Shown piece by piece: positions 1 through 64,000 of a DNA stretch of 64,000 nucleotides. The stretch's first letter is position 1. Each line of letters opens with the position of its first letter. A model generated the notes under the pieces. It made no database searches and was not told the DNA's origin. It saw only the letters and a list, made by a program, of their open reading frames with translations. The DNA is from Epinephelus fuscoguttatus (lineage: Eukaryota; Chordata; Actinopteri; Perciformes; Serranidae). Location: NCBI RefSeq assembly GCF_011397635.1, contig NC_064771.1, forward strand, positions 16,493,379 through 16,557,378, in the 5' to 3' direction. Made by a program: the position numbers and the translations under genes.

Positions 1-2299
<2,299 letters not shown>

Positions 2300-3099
2300 A
2301 AAGTCGACCTCATTCCTAACCACGTTGATTTTTATTTAAACATTTGCATGTGCTGTAACAGCAGTGTGTCTTGTCAAATTACTGTGTTTAATTTTAAGAC
2401 GAGGGGTTCAGGGACCGGGAACGTTTGTTTGCCTTAATGCGCACCGTGGTTCTGCGAGCTGAAGATAAGCATGCACATCTTATCTCATCAGGCCTCTCAT
2501 CCGAGTTTGCAGCTGCTTGAAACTCTTCTTGTCAGGTCATCATGTTTGCAGTGCCACTTCGCAGTAGAGGACACATTGCACAATCATTTGACATATAAGT
2601 ACATAACATGTTTTTAGCATTTTACCTGTCAATGGTCAGTTTTAATGAGGAGAGGGTGTGTTTCTATGCACCGTGTGGCTGATGTGGACATTAATGCACT
2701 GTGATTAATTATTTAATAGACAGTTAGATACACATAATGTAACACAGTTAAGATTTACAGATATTCCAGTGTTATAAATCAGCTCCAGAAGTCATGAAAC
2801 ATTCAAGTACAGTATTGGGAGTGTTTGTGGTATCCTGTAGCTGCTATGCATGCAGACATTCCTCTATAGGAAACCCACTTAGACTAACTGTGAAGACTAC
2901 TTGTGACTGTATTTCCTGTCAAAACTAACCAACGCCATTCCCTACTCGGTTCATTCTTCTGTTTGTAAGTGACAACTTTCCTGAAAGTGCCTGCCTGAGA
3001 AATGCAGACATGTACTGTATACGAAGATAAAAAGGTTTTATTGACAATAAACTAAAATTTTAGTTTGATTTGTGGTAGTTTGTGTAAGTGCTTATTCCA
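2300..3099. other. Shared 3' UTR / intergenic space between convergent phkg2 and cfap119
   Basis: Non-coding sequence between the phkg2 stop codon and the cfap119 stop codon. It most likely holds the 3' UTR of phkg2, which would use the AATAAA at 3046-3051. No additional gene was seen. Confidence 0.6.
3037..3051. terminator. Back-to-back polyadenylation signals for phkg2 (+) and cfap119 (-)
   Basis: TTTATT at 3037-3042 is AATAAA on the minus strand, 58 bases beyond the cfap119 stop. AATAAA at 3046-3051 is on the plus strand, about 750 bases past the phkg2 stop. The two signals lie within 15 bases, so the mature mRNAs of the convergent genes probably overlap at their 3' ends. Confidence 0.6.
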
Positions 3100-5428
3100 T
3101 TATTTTTTGGCCTTGTGGTTGGGCTGTGGAGTATTTAGTGCCCTGCTGTGTTGATCTGCAATGTCTTTCATTTGCTGATCCAGTTGTCTAGACACAAGCG
3201 TCATCTGCTCTCTGACCTCTTTCTCAATCAGTGTCTTCAGTTCTGACTTCAAACCTGAAAGTGAGGAAACGAAGCAGTTACAGCACAACATCTGGGGTGC
3301 ATTTGACTTTTAAAAAAAAACAAAGTCCTTTTATGATTTGTGAGCCTACCAAGTTTGGCTCCCTCTGGCTCTTCACTGGATGCTTCCTGTGTTTGAGGTG
3401 AGCTGTCTGTTGTTGGTGCTGCTTCTGTTTCTTCTTCTATCACATTTTCAACATCTGGTGGAAGAAAAGTTCTTAAAAATATGAATAAATCTGGTTCCAG
3501 GTACTTATAAAACTTTTTGCTACTAAAACTGCTTGTAATTGTTACCTGGAGCAGAAGCATCCTCCACGGTAGGTTCATCCTGCTCTGGGATCCCAGAGTA
3601 AGTCAAAGACAAGTCAAGTTTCACCTGTGAGAAAAATATTACATGAATCAGAGCTTAAACTAACAATTATTTTCACTGTTGATTATTTTTTCAATTAATC
3701 GGTGAGTGATTTGGTCTATAAAATGTCATAAAGTGATGTAAAGTGTCAATCAGTGTTTCCCCAGGCCCAGGATGACACCCTCAAATGTCTTTTTATGTAC
3801 TCAACCCAAAGTTACCGTCTCACTTTGCCTACAAATGAGTAAATTTACAAAGCTATGGTCAAACTGTATTCCAAATTTTTTGTTGTTGACAAATTAATAG
3901 ATAGCCTTAAGGATCTTTGGTCTCCAAACCAACTTAATAATATTAATAATAATTAATATTATTAAGGTACTGAAATGTCTCCCAACTTGATAATGTATAC
4001 CTTTGTCAGACATCCCTTTTTCACAATGTAAAATAGTTAAAGAAAACTTTATACCCACAATACTCTTTGTATCTGAAATAGAAAAATATAATTCTTTTAA
4101 TAAAAAAGCCATTAAGTGATAAGAAACTAGTATCAGAAAAAAAACAGAAACCAAATAATTGATTGTCAAATTAGTTTGCGATTAATTTAAAAGTTGACAA
4201 CTAATCAATTAAGTGCTGCAGCTCTAATGTAGAATGTTACTCATTATTCTCTCTAGATATATTGCCACAGGACTGAAATCAAGTATAACAAGAATAAATG
4301 ATTGCAGAAGTTGTGTGAAACAGTTTGTGCAGAATAGCTAATTTCTGATTCTTACCTGTGGGGTGAAAATATATTTGTAGAGTTTGTAGTGTCTCACATA
4401 GTTGTTATGGATGTACTTTAATATGCAGTTCACTTCCTCAGAGCTGAACAGGCTGATACTAAAGGGAGGTCGCTGTCATGGGCAAACATAAATAACACAT
4501 GTGTGAAAATGTATGAGTTTTAAAATGAAATTATGACTAAAAATCTTAAGTATGTTTTACAGACCCTGACTGAGTGACAGAGAAGTAGCTCCTTGCAGTA
4601 TTGGAAACACTGCTCTATATTGTTGAGTGGAGTTTCTGCAAGACAGGATTTTAAACACTTTCCATGTACAGTTAAGGAACATTTAAATTAATTATCTGTT
4701 CATTTCATAATTATCTCTAAAGTGTTAGCTGCAGAGATAGCTCCTACTTTGATTTTGCACGTCACCCATGTTGAAAGTTGGTGTCATGTCACACAGCAGT
4801 GATAATAATATGACATACCTGTGTTAGCCTCATGGACGGACTTGATGATGGACAACAGAGCAGACGTCTGTTCCTTTTTGAAGCTGCGCTCTCTGCAGAA
4901 AAGCACTGTCTGCACATACAACTCCAGCAGGACTCCTCTTTTTGGTTCAGGGAGGTCAACTCCAAACACACTGCATAAAGCCCTGACACAGAGGAGGACA
5001 AGTGTGACAGAAACCTGTTTTAGTGTTGTGTGTGTGTGATTGTGTTTGAATAGATAGATGTGTGTCTGGTCATAAACAGGAGCAGAAACCTCTCCAGGTC
5101 AGGAATGAACTGCATTTTGTCGATCTCCTCCATGTCATGGTAGCTTACATCTGTCCTGGAAACACACAGGGGATGGATTCAGGGTTATGCTGTCTTGCAC
5201 AGTGTGAGTAAAGCAGCAAGCAGTTAAAATAAATATATAATGTGGATTGTACACACAGCTCTCACCATAGCATCAATTTCGCTGTCAGGGCCTGCGGTAC
5301 CTACATAACAAGACACAGCATTACACGGTAAAATTAAGGAGCAGGCACTAAACACCTACGTTATCTAACGTTATAGCTACAGCAAATCAAACTAAACATG
5401 AGGAACCTACCTTTATTTTGGTATCCAT
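3100..5428 (-). CDS. cfap119: Cilia- and flagella-associated protein 119 (CCDC189), complete, 9 exons
   Basis: Axoneme-associated protein needed for sperm flagella in mammals. Coding exons on the minus strand, 5' to 3': 5411-5428, 5266-5300, 5090-5155, 4819-4982, 4565-4635, 4356-4472, 3546-3624, 3350-3454 and 3100-3254. They join in phase to 269 codons plus stop. The protein starts MDTKIK and contains SYHDMEEIDKMQ, LYVQTVLFCRER, NNIEQCFQYCKELLLCHSV, RRPPFSISLFS and YKYIFTPQVKLDLSLTY, which I recognise as the CCDC189/C16orf93 core. An acidic linker follows, then a short coiled coil with the lysine-rich end NHKAKK. In human the orthologue sits beside PHKG2, which supports the call. The first exon carries only 18 coding bases. 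The donor after 4565 reads GTCTGT, which is weak but in phase. Confidence 0.85.
3658..4232. mobile_element. hAT-like MITE in cfap119 intron
   Basis: This stretch carries the hallmark words of a common fish MITE: ATTAATCGGTGAGTGATTTG, TGGTCTATAAAATG, CAGTGTTTCC and the end AGTGCTGCAGCTCTA, with AATTAATCG-like and TTGACAACTAATCAATTAAG sequence towards the two ends. It lies in the intron between 3624 and 4356. The boundaries are approximate and I did not find a clear target-site duplication. Confidence 0.55.
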
Positions 5429-5564
5429 GTCGTCATTTCTTTAGCTGAATTATAAATTACAAATTAGTTATCAATTAGTAATTTTTTATCATGTAAAAGT
5501 AACTGGTGAGACGTTTCATTGACAAAAACAGGCTCTTTTCATTACTGAGTTTGGCTGCCTCGCT

Positions 5565-5577
5565 GTATCCTAGCAAC
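5565..5577. promoter_or_regulatory. RFX X-box-like motif upstream of cfap119
   Basis: GTATCCTAGCAAC is an imperfect palindrome resembling the RFX-family X-box (GTNRCC, short spacer, RGYAAC). The right half AGCAAC is a perfect half-site; the left half GTATCC has one mismatch. It lies about 137 bases upstream of the cfap119 ATG, where X-boxes of ciliary genes usually sit. The function is inferred. Confidence 0.5.
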
Positions 5578-6764
5578 GTGTTGCCCCCGATTTTTTTCTA
5601 TTTCCGGTTTAGCGCGTTTTACACTCTATGGTTTTACAGAATACCGTCCAGCATCCGGATAAAATAAAATAAAATAAAATAAACAATAACAGTGTAAAAA
5701 AAAAATTAGGAATTGGGAAACGTATAATGATCAAAATATTATAGAAATAATCAAATATTTTTTGAAAACTAGTCCCATCTTTCCTGCATTCATAATATGT
5801 GAAATGCTGTAAAACTGTAAAGGCCCTATGCCTGTACGAATATCAGTGTACCTTAATTCCAGAATGACCACTTGTTTTTGTTAATTTCATTTTATTTGTA
5901 TTTATTCGTCATTGTTAATAATGTATGCTTTGCAGTTTAGCTCATCTACAGTAGCCTAATCTTGTAACCTGTAATGTCATATGACATGCCTTTTTGATTG
6001 TCAATAAAATTCTTTTTTTTAAAGTGAAAATATAAAAACCTGTGTTGTCATATACATAGACCCGATTTAGTCCACTGTTTTTGATAAAAGCACACAATTT
6101 ATTATTATTATTAAAACTCTGATGAAAAACCTAAAACGCAGATGACAATACTGAAACTACACACATAAAATATATATTAATTAACTAACCTTTAGACCAA
6201 ATTATATAATAAAATATAGTAGAACAAGAAAAAGAAATTAGAAATTCCAGTAGTTTATGAGGAGTCAGCATCATTCATAAATAGTTTATTTTCATTTCAT
6301 TTGGCAGTCAAAATTTGTGCTTTTAGGTCATCAGTTACCTCTACTTTTACTACAACATAGGCTACAGCTACTACCACGACAAGACCATCACTATTACTAT
6401 GAATGAATGAATTAATTAAATAATTATTTTTTTATTACTGTGTCATGCAAACAATGGGCAAACCAAGCCAGGACCAGAGTCCAGTGTAGGCCTACATGTT
6501 TTCAGACAATATTAAGAAAAAAATAATGATAATATTCTGCACCTATAGACTTCTGTTATTATCACAACCTTACTTTACTTAACTCCAGGTACTAGGCCTA
6601 GCAATGGGACCAAACATACTGTAAGTAAACTTATTTGTACTGTGACACAAAAGTATCACTAAACTACTTATTTACTACTTATTTAAGTACATATAAATAG
6701 GTACATTTTTTTCTGGGTAGCCCTGCACTAAAATTATCAACTTCTTATAGTAATATTAACAAAA

Positions 6765-6860
6765 CATTTTATTTATAGACGCCTTTTAAGACACTCAAGG
6801 TCACCTTACAGGCAAGGATAGAGAAAATAATAGCAGATTGATAAAGTCAACGAGATAAGG
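6765..6860. repeat. Dispersed repeat, copy 1 (TTTATAGACGCCTTTTAAGACACTC type)
   Basis: The core acattttatttatagacgcc followed by ttttaagacactcaagg, then a cacctta-like run, closely resembles the stretch at 31745-31830 (attttatttataagcgcctt, tcaagacacccaagg). This is a common interspersed sequence in fish genomes. Its transposon class is not clear from this window. Confidence 0.5.
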
Positions 6861-7665
6861 AATAAAGTAACGTAAAAAATAAATAATAATAACATAAATA
6901 AATATTCAGCAAAACAATTCTGTGTAAATTGTAAGCTAGACAAATGGGAGGCAAACTGAACAGGCTGTGTGTTTTACCTCAGAATGATAATTATGGAAGA
7001 AGGGACAGTGCTGGCTGTGATTGCTTGTTCTTCGTCACATGACATGCTTTGCGAGCTGCTGCCTTCCAAAAGTTGAACTTTCTTTATTTTTAACTTTTCT
7101 TTTTTTACCTAAAATAGGTGCTCAGGAATGTGTGCGTGTCTATATTGAAAACAATGAATTGGAGGGCGGAAAAAATGCAGCATGTGTTCGGCCCCCTATA
7201 TATTTAGAACGTGTATTTTCCCCTCACGCTAATCAAAAAACACAAAATAACAGTGGACTTTTATTTTGAGGCACAAATTGGTGCGTAATCTTTCTGGCAA
7301 GGGACCCCGAACCCCATATGTGCCCCCCCTAATGTTGAAACCACACCTACGCCCTTGTGCATACACAATACTAGCCCACTACTAGGCCTGATGAAAAACT
7401 GATGTGAGGATGCTATCACTAATAATAAATAATACTTTATAATAATAAACTACAATAAATAATGCAACTAAACTAACTTTTTAGAACCCCTCACTAAATG
7501 AGTTGAATGTAATAAGTGAGTAAAAAAAAAAGAAAAAAAAACATCCATCCTGCTGGCAAACATGAATGAACAGACAAACAGATATTATTGACATAAATAA
7601 TGCTATTTTCTGATTTAAGAGTTGTTTTTAATTTCACATCTCTCCGTCGATGCTGCATGACAGCC

Positions 7666-7679
7666 GTATCCATGGCAAC
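7666..7679. promoter_or_regulatory. RFX X-box-like motif upstream of the tubby-family gene
   Basis: GTATCCATGGCAAC fits the X-box pattern GTNNCC, a two-base AT spacer and GGCAAC. It is a near-perfect palindrome around ATGG. It lies about 650 bases upstream of the first coding exon, so it could sit in the promoter of a transcript with a noncoding first exon near 7.7-7.9 kb. That exon itself could not be defined. Confidence 0.5.
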
Positions 7680-8321
7680 GAGACAAACCTGACGGAGCGT
7701 CCCGCTGATAACCAACGTCTGTTTATGTTCTTGGTCTCTGGGATGTTTTAGGTTAATTTAATGGTGCTATAGGGGATTTGTTTGCACAGTGAGGCACGTT
7801 TGGGTGAAACCCTGAAGCTTTAGGCCAATTCGCGGTGAGTACTGCGGCTTCCGTGTTTGTTACGCCCGGGTAAGTGATGCAGAGTGCAGACTGCTGGCTG
7901 TGAGGTACATGGAGTGACAGGAGCAGCAGGTGATCACCTTCTTGTTTCTCTCGTCTCACGTTTCAGCTGTAACATTAGGCCTCAGCATCTCCATGAAGCA
8001 GCCGTGGAAAGCCTGCTTTGCCCCCGAGACTGCTTGTCCGCACTGACTGAGCTGTGCAGTGCAGTTTAAGAACATTATCCCCTTTTAATCCACTTTGCCT
8101 TCTGCTACATGCAGGTGGACAGACTGTCAGATGGAGCAGGGTGCCACAATCAGACACCCGTGTCCATGTGTAATTGCTCTTTTATTTTGGAAACTGAACC
8201 ATTTCTCACACTGAACTTTGGTCCTGGATTTCATCTGTTTTTGGTTTCTTTGGGGTTTTTTTTAAGTGGGCCCATCTGTATTCTTAGTGATTGTTATCAA
8301 CAGTGAGTCTTTAATTCAGAC

Positions 8322-11300
8322 ATGGAGGACCCTGATATGCGACAACAGAAGCTGGACAATCAGGTAAATAAATGAGAATTATGTAACTACTTAATATCAA
8401 GCATACATTACATAACCCAGGTATGTTTTGGTTTACTTTAAACTGGTATAAGAATTAAAATGTGTCTCAAATAACCTACAAATAGCAGTTATTTTTACGT
8501 TGAGTACATTTTGGCTGTGTTTCTGTGTCAGAAACACATTTACGATAAATAGGCCCATAATATTTATCATAAAAACAGGAACGTATTCCTTGACAAGCGA
8601 ACAAGTGGATAAAATTGAGGCAGAGCTTTGCAAATAAATAAAGCTTTCTTGAGTCTCATGAGGTCATACCTGTGTCAGAACCACCTGCTGTTTGGAGCCA
8701 CTCATCTTGCTCATCTTAAAGTCCTGGTCTGTACACAGTATGTGAGCTACTGGCTTTAAATCAGTAAAGTACTACATAAATACCTTCTATCAGAAAAAAA
8801 CAGCACATAGTCAGTAGTAGAAGTACAGATACTAACTAAAAGAAGCTGTGGTAACCTAATAGTAGTTTTGGAATAGCAGTAAACAGTAACAATGATGTAC
8901 CTGCATTTAAAATCTTGCATCCATAATCAGCATTTGTATCATATTTAGCTGAATATAGTGAATACAGTGGACAGTTTGCTATCTAGAATTTGTGAAAATA
9001 CTACAACCATTGTAAGTATTATTAGCCTACAAGTAATTATCCAAATAAAGTTAAAGAAAAAGGTTATCTGGTTTCTTTCTTGGTTAAATAATACAATACA
9101 ATGTTATAATTCTGACGTTAAGACATGCTTCATAATACCAATGGTGTTTAACTCTGTTTCTTCTGTAGTTGTCAGCATATGTGATATAAAAAAAGCAGCA
9201 GTACCCTCAAATATAATGAAATGACACACTCTTGTACAGCTTATCACCTTACCAACAATATGTACTGTAGAAAAGTATGGGTAAAAACAATGATCTGAAG
9301 GTGAAAAGGTCAAAAGTGAGACAATAATGCACATTAAAGGTGCAGTCAGCTATTCTGATCCATATCAACAATGTTTCTCCAGAATCGCTGACTCCACCTT
9401 TAAAGCCCAGTTCAGACCAAAGATTTGCAACAAGATGAAAACATTTTTAAAATATTGCTGGAAAACTTTGCAGCAGTGTGAACTGACCCAATTCAAGCCA
9501 GCTGATGGTGTCACCTGCGACTCAGTGAGTCAAGTCTCCAGCAGCAGGTTGTAGAGCGTAAGGTTAGTCACCTATTTCAACAGCCAGTCAGCTTGTAGCA
9601 ATGTCTGCTGGCCAAGTGAGTTGCAAATTGTACGCAGATGGCATGCATGGCTGCTGTGGCATTCTCAGACAACAGCCCTCTGTGCCCACCAAGCATGAGT
9701 CCATCTCATTTACATTCCCATGGCAGGTAACACGTATGCCAGTCTCTGTCCTCACGTTATGTCCGTGTCGGGTGTTGGGTCGCTGCTGTTGCTTCCTTTG
9801 CTTATGTCGCATACACATAGCCAACTCATTGACTGGTTAAATGGTGCTAACTATTTTAAATTATTGTGGCATATTTATTATGAATACGGCCCACCTGAAG
9901 CTCAGGTCGCTCTGTTTATGTTTGCACCGTTTCATCATCACTACTAGAAATATGTAGCAAGTATCTCACTGTTCATATTTTTAAAAGTTATAAATTACAT
10001 TCACCTACAAAATAAGCCTGAAAAGCTGGAAATCAGAACGACAGTACAGAGAGTTGTTGCTATGGAGACGATACACCATCTTATCTGGATGCCTTGGTGT
10101 TAACTGGCGGGATCGCAAGTTCCAACTTATCGTCACGAATCTTTGGTCTGAACTGGGCTTTCGTCATTGCTGCATAGACACAGATAAGAAGCAGTTTTTA
10201 TCTGTAGTTGTATCCCCACATATAAGCATTGAGTTGTCAGTTTGAATGCAGTTTCATTTCTCCCACAGCGAACCCTTTTGATGAAAAAACAGCAAAAGAA
10301 GAGGGCTGATACTCAGATGGTGGTAGCCAATCGGGATGTTCGCCAAAAGAACCGAAAGCACAAAGCCGCTCACTCTGATGAAACACCTCTGTTGATCAGC
10401 CAATCCCTGAGCAACACTTCCCTGACTGGTTAGTATTACAATCATTTATTATTCTGTGTAGCATGGACCACTGAACGCATCTGAACATGCTCCCCCTGGC
10501 ACCCCCACTTCTGCAGTCCATGCTATGAAGCATTTTTTTTTAAATATAAAATATAATGTCATTGTATGATGCAATTATGTTCTGTCTCTTAAATTATGTT
10601 CTGTTCGTTTTTCTTGGAGATCAAGTTGAACACGCCCATGATAACCCACTGGATGAGATTACATTAGGTGAATGCAATATGACAACAAGCGCGACGTTAG
10701 ATGAGATGCCTTCGGAGAATCCCATTACTCCAAAGACAATGAACTTGGAGGTTGACAAAGAGCCCGAGGTGAAGTGTGAAGTGGAGAACGACGCTCAGGT
10801 GGAGGGGAAAAAGCCAAAGAAGAAAGAAGGGAAAAAAGAGAAAGCCAAACGTAAGAACATGAAAGCAGAATATTTTATTCTAATGGGAAAAAAAATTGTA
10901 TCTGTGTGTGTGTGTGCGCAAATTACTTGCTCAGTTTTGAGGATTCAAACAGGCCTACTGTAGTATGTATCAAAGAGTATGTACACACTCATTTTGGGTC
11001 ATTATGGTACGTGTCAATTTGTCTTCTATGACTCAAAAAAGTGGCAGAAGAGCTGCACGATGCTCAATTATTTAGTCTGTGACGTAATAGGTCAACCAGA
11101 AAAAGGTCCAATACTAACAAGCTGAAAGGGGGTAGGTAGTCGAATTAAATGGCCTAGTCGAGCTATACCTGTAGCTCGATTTAACTGTGCATGTAAACAT
11201 ACTGAGTGCTACCAGAATGCATTGCACAGCTGCTTACATAGACAATAAATGGGAAGTGTGGAAATGATGGATGCTGTTGACACAGACCATCAGTGGTCTG

Positions 11301-14300
11301 TGACTCTACACGTGTTTGTGTATATTCTTTGTTTTTATGCAAGCACGTGTAAAGCTGGGAACGACTTCTCTTTTATAAATGACACATCAGAAACTCGTTG
11401 CTTTGCTTTCCATCAGAGGCGGAGCAGAATGATGAAAAGGAGAAAGACAAGGAGAAAAAGGAGAAAAAAACAAAGAAGAAAAACAAAGCGAAAGAATCTG
11501 AAGACCCACAAAAGACAAACAAGACCACCAAACAAGAGTGTAAAAGTAACAAGTTCAATTTATCTTTAATATATCAGCACTCTTTTAAAGTCACAGCTTT
11601 TACAACATTCAAGAGTCTCTTCTTTTGCAGAGAAACACTTGCAGGAGGCTTCAACCCAGGAAACAGAGTCAGTGGTGGAAGAAGCAAGTCCAAAGAAGAA
11701 TAAATGTGATGAAAGTGATGATGAAGAGGATGACGTGTCCCAAAAGCCTGTCCCTCAGACACCTAAGAGGAAAAAACAACTGGACACATGTAGCGATAAT
11801 CTTGCCCTGTGCATTTTACGAGTAACAATACAACAAAGCTGGTGTAAAGCATATATTTGCATGTGTGGTCTCCACAGCCAGGTGCCAAATAAGTGAGGAA
11901 AGCAAAGACGAGGACGTCCAGGAAAAGGAGAAAAAAGAAAAAAAGACAAAGAAATCAGAGAAAACTACGCCGAGTCTCGCTTCCCTCAACTCCAACTACA
12001 GGGAGTGTTCATCCTCAGGCAGTGAATCCAATGAAAGAGTGAGTTACTACCAGCCAAACTGTTTCTTGTTTTGTCAAATAGGCGAGTACAACGCATGGCC
12101 AAATCATTCTCACTCTCTTTCTCATTTCAGCCAACATCTCCATTGTCAGTGGAGGACCTTGAGAAGTTTGCTGTGCGTCCAGCCCCCAGAGATGTGACGA
12201 TCCAGTGTAGGGTCACCAGGGACAGGAGAGGCATGGAGAAGGGCATCTATCCGACTTACTACCTCCACATGGAGAAGGAGGATGGCAAAAGGGTTGGCAC
12301 TTCTGCAGTCTGAACCCATTCATTGTGCACATAGATTTTTAGACATGATTGTGTTTTCTTGAGCTATCATAGCCTACTTCTATTGAAGTCTGTCTTAAAT
12401 ATATGTTTCCCGTTGTGCCATCTGCAAGGTGTTTCTAATGGCAGGAAGAAAAAGGAAGAAGTGCAAAACATCCAACTATCTCATCTCCACTGACCCGACA
12501 AACCTGTCCAGAGACACAAACTGCTACATAGGAAAACTAAGGTATGACTCTTAGATTTTTACCTTGTGAAAGAACACTAAACAGTCGTTTTCCTCTACAT
12601 TAATTGACGACACTTGTTAAGGCTCCAATTTCATGTTGTCAGTCAAGTTTGCAAAAACCCCTTCAGGTAATATTTCAAAATGCATTCTAAGTAAGTGGCT
12701 AAACCTGCACTTGAGGCATTTATTTTGGCAGACATTCTTACTTGTCATAGCAGGAAAAGAACTGGTGTAAGTAATAACACTAAAAATGTTCAATTCGAGT
12801 ATCTCAGTAAGCCCCACCACTGAGCCAGAATCGTAACACCAGTGCCATGGCACTAAAACACCTGAAATGGAGATGAGCCTATGCTGGCGATTTCCCTGCT
12901 ATGACATGTCAAAATATCTGCCATGAAAAAGGACTCCTGATTACAGAAACTTTAACAGCCATGTTTCAAACATTCTATTTTCTGTTTTCCTGTGATAACA
13001 AGTTCATTTTATCTGCTTTATCGAGATCAATAGGTTATGTCATTATGTCGAAATAACGTTTTACCAATATAACAGTATGCAGATCTTGGGCTCTTAAGAT
13101 AATGGCATGATTTGAGATAACGAGGAAACAATGTTTATAAATTAAACATAGTAGGCCTAGACCATTGTGTGTCAAGATTTTCCAGACCATGCTGACTGCT
13201 TTGATAGTGTCACCACGAGGCGATGGTAAACATCCCCACTGGTGCACATAGATTTTTAGACATGATTGTGTTTTCTTGAGCTATCATAGCCTACTTCTAT
13301 TGAAGTCTGTCTTAAATATATGTTTCCCGTTGTGCCATCTGCAAGGTGTTTCTAATGGCAGGAAGAAAAAGGAAGAAGTGCAAAACATCCAACTATCTCA
13401 TCTCCACTGACCCGACAAACCTGTCCAGAGACACAAACTGCTACATAGGAAAACTAAGGTATGACTCTTAGATTTTTACCTTGTGAAAGAACACTAAACA
13501 GTCGTTTTCCTCTACATTAATTGACAGACACTTGTTAAGGCTCCAATTTCATGTTGTCAGTCAAGTTTGCAAAAACCCCCCTTCAGGTAATATTTCAAAA
13601 TGCATTCTAAGTAAGTGGCTAAACCTGCACTTGAGGCATTTATTTTGGCAGACATTCTTACTTGTCATAGCAGGAAAAGAACTGGTGTAAGTAATAACAC
13701 TAAAAATGTTCAATTCGAGTATCTCAGTAAGCCCCACCACTGAGCCAGAATGCGTAACACCAGTGCCATGGCACTAAAACACCTGAAATGGAGATGAGCC
13801 TATGCTGGCGATTTCCCTGCTATGACATGTCAAAATATCTGCCATGAAAAAGGACTCCTGATTACAGAAACTTTAACAGCCATGTTTCAAACATTCTATT
13901 TTCTGTTTTCCTGTGATAACAAGTTCATTTTATCTGCTTTATCGAGATCAATAGGTTATGTCATTATGTCGAAATAACGTTTTTACCAATATAACAGTAT
14001 GCTCGAGATCTTGGGCTCTTAAGATAATGGCATGATTTGAGATAACGAGGAAACAATGTTTCGTAAATTAAACATAGTAGGCCTAGACCATTGTGTGTCA
14101 AGATTTTCCAGACCATGCTGACTGCTTTGATAGTGTCACCAATTAAGCTGAGGCGATGGTAAACATCCCCACTGGAAGCGAGACTTGAGCAGTACATTAA
14201 CGCCCTGTCATCCAGTCCACACTTATTTCACCTTCTGTAAACAACATAGATAGTGCTAACCTTCACCAGGCTGACTGACAGCAGAAATCTACAGAACCAA

Positions 14301-16076
14301 AACAGTTTTTATGTCAGCTCCATGTGATGAAATCAGCAGTGTTGTCTGATTTTATTTCTTGCCCACCATAGTGATTGAGGGGAATCTTTCTGTAGTGAAA
14401 GAGGCAAACTCACAGACTCTTGATCAGTCGGTGTAGATATGGTTAATAAATTCAAAACACAGACAGATTTGTGTAATTGAAACAGCTGTCCATGCAGATT
14501 ACACTTGACTAAATACAACAAAAATAGACTTAAAGCATAAAAAAATCATGGGGGGCTCTGTGAGATACGCCTGAGTAAGTGTGGATTGACTGATTTAATA
14601 AAAAGTATGTCTGTTTCAGGGGATGCACAAGTAGTCAAAAAATATGTAAATTATTTGTAACAGCAAGGCATAAAGCAAGTTTAGTCTGTGTCAGGCCTTG
14701 ATGGAAGAGAAATGTGATGCAATGAAGATTATGCTCTTGTTAATCTGCATTACTACACAGAATGCAATGGTTCCTGCAATGTTTCAGACCTTCTATAGCC
14801 TAGACCTCTATATCTTGTTATCTCGAGAGGACAAAGTTTTGTTATATTTCAAGACAATGAACCTGTACTCTCAGGAAAACAACTTTTGTTATTTCCACAT
14901 AACGATATATATAACTTTTGATCTTGAGAAAATAAATAAAATTAACTTATCATGTGAAAAACAGAGGAAATAGAATGTATAAATCCATGGACGTTCATTG
15001 CTTCCGTACTGGATGGATTTCTATCCCATCAACTCCTTAATTGCATTCATCGATCATCCCAGGTGTAAATTGGACAGTTTTCCCTTTTTTAATGAATTTT
15101 TTATTTGGCATTTTGGAATATCCCCTTTGATTTATGGAAGCAATCATTTTATATGGAAGTGAATGCAGCAGCCCATTGTTGTTTTATGGCAAAGTTGACA
15201 TTTTCTTCTCTCACCTGATCGATGATTTATCTAATCAGACAAATTTGTTTCAGGTCCAATGTTCTTGGTACAAAATTCACAGTCTATGATGGAGGTGAGA
15301 ACCCTGAGAAAAAGCCCTTCGTGAAAGAGTGTGAATCAGTGCGGCAAGAGCTGGCAGCAATTTGCTATGTGAGTCCAAACTTGACTCTACACACTCCAAC
15401 TTCCAACTTAACTAAGCATATGCAGGGATGCAGTCTGTAATATGATTGGTTGTTATGTTCCAGGAGACCAATGTGCTGGGATTTAAGGGTCCCAGGAAAA
15501 TGACAGTAGTCATCCCAGGCATGTTGGAGAACGATGAAAGAGTGTCCATTCGTCCAAAAAATGTATGTTTAAAACATATCGTCAATATTTAAAACCTGAG
15601 ATGGTGCAGATTAAGTGTTGGAAAAACTGAAATGTTATCTTATTATAGGAACATGAGACTCTACTGATCCGCCATGCAAACAACAATACAGACAAACTGG
15701 TCACACTGGTGAACAAATCCCCGAGCTGGAATGAACAGACTCAGTCATATGTGCTTAACTTCCACGGACGTGTCACCCAAGCCTCCGTCAAGAACTTCCA
15801 GATCATCCACCCTGACAATGGTAAGATGTGACTGTCTTTTTCTTGCATTAAGCAATAGGAAAATGTCCGTCTTGTCTTTATTCCTAACCTCACCGTCACA
15901 TGTCGCCTCTCTTTCTCCACCCCCTGCTGCTGTCTTTTCCAGAGGATTACATAGTGATGCAGTTTGGCCGTGTAGCAGAGGACGTCTTCTCCATGGATTA
16001 TAGTTTCCCCATGTGTGCCCTGCAAGCCTTTGCCATCACCCTTTCGTCCTTTGATGGTAAACTGGCTTGTGAGTGA
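8322..16076 (+). CDS. Tubby-family protein (TUB/TULP), complete, 12 exons
   Basis: Tubby proteins bind PI(4,5)P2 through the C-terminal domain and help deliver receptors to cilia. Exons: 8322-8363, 10269-10428, 10620-10850, 11417-11545, 11631-11789, 11878-12038, 12131-12292, 12429-12541, 15254-15368, 15464-15562, 15649-15820 and 15943-16076. They join in phase to 558 codons plus stop. The start [14 protein letters not shown] matches the conserved N-terminal IFT-A-binding helix of TUB/TULP2/TULP3. A long acidic and lysine-rich linker follows (exons 3-6). The tubby domain spans exons 7-12, with [50 protein letters not shown] and the C-terminus [17 protein letters not shown] favours TUB; LRSNV and PSWNEQ resemble TULP2. 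I therefore give no symbol. Exon 8 exists twice (see 13346). Confidence 0.88.
9402..10161. mobile_element. Non-autonomous DNA transposon with perfect 24-bp terminal inverted repeats
   Basis: AAAGCCCAGTTCAGACCAAA (continuing GATT) at 9402-9425 is the exact reverse complement of 10138-10161. The roughly 760-bp unit lies in tubby intron 1. It encodes no transposase that I can recognise. No clear target-site duplication was seen, so the outer limits may be a few bases off. Confidence 0.75.
12325..13241 (+). repeat. Tandem duplication, unit A (contains tubby exon 8)
   Basis: This block of about 917 bases starts GTGCACATAGATTTTTAGAC and is followed directly by a second, almost identical unit. It holds the end of intron 7, exon 8 (12429-12541) and the start of intron 8. 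Differences from unit B are few and are nearly all bases missing from unit A. Confidence 0.95.
13242..14175 (+). repeat. Tandem duplication, unit B (second copy of tubby exon 8)
   Basis: The second, directly adjacent unit of about 934 bases begins with the same GTGCACATAGATTTTTAGAC and ends CATCCCCACTGG. It has extra bases against unit A, for example GCTCGAGATC for GCAGATC, AATTAAGCTGAGG for CGAGG, and longer C and T runs. The exon copy at 13346-13458 is unchanged. Confidence 0.95.
13346..13458 (+). other. Duplicate of tubby exon 8
   Basis: 113 bases identical in sequence to exon 8 at 12429-12541, with the same acceptor (CTGCAAG) and donor (GTATGAC). The exon enters in phase 0 and leaves in phase 2. 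Splicing both copies into one mRNA would shift the frame. Only one copy can be used per transcript, if the duplication is real. Confidence 0.85.
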
Positions 16077-16111
16077 CCCATGCTGGTATGCCTCAAGTGC
16101 TCAGAAACTTA

Positions 16112-17452
16112 CAGATTAAAGCTACAGTTCATAACTTTCATGAAAATAAGTGTCATATTTGTTGAATCTGAGTTCAAGTATCTTGGGGTCTTGGTCAGGA
16201 GTGAGGGTAGAATAGAGTGTGAGATGAATTGATGATTAGTCAGGGCCTCTGCAGTGCTGCGGGTGCTGTGCTGGACTGTTGTGGCGAAGACAGAGCTGAG
16301 CCAGAAGGCAAAGCCTTTGATTTACTGCTCCTTCGCATTGCAAGGGGTCAGTTGAGGTGGTTCGGGCATCTGATCAGGATGACTCCTGGGCACCTCCTGT
16401 TAGAGGTGTTCTGGACACCTCCAACTGGTAGGAGGCCCCAGGGCAGACCCAGAACATGCTGGAGGGATTACATATCTCATCTGGAGTGGGAATGTCTTGT
16501 GTTCCACAGGAGAAGCTGGAAATCGTTGTTGGGGAGACGGACGTCTGGGGTGCTTTGATCAGCCTGCTGCTCCCGTGACCTGGCTTCGGATAAGTGGTTG
16601 AAAATGGATGGATGAATGTCACTATATTCTAAAAAATGTACATGAGACAGATAATCTGAAAAGATCTACCACAGCGCACCAAAAACAACCAATCAGAGCT
16701 GAGGAGTCTCCAACACAACTGCCAGTCACTTTTTGAATTGCAGTTAGACTGTCAAATTATGCAGCGCTGATGAAATATAAACCAAGATTTGCTTACTGCA
16801 TTGCTTATTTCTCGCCTCAGATGTCTTCAGAAACATATTTTAGTGTACTGTTTGGCTGTTATGTAAGAATTTGTGAACAGGAAGTGGGCATCTTACTGTT
16901 TCCTATATTGTAAAAATAAAGGCTAAAAATACTGAGATCAAATGGTAAAACTAAGCAGTGCTGATCAAAAATGATTCAAGATTCTGTCACTTTACATCCT
17001 GTTTCTGGCCCCAGATGTTTTCAGAAACATATTTTGTGTACTGTTTAGCTGTAAAATGAGAAATTTGTGACTTGTTGGAAACAACTGACTGATGTACCAA
17101 GAACCCACCAGCCGGACCAACTTTCACAGCTAAACAGTACACTAAAATATGTTTCTAAAAACATTTGAGGTGAGAAATAGGCAATGCAGTTACAAAATCT
17201 TGATTTGTATTTGATCAGTTCTGCCTAGTTTGACAATTTGACCACAGTTCATGAGCCGTGAGTGACAGCTGCGTAAGAGACTCCTCAGCTCTGACTGGTT
17301 GTTTCTGTTCATGTGCAGTAAGGCCATAAAAAGAGCTACAAGGCAATAGAGCAGGGTGGTTTTTTTTCACATATTATCTGTCTCGGGTGTTTTTAGCAAA
17401 TATGAAAAAAGCTCAATTTTCGTAAAAGTTACCAACTACAGCTTTGAATCTG
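16112..17452. mobile_element. Foldback-type DNA element with long inverted arms, interrupted by a LINE
   Basis: The left arm (about 16112-16160 and 16620-16900) and right arm (about 17100-17452) are reverse complements. TTAAAGCTACAGTTCATAAC pairs with the end near ACTACAGCTTTGAATCTG. GAGACAGATAAT pairs with ATTATCTGTCTC. ACAACCAATCAGAGCTGAGG pairs with CCTCAGCTCTGACTGGTTGT. A third partial copy of the arm (CAGATGTTTTCAGAAACATA) sits at about 17013-17060. This is a common teleost non-autonomous element. No transposase is present. Confidence 0.8.
16161..16619 (+). mobile_element. 5'-truncated LINE 3' end (Rex3/RTE-like), inserted in the foldback element
   Basis: A reading frame at 16229-16558 gives QLRWFGHLIRMTPGHL, PTGRRPQGRPRTCWRDYISH and RRTSGVL-type residues. 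These form the C-terminal tail typical of fish RTE-class (Rex3-like) reverse transcriptase proteins. The 3' end runs into GGATAAGTGG and ATGGATGGATGAATG, like the GATG tail of Rex3. Upstream, GAGTTCAAGTATCTTGGGGT corresponds to an earlier part (EFKYLGV), so there is also an internal deletion. The clade is from memory of the family. Confidence 0.7.
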
Positions 17453-20292
17453 AACTTCCACCCATAATTTTGCGCAGGGTCATTTTTCATGTTTTGTATC
17501 CTGGTGCACTGTAACACGTTGAACACACTAAATATAGAAAAACATGCCACGGACTTAGACTTCAGAGGATACTTGTTTTATAGCTCCAGTATTATTTTAC
17601 AACAGATTTTATATTGAAGTGGAATAAGTTACAAAAGTTAACAGTCTTTCTTTTTATATTTCCCAGCTGTGTAAAGGACTCGTGCAATTTATGTGCAATA
17701 TTGAGAACAACTGTGTTAATATAACCTTTGAATTATTAAATTATGATAATGCAAGGTTTGTGTGTCAGTGGTTTTTATTTTAACACTAAGTGTCTTCTTG
17801 GTAAATTTTAATATTTTGATTGGTAGATTTTTTTACCCCCCAAAACCTTGACAACAAGTTTATGCACCCACAACCACACCCTCAGATCCTCATCGGTGAG
17901 ATTACATGTTAATTCAAGCCAAACGTGACGTCTATAAGTGTTTGCTATCAGCTTCAGGGTCTTTATCACGAAGAAGGAAACATTATCAAAGTTAAAAAAC
18001 TGAAAAAAGCACTCATATCAGATGTGACAGAAAACTGCAACAAGTTGCAGATAGAGCCAAAACATATCAGGTTTCTGCTCTTGCACAATATTAAGACTTG
18101 AAAAATATTTTCACCTCACAACAGCTTCATTGCTGATCTCAGGCACGTTTTCAACTCAAGTTAACACTGCTTCTCATGAGGGGGACAGAAGGTCGTTTAG
18201 GTTTCTGCAAATAAAAATAGACCTCCTTTATGCTATGTGGTGAAGTAAGGTGATCAGAAGTGCGTTGATATTTTGGAAAGCAAAAAGTCAAATTAAACTG
18301 AAACCATTGTTATTACGTTGACATGACTGTCTGTGCGTAACATGCTGTTTACTTGTTTCCTGTTCAAGTGCTCTTTGAAACAAGTTATATAGAAATATAG
18401 AAAACTTAACTTTTAACCTTTGCAACAAGAGCAACAAGTGGTGAAGCTGACACGCAAACAACACCTTACATGCTCAGACCACGGATTGACAGCCTTGTAA
18501 ATCCATTTACAAATCATGTTTTCACCAAATTAGACTGAAAAAACTTGAACTGGCATACAAGGTCAAGCTTGCTGACTTCCTCTTGATCTACTGCAAATAA
18601 CTTTATGCACTTTGATCAACCTCACGCAGAGAGACACAGCGTGCTGGTGTGTTAGTTATCACTTTTAAATCGACAAAATCATGAACCTCAGAGGAAGACA
18701 GTGTCAGCTTTTATCTTTTAGAGAATCAACACAACACACAAGCAACATTCAGCTGATCTGCTGTCACAGCTCTGCACATTGCACAACACTCCTGTGAGTT
18801 GCACAATAATTCATATATTCCAATTCCAGGTTACTTAGAGAATCAGTAATATGTTTTGTCCTACACACATGACTAATTACATGACATGAAGTCATTTAAG
18901 TCACCAGTAAAGCACGTCAGCATGAAATGAATCTTAGCATGTTGGTATCTGAGTGCATATGCAACTAAGAGTGAACGATCCACAAACATAAACTGTATTC
19001 CTTGAGATACGTCTAGCTCAGTGCCACAGCTGCAAATATTAAGATAATATACATTCATGTAAGTCACTTTTGTTCTGTAAAGCTTTAAAGGGGAATTACG
19101 CCCATTTTTAAAACTCATACATATTATTCGTGTGGTCTAAGACAGTCCAAAAGTATTAATGGACATGAAAACTCTCTCCCAAATCCAAAAGCTAGAGTAC
19201 TAGAACCTCATAGGATATAAAGTCTGGAGCTGCTCCTCAGACAATGAATTGGAAACATGTTCTAGATGACACTAAGAGCACCCAGGAGAATGTTCTGAGT
19301 ATATGGGTACATTCTCTGTTTCAGAGCTGAGAACACTACAGTAGGATAAATTACATTTGGGTATGAAAAAGACAACAAACATTCTGTGGGTCCACAAAAT
19401 CAGGCTCCTGTTCATTGTCTATGGGGCAACTTTAGAATTTATACCCTATGACATCATAAGTTTGAGACTTAATTGTCTGGTCTCTGGCTTAGAGAGAACT
19501 GAATTTTCCTAGGCCATGGAAATAACATATTGGAATTCTTCATTTCGGTGGTGTTCCCTGTTAAAGATGTGTTTGTGAGATCAGTGCATACATATATGGA
19601 GCTTGGAGCACTTTATTTTTGCGAGAAGTACTTACAATTTGCTTTTTAAAAAGGTCTCTAATGTGATATAAGGACATTTAAATGTAACTGTTCATTAAGT
19701 ATAAAGAATGATAGTTGATGTTTGACGGATAAAAATATATTGTCCTGAGAATAACTACTGTAAAAAACAAGAAGAATTTAAGCAGAAATCAATCAAGTGG
19801 GTAATATCCCATTTCATATGAATTAGTTCCATTTTGAATTTGTGTGACTTATGGAATTTAGTGTTCAGCAGACCTTTTGTTGACTCTGTTAGTTGGGTGG
19901 TAATAACAAACACATAGTACAGGAGTATTTGTTGACAAATGTTTGCTTTTAGAGCTCGAGAGAGAGAGATGTTTGTTTGAATTCACATTGTTGTGCGCGG
20001 TTAGGTTTACCCATTGCAGATCTATTTCTGGTGTTTTATCAGCTCATCAATCAAAATAAGTCTCACCACAGAGCTGGTATGACAAAAATGGCTTCTGGTT
20101 TTGTGCCTTCTCAGTAGGTTACCATGAAAAACCCAGAATAAACAAGGTGAAACATTTATAGACTCAAAACATTTTGTATTTTAAGTGGTTAAAAGTAATT
20201 AGAATAGGGTCTGAAAAAAAAGTAGTATTATTTAACTGAATTTTTTTGACAAGAACCAAATTAAGTGCACAGTGTGATAGATTATGTGGTTG
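17453..20292. other. Intergenic spacer with no supported gene
   Basis: Non-coding sequence between the foldback element and the hAT MITE. The first part may include the tubby 3' UTR. The only recognisable content is the possible MITE at 19085-19570. No exon with a family signature was found. Confidence 0.5.
19085..19570. mobile_element. Possible MITE with degenerate terminal inverted repeats
   Basis: The left end CTTTAAAGGGGAATTACGCC and the right end, read on the other strand as CTTTAACAGGGAACACCACC, are weakly inverted. The TTAAAGGGGAA-type end is common among fish MITEs. The internal sequence encodes nothing recognisable. Confidence 0.45.
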
Positions 20293-20918
20293 CAGTGGTG
20301 GAATGTAACTAAGTACATTCAAAGTATTCGTACCTTTACTTAATGCAACCTTGTACTGTTACTCCACCACATCTAGGAGACAAATATTTTACTTTTACTG
20401 CACTACATTTTTCTGACAGCTAAAGTTACATTTCAGATGACAGTTTTTCGTCCCCTTCCTGTCCACTGAAATCCACGCATATCCAGATGTGCTGATTTTG
20501 AATGTTTGTGATAAACTGAGGGACAAAGTGTTCCTTCATATGATGAGAAAACTCTCCTGCTTCTTAAGCTAAATAAACTCCTTTAAGCCCTCCTGGATCA
20601 GCTGGAAAATGCATCGTCATGACGCTGAGAACAGGGCTGTTTTTCTGACACCATGAAAAGTTGACTTTTTAGAGATATGTGAAATGCAACACATGCATTA
20701 GTGCATCAATATTAATCAAAAAACATCAGATAGAATAGTAAAATATGACCGCACAATGAGTACCTCTTCTTAAAGTACTTCAAAGAAGGCTACACGTGCT
20801 GATAACACTTCTACATATGTCAGGTTCTGAATGCAGTACTTCTACTTATAGTGGAGTATTTAGCATGGTATTAGTACTTTTACTGAGGTGGAGGATCTGT
20901 ATATGTCTTCCACCACTG
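20293..20918. mobile_element. hAT-type MITE with 8-bp target-site duplication
   Basis: It begins CAGTGGTGGAATGTAACTAA and ends TCTTCCACCACTG, which are inverted terminal repeats. The flanks TGTGGTTG (20285-20292) and TGTGGCTG (20919-20926) form an 8-base duplication with one mismatch, as expected for hAT insertion. Internal words (AAGTACATTC, ACTTTTACTGCACTACATTT) match a very common fish element. Confidence 0.85.
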
Positions 20919-21143
20919 TGTGGCTGTGACACCAGACTCAAGATGCATGTTTGGTTAAACTGAAGCTGTGCCTCTTTCACACACTTTCCTTTTACAACAG
21001 CCCTCTTAAAAAAGCACATCCTCTCCCACCAGAGACATGTGAGCGATAGCTATCTGTGACAAGGCTCACAGATACCTCCCTCTCATTTTTATGAGAGCGT
21101 CGCGGCAGCATGACTTAATCAAAACCTTGCGGGGACCGAAGCG

Positions 21144-23681
21144 ATGTCTGGACCATCTGATATGATGGACTGGCGCTCTCAGACGAGGCTGAAGCTGATG
21201 CTCCTGAACGTGTTTCTGCTTGTGTCTACCTACACTGTCTGCCTGCACGGAAATCCTACCACAGGTTACTTCCCTGCTTTTTTTTCCAACATGAAAGAAA
21301 ATCATGATGATTGCTTGCATTGTGCGTTGAAGCTTTTGTGCTCTAGACATAAAACAGCATGCATGCTTAAAGTTAGAATAAAGGGCTCAGAGACTTTGTT
21401 GGTTTACTGACTCTGGTGATGAGGACCTCAGCCACGGTCTGTTTGACCTTTGACCCTTCAAGGAAAACTCTGCTAAGCTTTCTTATCATAAAGTATCTTT
21501 TATTTATGTTGTAATGTAAAGATTTTCATATTACAACAAACCAATATACATGCAGTTTTAGATGCTGGTGAGTCAATAAATGTTTAACCAATTAAAGGAT
21601 AAGTTCACAATTTTTCATGTCTATCCTAAAACAATACTCGCATACCTGTCCTCCAACCACTCAAAAGCCTTTTACACTACGTTATATTCAGCCACGCAAT
21701 CTTACACTAATAGCTGAGGCTACTATACAAAGTGCCACCTGCAACTCAGTTTAAACAATTGCATGCACTCACGCATCAGCGGCACAGCATCCTTGGGCCA
21801 GCATCGCGCCCAAGGATACTTCAACATGCTGACTGGAGAAGCCGCGAATCGAACCACCGATCTTCCGATTGGTTACCTGCTCCACCTCCAGAGCTAAGTG
21901 TTAGCGACTGCTGTAATTATTTCTTTTGTGCTTACTGCCAAAAATAGATTTTTTTATTAAAGCAATTTTAATGGAAAAGATAAAGTGCATTCTTTTTGAG
22001 TATGCAGTTTGAAATTATTAAGTCATCACTATCAGTCATTAAAAGACAAACCTACAAATAAAAAATGGACAATTCACCAACTAAATGGATCCTTGTGTGA
22101 CAAGTGACATGTAACATCTCTGCTTTGACTCCTTACTAACACTGCCTGTATATGTTTTAGGAGTGGACCATGATCTTCACTGTGTGAATGATTACCTGTT
22201 CACAATCAACTGCACCCTGAGCATCGCACCGTCAGAAGACCCCTCAGACAGCAACAGCTCCTACTGGCTCACTTTCACAGAAGCATTTGATAAGTGAGGC
22301 TTGTTTTATGGCACTTATTTATAATATATTAGGGGCGTCGGTGGCTTGGTGGGTGGAGCGGGCGCCCCATGTATTGGGCTGCTGCTGCGGTGGCCCGGGT
22401 TTGAGTCCAGCCTGTGGCCCTTTGTTGCATGTCATCCCCCTCTCTCTCCCTCCCTTTCATGCTTACCTGTCCTGTCCATTAAAGGCAAAATGGCCCCCAA
22501 AAAATAAAAAAATAAAATAATAATAATATATTATCTTGAATGTGACGATACCACTGTGTTTGCTCATTGCTTTGTGCAGAACGACGTTAGTGTGCATGCT
22601 GACAAAGACCGATGAGTATTACTTCTGCTCCGTTCAAAAGCCCAATACAAGGCCGGACAACGACCCTTATCCAGACATCTTTGACGATTTAGATGCTTTT
22701 GAAATCTCACTTTGTCACAACCAAACTGAGACTGAAATCTGTGAGCAGTTGGAGGAAGAATATGAGCCTGTGAAAAACAGTAAGGAACACACTGATTTTG
22801 TTCTGTTCTCATAACAAGACACAGGGCACATTCATCTATGTAAAAAACAGATGTCTAACTTTTCTGGTGTGTGATTGTCCCATCTCCAGTTAAACCAAAC
22901 CCACCGTGCTGCCTCACAGTCAGCCACAACTCAAGTCACCGCCACTTCACCTGGAGAAGTACCTATGAGAAATATCATCGAAGCACTCATCTGCCCAAGA
23001 ACCTCAAGTATCAGCTCCACTACTACAAGAGAGGAGACAAACATAACGTGAGACTCAATGATACACAAGCAAGGGTCTTTGTTGGTGGGAATAAGAGAGT
23101 AACATATGCATTTTACGGAACAGCTCTACTCTGGTAGAGGCCTGTTTATTGTCAGCTAAAACCTATTGACAAGTCAACAATCGATTAAAGGTCTAGAGTG
23201 TAGGATTTAATGTTATCTATCCCCGAGGTGGCAAGATTACCACTAATTGAAACGCTCTTTCGTCAAGCATGTGGGAGAACAGTGGCCGACGTGACAACGC
23301 GCACTGCCCTGTCTAGAGCCAGTATTTCATTTGTCGTTTCAGGGCTACTGCAGTAACAACATGGGAAACTCTATGGAAGAGGACCTGCTCCGTAGATATA
23401 AATGCCAAAATAACACAATGATTCTTAGTTTCGGGTTGTGTTACACTAGCCTAATGGAATCTATAAATTTATTTTCCATTTCTGCCAATGTAGCCCCCTA
23501 AATCCTACACACTGGACCTTTAAAAACATGGAAACTGATGTATTAAAGCAAGGATTTCCCTGCATTCTGGGGGTGCATGGAAGTACTTTAAAATAAAAAA
23601 ACAATTTGATCAATAATTTGATTATAATTTGTATATATATATGTATATACATATTTTTATATATATATGTGTATGTATATA

Positions 23682-23713
<32 letters not shown>

Positions 23714-26115
23714 GTCAGCTGTAAAGTCTATGGCTGTACATGAACATGTGTTGCAATTGAATGTGTGAAAAGTAGGCTGAAGAAATACTTAAAAATTAGC
23801 TAAAAATAATGACTAAACAGTTCAGACACTTAACTAGTGTGTTAGTGCTAGCTGTATGTGAAATAATAACCTAAAAGTATTGAATATGCAGTTAAAATAA
23901 TTAGCTAAAAGTAATGAATATGCCGCTGAAATAATTAGCTAAAAGTAATTAACAAGAAGATGAAATGATTGGCTAAATGTAATGACTTAAGTTGAAATTA
24001 TTAGCTTAAAGTAATAACTACAGTTAAAATAATTAGCTAAAAGTTATGAATAAAGTTAAAATAGCTAAAAGTAATGAATACACAGTTGAAATAGTTAGCT
24101 TAAAGTGGTTAATATGTAGTTTAATCAGATAAATGTAATGAATAAGCATCTGAAATAATTAGCTAATGAATACGCAGTTGAAATAGCTCAAAGTAACAGC
24201 TAAAAGCCGAGCTTCTGCCACTAGTTGTACAAACGCAAACTTGACCAAACTACCCTAAGCATACACAGTTTAATTTGTATGAAAAAGATGTTACTGTTAC
24301 TATATTGTAAAAAGCGTATAAAAAATACTGTGAATAATTTCCAATTAATGATAAATTCAAATGAACACATTTGGAATCTGACGACTGGTGTTGATGAGGG
24401 GGTACTTGACATTAGGGGTGCAGGTTACGGTCTTCAAAGAAAAGGTTAGGAACCACTGTATCAATGGAAAAACCGAGAAATGGAAAATTGAATAAATTAA
24501 AGATTAATGATTTCTCACCATTTCAGTGGTTCTCTTCTTGTGACAGCAACTTCTCAGAGCTGCCAAGAGAACTTCTGGAAATGAGAAACTACTGAAGTGA
24601 CTATGTCAGTGGCCACTGTGGCCGTCGGCTCAGTGTGGCGACGGTCTGCGGGTGATGAGAAACTGTGACTTAATTTGACCCTTAGGTCTTTTCTGCTGCA
24701 CCAATTTGACATGTGAAAGCAAAAGAAAGGCTCTAGTCCACTTGTGTTCCAGTAAACAACCTGTTAGATGAACCACTGAACTACAGCTCCTAAAACTAGA
24801 TTTTGGCACAGGAACCCATCAAGAACAGGGACTCTAGATTAAGTAATAACACAGCACTGGCGTTTAATACTGTTTTTTTTTTTTTTTTTTTTGGTGTCTC
24901 CTTTAAAGTGTTTCATTACATACCAAACTATTTAGCTTATTTCTTTCAGGTGTTGACATCACATGACATCAACACCAACAGTGTGAATTTCACTGTGGAT
25001 GACCAGAACTTTGTGCCAGACACCAAGTATGCTGCCAGAGTACGGTCCAGTCCTAATGGGGCTCATTTCAAGGGACAGTGGAGTGACTGGTCTTCTGAGG
25101 TTTACTGGAAGACAGAGTCAGCTATGCATGAGGTTTACTTGAAGACGGAAGCTGTTAAAAGTGAGTCTAAGCTTAATGAAGACCTCCATCTTAAAGGCAG
25201 CTTGTTGAGAAAGCAGCTACTGTAAATTCATTTCTTTCTTTCCACTTCCTAACCTGTGATTTTGCTCTTATCAAATGTTTTCTATTCTGTGTGACTCTAT
25301 ACAGATTCCCCATCAAGTACATTTGTTTCTGGACTGGTTAAAGTGTTCATCCCCTTATGTGTGGTGGTGCCACTCGTCTTAGTTTTGTGCTACACTCCAG
25401 TTAAGAAGTAAGATCCTCCTCCAGCTTTACTCCTCAGTAAATGCCAACCTACATCATTTCCTACAACCAATACAAACTACTTATTAATTTACATTTCTCA
25501 CACTTACAGGTGGAAGCAAAGTGCCTTCATCCCAACACCTGCACCCTATTTCAACACTCTGTACAGCGACTGCAACGGAGACTTCAAGGTAAGCTTAGTC
25601 ACATACAATACTGACAGCTCTCATGAGAATGTCCCTGAACATGACTGTGATTACAGAGCTGGGTGGTCACACAAGAAAACACGGCTGACATGCTGAAGGC
25701 AGAGGAAACACTCCAAATCGACACGTTTACCAAGTGTGCAGTTGTCGAGGAGGAAGAGGAGTGTCAGCCCCAGTTTCACCACATGTTCACAGAGGGTAGC
25801 GCATACAGCAATCTAACTGACCCAGGCTGCGATATGTCTCTGCTGGGCGTCCCGTACGCTGTGAGCACCATGGCTCCACTGTCGTCTCCAGGGAGCTCAT
25901 TCCAGAGTCTAACCTGCAGCTTGCATCCAGGAAGCCCTGCTGAAGGAGACTCAGGGTGTTGGCTGGAGAGGGACCCTCCCTGGTACTGCAATGAGTACTG
26001 CACCCTGAGTGCCTTCCAGCAGAGTGGCCCGGTCACAGCAGAGCACCATGGGAGCCCCCCAACAAAATCCTGCACAACAGGGACCATCACAGTGGAGGGT
26101 ACCACTGAAGCATAA
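21144..26115 (+). CDS. il21r: Class I cytokine receptor, interleukin-21 receptor-like, complete, 8 exons
   Basis: Type I membrane receptor expected to pair with the common gamma chain and signal through JAK/STAT. Exons: 21144-21264, 22161-22293, 22580-22779, 22890-23047, 24950-25160, 25305-25407, 25510-25588 and 25657-26115. They join in phase to 487 codons plus stop. The signal peptide core is LKLMLLNVFLLVSTYTVCL; an in-frame ATG pair seven codons downstream is an alternative start. Paired extracellular cysteines lie in exons 2-4. The WSXWS motif is GQWSDWSSEVYW. The transmembrane segment is around VFIPLCVVVPLVLVLCY, followed by a Box1-like IPTPAP. The motifs LYSDCNGDFKSWV and EGSAYSNL resemble human IL21R GDFKKWV and GSAYS, favouring IL21R over IL4R. 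Human IL21R is also on 16p. Confidence 0.8.
21745..21905 (-). mobile_element. tRNA-derived SINE fragment (minus strand)
   Basis: On the minus strand, GAGCTCTGGAGGTGGAGCAG followed by GGTGGTTCGATTCGCGGC gives A-box-like and B-box-like promoter words. CATGTTGAAGTATCCTTGGG follows, a typical SINE body in fish. It lies in the first intron of il21r. The 3' tail is not well defined. Confidence 0.6.
22331..22530 (+). mobile_element. tRNA-derived SINE (plus strand) with A-rich tail
   Basis: GTGGCTTGGTGGGTGGAGCG (A box region) and CCCGGGTTTGAGTCCAGCC (B box) are followed by CATGTCATCCCCCTCTCTCT, ATTAAAGGCAAAATGGCCCC and an AAAATAAAA-type tail. This is a common teleost SINE arrangement. It sits in il21r intron 2, about 40 bases after the donor of exon 2. 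Confidence 0.8.
23185..23523. mobile_element. Short MITE with terminal inverted repeats
   Basis: TTAAAGGTCTAGAGTGTAGG at the left pairs with CCTACACACTGGACCTTTAA at the right, reverse complementary with few mismatches. Internal words such as GGCAAGATTACCAC, CTAGAGCCAGTATTTC and ATTTCTGCCAATGTAG match a widespread fish element. It lies in il21r intron 4. Confidence 0.75.
23631..23713. repeat. (TA)n-rich microsatellite
   Basis: An interrupted run of TA dinucleotides with TATATG and TATATAC variants, in il21r intron 4. Length is likely to vary between individuals. Confidence 0.9.
23855..24205. repeat. Degenerate minisatellite, unit about 33-36 bases
   Basis: A motif like AAATAATTAGCTAAAAGTAA followed by TGAATATGCAGTTG recurs around ten times with substitutions and length changes. 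It sits in the large intron 4 of il21r. The copies are too diverged for recent expansion. Confidence 0.8.
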
Positions 26116-26499
26116 GCATGTGTGTAGCAACTGGACAGTGAAATGGGCCTAAAATGTCAATGTGTAAACTATGCACATTTACATAAGGATAAATTATGCT
26201 TCAAACACTCCAAATGAATGTATGCTAAAATAACTACAATAAATTCTTAATTTTAGTTTTTGCAGTGCAGATATTTGGCATTTAGCGTGCACTAATGTTT
26301 GTAAAGTGTCTCCACAGCATTAAGCATAATGCAGATATTTAGAATATTAATTTTATAATCCTTGGCTTGCATCAACTGAGTAAATAGTGTAAAGGAAATG
26401 TAAACAAAAGTCTCAGGAGAAATGCTTTTTGCCATTTTTGATTGATGTCTAAAAATTTTGCTTGGTCAAGTGTGAACTTGCTGTATATTTTACTCATAT

Positions 26500-26537
26500 A
26501 ATAAAGAAAGTGCTAAAGTTTTGTAGAAAGTTTTATT
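26500..26537. terminator. Opposed polyadenylation signals of il21r (+) and ube2i (-)
   Basis: AATAAA at 26500-26505 lies 385 bases past the il21r stop. TTTATT at 26532-26537 is AATAAA on the minus strand, about 700 bases past the ube2i stop. The two genes are tail to tail, and their 3' ends probably meet or overlap here. Confidence 0.6.
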
Positions 26538-27244
26538 TACGCCAACACATACATGAACAAAGCACCATATAACCTTAAAGTCTGATACAGAAGTAAGCCT
26601 ACCTGCCTCAGTCATCATGGCCATTTTTATTTATTCCATAGCAAACACTCTGAATAACAAAAAGACAGCCAAGGCAGCAGATTCTATCATATATTACAGC
26701 ATGCTGAATAGAAAACCTGGGAAAGAGAATTAGACAGAGCCATCTAGAGACACTAGTGAGATACAACAGTATAAAAGTGCCATTCATTATACAGCAGTTG
26801 AAATACTGACAATGAAATAAGCTAATTTTACATTAAATTTATGGAAAATAAAGGGGGGAAACATAAAGGAATAGACCCTGTGAAAGAGCAATATAAAACA
26901 AAGACATTTTCTTCCTTGAACATTGATGACAGCCAGCTTGCATGGAGTTGATGAAACTGGTACCGAGCTGTGTCCCTTGCACCACATAAGACAATTAATG
27001 TTTAAAAAGAAATGACCAGGGTGCTGAAGCACCCATCCCCCTCCCAGCATTATGCGCCAACTGGCAATTAAGAACAAAAAAATGACAGGTCAGAGGAGAA
27101 CGGATGGCACAGAATGTGTGGAGTTTAAATAGAAGTCTTTAAGCAAGTCCTGATGTGAGAGGAGCACATTCATTGAGAGACTGAGCGGGGAGGTGATTCT
27201 TGTTAAACCCATTCCTTCTGCCGCAGCGGAGCAAATCTTCACCC

Positions 27245-32434
<5,190 letters not shown>

Positions 32435-32463
32435 TTAAATCAATTATATGAAACTATTCCAAG

Positions 32464-32823
32464 TAGGGATGCATGATATTGGACTTATAACAACACATTT
32501 GGCCGATAACTGATAGATATATCAACTTTTCCTCACCTAATCAGCGATCATCAACTCTCTTCTGTAGTGGAATTATCATATTATGCATGCATACTCTTAT
32601 TGTGATGGCCCACCAGCAGATGGAGACATCAAATAAAATGCTTTTCAAAGTATTTGATTTTCATTCATTGGGCAAAATAAGAAAAAGCATGCTGGCTGTT
32701 TCTGACACTTAATTTTGAAGCTGATACTGGCCAATATGGACAATGTGCTGATATCATCAGCATGTTGACTGATTCTGATATCGGGCAATACCGATGACAC
32801 GCCGATATTATCGTGCATCCCTA
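32464..32823. mobile_element. Small hAT-like MITE in ube2i intron
   Basis: TAGGGATGCATGATATTGG at the left and ATATTATCGTGCATCCCTA at the right are inverted repeats. Internal GGCCGATAACTGATA and CCGATATTATCG words are typical of a frequent fish MITE. It lies about 60 bases upstream of the first coding exon of ube2i. No exact target-site duplication was seen. Confidence 0.7.
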
Positions 32824-32829
32824 ATCCTA

Positions 32830-34301
32830 ACCTGGTTTGACATGGCAGCAGGGATTCACAAGAACAAGACTTTGTGGAGGTCATTGCCTTAAAAACATGA
32901 ACTGCTCCTGTCATCATCATATGTTATCTTTTATACAGCATAAAAGCCAAGGAGGGAATATAGATTTGATGCTTTTCTCTGCTTTATATTAAAACATCTT
33001 GTGACCAACAACAAACCACTTAAAAAGCAAAAAAATTTGATTTGTGAAAAGCTTTTTCCAGACATCAGGGTTTGGCTTTTTCTACATGATTTGTGATTCC
33101 AGTAGTGTGAATGCAACTGTGAACATCACAGGTAAGCTCCTACGTTACCTTCTGTAAAGTGATCTAACATTACAGTAGTGGAAACTGAAATCCTGATGCT
33201 ATGCATGTAGTGAGTTCCTGTGATCAGGTACATTTTTGCCTGGTAAACTGATTAGCCCTACTCTGTAAATGAAGGTGCTTTACTCAGGTAAAATCACCTG
33301 GACACATAAATCAATGATTACAAACTATATCTGTCTGTAGTGAAAGACTGACTGATTGTCCACACTTTTATTTACTTATTTTCACAGAGGTATCTATACA
33401 TTACGGTGTTGCCTGTCAGCATCGTAGCTAATTAGGAGCTCTAATTAAGGCCCTCCGCTGGAATGTCTAATTATCTCTATAGCAACGATGCTTAGGAGGA
33501 AACGTTAATTAAAACAAGAGGCAAAGCAACAAAAATGGCACAGGCAATAAGTACAAACTGCCCACGCAGCATTTACTAACTTTATAACAGTGGAGTTGTA
33601 CTCTGTTTAATGGGACGTAATGTTAACTAGTGTTCAGTATTATAGTAATGTGCTTTAAAGTAACGTTTAAACCGTGTGCTTAGCACGCTAAGGAGGCTAG
33701 CTAAGTTAGCCGGTGGTGATAACGTTACATGTCTACAAAACCCGATTCTCTTAATCTCTTTCGGTTGCGCCTGGTGTTAAACTTAAGGGCCCCGAGAAAT
33801 AAAACTATCGTCGTTTAATTTCTTCCATGTTCGGTGAGTTTTGCTGTAAACTTGTTGTCAACGCAAACGTCAACAAACAGACCATAAAAGCTATTTGCTT
33901 AGCAAGCTAGCCGGTTAGCTTGGTGAGCTAACTCATGTGCGCCAGAATGATGCTATGTCCTAACAGGCGCTGGCGCTGTTAGCGTCTGACACGGCCTGAT
34001 GCAGCACAAAAATGCGCAATTGCACTTGATTTGAACACAATTTTGGATGACAGAAAAGTGACAAATGCCTTTCTTCTGACGCTTAATAGTATGTACCCTT
34101 GAATAGCAAACGCGGATGTGTGATATTCTACAAGAATAAACCATATCAGAGCCCATTAAAGAATAGGGACAAAGAACGCCAGAGCTAAAAGGCGCACATT
34201 TGTGCATTACCAAACTAGCGAAAATGGCGCAAACTGAAGCGGGTAAAATATCATAATACACGACAAAATTAACATGTTCTTTAATGAATGTGTGCTCCTA
34301 C
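32830..34301 (-). other. ube2i first intron, remaining part
   Basis: Sequence between the coding exon 1 region and the predicted noncoding first exon. No further exon or recognisable repeat was found. Short open frames here lack any family signature. Confidence 0.5.
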
Positions 34302-34450
34302 CTTTCAGTATGGCTGCACTGGCTCTGGTAATTAAGCGAAATGAATTAATCGTGCTCAAATCCCGTTAAACCCTGTAAAGTTTCCCTCCTGAAAAACCAC
34401 CCGCTCCGACTCAAGACAGACAGCGAAGCGAAACAGTCATCCGCTGTTTA
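34302..34450 (-). promoter_or_regulatory. ube2i: Probable noncoding first exon and promoter of ube2i
   Basis: A good minus-strand donor, GAAAG|GTAGGAGC, ends at 34302. The coding exon begins with an acceptor (TTGCAG) at 32417, 13 bases before the ATG, so a spliced 5' UTR exon is needed. The stretch up to about 34450 is richer in CG than its surroundings. The 5' limit is a guess. Confidence 0.55.
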
Positions 34451-35369
34451 CTTCCGTCTTCGCTTAAATACCCCATAGGAAGAGCAGACTGCGCGTTTCT
34501 TGCGGCTTATTTTTTTTAACGTGTCTTTTAACTGCCGCTAATTTAGCCGTAAGATTTTATCCTGTTATTTCTTCATACGTTTCCATTTTCATTTGAGCAG
34601 CATAACTTCTGCTTATAACACACAGCGGTGAAAATTATCTTTGCTTTGCGGCTGGTGCGCCGTGCCAATGCCTGTTACCTACTCTGAAAATAAAACAAGC
34701 AAAGGTTTTATATATATGCGAAACACGCGTATGTTTATTATCGGGAATACCTTTTATATGCCATTTGTTCATTTAGATCGTTAAACATATTTGAAATAAA
34801 ACATATTTTCCTATTTTAGATATTATACATTCCCAGGAACAGTGAGACAATCTAGCAAACACACGCGGATTTCCATCTTCTCTTATAAAACATCTTTGCC
34901 CAGACTAAGGACCGTTAACCCAAACGACTGGCGTTTGACAAATCATATCGCATAATTTGTACACTTATATAAAGAGCTGGGATCAAATATACACAGATTT
35001 TTGGCCTTCAGACACACATTTTCGAAAACAGTTTTATATACCTGTGTAAAAACAACAAAAAAGAAAAACAACCGTCGACATTTAGACAGGCATATTTCCA
35101 GGCAACTAAGCTATAAAGCAACGTGTTCTGAGGACTGACACTAGAGGTCGCTGTTTATCAAACATTAGGATAATCTTGTCAAGACGTATCCATTTACTGC
35201 TGTATCTACAGGTGTAAAGAGACTTAACGTGATGATGCACACGTCTGATATTATAACCAGATTGTGTATAAAACCTTCTAAATCGAAATAAACCGTTCAC
35301 ACCGTCAGAGCCAAACTGTAAAGACATTGGAAAAAACACACAAACACACACATAATCAATGACAACATT

Positions 35370-38300
35370 TTTATTGGGTTTACCTTATGCAAGACCATAT
35401 AGATCTATCCCCTTAACCTCATACTTAATTTGTACATTTTAAACATTGCATAAGATCATATAGAATAGTGATCTATGTAGTGATATGAGAACCTTATTCA
35501 TCGATGTAATTGCTAGATTGAGGAAAAATGACACATTCATTCCCTCTGATTACAAGTGTGATCATCTTCAACCATGCATTACAGTGATCTGTGGCTTGAA
35601 TGCAAAACAAACTGGGCACTTATAAGTATTAGGCTACAGATTTGATAAGTTTGTCCATCACATGAAATGATTATCAATGCCAAATGCTCAACCAGATGAC
35701 CTGTTTGTGAAGGGCATTAAAAGGTAATGTAGCTGCTAAACGTAGAGGGGTTAAACACCTCGGATCAAAGTATATCAAATGAAGTTACAAGCAAACCAAA
35801 CACAAAAACACTTTAAATCTCATTGCAGAAAGAAGTCTCAAAAGAAGACCCAAATAAACCTTTGCTCTGAGCCAACGCAGGTGAGTATCATCCTATTAAA
35901 AGTGAGTATCTCTGCCATCAGAGGGCGGAAAGCAAGATTGTCTGTAACGCTCAAGCACAGACTGCCAGGAGTGGATGGAGTATAATCAGTCAGCACGTCT
36001 GTGTGAATATCTGTCCATGTGGAGTGGGGAGTGCTAGTTGCCATTGGTGCAGTCACACAAGTCAGACTTGTGTTAACATGCGTGAGGGAGTGCAAGACAG
36101 TACATAATTGGAAGGCTTCAGAATACTATAGCAAATGTAAACATAGCCTAGCTCTGGCAGGAAATCCAGTCTACTTTGATTGAACCTCTTTGTCAAATTT
36201 TGCACTTTAAAAGCCCTTGTGTGTGTCCGTGTGTACATGTGTGTATATCTATATCAAAAAACATGCATCCATACTTGTTTCCCCGACAATATAAAAATTG
36301 TTTTAGTCAAGTGTATACGTGTACATGTGAGTAAATGGAGGTTTGTGTGTCGTTAACAAGTCTATATGTACAAAGTGTGCCAGCATTAAGAAAAGTTTAC
36401 TCATCCCTGACACTAAGATCAATGTGTACAATACACATAAGACATTGGATTTTGGTCATTGGGAAAAAAAAAGGCAACACTAAATGATTATTTGTGAATG
36501 AAATATCTAACCTATCAAAACCACACATCAAACCTGAAAACAACTTTCTATAAAAAAAAAAAGTGTTCTAAAATGCAGTATTTACATTAACAACATTACA
36601 GGCTTATAAGCAATGTGCACAGTGTGTTTTTCCCACTGTAGTGCTTGTAATGCTGTGTACGAAATCTACACAATTCAAAATGCTTAGAAGAATCTATCAC
36701 AATGCAGGAAAAATACATTTGTTTTGTTTTGTTTTTTTAAATGTAACAGTCAACTTCATAGCCAGCCAAGTATAGCTTTGTTATTGGTTATCAAAACATG
36801 TTCCAGGCATGTTCTCAGTGAAAGACACCATGTTCAGCATCAGCTGTTTCAAACCTAACGCAGAAATCTCTGTACAAACAATGCAAAACAGAAGTTAACA
36901 TTGTCAAGGTTTTCTCATTTTTAAAGATCCAGTATAAACAACTTCCGTTCCAAGTTGTGTTTTCTATACAGTGTACAAAACGTGCAGTTTCTTTTTTCTT
37001 TAAAGAGTTAAATATTAATATTGAATTTGGATTATTTACATCAAAACAAAATCCTCTGGATATGATCAGAAAGTCCTTCACCACTGCCTTCAAACTGTTC
37101 CAGTCCACAAAACCTCCCACACCTCGAATACTTCTCCTCAGGAAAAAAAAAAAGCTCGTAAACAAACTGATCTTCCCTCAAACATAAACTAGTTAAGTAC
37201 AACTCAGAAGTAGGCTTGGGCGGTACCAAGGTATACCAGGATGTTTAGAAATCCTTACAGTGTGATTTCCAATACCGTCAAAAAATACAGACGCTCCTCT
37301 TTCTGTTTAGCTCATTTTATGTAGTGCACATCATTCGCCACCAGGGGCCAGTCTCTACTGGTGAAAGAGGCAGCTGAGCTGTGGTGGGGATATCGCTACA
37401 GGACTGTAACAGCCGCAACAGTCGTGTAACTCCGTGAATTAGGGGTTCATTTTAACCAACTATAGCTGGTGTATGTTGGAAAAGTGGACTAACTGAATGA
37501 CACGTTATATTTTGTTTCTGCCAAGTTTGAATGGAGTGTGTTTTACGACGAGTTAAGGCAATTAAGCTAGACTTCGTTTGATACAAGAGTAACTTGAATT
37601 CAGAAGGTGTAGTTGTATTTCTCTGTTTAATAAGGGAAGCAGGTGTAAGACTATTACCCTTCTTGACATTTTGTGAGTTTATATTGATCATTTATTAGAC
37701 TGAAAAAGCTGAGAGTGCTTGCAGAGTGTAGCAAACTCCCTAGTCGAGGGGGGACATTAGCTAGCGCAGCTCACTAACGCCGTCATATACACCATACACC
37801 CAAAAGTGGACTTTCAGGGTATAAAAAAAGATATCGCTCAAGCCTACTCAGAAGTCAGTGGGGAAAAAAAACAAAACCCAAAAAAGACGCAATTGTCTTG
37901 AGGACGTTTTTCCCAACAGTAAATGGGACACTGATGTTTAAAAAATAAATCACTGTAAAACAGAACTTGCATTTTAAAACACCATTGACTGTTTTGGCCA
38001 GTTAACTTTAGACTTATGAACATGAGGAGTTAAGATCAATGTCCGAAAGGCCACATCTGCAGAAGCAGCAAAATCTTACTTTGAAGCACGTTCTGAGTGA
38101 ACATGGGTGGCTTAGCATGTATGCTTATGATTTAAGTAAGCAGATTTCATGAAAATTATTTAATCCCACAGCATAAACTGGCCCTATCTGTGGGTACGTT
38201 TTACCCTGGACGCAAGATGAGTGCATGATTCCACAAGCAGCTACACAAGCAATACATTTACTTCTCAAGCAGTGTAAAACAATTAAGAAGCATCTGTCGT

Positions 38301-39182
38301 CGCCATATTAGCCATCGCCATATATAACTTACAGTCTATGTGAAAATGTGACTTTTATATTTCTGTTCATTACAGGTCACTTCCTCATTACCATAAAAAG
38401 CTCTGCCAGTGATAAATAACCCAACGCCCCTGTACCTGCATTACCAAACGTTTCTGTTGATACAGTTTTCATGCTGCTCTGAGAATATGATCACTCCTTT
38501 TCTGACAGTAAACACATACAGAAAAATATTTTTGAACCAAACTAATGTTTCGAATGCCTCCGTGTGTCATATCGCTGGGATCCTCATGATCACAAATCTC
38601 AGTGTAACTGTAGGAAATCTTTGGAAAACTAATTTATCATTTCCATTTCTGGGGTGTAATTTCACATTTAATAACCTAACTCTTTAAAATGCGCTGAATA
38701 AATGCACAATTCCCTTCTTAACATCACTAAACAATGATTTTGAGATTGATACTTTGTAGTTATAAAGACCATACTGATTGATCCCTTACCAGACCCTTGA
38801 GTTGGAGGATATAAGAATTAACTCAATAGATGACCCTGAGTGAATCATTGGCCTTATATGATGATGGCCATATTTTATAGCATAAAACATTTGTAGATTG
38901 CAATTCCTTAGTCTCAATTAGAAAAAAACAAAAACAAAACAAAAAAAAAAAACTTGCCGCTAATTCATAATAAAAAAAAAAAAAAGGTCCAGTTTAAACG
39001 TACAGGCACAAATTGTCAGTAAACAGACTTATTTACATCAAGAAATAAAAACGAAAATGGAGGGAAAACACAAAATAAATGCACACCCCCCCCACTTTAA
39101 ATCTCCATTGTGCCAAACGTTCTTCCACAAAAGATGATATGTTAGCATCATAACACCTGGATCTCATAATACTGAGTCCTCT
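35370..39182 (-). other. kctd5: Probable long 3' UTR of kctd5
   Basis: No coding exon was found between the kctd5 stop at 39183 and the minus-strand AATAAA (TTTATT at 35370-35375). The simplest reading is a 3.8-kb 3' UTR. It contains a hAT MITE at 37211-37846. Shorter polyadenylation choices are possible; several A/T-rich hexamers lie inside. Confidence 0.45.
37211..37846. mobile_element. hAT MITE with exact 8-bp target-site duplication, in kctd5 3' UTR
   Basis: The left end TAGGCTTGGGCGGTACCAAG and right end ATATCGCTCAAGCCTA form terminal inverted repeats. The 8-base flanks CTCAGAAG at 37203-37210 and 37847-37854 are identical, which fixes both boundaries. The element carries no transposase. 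Confidence 0.9.
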
Positions 39183-42100
39183 TCACATCCGGGAACCCCT
39201 TTCCTGAAGGATCTGCAGAGACCAACAAAAAACAAAAAGACAGAGTTAACAGAAACACATAGTACCACATGCTCTAAAAGTGATTACATTTACATGCACA
39301 TGCACAAAATATTCTGGTTTTTGCCCTTATTCAAAAAGACAACATTCTTACTGAGCTGTTTACATTTCTACAGAAAACTAGTAGTCCAGTAATACTAGTG
39401 TTTACATGCAACTGTGCATACTCTGTTTCATGTACCCTAACACGTTGTTTATCGTGTCAAAACATGGACAAGTAGAACAGCTGGACCTGCTTGAGTAGTT
39501 ATGTCAGAGAAGGATTTTTCACAGGTTTCGGGGGGCAGACTCAACCGTGCGCACGCAGCCTCCCTCTTTCATTCCTTAGGTCCCGATCACACAAAAAGTG
39601 TTTTAGCAGCTTTAGGCACCTTTTTTTTTTTTTTTTTTAATATAAATGGGAATTAAGCTTTTTGCTCGCGGTTTTTGCATTGCGATGCACCTAATGTTTC
39701 TGCGCTCTAGGTGCCTGGCGTTTTTGCTGGAGCAGTCTGAACTCCTCAAGTTGAAAAAACTGCAACTCAAAGCAGAAAAACACCCCAAATGATCTTGTTT
39801 TTCAGCACATTTTTCTCATGTCCAATCGGATGATTTGAGAGGCAGGTCTTCTGTGGTAGTCACAACAACAAGTTTACAGTTGGTAAACAATGGAGGAGAA
39901 ACCAGTGGTAGCTAGTGGATACCCAGAGCTATAAGGCCGGATGATAGACAGCTGGTTGTCAAAATGCCATGGCCATCATGGAGGCAAAACTCCTGGACCA
40001 ACTGGTGGTATTCTCCATTATCCACCCTCTTTTCTAGGGTCTCATGTGCCCACAGAGATCTCCGTTTCCTTGTGCCCAAAAAACTATTTGAGTTGAGCCC
40101 ATAGTTGCTGGGCAACAATAAAAAGGCATAGCAAGCATTTTTTTTTCACTAGTGGCATTTTTTTAAAAAGCTGAATGCCACTAGTGGAAAAAACGCTTGT
40201 TGCATCTTTTTATTTTAGCTTAATTCTCATTAAAAACAATTACAAAAAGGCGCCTCTAGCTGCTAAAACACTTTCTGCATAAACAATCTTTCTAAAAAAA
40301 AAAAAAAAAAAAAAAAAAAGTTGGTTTTGACATATTCGCTCATATCAAAAGCCTGTTGAGATCCAACTTTTTCATATTTTCTAAGGTAGGTGTGTTTCTC
40401 CTTCCAACCAGAAATGTGGGTTCTCTTTTGGGCATGCATCTCTACCCTACAGCCCTGCAAACTGTTGGCGAGCTGGTTTGTGGACAAAAGATCCATGACA
40501 ACGCACAGAGCTGGCTATAAACAGGCAAGATGCCGTGTGTCGCAAACTGCAAGCATATTCCGAATGTGCTGTACACATGCCCAAAGAATGCTCCTAAAAC
40601 CAGATTAATACCAGCATATCCCACATCTTAATCGGAACAAGCTACATTCAGAATAAGATCTAATTCAGTATATCCAAAAGGAATGTGCTGTTTACACGAA
40701 CACTATCACTTTCAGAGTCACAGTGAAATATTAATGTGCATGTAAATGTACCCATTTAGTATCAGACTCTGTAGATTCCCCTGTATTTCCATGCATAAAT
40801 TCACTTCATCAGGTATTTTTTATTCTTTATTCCTGTTACAGTGCATACTTTGCCAGCCAGGAGCACTCATACATTTACTGTACGTGCTGGCTCAATCAAA
40901 CACACTGAAAGGAGGCAGAGAAAAGGGAAATGCTTGAACAAATGAGGAAAATGAAGCGTTGTGCTAAAGACTATGCAGTGCTGGGTTGTGAAGCCAATTA
41001 TGGGTGAGCTCAAAGCAGAGAAGCTTGTCAGCTGGGATCAACCTTGGTACTGGAAAGACATGCTGCTGAAGCTAACCTCAGCACCCTGAATGATTCTGAA
41101 CGGCAGAAGACATGAAGGCTCAGGGTCTAAGGGATCATTTATGCTCAATGTTAGCTACAGAAAAAGAGACAGATGGAGCCTTCTCTCAGTACAATGGGTT
41201 TATTTTGTCTGTATTTGTGCATGTTTTCTTATAGCTTACGAAGATGACGAAGAAATTTAAATAATGGCTAAACAGAATAAAGTGGTAATATAGGGAAAAG
41301 AAATCTTTGTCCACATGTTGGGATGTATGTAATAGCCTTACAGACCAACATGGTCTAAAACTCTGCCTCCATTTAAAGGTAATATAGTATGACCTCCTCC
41401 ACGTCACCTCGTTTGTTGTTGTGTGAAATGTTTGACTCTGCCTTCTAGTGCCATCTATAGGCTGTATCTATGCCATCATAAAAGACGCACGGATGTAGGA
41501 GGGCAGTGCTGTTTACAATGTTCGAAACAAATTTATTTTCACACATAAAGGGAGTATAAATGAGCCTTAACAGCGTCCCGTCTTCCCCGGGACATTAGCA
41601 AACGTGTAGGATGAACGGAGATCTAACCCAGGATGCCTTCTGGATGAAAGGAAGAAGTAAACTCGTGATGCTACACTGTAAACAACAAATCGGTGTTGAA
41701 AACAGCGAGTGGAGCGTTAGCTAATGTTAGCTGTTAGGGACTAACAGCTCACAGAAGCTGTATTATGTTACATTATGATGCATTCAAGCTCTATTTAGTA
41801 AAACTCAGTATTAGTAAATTATGTCAACGTCATGATGCGTTCAAATGTAATCTTGTAAAATTTAGTTTAGTTTCTCTTAGTTCTTTTTTTTAATATTCAC
41901 AATTCTGTTATTTGTTTAAATTGCAGATTTCCCTGTTTCCCTGGCACAAAGGAGGGAATAAACAACAATAAAAGCAAAATAAATGACAGCCAAATTGTCA
42001 TTTTAAACATTGGTAGTGGCCCAGAATTTCACAGTCGGTAAATTCCTCACATTAACTGCAGCAGCAATAAATTTAATTGACCTTTTAATGATTCTTTGTA

Positions 42101-44456
42101 CTGAAAAACCTGGACTAAAATCTAATTCATGATGATAAATTAATCATTTCAGACAATTTTGATTAAGCATGTGATTATGTGTTTGAGAGCCCTACCTTTA
42201 ACTGGAACAATCCAATCAGTATAAAAATGCATCACAATATACTAATTAAAGATTAAACTCAGTTCCTCATTAGGCCACTTTGTAGTAATAACAACTGTAG
42301 TAAGACAGACAGATGTATCAATAATTTGACTATGAAGTGCTGCTGTCCAAGCATCACTACAACCACTACTCCTTTTGACAATGAAATGGACAATGGGAGC
42401 GTAGTAACCCTCCCCTCACTTTAAATGTCATTGAATTAGGGACAATGAGTCAAACTGCAGCAGCTGATGATTCAGCATGCCCTCCATTAACCAAGGCTGT
42501 GAGCATGATAATAATTACAAGGGTCTGGTTTACACTACAGAAACAAATGGAGCTCTTCCCATCTGGTTCCAAACAGAGTTTCACCTGCAAAGACGTATTC
42601 AACCAGTCCCAGCAGGCACCATCTGGCTTTTGATCAAGCTTTGGCTTGTCGACTCTGAAGGCCAAAGCTGATTTTCAACCTGGGTTCAGTCACTTTGCTC
42701 CAGTTTAAGTAAATAATCAGATCAAGATGTCTTGACAGGTGTTTTCAGTAGTGTAAACTGCATCAAGGTGGCATGGGGAAAGAAGTGAGGGACAAACCAG
42801 GGAGGTGCGGTGGCGGGACTACGAGCAGTTGAGCGCTCACCAGTGAGTCATAAGTGCTCAACCCTAATCAGAGTCATTCATTTCATAATCCGTCTCTTCG
42901 TCCTCGCTCTGAGCATCATGCAGCATGCAGACAGCACAGAAGAAGACAAGAAAGGCATGTCGTAAAATCAAGGAAATGAATGGAGGTGTGAAATGTTGGA
43001 AAGGAGAACAAGAATGTGAACGCTGTGTCAGCTTTCACATTAAAAATAAAGCGGGTTAATGTTCAGAGGGGATTAACATAAACAGCTACATTTAAGCAAA
43101 ACTCAAAAGAGCTGCAAAACACAAGAAAACAAGAACAGATGTTTTCCAAGGGCACCTTTAAAACCAAACGGTCTGACTCCCAACTCCTCAAATACCAACT
43201 CTTGGTCAGTGGCATTCAACATCAGATACCGACACACCGAGGCACCCTTTAGCAGCGGCATGAGATGCACTGGGTGGAGGCATTTTTTGACACTCTGAAC
43301 AACTGCCGTAGTATAAAGAAGGGTGGGTGGGAGTCACAGTGGATAGGTCAAACAAACCCCTGACTTTTACCCAGGAGCCCACTGTTTGTGTCACGTGTGA
43401 GACCAGAAGTTGATAGAGTTATTTAAACCTGAGGCAGTAAACCTAAAACTGTTTTTTCAACCTAAGCTCTGAGCTTATTTTGAAATTTGAAAAGAGACTC
43501 CATGAACTTGAAAAGGGAAGTTAATGTTAATCAGTACATGTTCTAAGCGTAAATTGGCACGCTGTCCCTGAGCATCCAAAACTGACACTGGAGGGGGACC
43601 TAGAGCATCATAGTTTGACCAAGTGTTGGTATTTGACAAGTTGGAAGTGAATACATTTGCTGGAACTGATTCCAAATAAATAAAATATGCTTACTACAAA
43701 ATGAAAATATAATTTTAAACTCAATTCCTTGCATAGCACATCCTGAAATGTAGTACACTCAAGGACCCAGATTGGATATAGTGCCCCTGGAAACAATCAC
43801 AACGAAGTCTCTACTCTCTCTACATTCACTTGAAAGATGCACTGGTGGTGTCTAGTCTTCCTATCTGAATAAACAGTAGCATGAATACAAATTTAACGGT
43901 GTGCTGCTTCATGTGTAGTTGCCGTTAAGGAGCGGGGGCCCCGTGGGGACACGCTGATGGAGTTTGAATTCCTCAGGGCGTGCCTCCTACTTTGCTCCCG
44001 AAGAGAAAATGACAGACCTTGCCAATAGCACCACTAATCTGCAGACCTGCGCTCCCTTAATGCCCCGAGCACAGATGATACTTTTTAGAGTTTTTAATTT
44101 CAGGTCAAATCTAAATCTACACAAATCTGTGTGGTCTTGTAGCAACATCAAAGTTCATGCTTAAATCTAAAAAGGAGAGTAGTGTTCAGTTATTAAAACG
44201 TCCAAATTAATGTCTGCTTTGCTTTAGTTTATACTTTATCTTCTTCTTTTTCTCACATGAGCAGAGGCAGGCTGTTTTTACAACTGAGGGACTGAATATT
44301 CACAACGTTCTCCTTCACAGAGCTTTCTCATCAATAAACTAGGGGTGCTCTCAGTCCCCTGGTGGCATGTTCATAAATGCGATGCATTTAAAACATCCAG
44401 CACAGGCCATCATTCACAGATGTTTGCTGCAGATGGATTTTCAACTGGCCTCTCCG

Positions 44457-44521
<65 letters not shown>

Positions 44522-47500
44522 ACCTTGGCCTTCTCACTGGGCTCACTGTTTGTCCCGTATGATTGATTGTGCAGCTCCTTGGAGACTACACACAGGAACT
44601 CGGCTTGGTCTTCGTTTCCGTAGTTATAAGAGGAGCCTATGCTGACCAGCTAGAGACACGAGAGCAGAGCACAGAGGGAGAATTAGTGTTAGACTGCTGA
44701 AATACAGGCAAAAACTGGGCAACTAACAGTGGGAAAACAGTGGTAGGGAGACGTTAAAGTAACGTAAAAGAGGTTGACAACCATTCACGGAGCACACGGA
44801 GGGTCTACAGGGTTCATGCAACTCAAATTTAAGGCTCTATATATTATTTTGGACAAAACAGGACAAATGTCACTGATTAGACATAGCTCTAATCATACAG
44901 ACTAAGTATGGTCTGTGTAACCATGACTTTCAGGTTTGTTTTCGAATTAATTATCTCCCATATTTGCTTATATTTAATAAAAAATATAATATGTGATACA
45001 GTGAGGACGACACATAAAGGTCCACACTGAGATCTAAAATCCAGAATGTCCTGTTAGCACTATTACATGAGACCACTAGACCAACCCACTTCAAGAAGAG
45101 ATAGAATTACAGACTTAAGGGTATATAGAAATGTGAGTTTTAATCCAATACATTTTTAAAATGCAACGCAAACAGTGTTATCAGGACCTGCAATCCAAAA
45201 TAAAACATTCATGAATATCATAGGGCAAACAGAAAACAAAGTCACCAAGGTAATTACACAGAAATAAAATAATTGTTGGTCCACAAAAATAAGGCAATCA
45301 TTAATAAAAGAAATTGCACAAAGACGCCAAAGACAAAAAAATAAAACCAGCAGAGAGTTACTGAAAAGTGCAGGGGTTCGACCACAGGAAGCAAACATGC
45401 TGGTTGAAGAAAAATCAATGGGGAGCGGTGGATTTGACTTGATAGGACCAGGCTTGTTTCAAGTTAATATTTGGTAACAAATTAATGCCATCAAGTGTTT
45501 TAAACTACAGTATCTTCAACAAAGCAAATAAAGGAGGAAATGACAAAGTACCTGAAACACCAGGTCAGTGTTTTACGTAAGATTTGAATGTTGGTAATAC
45601 CTTGACAAAGACAACGTGTGCAGGATTTTCTCCAGTGTCTTAAAAGCAATGTATATTAAAAGGTATACTATGCAGGATTTTCCTTTAAACAAATGTACAG
45701 ACTCGTACAGAAGTTATTCCTCTGCTCTCTGCCTGGATTTTCCTATTTTCTTCTTATTTTCTGTATTTGGGACATTATTGGGCGTGTACCTGCACAGTGC
45801 TCAGGTGAGGTAGGAGCTTCATACAAAGGTACCAACCAGGTGCCAGGCTGTGAGCAGCAGGCATTCAAGCGACAGAGCACAGAAAAAACGCAAATAAAGC
45901 GTGCCGAAACGTGAAACCAGGGAATCCAGGGTTGACTATACGTTGACTTTTGCTGTTGAGTGCCTTTTCAACCATTATCCGACAATCCTGCATAGTATAC
46001 TTTCAAGATCAATACTATCAGTACTAGATACTATGAGCTGCATTCTACAGTCTGCTTTCTATGATTTTCGTTAAGTTTGTCAACTCCTATGGAATGCTAT
46101 TATAAGTCATTATCAAATAAAAAAATAAATCAATATGCCTCTTAAAAAAAAGATGGCTATTAAATAAATAAGACATTAAATATATTTTTAAGAAAAGTTC
46201 TTTTTAATAAATAAATGTGGAATTATGAAATAAAAGTCCCCAGAAATAAATAAAAAATATTTATTTATCAAACTAAATGTATTAATTTATATAATAAAAG
46301 TTATTTATATATTTAATGCCTCATTTATGCCTATGAAATAAATAAATATGGTTGTTAAATAAAGCCTGAAAATCCTGAAAAAGTACCCCTTTGGAAAATA
46401 TAATTTACACTAAAAAAAAAACAACAACAACAAAAAAAAACTCTTTATCTATTTAATTAAAATGATTATTTTTTTATATGTGCATTTAAATGTATTTATA
46501 TATTTAGTGGCTTATTTATTTATTCATTGGCATATTTTTTTAATTTAATACTGACTTAAATAGCATTCCTTACAACTCTTGCTTTAGGTGCATGTCTTAC
46601 CAATCTACCACAAGCACTGACAGGGAACCGAGTGCATAACCCAAATTCAACCACGTCAAAACATCAGTGAAGCTACTGATTGTAACAGCAAGCAGCTTTT
46701 AGCTTTGAGCACTGAATGTGTCAGTCAGTAAAAGAACTGGTATGAGAAAATCCCACACATAGTATCTTTAATACAATAAGCATGGCACTTTGTAATTTTC
46801 CTGTTCCAAGTCATGTCAGTTTGCATACAAGACATAAAACAACACAAGAGGATAAGTAAAGGGACGAGTCTGGTGAGATCTTTAGATAAACAAACCTCAT
46901 GCACACCTTGAAAAACATGAGAGAAAACAGAGCGATCCCTGTTCCTGAATAACTGCTTTTACTGCTGAATGTTAAGTGTGTGTACACTGCAGGCTACATG
47001 TATGCCGTCTGTACCCAGGTGTGCATGTTCAGACACGCATCGCCTCATTAGCCACTGCTGCCGGAGACTTGTTGTTGTTAAGCAATCTCTCTCACATTAG
47101 GCATCAAAGCAGCAAAAAAGACCAAATTATCTCAGCTAACTACCATGGATTCCACTTGTCCTGCCGCTAAAGACTCAACACCCACCAAATCCTAACTTTC
47201 TGGGTGAAATACACTTCAACAAATTGTCTATATTATGGAGTCTTAAAGACAGCAGTAGGTCATTAAAGCTCATCTACCCAAAAGACTCTCCTGGGCTAAC
47301 GACCGAGCTTTAGGCTTTGCATACAGAGTGTTTCTAGGAGTTTCCCCATCTGACCTGTGTAAGGAGATTAGAGAGGTTTCAGCTCTAATGGGAGATCCAG
47401 TGATCCCTCATCTCAGAGAGATTCATTCACACATAATACACACACCAACACCCAAACGTGTGGTTTCACATTAGAAATATTAGCTTTTTGGCAGCTCCAG

Positions 47501-48276
47501 CTGAACACAAACTCTCATGTAAACTTGGGACTGTTCATTCTTAAAGGGACAGTTCACCCCAAAATCAAAACTACATATTTTTCCCGCAACTGTAGTGCTA
47601 TCTATTAATTTAGATTATTTGATGCGAGTTGCTGAGTGTTGGAAATATCAGCCATAGATGCGGCTGCCTTCTCGTGGTGTGTGGGTCAGGGCTTTTCAAA
47701 ACCTGCATCAACCCAACCTGTTAAGAGCAAATCTGTTGCACTCGACCCACAAACACAAGCATTTATCAATTACTTGAAGCCAACCCAAAAACCTTGGCTG
47801 AAAGTTTCTGGTAATGACCGTTGCTAGTAACAACTTACTTGCTGTTGTCTATATTGTATGTCATTTACTGTAAATATCACAATATAAAATGTGTTTCCTC
47901 TGTTCAAAAATACAAATACAGGAAGACAGCAAGTTCTCATCCATCTATTAAGTGGTTTCCTCTTCAGTATGATCTCGAGCGCACAGCTGAAATCTTGTGT
48001 GTTTTTATTACATGAGTGCACAGCTGATAGGTACAGCTGTTTGCTTACATGACATAAGAGAAGTGCATATTTAACGGATTCAGTGTTGATAGAGAGACGC
48101 TTACTTGCTTGCTGTCCAGGGACAGTGTAAGACCTACAGAGGGAAATATTTTTACCAAACATTATGACCAGAGAGATTTACTGATGTCGGACTTTAACAG
48201 ATTTTTCTGGTCAAAACATGGATAACGGACAGCAGCACCGAAGATAAAGCTGCTTGCTGGGAGGGAGGGAGGGAGG

Positions 48277-48321
<45 letters not shown>

Positions 48322-50463
48322 GAAGGTGGACTATTGCAGTATTTCTGTAAGTTGTTATTAACTTACTCAGAACACTGCTTTGTCATTTAATGACCCGTCC
48401 ACCCGAAAAAAACCCGCAATATTTTCAAACAAGCCTACCCAAACTGTCCAACCCACTGTGGGTCCACAGGTTGTGGGTTGACATGCGCAGCACTGCTTTC
48501 TCTCATATACAGCGTAACTAGATGACTTATGGTGTTCAAAAAGCCAAAAAGTTGAGTCTTTCAAAAAAAATTTTTTAAGGTGCTTTGAGCACCACAAGCT
48601 GCCATCTAGTTCCGTTATTTTCAAGAGGAGGCAGACACCTCTACAGACGGTATCTCCAACACTCAGCAACTCACACCAAAACAATCTAGACTGATAAACA
48701 GCACCACAGGTGAGATGTGAGAGGTGAATCTATTTAACTTACAAGGTAGAGTACCTGCTGGGAACACAAAACAACATTTCACCTCTAAGCAACCAGTACT
48801 ATGTTACAGCACAACCCCCAGAAACAGCCAAGTGGCTATATCAAAGCAGAACACAGAAAGCTGTTGACAGGCTTATAAACTGTGAATGCATTATGAATAA
48901 AAAATAGCATAATAAAACAAAATCACAGACAAGAAAAAAAAGGTGTCATGTTCTCTTAGCCTCACTGGTGAGCAAGCAGTACAAATGAACACTGAAAAGA
49001 ATCAACCAAAAAAGAGACCAACAGCTATGTGTCTACTTGGAACAACAATGGCCAACGGGGTGTGTATGGACAACATAGGGACCATGCAGTGACCAGCCCG
49101 TGGACAGAAATTTGTTAGACACACCTCTCCGCTGTTGTTTGGCAAAGCAGACTCCTCTCCCTTCACCTCCCTTGACACAATCAGCAGAAACTCTGACTGG
49201 TGGGCCCGCCCGTAACCTATACTGACAAGCTGCAACAACCAATGAGAGCACAGAAGGGATGCCCGGATCATGTATGCGGACATTGAGAAAGATGTGATTT
49301 GCTGTTTGGCTTTGTAGCCATTTCCAATATTGAGGATTGGTCTTTCTGGGTCAATGTGAGCATAGCGAGGTGGGTGAAGCACATGAAAGGAGAATTGCTG
49401 CCGTGACCCTGCGGGAAGAGGTTTACCTGTTCAAACTTCCAGCCGTCAGACATGGTAGACACCATCTGTGTCAGTTCCTCCTCCTGGCACTGCAGCACCC
49501 GGTACACATGCTTCACTGGAACCTGAGAGGAGGACGAGCACATGAGAGAAATGCGATAGAAAGGGAGAGATAACACAAAATGAATGGAACAGGAGTGTCA
49601 CATTTATGGAGAAATCTATTTAAAGAGAACTTTGTGTACCTGTGATGTTTTACAGTCGCGTTCCCTGATCTTATCCTTGATGAGTTTTATTAATGATGTG
49701 ATGTTGTAGAATTCGGCCTCTTCTAGCACACCTACAACGGTGAAAAAGAAAGTTTTAGACAGAGGGTGAATACACGTGATCCATCCACAACAAATATTCA
49801 ACTTTGTTACCATTTTGTTTCTTGTGCTACAGACAACTGTATTTAGATTTGGAAAACGTTTCATTACATATTCCAGGGACTTACCTTCCTCTGCCAAGTC
49901 CCTGTTGAGCACCAGTTTGCCATGCCTCAAGTAGTTAAGCACTGGCCCAAAGTATGTGGGGTCTCTGTCTATGAGATAGGCACCAGTTTCATCCTGAAAA
50001 GCAGAAAAGGAGGAGGTTGAGATTAGTATACTGTTTTAATCTGACTGTATTCACAGAGTTCTCAATTTGAAGAATCAGTCCAACATTTAGGAACTGTGTT
50101 TGTTTCTGCTCAATCCTACACTTAGGCTACATTCAGACAGCAAAAGCTGCCCAAATCTGATATTTTGGCTGGATCCAAATGTCCACCCTGTGGACTTGCG
50201 GACTGAGCCCTGAATTCATGTGAGTTTTACATCAATCTAGAATAATATTCATCACAATTCTGAACTGAGTGTCTTGCTGTGAGAGTCTTGTGGAGATCTG
50301 CGGACAGAGATGTCGTTAAAAACAGCCCTTGGCATCCTGATTTTTGATGAAATCTGTTTCAATAAAGCCAAACATGTCACGATCCCACCACTCATGGCTC
50401 TGACTCTGCATCCACACACACCTCCGTACAGAAGTAGCAATCATTGCTCCACAAAAAGCCATG

Positions 50464-50500
<37 letters not shown>

Positions 50501-53500
50501 CACATCTGATGGCTTCCACTGCACATCAGCTTATAAATGAAACCTGAACACTGACTTCAGCAGCCTCCGGGTTTATCTCCGTATGACAGCATGCTGTAAG
50601 TGACGTCTTTGTTATTGTTCTTTTGTGCATGCGGGTCACTTGAAACTGGAATCTGATACTGACCACATTTGAAAAATAAAGTCAACAGACAAACAAAATA
50701 AATCATATCTGAGCTATCAATACAAATTGAGCGTGAAGGCTTGCAGTGTGAACATAGCCTTAAAGAACCACCGATAGCAATTTTAATCCTATGCATCCAG
50801 TACGGGGATTGCAGGGTACACACACAGAGATGAAAGTGATTTCAAATTGTCTCAACTGAATCTTTTATTTTCCCAAACGCCAGTGTTCCTTTAAACAGAG
50901 ACAATCAATGAGCGGGCATGTATTGTAATCGAATCATAATCTGTGGGGGAAAAACCTACACTGTGCATCAGTGAGTAAAGCTCAAGGGATGAGAATTATG
51001 AGGTCAGCTCCTGTGCTGATAATCTCTGCTGGGGTTGAGAGAACATGCGCACACAGAGACACACACACACGTATGACAGCTTTGGGATATCACTCCACTA
51101 TTCCCATAGGCCTTGGGTTTGATCCCGATTCCTTCACAACCACTGGGTATTCCCCTATTTCTGTAAGTACTGTGATTAGGCTTTGTCTCGTGGCATAAGA
51201 GGAAGCTAAAACAATTAGAGCGGAACATAAAAAGATTTGGAACAGCAGGCTGAATCCACCAAGGGGACCAGGAGAAAGCACCTTGGCTTACAACCGACAA
51301 TTAGCTCAGTCTGGTCTGTTACATAGTTGGCCTAACACATAATATGAGTCTGTTTGAACAGCTGTCTAACTACTGCAGCCAACGCTAGTTTAATACTAAA
51401 ACTTGTCTAATACGACGTGACATTTACTGAGTCAAACGCACTTGACATTTTGTAAAACACTCAGCACGGAGGACAGGCCTTAAGCAAATAATGTGCTAAT
51501 CCTCATATGCTACAGGATGTTTGACTTTGCATCAGTTGAGCAATATGGCTTTAAGAGCAATCTTGGCAAATTAGCAGCACTGCTGGTCGGAGCAGTATTG
51601 TCATACACAGCAGGCCAAGACCAAACTCAAACAGTCAAGTCCACAGTGAAGAACATGTGCATGTTCATAGTTACCTCGTCTTCACGGGCCCAGAGATGGA
51701 TTCAACTCAAAACCCATTAATCTTTCCAATAATGAGAAAAGGTCCCAGTGCACTTTCTTTTGTAATGAATCTGAACCCTCCTGGTTGGCTGACCTCTTTT
51801 CCAATGCAAAAATATCCCACTGGAGCCCAGCGGAGCTCTATTCTGGTCTTATTGCCCTGTGTCGGTTCCTTACATTTTCATAGTCACTAAAGTTTAAGCA
51901 CAAGCACAGGTGGGCCCTGCGTGGAGGAAACAGACAGGGCTGCACAGCTCACCACATTCAAACCACACTGAACATAAAAGCTTATTTTAACATAAAAGGT
52001 TCAGCTCCTACTCTTGGCCTCTACTTCTTCTTCACTGCATAGCAAAAGCTGCCAAGCACGAAATGATTCTATTTCTACCACATGGCCACCGGTATCCACT
52101 GCTTATCATTTTGCTTAAAATGAACCTGAGGGCAAATGATGCTTATTCATATTATGGATTTAACTGACATGTTTGTCTGATGAGCATCACCTGTACTTGT
52201 CTTTTCATTTCTGATAAAAATGGTGAACTTTGCATAAGGGTAGAGTTTCCCCACACCTTCATTTAGCTGTGGCGGCCCACCATGATTAAAACATCTGCCG
52301 CCACAAATAGCTTTCCTATTTTTGGACCATTCATTTGGAGCACCAATGGATATATATAGTACAACACTGTTGGAGAGGAGAGTGCACTGGGGGCAGAGAC
52401 GAAGTAGCAGAACGTCAGGTGCATTCAAAATAAAACTTTACCATTCATTCTGCTGGGTCTAAAAGTTTGCTTTCACTTGCAGCAGCTGCTCCTCTCTGAT
52501 CTGATCAGCTCTGAATGGCTCAACAGATCAATTATCCAACCCGCAAATGACAAACTGCTGCTGGGGAAAAAATAATTCATGGAGAGCTCCACCCGCACTG
52601 CATTGATGGACCCCCAAAAAACCCCAAATGTAGAAGGGGGACACAGAATGATACAAAGAGACACACAGGTATTTGAAAGAAAACAAATGTTTGCTGTCAG
52701 AAACACTGAGTAGTCAAATGGTTATGGCTCCTTTAGTCTCAATCCCCTTCTGGCTCTACACTATCAGCTATCCAATAACATCCAGCAACACCAACAGCTT
52801 GTTTTTTTTGAGCAAGTTTTACTTGTCTGGATCAATAAAACCTGAATCTATTAAGATGATTTGAGCCTGTATAACACTATGAAGACAATGTATAATGGTC
52901 CTTGTTAAAGACACTTTTACATGTCACAGTAGTTAAAAGCAAAGTTGTAAACAAAATTAATTACAGCCGAAATCCATGTTGATGCTTCGGTGTCAGGGTT
53001 CCTGGCATTGCGCACACTAGCTTACTGTCACACTGGGACACCTGAATAACAGAGCTGTCATTAATGTTATTATCAACACCTGTGCTCATCCTGCTGTGAC
53101 GAGTCAAAACGTCTGTTATGAAAAAGGCTGACCGCTCTGTACAAATAAACTATTGTATACTACCTCAAAGCACTCCCACTCATCACTCAAAGCCTTGTGT
53201 ACTCTACTCTTCTGTAAACCTTCTGCTTCCTGGCGTAATGTGCTGACAAGCCTGTTGCCGGTCCTCTGGGTGCACATGCATCTGTGGGGGACTTGGGTGA
53301 CAGTGACCCAGTTCAGAGAGAGAGATGATTATGGGGGCTGTGATATGTGGGCCCATGTACACAAAGGGGACAGTGTCTTTAATTAAAAACAAAAGGCTGT
53401 GTCTCTGGGGGCCCCGGCTGGGGAGCACTGGGCAACAAGCAGAGGGGTGGGAACACTGAGGGAACAGGAGGAGGGCTGTTGGGATGTACTGTAGACGGTA

Positions 53501-56500
53501 TGGGTGGGAATCTCCGGGCACCTCACGATTCGATTATGATTCAGAGGGCTACGATGTGATGATAAAAAATAATTTTTGATTTCTAGATTTTTTTTTGTCA
53601 CTGTGTGACTGCTTGCTACTTTAAAAACAAAGCATTCTGTATTTGTAGTGTGACCCATAATAAAATAACACCTGTAGGTGCTCATGGTAACCCAATGTGC
53701 CGGCATAGTGTCCAGTGTTTGCAAACTGTAATGTGTCACTGGAAATAGTCTGCAATTCTCATACTGTTGAAAAATAAATGGTTTGCAGCCTTTTTTTCAA
53801 AGTTAACTACATTAATTAATGAATTAATTCATAACAAGGCATCTTACAGTTTCCTGCCTGTATCACAGTAACAAAATAAGGGGGGTTTGGCATGCAGTGT
53901 TGCTTTAGCATCTCCAGTAGCGTCTCTGTATTTGAGGTGAAACGGACTGAGCAGAGAGTCATTTTCTTCTTCACGGAGGTGTTTTAAATTAGTTAATATT
54001 GCAGCATGTTATGTATTGCATCAGCTGATCTCGGTAGTTTATGTTACTGCTGTCGCTGCTCCGCTCTGGTAACCTTAGGCTCTAAGTGGTGGCGTAAAAG
54101 TTTTCACAATTGTGAAAGTCTTTCACAATGCACTTGATGTTCGTCCTGCAAATTCAATTATTTACATATTAAGTTAAAACAAGCTAGCAATCGCTGCCTT
54201 TTGTGACAATAGATTACAAGTTAACTCTAGCGTGTGCAGAGATGAAGACTGTCCAAGTGCTGCACATCATGTTATTAATAAACATTCAAATCATCAATTA
54301 TTGACATTTGTGAACTGGTGCCAAATCATCCATGTCCACATCGCGATGAATCTAAGAATCCATTGTTTACCCCACCCCTAGTAGACAGACAGGAAAAGAG
54401 AACAAATTAGGCAGAAATTTACTGAATTACGAAGATTGAAGCTCAGTCTGAGAAAGTTCAACTGATCTCTGTGTTGTGATGATGAACCAATCACACAATC
54501 TATGAATATTAAGATTTAAGTGAAAAGCAACAACAAACTATCTTGACAGACCCTTAATTTCCATTCATACCTTATAGAGGTTTATTAGTGAAATAAAAAT
54601 GCGAAACCTACATGCGCCAACCACTTAAACCAGAGAAAACAGATGATATTAAAAATACATTGACAAGTGTCAACACCGCCCACAATAACCACCAGAAAGA
54701 GGGCAGTTCAGTGACAGTAAGGCATGACACTTGGTGTTTTGTGGTTTGGCCTTGCAAAAATATTGAAGCTGCAAAGCCTTCCGGATATACTGCAACAAGA
54801 GTCGAGTCAAAGCAGGGCTATCCATGACTGGATTTAAAGTGAAGATAGCTTAAAATTGAGGTAAACAAACGCTAATTAGAAGGGTGGGCTTCACAGCAGA
54901 GGGAAGTGTAGAGTATCAACTTTATCATTCTTCTCCTACTCACAATACATATCCTCCCACAGGAAATACCATGGTGACCCACCCTTCGAGCATTTGATGT
55001 CCAATACGGCTTTCTCCGGAAACATTAACACTGAAAGTCAATCCTCAATTCAACAAAATTTACAAGTCGCTGCATGTTTGCTTCTAAGTGCAACAATGGG
55101 TGTAGTGTACACAGCAGAATACCAATTCAAGTCAGACAGGTGTGGGTATATTTACTGCTAAATTTCTTACGAACTTTCATATACTACACCAGATGGTTAC
55201 CAGTAATTATCAAAGACAAAAAGCAGGCGATAAAAAACAATTAACACTATCACGTTAAGTCATTTGCTCAGGCGAGGAATAAAAAGAATGAAAGCATTAT
55301 TAAATGCTGCTCTGCCTTCACTGCAGTTGTGCCTGAGTACAAGCCCACTGCAGAAACACAGTTTAAAGATGTTGCAGTAGATCGTCTGAGTCACGTGACT
55401 GTAGCTACTTAGCCAAGTGGAAGTCTGATCCTTGTGGAGCAGGAGCCAGGAGTCCCTCTGGAGTACAAGCAGTAATGGCATAGTCAAATAGGCCTTCATC
55501 TTTTAAATAATACACACATCACATCAAGGCTTTATTACGTGGAGCTATCTCATATTTCAAGACGTTTAATGCTGTATATTTGTATGCGACTTTAACTGTT
55601 TACCAACACTGGGAGGAATTTCTCGCCTTTCGACCATTTTCATCTCTGCAAGGCAACACCATCAGTACGTTTAGCAGAACAATTTATGACAGCGCGGCGG
55701 TGCTGCAGGCAGTAAATGAACAGCTCCTTTTAAAAGTCCCCTAAAAGCTTTGCTGTCATGATGAGAGGCAGTTAAGTAGCTCCACGGCTTAGCTGGCAAG
55801 CCAGGAAATCACTGCAACCTGGAGCTTTCTCCTGGCAGAACGAGAAATGTGTACTGAAATAGAAAAAGAGGCTTGAAGTGATACAATTGGTCTCGCTGAT
55901 GACTGACTTCGGTGAAAACTAAAATTCCAAATGACAACAATTTAATTTACAGTAACACATGGCTGTGATCAATTGTAAGTGACAGGCTTTTGTGAATAAA
56001 GTTGTTTTAGTCTGATAAAGCCAATAGGACCGGCCTTGAGACACACCTTTTTTGCCAATGGTACTCTGCAGTGTCCTGTTGAGCACTTACTGCAAGAAGA
56101 GAGAGCAGGAGGAGACCAAGATATCACCGTTAAATATTTACGTTGCCTCCCAGTGTGCTCAGGCATGACATACAAGCTGAATACGGCATTAAATGCGGCC
56201 ATATTTTTCTCACACATGCCGTGAAGAAAACTTCTTCGGGCAGCAAATGGATATAAATATGAAAAGAATAAGATGTTGAAGGAACAAGAATCCTTTGTGA
56301 TGGGGCGCTTGAAAAATTGATGCAGCTCTCAAGAGCTGGAAAGCTGCGTCTCTACTTGAGTGGTCCTGAGCTGAGTAGTTTGAGAGCAGGAGTCTACCAA
56401 AGCGATGGATGCCCAATGATGTGCAACTCTCAGCTCGTTGATTGGACAAATTTTGATAGCAATACCTGTTCATCAGCTTTCAATTAGTCACAAGTCTCAC

Positions 56501-57324
56501 AAACCAAACAATAACTCCATCTCTCTAACATGACAGCATTCAGCAGCGTGTCAATTCTAGGAGAATTGAAAAAATAGTCTTCTTATAAATACAAGAGTAT
56601 CTGCTGTTACGGCCGTGCATGTGACAGCACTTCCTCCACTTTCTCCCTCATCTACCCCAATGTGCAAAATAGGCTCCAGTCAACAACATGAATAATGCAG
56701 TTCTCCTCAAGAGTCCTGCTGAAGCACGTCAGCCTGCGTGACTGAGAACTGAACCACTCATTTCCTTGGCTGGGAAACACAATACTGCATTCGCCCAAAA
56801 AACAGAGCTCTTCACTGATCTGTTACTCTGCTGTGCTTCCTTTTCACATGCAGGGTTGTGTGATGCAAGAAAAAAAGGCCTTCTTGGCTCCGCTGCAGAT
56901 AAGATAAAATCATGTAAATGTATATAGTTTGAGACACAGAAGCAAGTGAAATAATATCTAATAATGACGCATCCTTTACTGGAAGCTATCTTAAATGAGA
57001 CAGCCTGCAGTAGAGAGGTACGGTAATGGCTTGAGAGTCTGATACACACTTAAGACAAGGGATTGAGATGGACTGATCCGTTGCTCATGGGAGGATAAAC
57101 TGACAAAAAAGCAATCTGATTATTCAGAGATTAAGATATTTGCATGAAAATACGAGATGAGCCACGGTCTGGGCTTATCATAAAGAGGGGCAGGGGTTAA
57201 GATTAAAATGTGCAAGTGGGTGAAAACAATGAATAATGGGGCAGTAAAGTGAAAAAAAGCTGAGCATGTTACACTATGTATACAGACAGTAATACATTGT
57301 GTTTGACAGTGCCGGGGGCCTTAA

Positions 57325-57362
<38 letters not shown>

Positions 57363-58719
57363 TGTTAAAACTGGCAGATGGACAAACAGAGAGAAGCCTG
57401 CTTCTGGAGCATTGAGGCTATTCAGGCAGATGAGTGACTTCATCCCGAGCTCTCAAGTTGTCAGCAGCACCTCACCCCACTTGGCAATGACTTATGTGCT
57501 CATTAGGGCAGCCTCACCACCAGCACAGAGGCTGATTACTGCAGAGCAAACAGAGCCAAGTAACAGACTAACCTCAAGAGAAGGAGGGGGAAAAAACACA
57601 AATTGATCGAGCAATAAAGTCTCATATGTGTGCATCATTTGATGAGTTAATTATAGCACTAAGGCTTGTAGACATTACAGTCACTAGATGGGCCAGAAAA
57701 GAACTATAGATAGGCAGTGTATCAATAACAACAGCGTATAAAATTGACATTTGTTTGGAGTTATATCATGCAACAAAGCATTTAAAGTTACAACGAAATG
57801 ATGCAATTTTCTGTTTGTCTGTTAAAGCTCAGTGAAATAACCCACCTCAAGTTTAGATCAAATACTACAGTATATGTATCGTCACACACAATATCGGGTT
57901 ACACTATCTGCAGCGAGGTCTAACGTAGAGTATGTAACAGTAGTTTTTGTCAATACTGGAGAAGAATAAGGTTGCTGTTACTATTTGACATTTGACACCA
58001 CACACCTAGAGGAGTGCAACGCAATGCAACGGCCTCAGATGGGCAAAGTTTCCAACTACTATAGCGACTTGATTTTTTTTCCACTGGAAAAGCTATGAAA
58101 TAACAGTTAAAACCACATGTTACTGATGTTACAACCAGCACATTAATATAATAACAGCACTTGACAACTTCTCTTATTAAAGACGCGTATCGAGCCAGCT
58201 ACACACACAAGCTAGCAGCGAGATCGTATGTCATGTGGTGACTGTCGGAATCTAGCTAGCTTAGCGTGCTAATGCTAGCTAGCCACAAAAATTCGAGTTA
58301 GCACCAAGTATGAATAAACACTGATTTTTAAAATGCTGGGGACATGTTTTGGCAAGTTGGTACACGCAGTTACGAGCCAGCCTAATTGTGAAACAATATA
58401 GTAAGCAAATATAAACGAATGTGGTGGAAAATAAAATGAAGTTAACCAACTGCGCTCCCAACTACAGCGCTAACTAGCTGACTAGCTTAGCATTTACCTT
58501 GTCGGAGTCGAGCTCGGGGTCAGCTTGGCTCAGTCTGTACAGAAATGATTTGGGATCCCGACACAGCGTCTGTCTTGTTGTTAAAAAATACGTCCCGCCG
58601 ACGTTTAGCCGGATCCATTTCGATGCCCCGACACCGGCTGAAATGTTTCTCTCCGCCGGAGAATGGGCCAAACATCTCCGGTGAAGGGAGCTGCTTGTCT
58701 CGGAGCTGTTCTCTGCCAT
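39183..58719 (-). CDS. kctd5: BTB/POZ protein KCTD5, complete, 6 standard exons plus alternatives
   Basis: Substrate adaptor that binds CUL3 through its BTB domain and forms a pentamer; human KCTD5 targets include G-protein beta-gamma. Standard exons on the minus strand: 58498-58719, 49885-49993, 49640-49731, 49427-49522, 44524-44649 and 39183-39212, giving 224 codons plus stop. I chose the ATG at 58719 ([10 protein letters not shown]) because it matches the human start MAEN. The upstream in-frame GTG at 58806 is not a normal start. BTB motifs seen: [39 protein letters not shown] and [20 protein letters not shown]. The C-terminal part has [19 protein letters not shown] and ends ILQERGSRM, as in human KCTD5. 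KCTD2 shares that tail; the neighbour pdpk1 (16p13.3) supports kctd5. Intron 1 is 8.5 kb. Confidence 0.92.
39588..40280. mobile_element. Non-autonomous DNA transposon with inverted ends, in kctd5 intron 5
   Basis: AAAGTGTTTTAGCAGCTTTA at about 39595-39614 pairs with TAGCTGCTAAAACACTTTCT at 40258-40277. Inner inverted words (GGGAATTAAGCTTTT and AGCTTAATTCTC) and A/T runs lie just inside. No coding capacity for a transposase. Exact ends are uncertain because no target-site duplication was found. Confidence 0.65.
42864..42908 (-). CDS. kctd5: Candidate alternative terminal exon of kctd5 (acidic tail)
   Basis: On the minus strand, a pyrimidine-rich stretch ending GATGCTCAG precedes 14 codons and TAG that read [14 protein letters not shown]. 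Entry is in phase 0, which fits both versions of exon 5 (each ends in phase 0). The compact acidic sequence looks coding, but 45 bases is short. It lies 1.6 kb downstream of standard exon 5 and upstream of the ILQERGSRM exon, so it would act as an alternative 3' end. I cannot recall a vertebrate KCTD5 with this tail. Confidence 0.45.
   Translation of the reverse strand, partial: SEDEETDYEMNDSD
44461..44519. repeat. (CA)n microsatellite touching a kctd5 5' splice site
   Basis: Uninterrupted CA dinucleotides over 59 bases. On the kctd5 strand the intron begins GTAAG and runs directly into (TG)n, so the tract starts five bases from the exon 44524-44649 boundary. Confidence 0.98.
45656..46006. 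mobile_element. Short MITE with terminal inverted repeats in kctd5 intron 4
   Basis: TTAAAAGGTATACTATGCAG (continuing GAT) at the left is the near reverse complement of ATCCTGCATAGTATACTTTC at the right. The unit is about 350 bases and matches a common fish element. No transposase. Confidence 0.75.
46007..47540 (-). other. kctd5 intron 4, low-complexity AT-rich stretch
   Basis: The first half (to about 46560) is dominated by AAATAAATA and TTTATTTA words, including ACAACAACAACAAAAAAAAA near 46420. The rest is unremarkable intronic sequence with no recognised exon. Confidence 0.6.
47543..48715. mobile_element. Inverted-repeat element, arms about 130 bases and 1 kb apart, in kctd5 intron 4
   Basis: The left arm has CACCCCAAAATCAAAACTAC, CTGTAGTGCTATCTATTAAT and GAGTTGCTGAGTGTTGGA. 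The right arm (about 48590-48715) is its reverse complement, with TCCAACACTCAGCAACTCAC, AATCTAGACTGATAAACAGC and ACCACAAGCTGCCATCTAGT. The middle is unrelated sequence plus a GGGA/GA tract. Recognised as a widespread fish foldback-type element, probably carrying a later insertion. Confidence 0.65.
48259..48314. repeat. (GGGA)n(GA)n compound microsatellite
   Basis: Several GGGA units run directly into about 18 GA dinucleotides, followed by AAAAGG. A purine-only tract on this strand, so it could form triplex-type structures. Confidence 0.95.
49125..49229 (-). CDS. kctd5: Candidate duplicated, alternative exon 5 of kctd5 (exon 5b)
   Basis: On the minus strand, the acceptor TTGGTTGTTGCAG is followed by 35 open codons and a GTGTGT donor. 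They read [20 protein letters not shown], then [15 protein letters not shown]. This aligns with standard exon 5 (44524-44649), which reads [20 protein letters not shown], then VVSKEL. Both copies start and end in phase 0 (105 and 126 bases). Either could follow exon 4, which ends KFEQ only 198 bases upstream. Retention of the hydrophobic pattern without stops suggests selection as coding sequence. Confidence 0.72.
50469..50497. repeat. Poly(A) run
   Basis: An uninterrupted run of about 29 A in kctd5 intron 1. It may be the tail of an unrecognised retroposon, but the sequence before it shows no SINE promoter boxes. Confidence 0.9.
53497..54381. mobile_element. Degenerate hAT-like MITE in kctd5 intron 1
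   Basis: GGTGGGAATCTCCGGGCACC then TCACGATTCGATTATGATTC at the left, and ATCGCGATGAATCTAAGAAT then ACCCCACCCCTAGTAG at the right, give weak inverted ends. The GGGAATC...ACGATTCGAT words are typical of a frequent fish element. The boundaries are approximate. Confidence 0.55.
57327..57359. repeat. (CA)n microsatellite
   Basis: About 16 CA dinucleotides in kctd5 intron 1. Confidence 0.95.
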
Positions 58720-58930
58720 CCCTCTCCTCGTCTCCTCCGCCCTCGCCTCGGCTGTGTGAGGCTGACAGGAAATATCTAAGCTGCAGCCACTAACTTGGGA
58801 GTCCACGATTCATGCAAAGCAGAGTGCCAGCGCCTCAGCCACTCCTACCAGCCCACTCCACCAGCACTGACAGACACTCGTATAAATTATTCCAGAGAGA
58901 AGAGGTCCTCCCCAGCTTGATCCACTGGCG
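58720..58930 (-). promoter_or_regulatory. kctd5: 5' UTR and promoter region of kctd5
   Basis: CG-rich sequence directly upstream of the kctd5 ATG, richer in GC than the surrounding DNA. It includes GCCTCACACAGCCGAGGCGA-type stretches on the gene strand. No TATA box is obvious. It lies close to the 3' end of pdpk1, which is transcribed towards it on the same strand. Confidence 0.4.
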
Positions 58931-59129
58931 CTTCAACATGGAGCAATGATCTCTTTATATGTCAGCCTGGAAATGTCAGCGTTAGAAGCGTCACACAGCC
59001 TGTTCATATTTCTGTGCACAATTTTTTTTGATTGCAACATAGAAAGTGTCTCTAAAACTTCTCCTGTTGTGTTTGCAATGCAGTGTAAATTAATTTGCAC
59101 GACACAAAACACTGATCATGGGCCGGTAC

Positions 59130-61356
59130 TTTATTTACATGCTGCAAAAAAATGTGAGATGCCATTGCCACTGAATGTTGCTTGCTTTCACCGTGTCATG
59201 ACTGTGGTTGTTAACAGAAGACAGGACACATGGCTTTATTTGTATGCCTAAATCCCTACATGCTTTAATTACTGGACTACCAAGCATTAAGTGGAAAATT
59301 CATCATTCAACATCTACTGACCTAGCGCACAAATAATCAGAGAGAGAATGAACAGATTCATTAAATTATCAGAATATGATTAAATCACTGAGCAAATAGA
59401 AAATGTATGATATAGTAAGAAAAAAGCTGTAAAATATTATAGTTTACAATAATTATTCACATTCAAAGGCTTTACATCTCAATACATACACAACATGGCC
59501 CCTGAACATGACTTCAATCCAAATATGATTCATATATTAGAATTTAAATAACACAGAATGAACTAGAGGCTAAACAATAGCCATCAAATAACCTTATACA
59601 AGAATAAAAATACAAAAACTGTATCCTAATATCATTGCATTACTTGCTTCAGATTTTAATAATACATCATCTGTACATCACAGTTCTAGTCAGTTACAAG
59701 CCAGGTAGAGTATTCCATACACAATGTAACCGACTGCCATCGACTTGATTCAAACAATTTTCTAACTAGAGGGAAACACTTCTCTAGTGCTTTCCTCAAC
59801 TTTATAGACAGATACAGCAATTTCATCGGTTATTTGGATCAGATAGATATCTTTTTAACTGACATCCAACCACAACGAGCCCCGGGCCCCAGGGCCAGAG
59901 GGTCCTATTCACCTATACTCCAGTCACACACTGCACACACAGACTCAGCTGAAGGAAGAGGACCTTTGGAAAGGACCTTAAGGTAATATGTCAAAAATTA
60001 AAAGCATTATGATAATACATATTGCTAAAACAAGAGCACAAGTTAAATCAATCGCTTTAATTTCTATTGGGCCAAACGTCAGAATGAAAACAAAACAAAA
60101 AAAAAAAAGACGGGCAAATGAGCCCGATGAGGCAGTTCTGCCATCTTGTCCAGGGGACAACAGCTTTACTGTGATTGCTTCGGAGAATGATAGTATGTGT
60201 ATGTATCACTGTTGATGAAGGTTTTTCCGTTCAGCATGGGGGTGGTCAGCACATAAGATTTAGTTTTCAATAGGACGTACTGAAGATGAGCCGACTATCC
60301 CACCGAAAAAGAAATTGAAGAATTCACACCACAAAGAAATAGCCAGTGAATGGTACAGAACAGCCAAATCATCCAATAATATTCGCTATGGTTGCCAATG
60401 CAGTCAAAAATACCCACCTTTAAACTTGAATAAACTATATCTCCAGTGCCCTGGGAGAGAGAAGCGGACAAGGCTGAGCTACAAAACTGGCCATGCAGGA
60501 AAGATAAGCAAGTTATGATTAGGAAGTACAAGCTAGTGGCATGTTTACCCGCCCCCTGTTAGCAATACATCCTCAGTAACGGCTATGGAAGGCTCACACT
60601 TATACAGAGACTGATTCAGACCCATGTCTCACTGCAGACCGGCACTCTGCTTTGTTACATCGAGACCTTAATTGGACTGCAATAAGCAAGTACCAGGAGA
60701 CTTAAAAAAAAAAAAAATAAAGAAGAAGAAAGAAAGAAACTCAAATACCGTGGGAACATTTGGGCTCTGACAAAAATATATGTAGGTTTTGAGTTTGGTA
60801 AACATGTGAGACTGAATCAGCTTACAGTATCTGTTACAACTATGGAGTATATGCTCTAGAAGTGGGGCCTGACTACAGCTTGCACGTACGATGTAGGATT
60901 AGGATATGGTTTAATTAAGATATCAGGATAGGCTCTGGTTCACAAAAGCTAGATTTTGTGTTATGCTATCATTGAAGCAGGAAACCAGTCCTTGCATTTG
61001 AGATAGTCCTAGCGGTACCCAAGCTCGTGTCACTCTACAGGACAAGCTTGCCCTTCTCTTCCCCCCCTTTGCAGAATGTACAAAAAGCAGATGTGCATGG
61101 TGGCAGTCTTATCATCCATACATGGAAAAAATGCAATAGAAGCCTCACAGAGAGCACAAAGAACAAGCAAAGCAACCCTGAATCCAAAGTTGTATTTTTC
61201 CCATGGTTCTACTCAGGAAAACAAACAAGGTCTAGATGCCAGCGTCTCTAAGAGTTTGTTTACATTGCGGTGATGAAGGGCACTAAAGAGGGTGTTACTC
61301 TGCTCAGTGATTGGCCTCAGAGCTAAAGAGGAGTGGCCACAGGAGGAACTGTGCTC
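59130..61356 (-). other. pdpk1: Probable 3' UTR of pdpk1
   Basis: No coding exon was found between the pdpk1 stop at 61357 and the minus-strand AATAAA (TTTATT at 59130-59135). A 3' UTR of about 2.2 kb is the simplest reading. Alternative poly(A) sites are possible. It would end about 400 bases before the kctd5 start codon. Confidence 0.45.
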
Positions 61357-63931
61357 CTATAGGCCAGGGTTTTGGTGCTTTTGATAGATCTTTCTCCATA
61401 CTTCCTGGATCTTCTTGCACCATCTGTCAGCATTTCCGCTGGGGTCCATCAAATAGTATGTTCGGTTAGGCTGCATAGGAGAGAAAATATAATAATTAAA
61501 AAGCCAACCACACATGAGGAGAAATTCTAATCAGTGAGCAAGTAGTCACTAGAAACAAATAGTCATGTACCGTATGAACAAAGAAGGTTTTGAAGTTCTT
61601 GGCCTCGGGGCGTAGCTCTAGGGACCAAGGAATCTCCCCTTTCAGGACCTTGTTTACAGGATCCACGTAGTACAGGTGTGGTCCTTCAGTGAGAAGCAGC
61701 TGTCTCCGTCTAGCAAACAGACCCTGCAATGGAATGCCACACGTCTCAGTACATTAGTTCACCAACAGAGGGGGCTGTGAGGCCGATGAGATTTCCCTCA
61801 GCACAGCAGGGAATCCCCCTTTCCTTCCTCTATGCTAACAGTCAGAGATGTACAATGGGAAGTGACTTCATTTATACTGAGCCAAACTTAACTGGAAAAC
61901 CTGTTGAAATTTTACCACAAAACACAGTCACTGTATTGTCAAGCTGGCAGAAAACTCTTCACAGGGTTCCCACACATTTTCATGGACAAACCTTTAAACT
62001 TTTACATGACTTTTTTAAGGACTCCTAGTAAAATTTCCACGATTGTTCACAATGTATGGAACGAATATTGCCCCATCTTAAAAATGCAGTATTATATAAA
62101 ATAGCAGTGGGGGCACAAGTGCGGATTCATGATCCTACATATTAAATCACGCCGTCACAACATTATTTTTCTCTTATTCAAACATATGCGATGCAAACTC
62201 TCTTCAAACATAATTGCACAGCTAGCTGGCACACATGTATGAAGAGACAGAGCGCAGGAAGAGAATGATGAAATGTACATGATGGTTGCATTTTAGAGCT
62301 CCACTACGTCAGCATCGACAGAAAATAAATTTGCTGTCATGTTACATTACGCAGAAAGTTAGCCGCGGAAGATTATTGTAACAACTGATTTCATTGTACT
62401 AAACAACACTGGATGACTTTTCCAAAATAAGATTTTCCCACATCTGGAAAACGAGATCTGTGAAATTTCATGGCTTTTCCAGGTTTCCCATGACTGTGAG
62501 AACCCTGTCTTCACCTATGAGAAGGCTTGACTTAAAATTATAAATAATAATAATTTTAATTATAGAATAAATACACAACAATAAATATAAGTAACATAAA
62601 AACCTCAATTGTATGGCCTAGAATTCACACACACACCTTTCGTTTATCCACTGGGCCCATCTTCAGGATCAGGTTATTCTCCACAAACTGGTGCCTGTGT
62701 AAATAAACAACAGCAGATTACGGACTCCGACCCCGTTTCACGCAAACATTAATTTTTTCCCCTCAACAAATGAACATTATAATCCAACTTCATTCCACAT
62801 TTCTTAGACATTAACAACACTTTAATCCTAGAGTGATTTGGGTTTAAATAAAACAATGAGCAGCAGGTATTAACAGGTTGACAAGGTTTAAACACTGGAC
62901 GGGCTTTACCAGGGGTTTCCAGTGGTCTGTTTGTCCAGCAATAGCTGCTTCTCCTCTTCAGTGAACTGCAGGTCCAGCTCAAAAGAGTTATTGTCCAAGT
63001 CGTGGATGTACTGCTCAATGTTGCTGCTGGACCTCTGCGGGGGCGTGGATTCATGTGGCGACAGGGAGTGTGATGAGCTGGACTGGGCCACCTGCATGTT
63101 GCTGAACTGGCTCAGGAGGTCGTCGTACTGAGATTGGAAATCAGACAAATGGTACTGTGATGTTCGGCTGGAGATTTGTGGTTTGTTCAGGATTTGGGGA
63201 AACTGACTTTTTGACCGTGATAAAATATCTTACGTTTCCATAGCAGTCCTCATCATCCTCAGACATGGCTGGAAGGTAGGGGGTGAGCTTGGGAGGTGTC
63301 TGTAGGTGTAGGTCACTCCAGGAGATGGTGTCAAAGAAGGGGTGCCGCCTCAAAGGGTCGTACCCTCCCATCTCTTCACACCCAATCCGCTTGGAAGGGT
63401 CCAGTGACTGAGGGAAAAGCAGAGACAGATTCAACATGTGTTTCTGTTCACTAGAAAAGCACTACCCTGTAAGTAACCAACACCAGCTGACCAGCATATA
63501 TATAAAATTATTGTCCCCACAGATACTAGTGACATTTTATTGTATCTTACATAAATGAATCATGGTTCTCTGTGACCTACCAAAAGCTGTTTGACAAGAT
63601 CCTTGGCTTTGGGGAAGAATTTCTCTGGAAATTCATACTCCAGCTTTATTATCTTCTGGAATATTAGGTACTCATTTCTACAACAAATGAAGCACAAGAA
63701 GAAAAGAACAAAACAAGAGACTGTTAAGAAAAGGTTATTGCTCTTAAACTAATATTTAACAGTAAACTCTAATAGTAAAAATACAACATGATCAGCCATC
63801 ACTGAAGTGCGGAATGATCACAATTAATTGTGCTGTGACAACAACATCCTCTTGGTACTTACCCAGCTCTGAACGGTGGTAAACCAGCCACCAGCTGATA
63901 GATAATACATCCCAAGGCCCAGAGGTCAGAG
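61357..63931 (-). CDS. pdpk1: 3-phosphoinositide-dependent protein kinase 1, C-terminal part (gene continues off the right edge)
   Basis: Master AGC-kinase activator that phosphorylates AKT, S6K and others at the plasma membrane and in the cytosol. Exons on the minus strand, 5' to 3': 63863-63931, 63581-63677, 63234-63407, 62910-63127, 62637-62694, 61571-61723 and 61357-61470 (stop TAG). They cover the end of the kinase domain ([60 protein letters not shown]), the serine-rich linker with [11 protein letters not shown], and the PH domain. The PH domain has [14 protein letters not shown], whose basic residues bind phosphoinositides, [18 protein letters not shown] and [20 protein letters not shown]. 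All junctions are in phase. Close to human PDPK1 throughout, except the last few residues (QKHQNPGL). Human PDPK1 and KCTD5 are neighbours on 16p13.3. Which fish copy this is cannot be told. Confidence 0.95.
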
Positions 63932-64000
63932 CTACAAAAGAGAAAGAGAGCAGACAAATTATGAATGTGATGCCACTCGTATCTGATTAACATGAAAAAA

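Follow-up and report, generated by a model that had tools for sequence, protein, structure and literature searches.

A putative tandem duplicate of exon 5 in the kctd5 gene of Epinephelus fuscoguttatus and its possible use as an alternative exon

Mutually exclusive exons that have arisen by tandem duplication are known in vertebrates, and 236 such events are described for human (PMC9741552). KCTD5 is an adaptor through which free G-beta-gamma and other proteins are recruited by the Cul3 ubiquitin ligase (PMC11790235, PMC13361646). Each of its C-terminal domains binds G-beta-gamma, and the complex has a 5:5 stoichiometry (PMC13361646). Its fly relative, Insomniac (Inc), acts in sleep and at synapses (PMC11790235, PMC5469494). 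For KCTD2, KCTD5 and KCTD17, a hot spot in the C-terminal region is reported, and when its residues were swapped in KCTD5, the binding seemed only to be lessened (PMC9976452). For the C-terminal isoforms of KCTD17, one of which binds trichoplein, a change of partner is suggested, and a single Kctd5 transcript was cloned from mouse brain (PMC5469494). In the kctd5 gene of Epinephelus fuscoguttatus analyzed here, a genuine, old duplicate of exon 5 is present in the intron that follows exon 4; it shows signs of constraint on its protein sequence, and its splice sites look usable. As judged from its sequence, this copy is most likely a functional alternative exon.

The gene is located on the minus strand of a 64,000-nt stretch of DNA (the window; all positions below refer to it and to its minus strand), which corresponds to the region around 16.54 Mb of contig C20 in the searched genome of 1.05 Gb and 26 contigs. 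The coding part of exon 1 starts with the ATG and is located at 58498-58719. Exon 2 (49885-49993), exon 3 (49640-49731) and exon 4 (49427-49522, 96 nt) are located by tblastn matches, splice-site scores and frame, and the donor of exon 4 is common to both choices of the exon that follows. Standard exon 5 (44524-44649, 126 nt, phase 0 at both ends) is located by a KCTD5 query, by PDB chains and by its donor, GCCAAG/gtaagt; it is 91% identical to the query. The coding part of the last exon (39183-39212), located by a tblastn match and frame, encodes ILQERGSRM and the stop. The spliced canonical product consists of 224 residues. It contains a BTB_2 domain (PF02214, E = 6.1e-24 in a Pfam search), and in a PDB sequence search its C-terminal 83 residues are matched to KCTD5 chains (E = 4.3e-49), which sets exon 5 to residues 184-225 of a 234-residue KCTD5 chain. 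The gene is thus identified as KCTD5 of the KCTD2/5/17 clade from the presence of both BTB_2 and the C-terminal domain of this clade.

The candidate alternative exon (49125-49229, 105 nt) is assigned from homology, splice-site scores and constraint. It is located 197 nt downstream of exon 4 and 4,475 nt upstream of exon 5, contains no stop, is in phase 0 at both ends and has 35 codons, as compared with 42 in exon 5. The earlier note had placed a 105-base stop-free stretch at 49229..49125, and these coordinates and the phase 0/0 are exact. Its borders are ttgttgcag/CTTGTC at the acceptor and GGAGAG/gtgtgt at the donor. When the splice sites are scored with a vertebrate weight matrix, the candidate acceptor scores 3.89, which is the 97.0th percentile of AG on the minus strand of the window. 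The acceptors of the other kctd5 exons score 10.74, 6.64, 8.01, 3.84 (exon 5) and 6.93, so that the candidate acceptor is comparable to that of exon 5, and those of the other constitutive exons are higher (6.6 to 10.7). The candidate donor scores 4.69, the 99.3rd percentile of minus-strand GT, and is mid-range for a gene in which the other donors score 4.18, 8.08, 0.73, 3.54 and 8.08 (exon 5). The GT donor that had been proposed is thus within the range of the gene, and the acceptor that had been called good is ordinary and at the low end of that range. By score, both sites look usable. The exon had also been described as kept open. It indeed contains no stop, but this openness is weak evidence by itself, because 142 codons are open in this frame, which extends past the exon into both introns.

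The translation of the candidate aligns with that of exon 5, as had been claimed, with an E value of 3.8e-4 in a tblastn search of the 64-kb window; the reverse search, with the KCTD5 core as a query, detects the candidate with an E value of 0.006. The alignment begins at the first residue of the candidate, LVSIG is identical, and four residues (SSYN) of exon 5 are absent from the candidate. In the best-matching part, a core of 22 codons, 14 of 22 residues are identical, whereas the last 13 codons, aligned without gaps, agree with exon 5 at one position. This similarity was compared with that of a control set of 2,408 open, phase-0 candidates bounded by AG and GT, taken from both strands of the window and of three paralogue stretches (L008-L010), about 93 kb, with one candidate kept per acceptor, the longest one in phase within 60-180 nt. 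Against exon 5, the candidate scores 59, as does one longer candidate in which it is included. The 12 higher-scoring rows are the true exons 5 of three paralogues or pieces thereof, and the top unrelated candidate scores 38. The 35 candidate residues have no match at E <= 10 among PDB sequences. The Pfam hits at E <= 1 are BTB models and SAM_LFY, with no model of the C-terminal domain. The SAM_LFY hit, obtained with a fragment of exon 4 plus the candidate at a best E value of 0.0044, is below threshold (17.4 bits, with a cut-off of 25.2) and was treated as noise.

When the whole genome was searched with the candidate, by protein and by DNA with flanks, only the locus in the window was detected. 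These searches are blunt and may miss diverged copies elsewhere: at E <= 10 the protein search reports the single candidate and not exon 5, and very common words are skipped. A pseudo-exon derived from a repeat is rejected, because the DNA search gives no second place. Three loci of the kctd2/5/17 type, with matches to exons 4 and 5, are located on contig C20 at 13.16, 38.97 and 16.54 Mb. A genome search with exons 2-3 gives 14 matches, six of them at these three loci and eight weaker ones on other contigs, which presumably represent other KCTD genes. The paralogues are presumably kctd17-like (L008/L010, at 13.16 Mb) and kctd2-like (L009, at 38.97 Mb), names assigned from human sequences. Exons 4 and 5 are 124 nt apart at the kctd2-like locus and 2.2 kb apart at the kctd17-like locus. 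The candidate query detects no copy in the three stretches (9.0-9.9 kb, E <= 3) from these loci. The matches there are the own exon 5 of each gene and three places at chance level (E values of 0.24 to 1.5), none of which is in the intron separating exons 4 and 5 or downstream of exon 5. Collections of viral and prokaryote contigs give 3 and 110 pattern matches, respectively, and none is a relative.

It is scarcely credible that the resemblance to exon 5 arose by chance. The resemblance is confined to 22 codons, and the similarity at the DNA level is slight (P = 0.032), so that the homology shows as protein. However, the match begins exactly at the acceptor and in the right phase, and a Gumbel fit to the control scores below 58, with the higher rows removed before fitting, gives a probability of 6.6e-7 per candidate, or 0.0016 expected over the 2,408 candidates. 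The two exons are neighbours, homologous and both in phase 0/0, and their 35 and 42 codons are within the 20 residues given as the length rule for tandem duplicated exons (PMC5740500). These features support an old tandem duplication of exon 5. The duplication is considered to be old, as the earlier note had stated, because the intron flanks have lost nearly all similarity; the exon DNA itself is barely alike. The last 40 nt upstream of both exons share TCCC(T)TCTGTGCTCT (P = 0.022 and 0.012 in two tests), but no similarity is detected further upstream (P = 0.36). Downstream, P is 0.43 for the first 40 nt and 0.99 for the first 150 nt, where the exon 5 side is a GT repeat; when this repeat is skipped, P is 0.85, 0.34 and 0.03 for 100, 200 and 300 nt, respectively. 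Neutral sequence is thus taken as essentially erased, with the protein core still present. A relic of an old duplication, now neither spliced nor translated and open by chance, would also resemble exon 5, and the 142-codon open frame and the weak DNA similarity are compatible with such a relic. In the core, the differences at codon positions 1, 2 and 3 are 6, 4 and 13, a silent change is present in 8 of the 14 codons for identical residues, and the NG86 method gives a dN of 0.26 and a dS of 2.9, which is saturated. Silent differences alone do not prove constraint on the copy, because exon 5 itself is constrained, and therefore a neutral copy was simulated beside a parent that changes only silently. 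The joint pattern of identity, silent differences and an open frame is reproduced for the core alone (22 codons, 4,000 runs) in at most 1.3% of the runs at equal rates, in at most 5.7% when the silent rate of the parent is doubled, and in up to 19% when it is fourfold, a rate regarded as unrealistic. For the whole exon with the best local segment chosen (1,500 runs, equal or doubled rates), it is reproduced in at most 4.5% without indels, a value reached at the doubled rate, and in at most 0.33% with small indels. At 0.8 or more substitutions per site, a distance assumed from the flanks, the observed score is retained in 3.7% and 4.1% of the indel-free runs and in none of the 1,500 runs of either of two settings with indels. 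The near-complete divergence of the flanks and the presence of both splice sites also argue against a relic, which is considered unlikely. The substitution pattern instead shows signs of protein-level selection on the candidate exon.

A coding exon at this position is not necessarily used instead of exon 5. The predicted products are 224 residues for the canonical form, 217 with the candidate only, 259 with both exons and 182 with neither, and all of these frames are open. Exclusion of one exon by the other is enforced neither by frame, because the exons are 105 and 126 nt long and the joint frame is open, nor by steric block, because 4,475 nt separate them; both types of enforcement are thus ruled out. 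The donors gtaaac, gtgtgt and gtaagt are all U2-like by eye, so that there is no mismatch of U2 and U12 sites either. Enforcement by frame, short spacing or U2/U12 incompatibility is not a required feature of mutually exclusive exons. Frame and spacing would also allow inclusion of both exons or of neither. Thus the candidate may be a cassette exon that is added to exon 5, giving 35 more residues and a second hairpin, or may be in mixed use, and the lengths in multiples of three, the long intron and the open double-inclusion frame all permit this. However, the exon starts inside a folded domain, between WKFEQ and LVSIG of a probable strand, so that the fold would probably be disturbed if the strand and hairpin were doubled, and the homologous layout of the two exons suggests replacement. 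Similar reasoning on disturbance of the fold by such exons is published (PMC5740500). Use as a cassette is, by these considerations, rather improbable. The candidate would act as an alternative last exon if transcripts read through its donor, add 40 residues up to the stop at 49004-49002 and are polyadenylated in the intron. The frame does continue to this stop, 120 nt downstream, and the intron contains ATTAAA at 48391 and AATAAA at 48009, but a high-scoring donor ends the stretch, and these nearest signals are about 730 nt and 1.1 kb away, respectively. An alternative last exon is therefore very unlikely. The homology, the common phase, the splice signals and the pattern fitting protein-level selection together suggest that the candidate is probably a functional alternative exon that arose by old tandem duplication and mostly replaces exon 5.

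If the candidate exon replaces exon 5 in this manner, a transcript of some cell type would be spliced from exon 4 to the candidate and from there to an exon further downstream, in most cases bypassing exon 5. Exon 5 probably encodes a strand (WKFEQ-LVSIG), an exposed loop, a returning strand and a tail; the loop is described as exposed and the tail as being without resolved structure (PMC11790235). The presumed strand residues are conserved between the candidate and exon 5, and the loop and tail are diverged. The predicted isoform would keep the BTB domain, which provides the pentamer and Cul3 binding, and two C-terminal strands, LVSIG and EFLLIVSRE. Its connecting loop would be four residues shorter and less acidic (YGRAHQS in the candidate), and its flexible tail would be different. 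It should therefore bind Cul3 and pentamerise, possibly in mixture with the standard form. The changed loop and tail should alter the choice of substrates of the Cul3 ligase, for example free G-beta-gamma, or the strength of their capture, giving other substrates or weaker recruitment. The C-terminus of Inc is not required for multimers or Cul3 binding, but is required for activity; activity is lowered when 25 residues are removed from its end, and R135 and the tail are proposed as substrate binders (PMC11790235). The triple alanine mutant of the N-Y-G loop of Inc, in contrast, rescues sleep as well as the wild type (PMC11790235). Because of these results, the change in the tail is a better supported route to altered targets than the change in the loop. 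The earlier proposal of two C-terminal modules is retained in that the LVSIG strand is kept and the loop and tail are swapped; for the loop as a contact with targets, the Inc loop mutant is contrary evidence. The predicted isoform, if produced, would be a natural separation-of-function variant, in which the substrate-facing part is changed with pentamer and Cul3 binding intact, and would help to find which surfaces of KCTD5 pick targets.

Several motifs near the two exons may bear on the choice between them. TGCATG, presumably an RBFOX-type motif, is located at 49083-49088, 37 nt downstream of the candidate donor, and at 44815-44820, 171 nt upstream of the exon 5 acceptor. By the RBFOX rules, these positions would promote use of the candidate and act against that of exon 5. 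A third copy is located mid-intron at 46903. The minus strand of the window contains 33 such motifs, which gives chance probabilities of about 5% for a copy within 100 nt and about 10% for one within 200 nt, and the placement is taken as a regulatory lead only. The donor of exon 5 leads directly into a GT repeat (44523-44461, 63 nt including the donor). GT repeats are bound by TDP-43 and CELF proteins, and this repeat could weaken or regulate exon 5. The tract TCCC(T)TCTGTGCTCT is present about 25 nt upstream of both acceptors (49229 and 44649), exon 5 of the kctd17-like gene has a similar tccttctgtgc, and this tract is perhaps an old splicing element. Another possible alternative exon is located after exon 5 at 42908-42842; it is open to a stop with which it ends, and its acceptor, with two TGCATG upstream of it, is weak (-2.4), whereas its donor (ctg/gtgagc) is strong. 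It is conceivable, but doubtful, that fish kctd5 has a switch in excitable cells, possibly set by RBFOX-type factors, that swaps the substrate-facing hairpin loop and tail. The gene would then encode two ligases that differ in their targets, or pentamers of both forms; free G-beta-gamma, for instance, might be captured by one ligase and not by the other.

Tandem exon duplication itself is well known, and the kctd5 pair would be an apparently unreported example of it. No report of a duplicate pair for kctd5 exon 5 was found in the literature on splicing of KCTD5, KCTD17 and KCTD2 and on vertebrate exon duplication, as far as it was covered, and KCTD genes are not named, by term counts, in the main texts of PMC9741552, PMC5740500 and PMC9013439. 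In the ASCOT study, a novel unannotated mouse Kctd5 exon was tested by RT-PCR (PMC6952364). Like the fish candidate, it is additional to the standard exons of this gene, but its forward primer, as given there, is read as lying within exon 5, which places the mouse exon downstream of exon 5, unlike the fish candidate. The mouse exon may therefore correspond to 42908-42842 rather than to 49229-49125. The alternative C-termini of KCTD17 (KCTD17.2 and KCTD17.3) are a precedent in that they are produced by C-terminal splicing in the same clade, as proposed for the kctd5 candidate, but that case, as far as it is described in PMC5469494, concerns variant C-terminal residues without mention of a duplicated exon 5. 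Compared with the human events as presented in PMC9741552, the kctd5 pair differs in that it is alignable over a 22-residue core only, its lengths differ by 7 codons, and its exclusive use is a candidate property only. The pair is like these events in that the two coding exons are adjacent, homologous and in the same phase, the region that would be swapped is homologous, and it is C-terminal, a location that is enriched among them.
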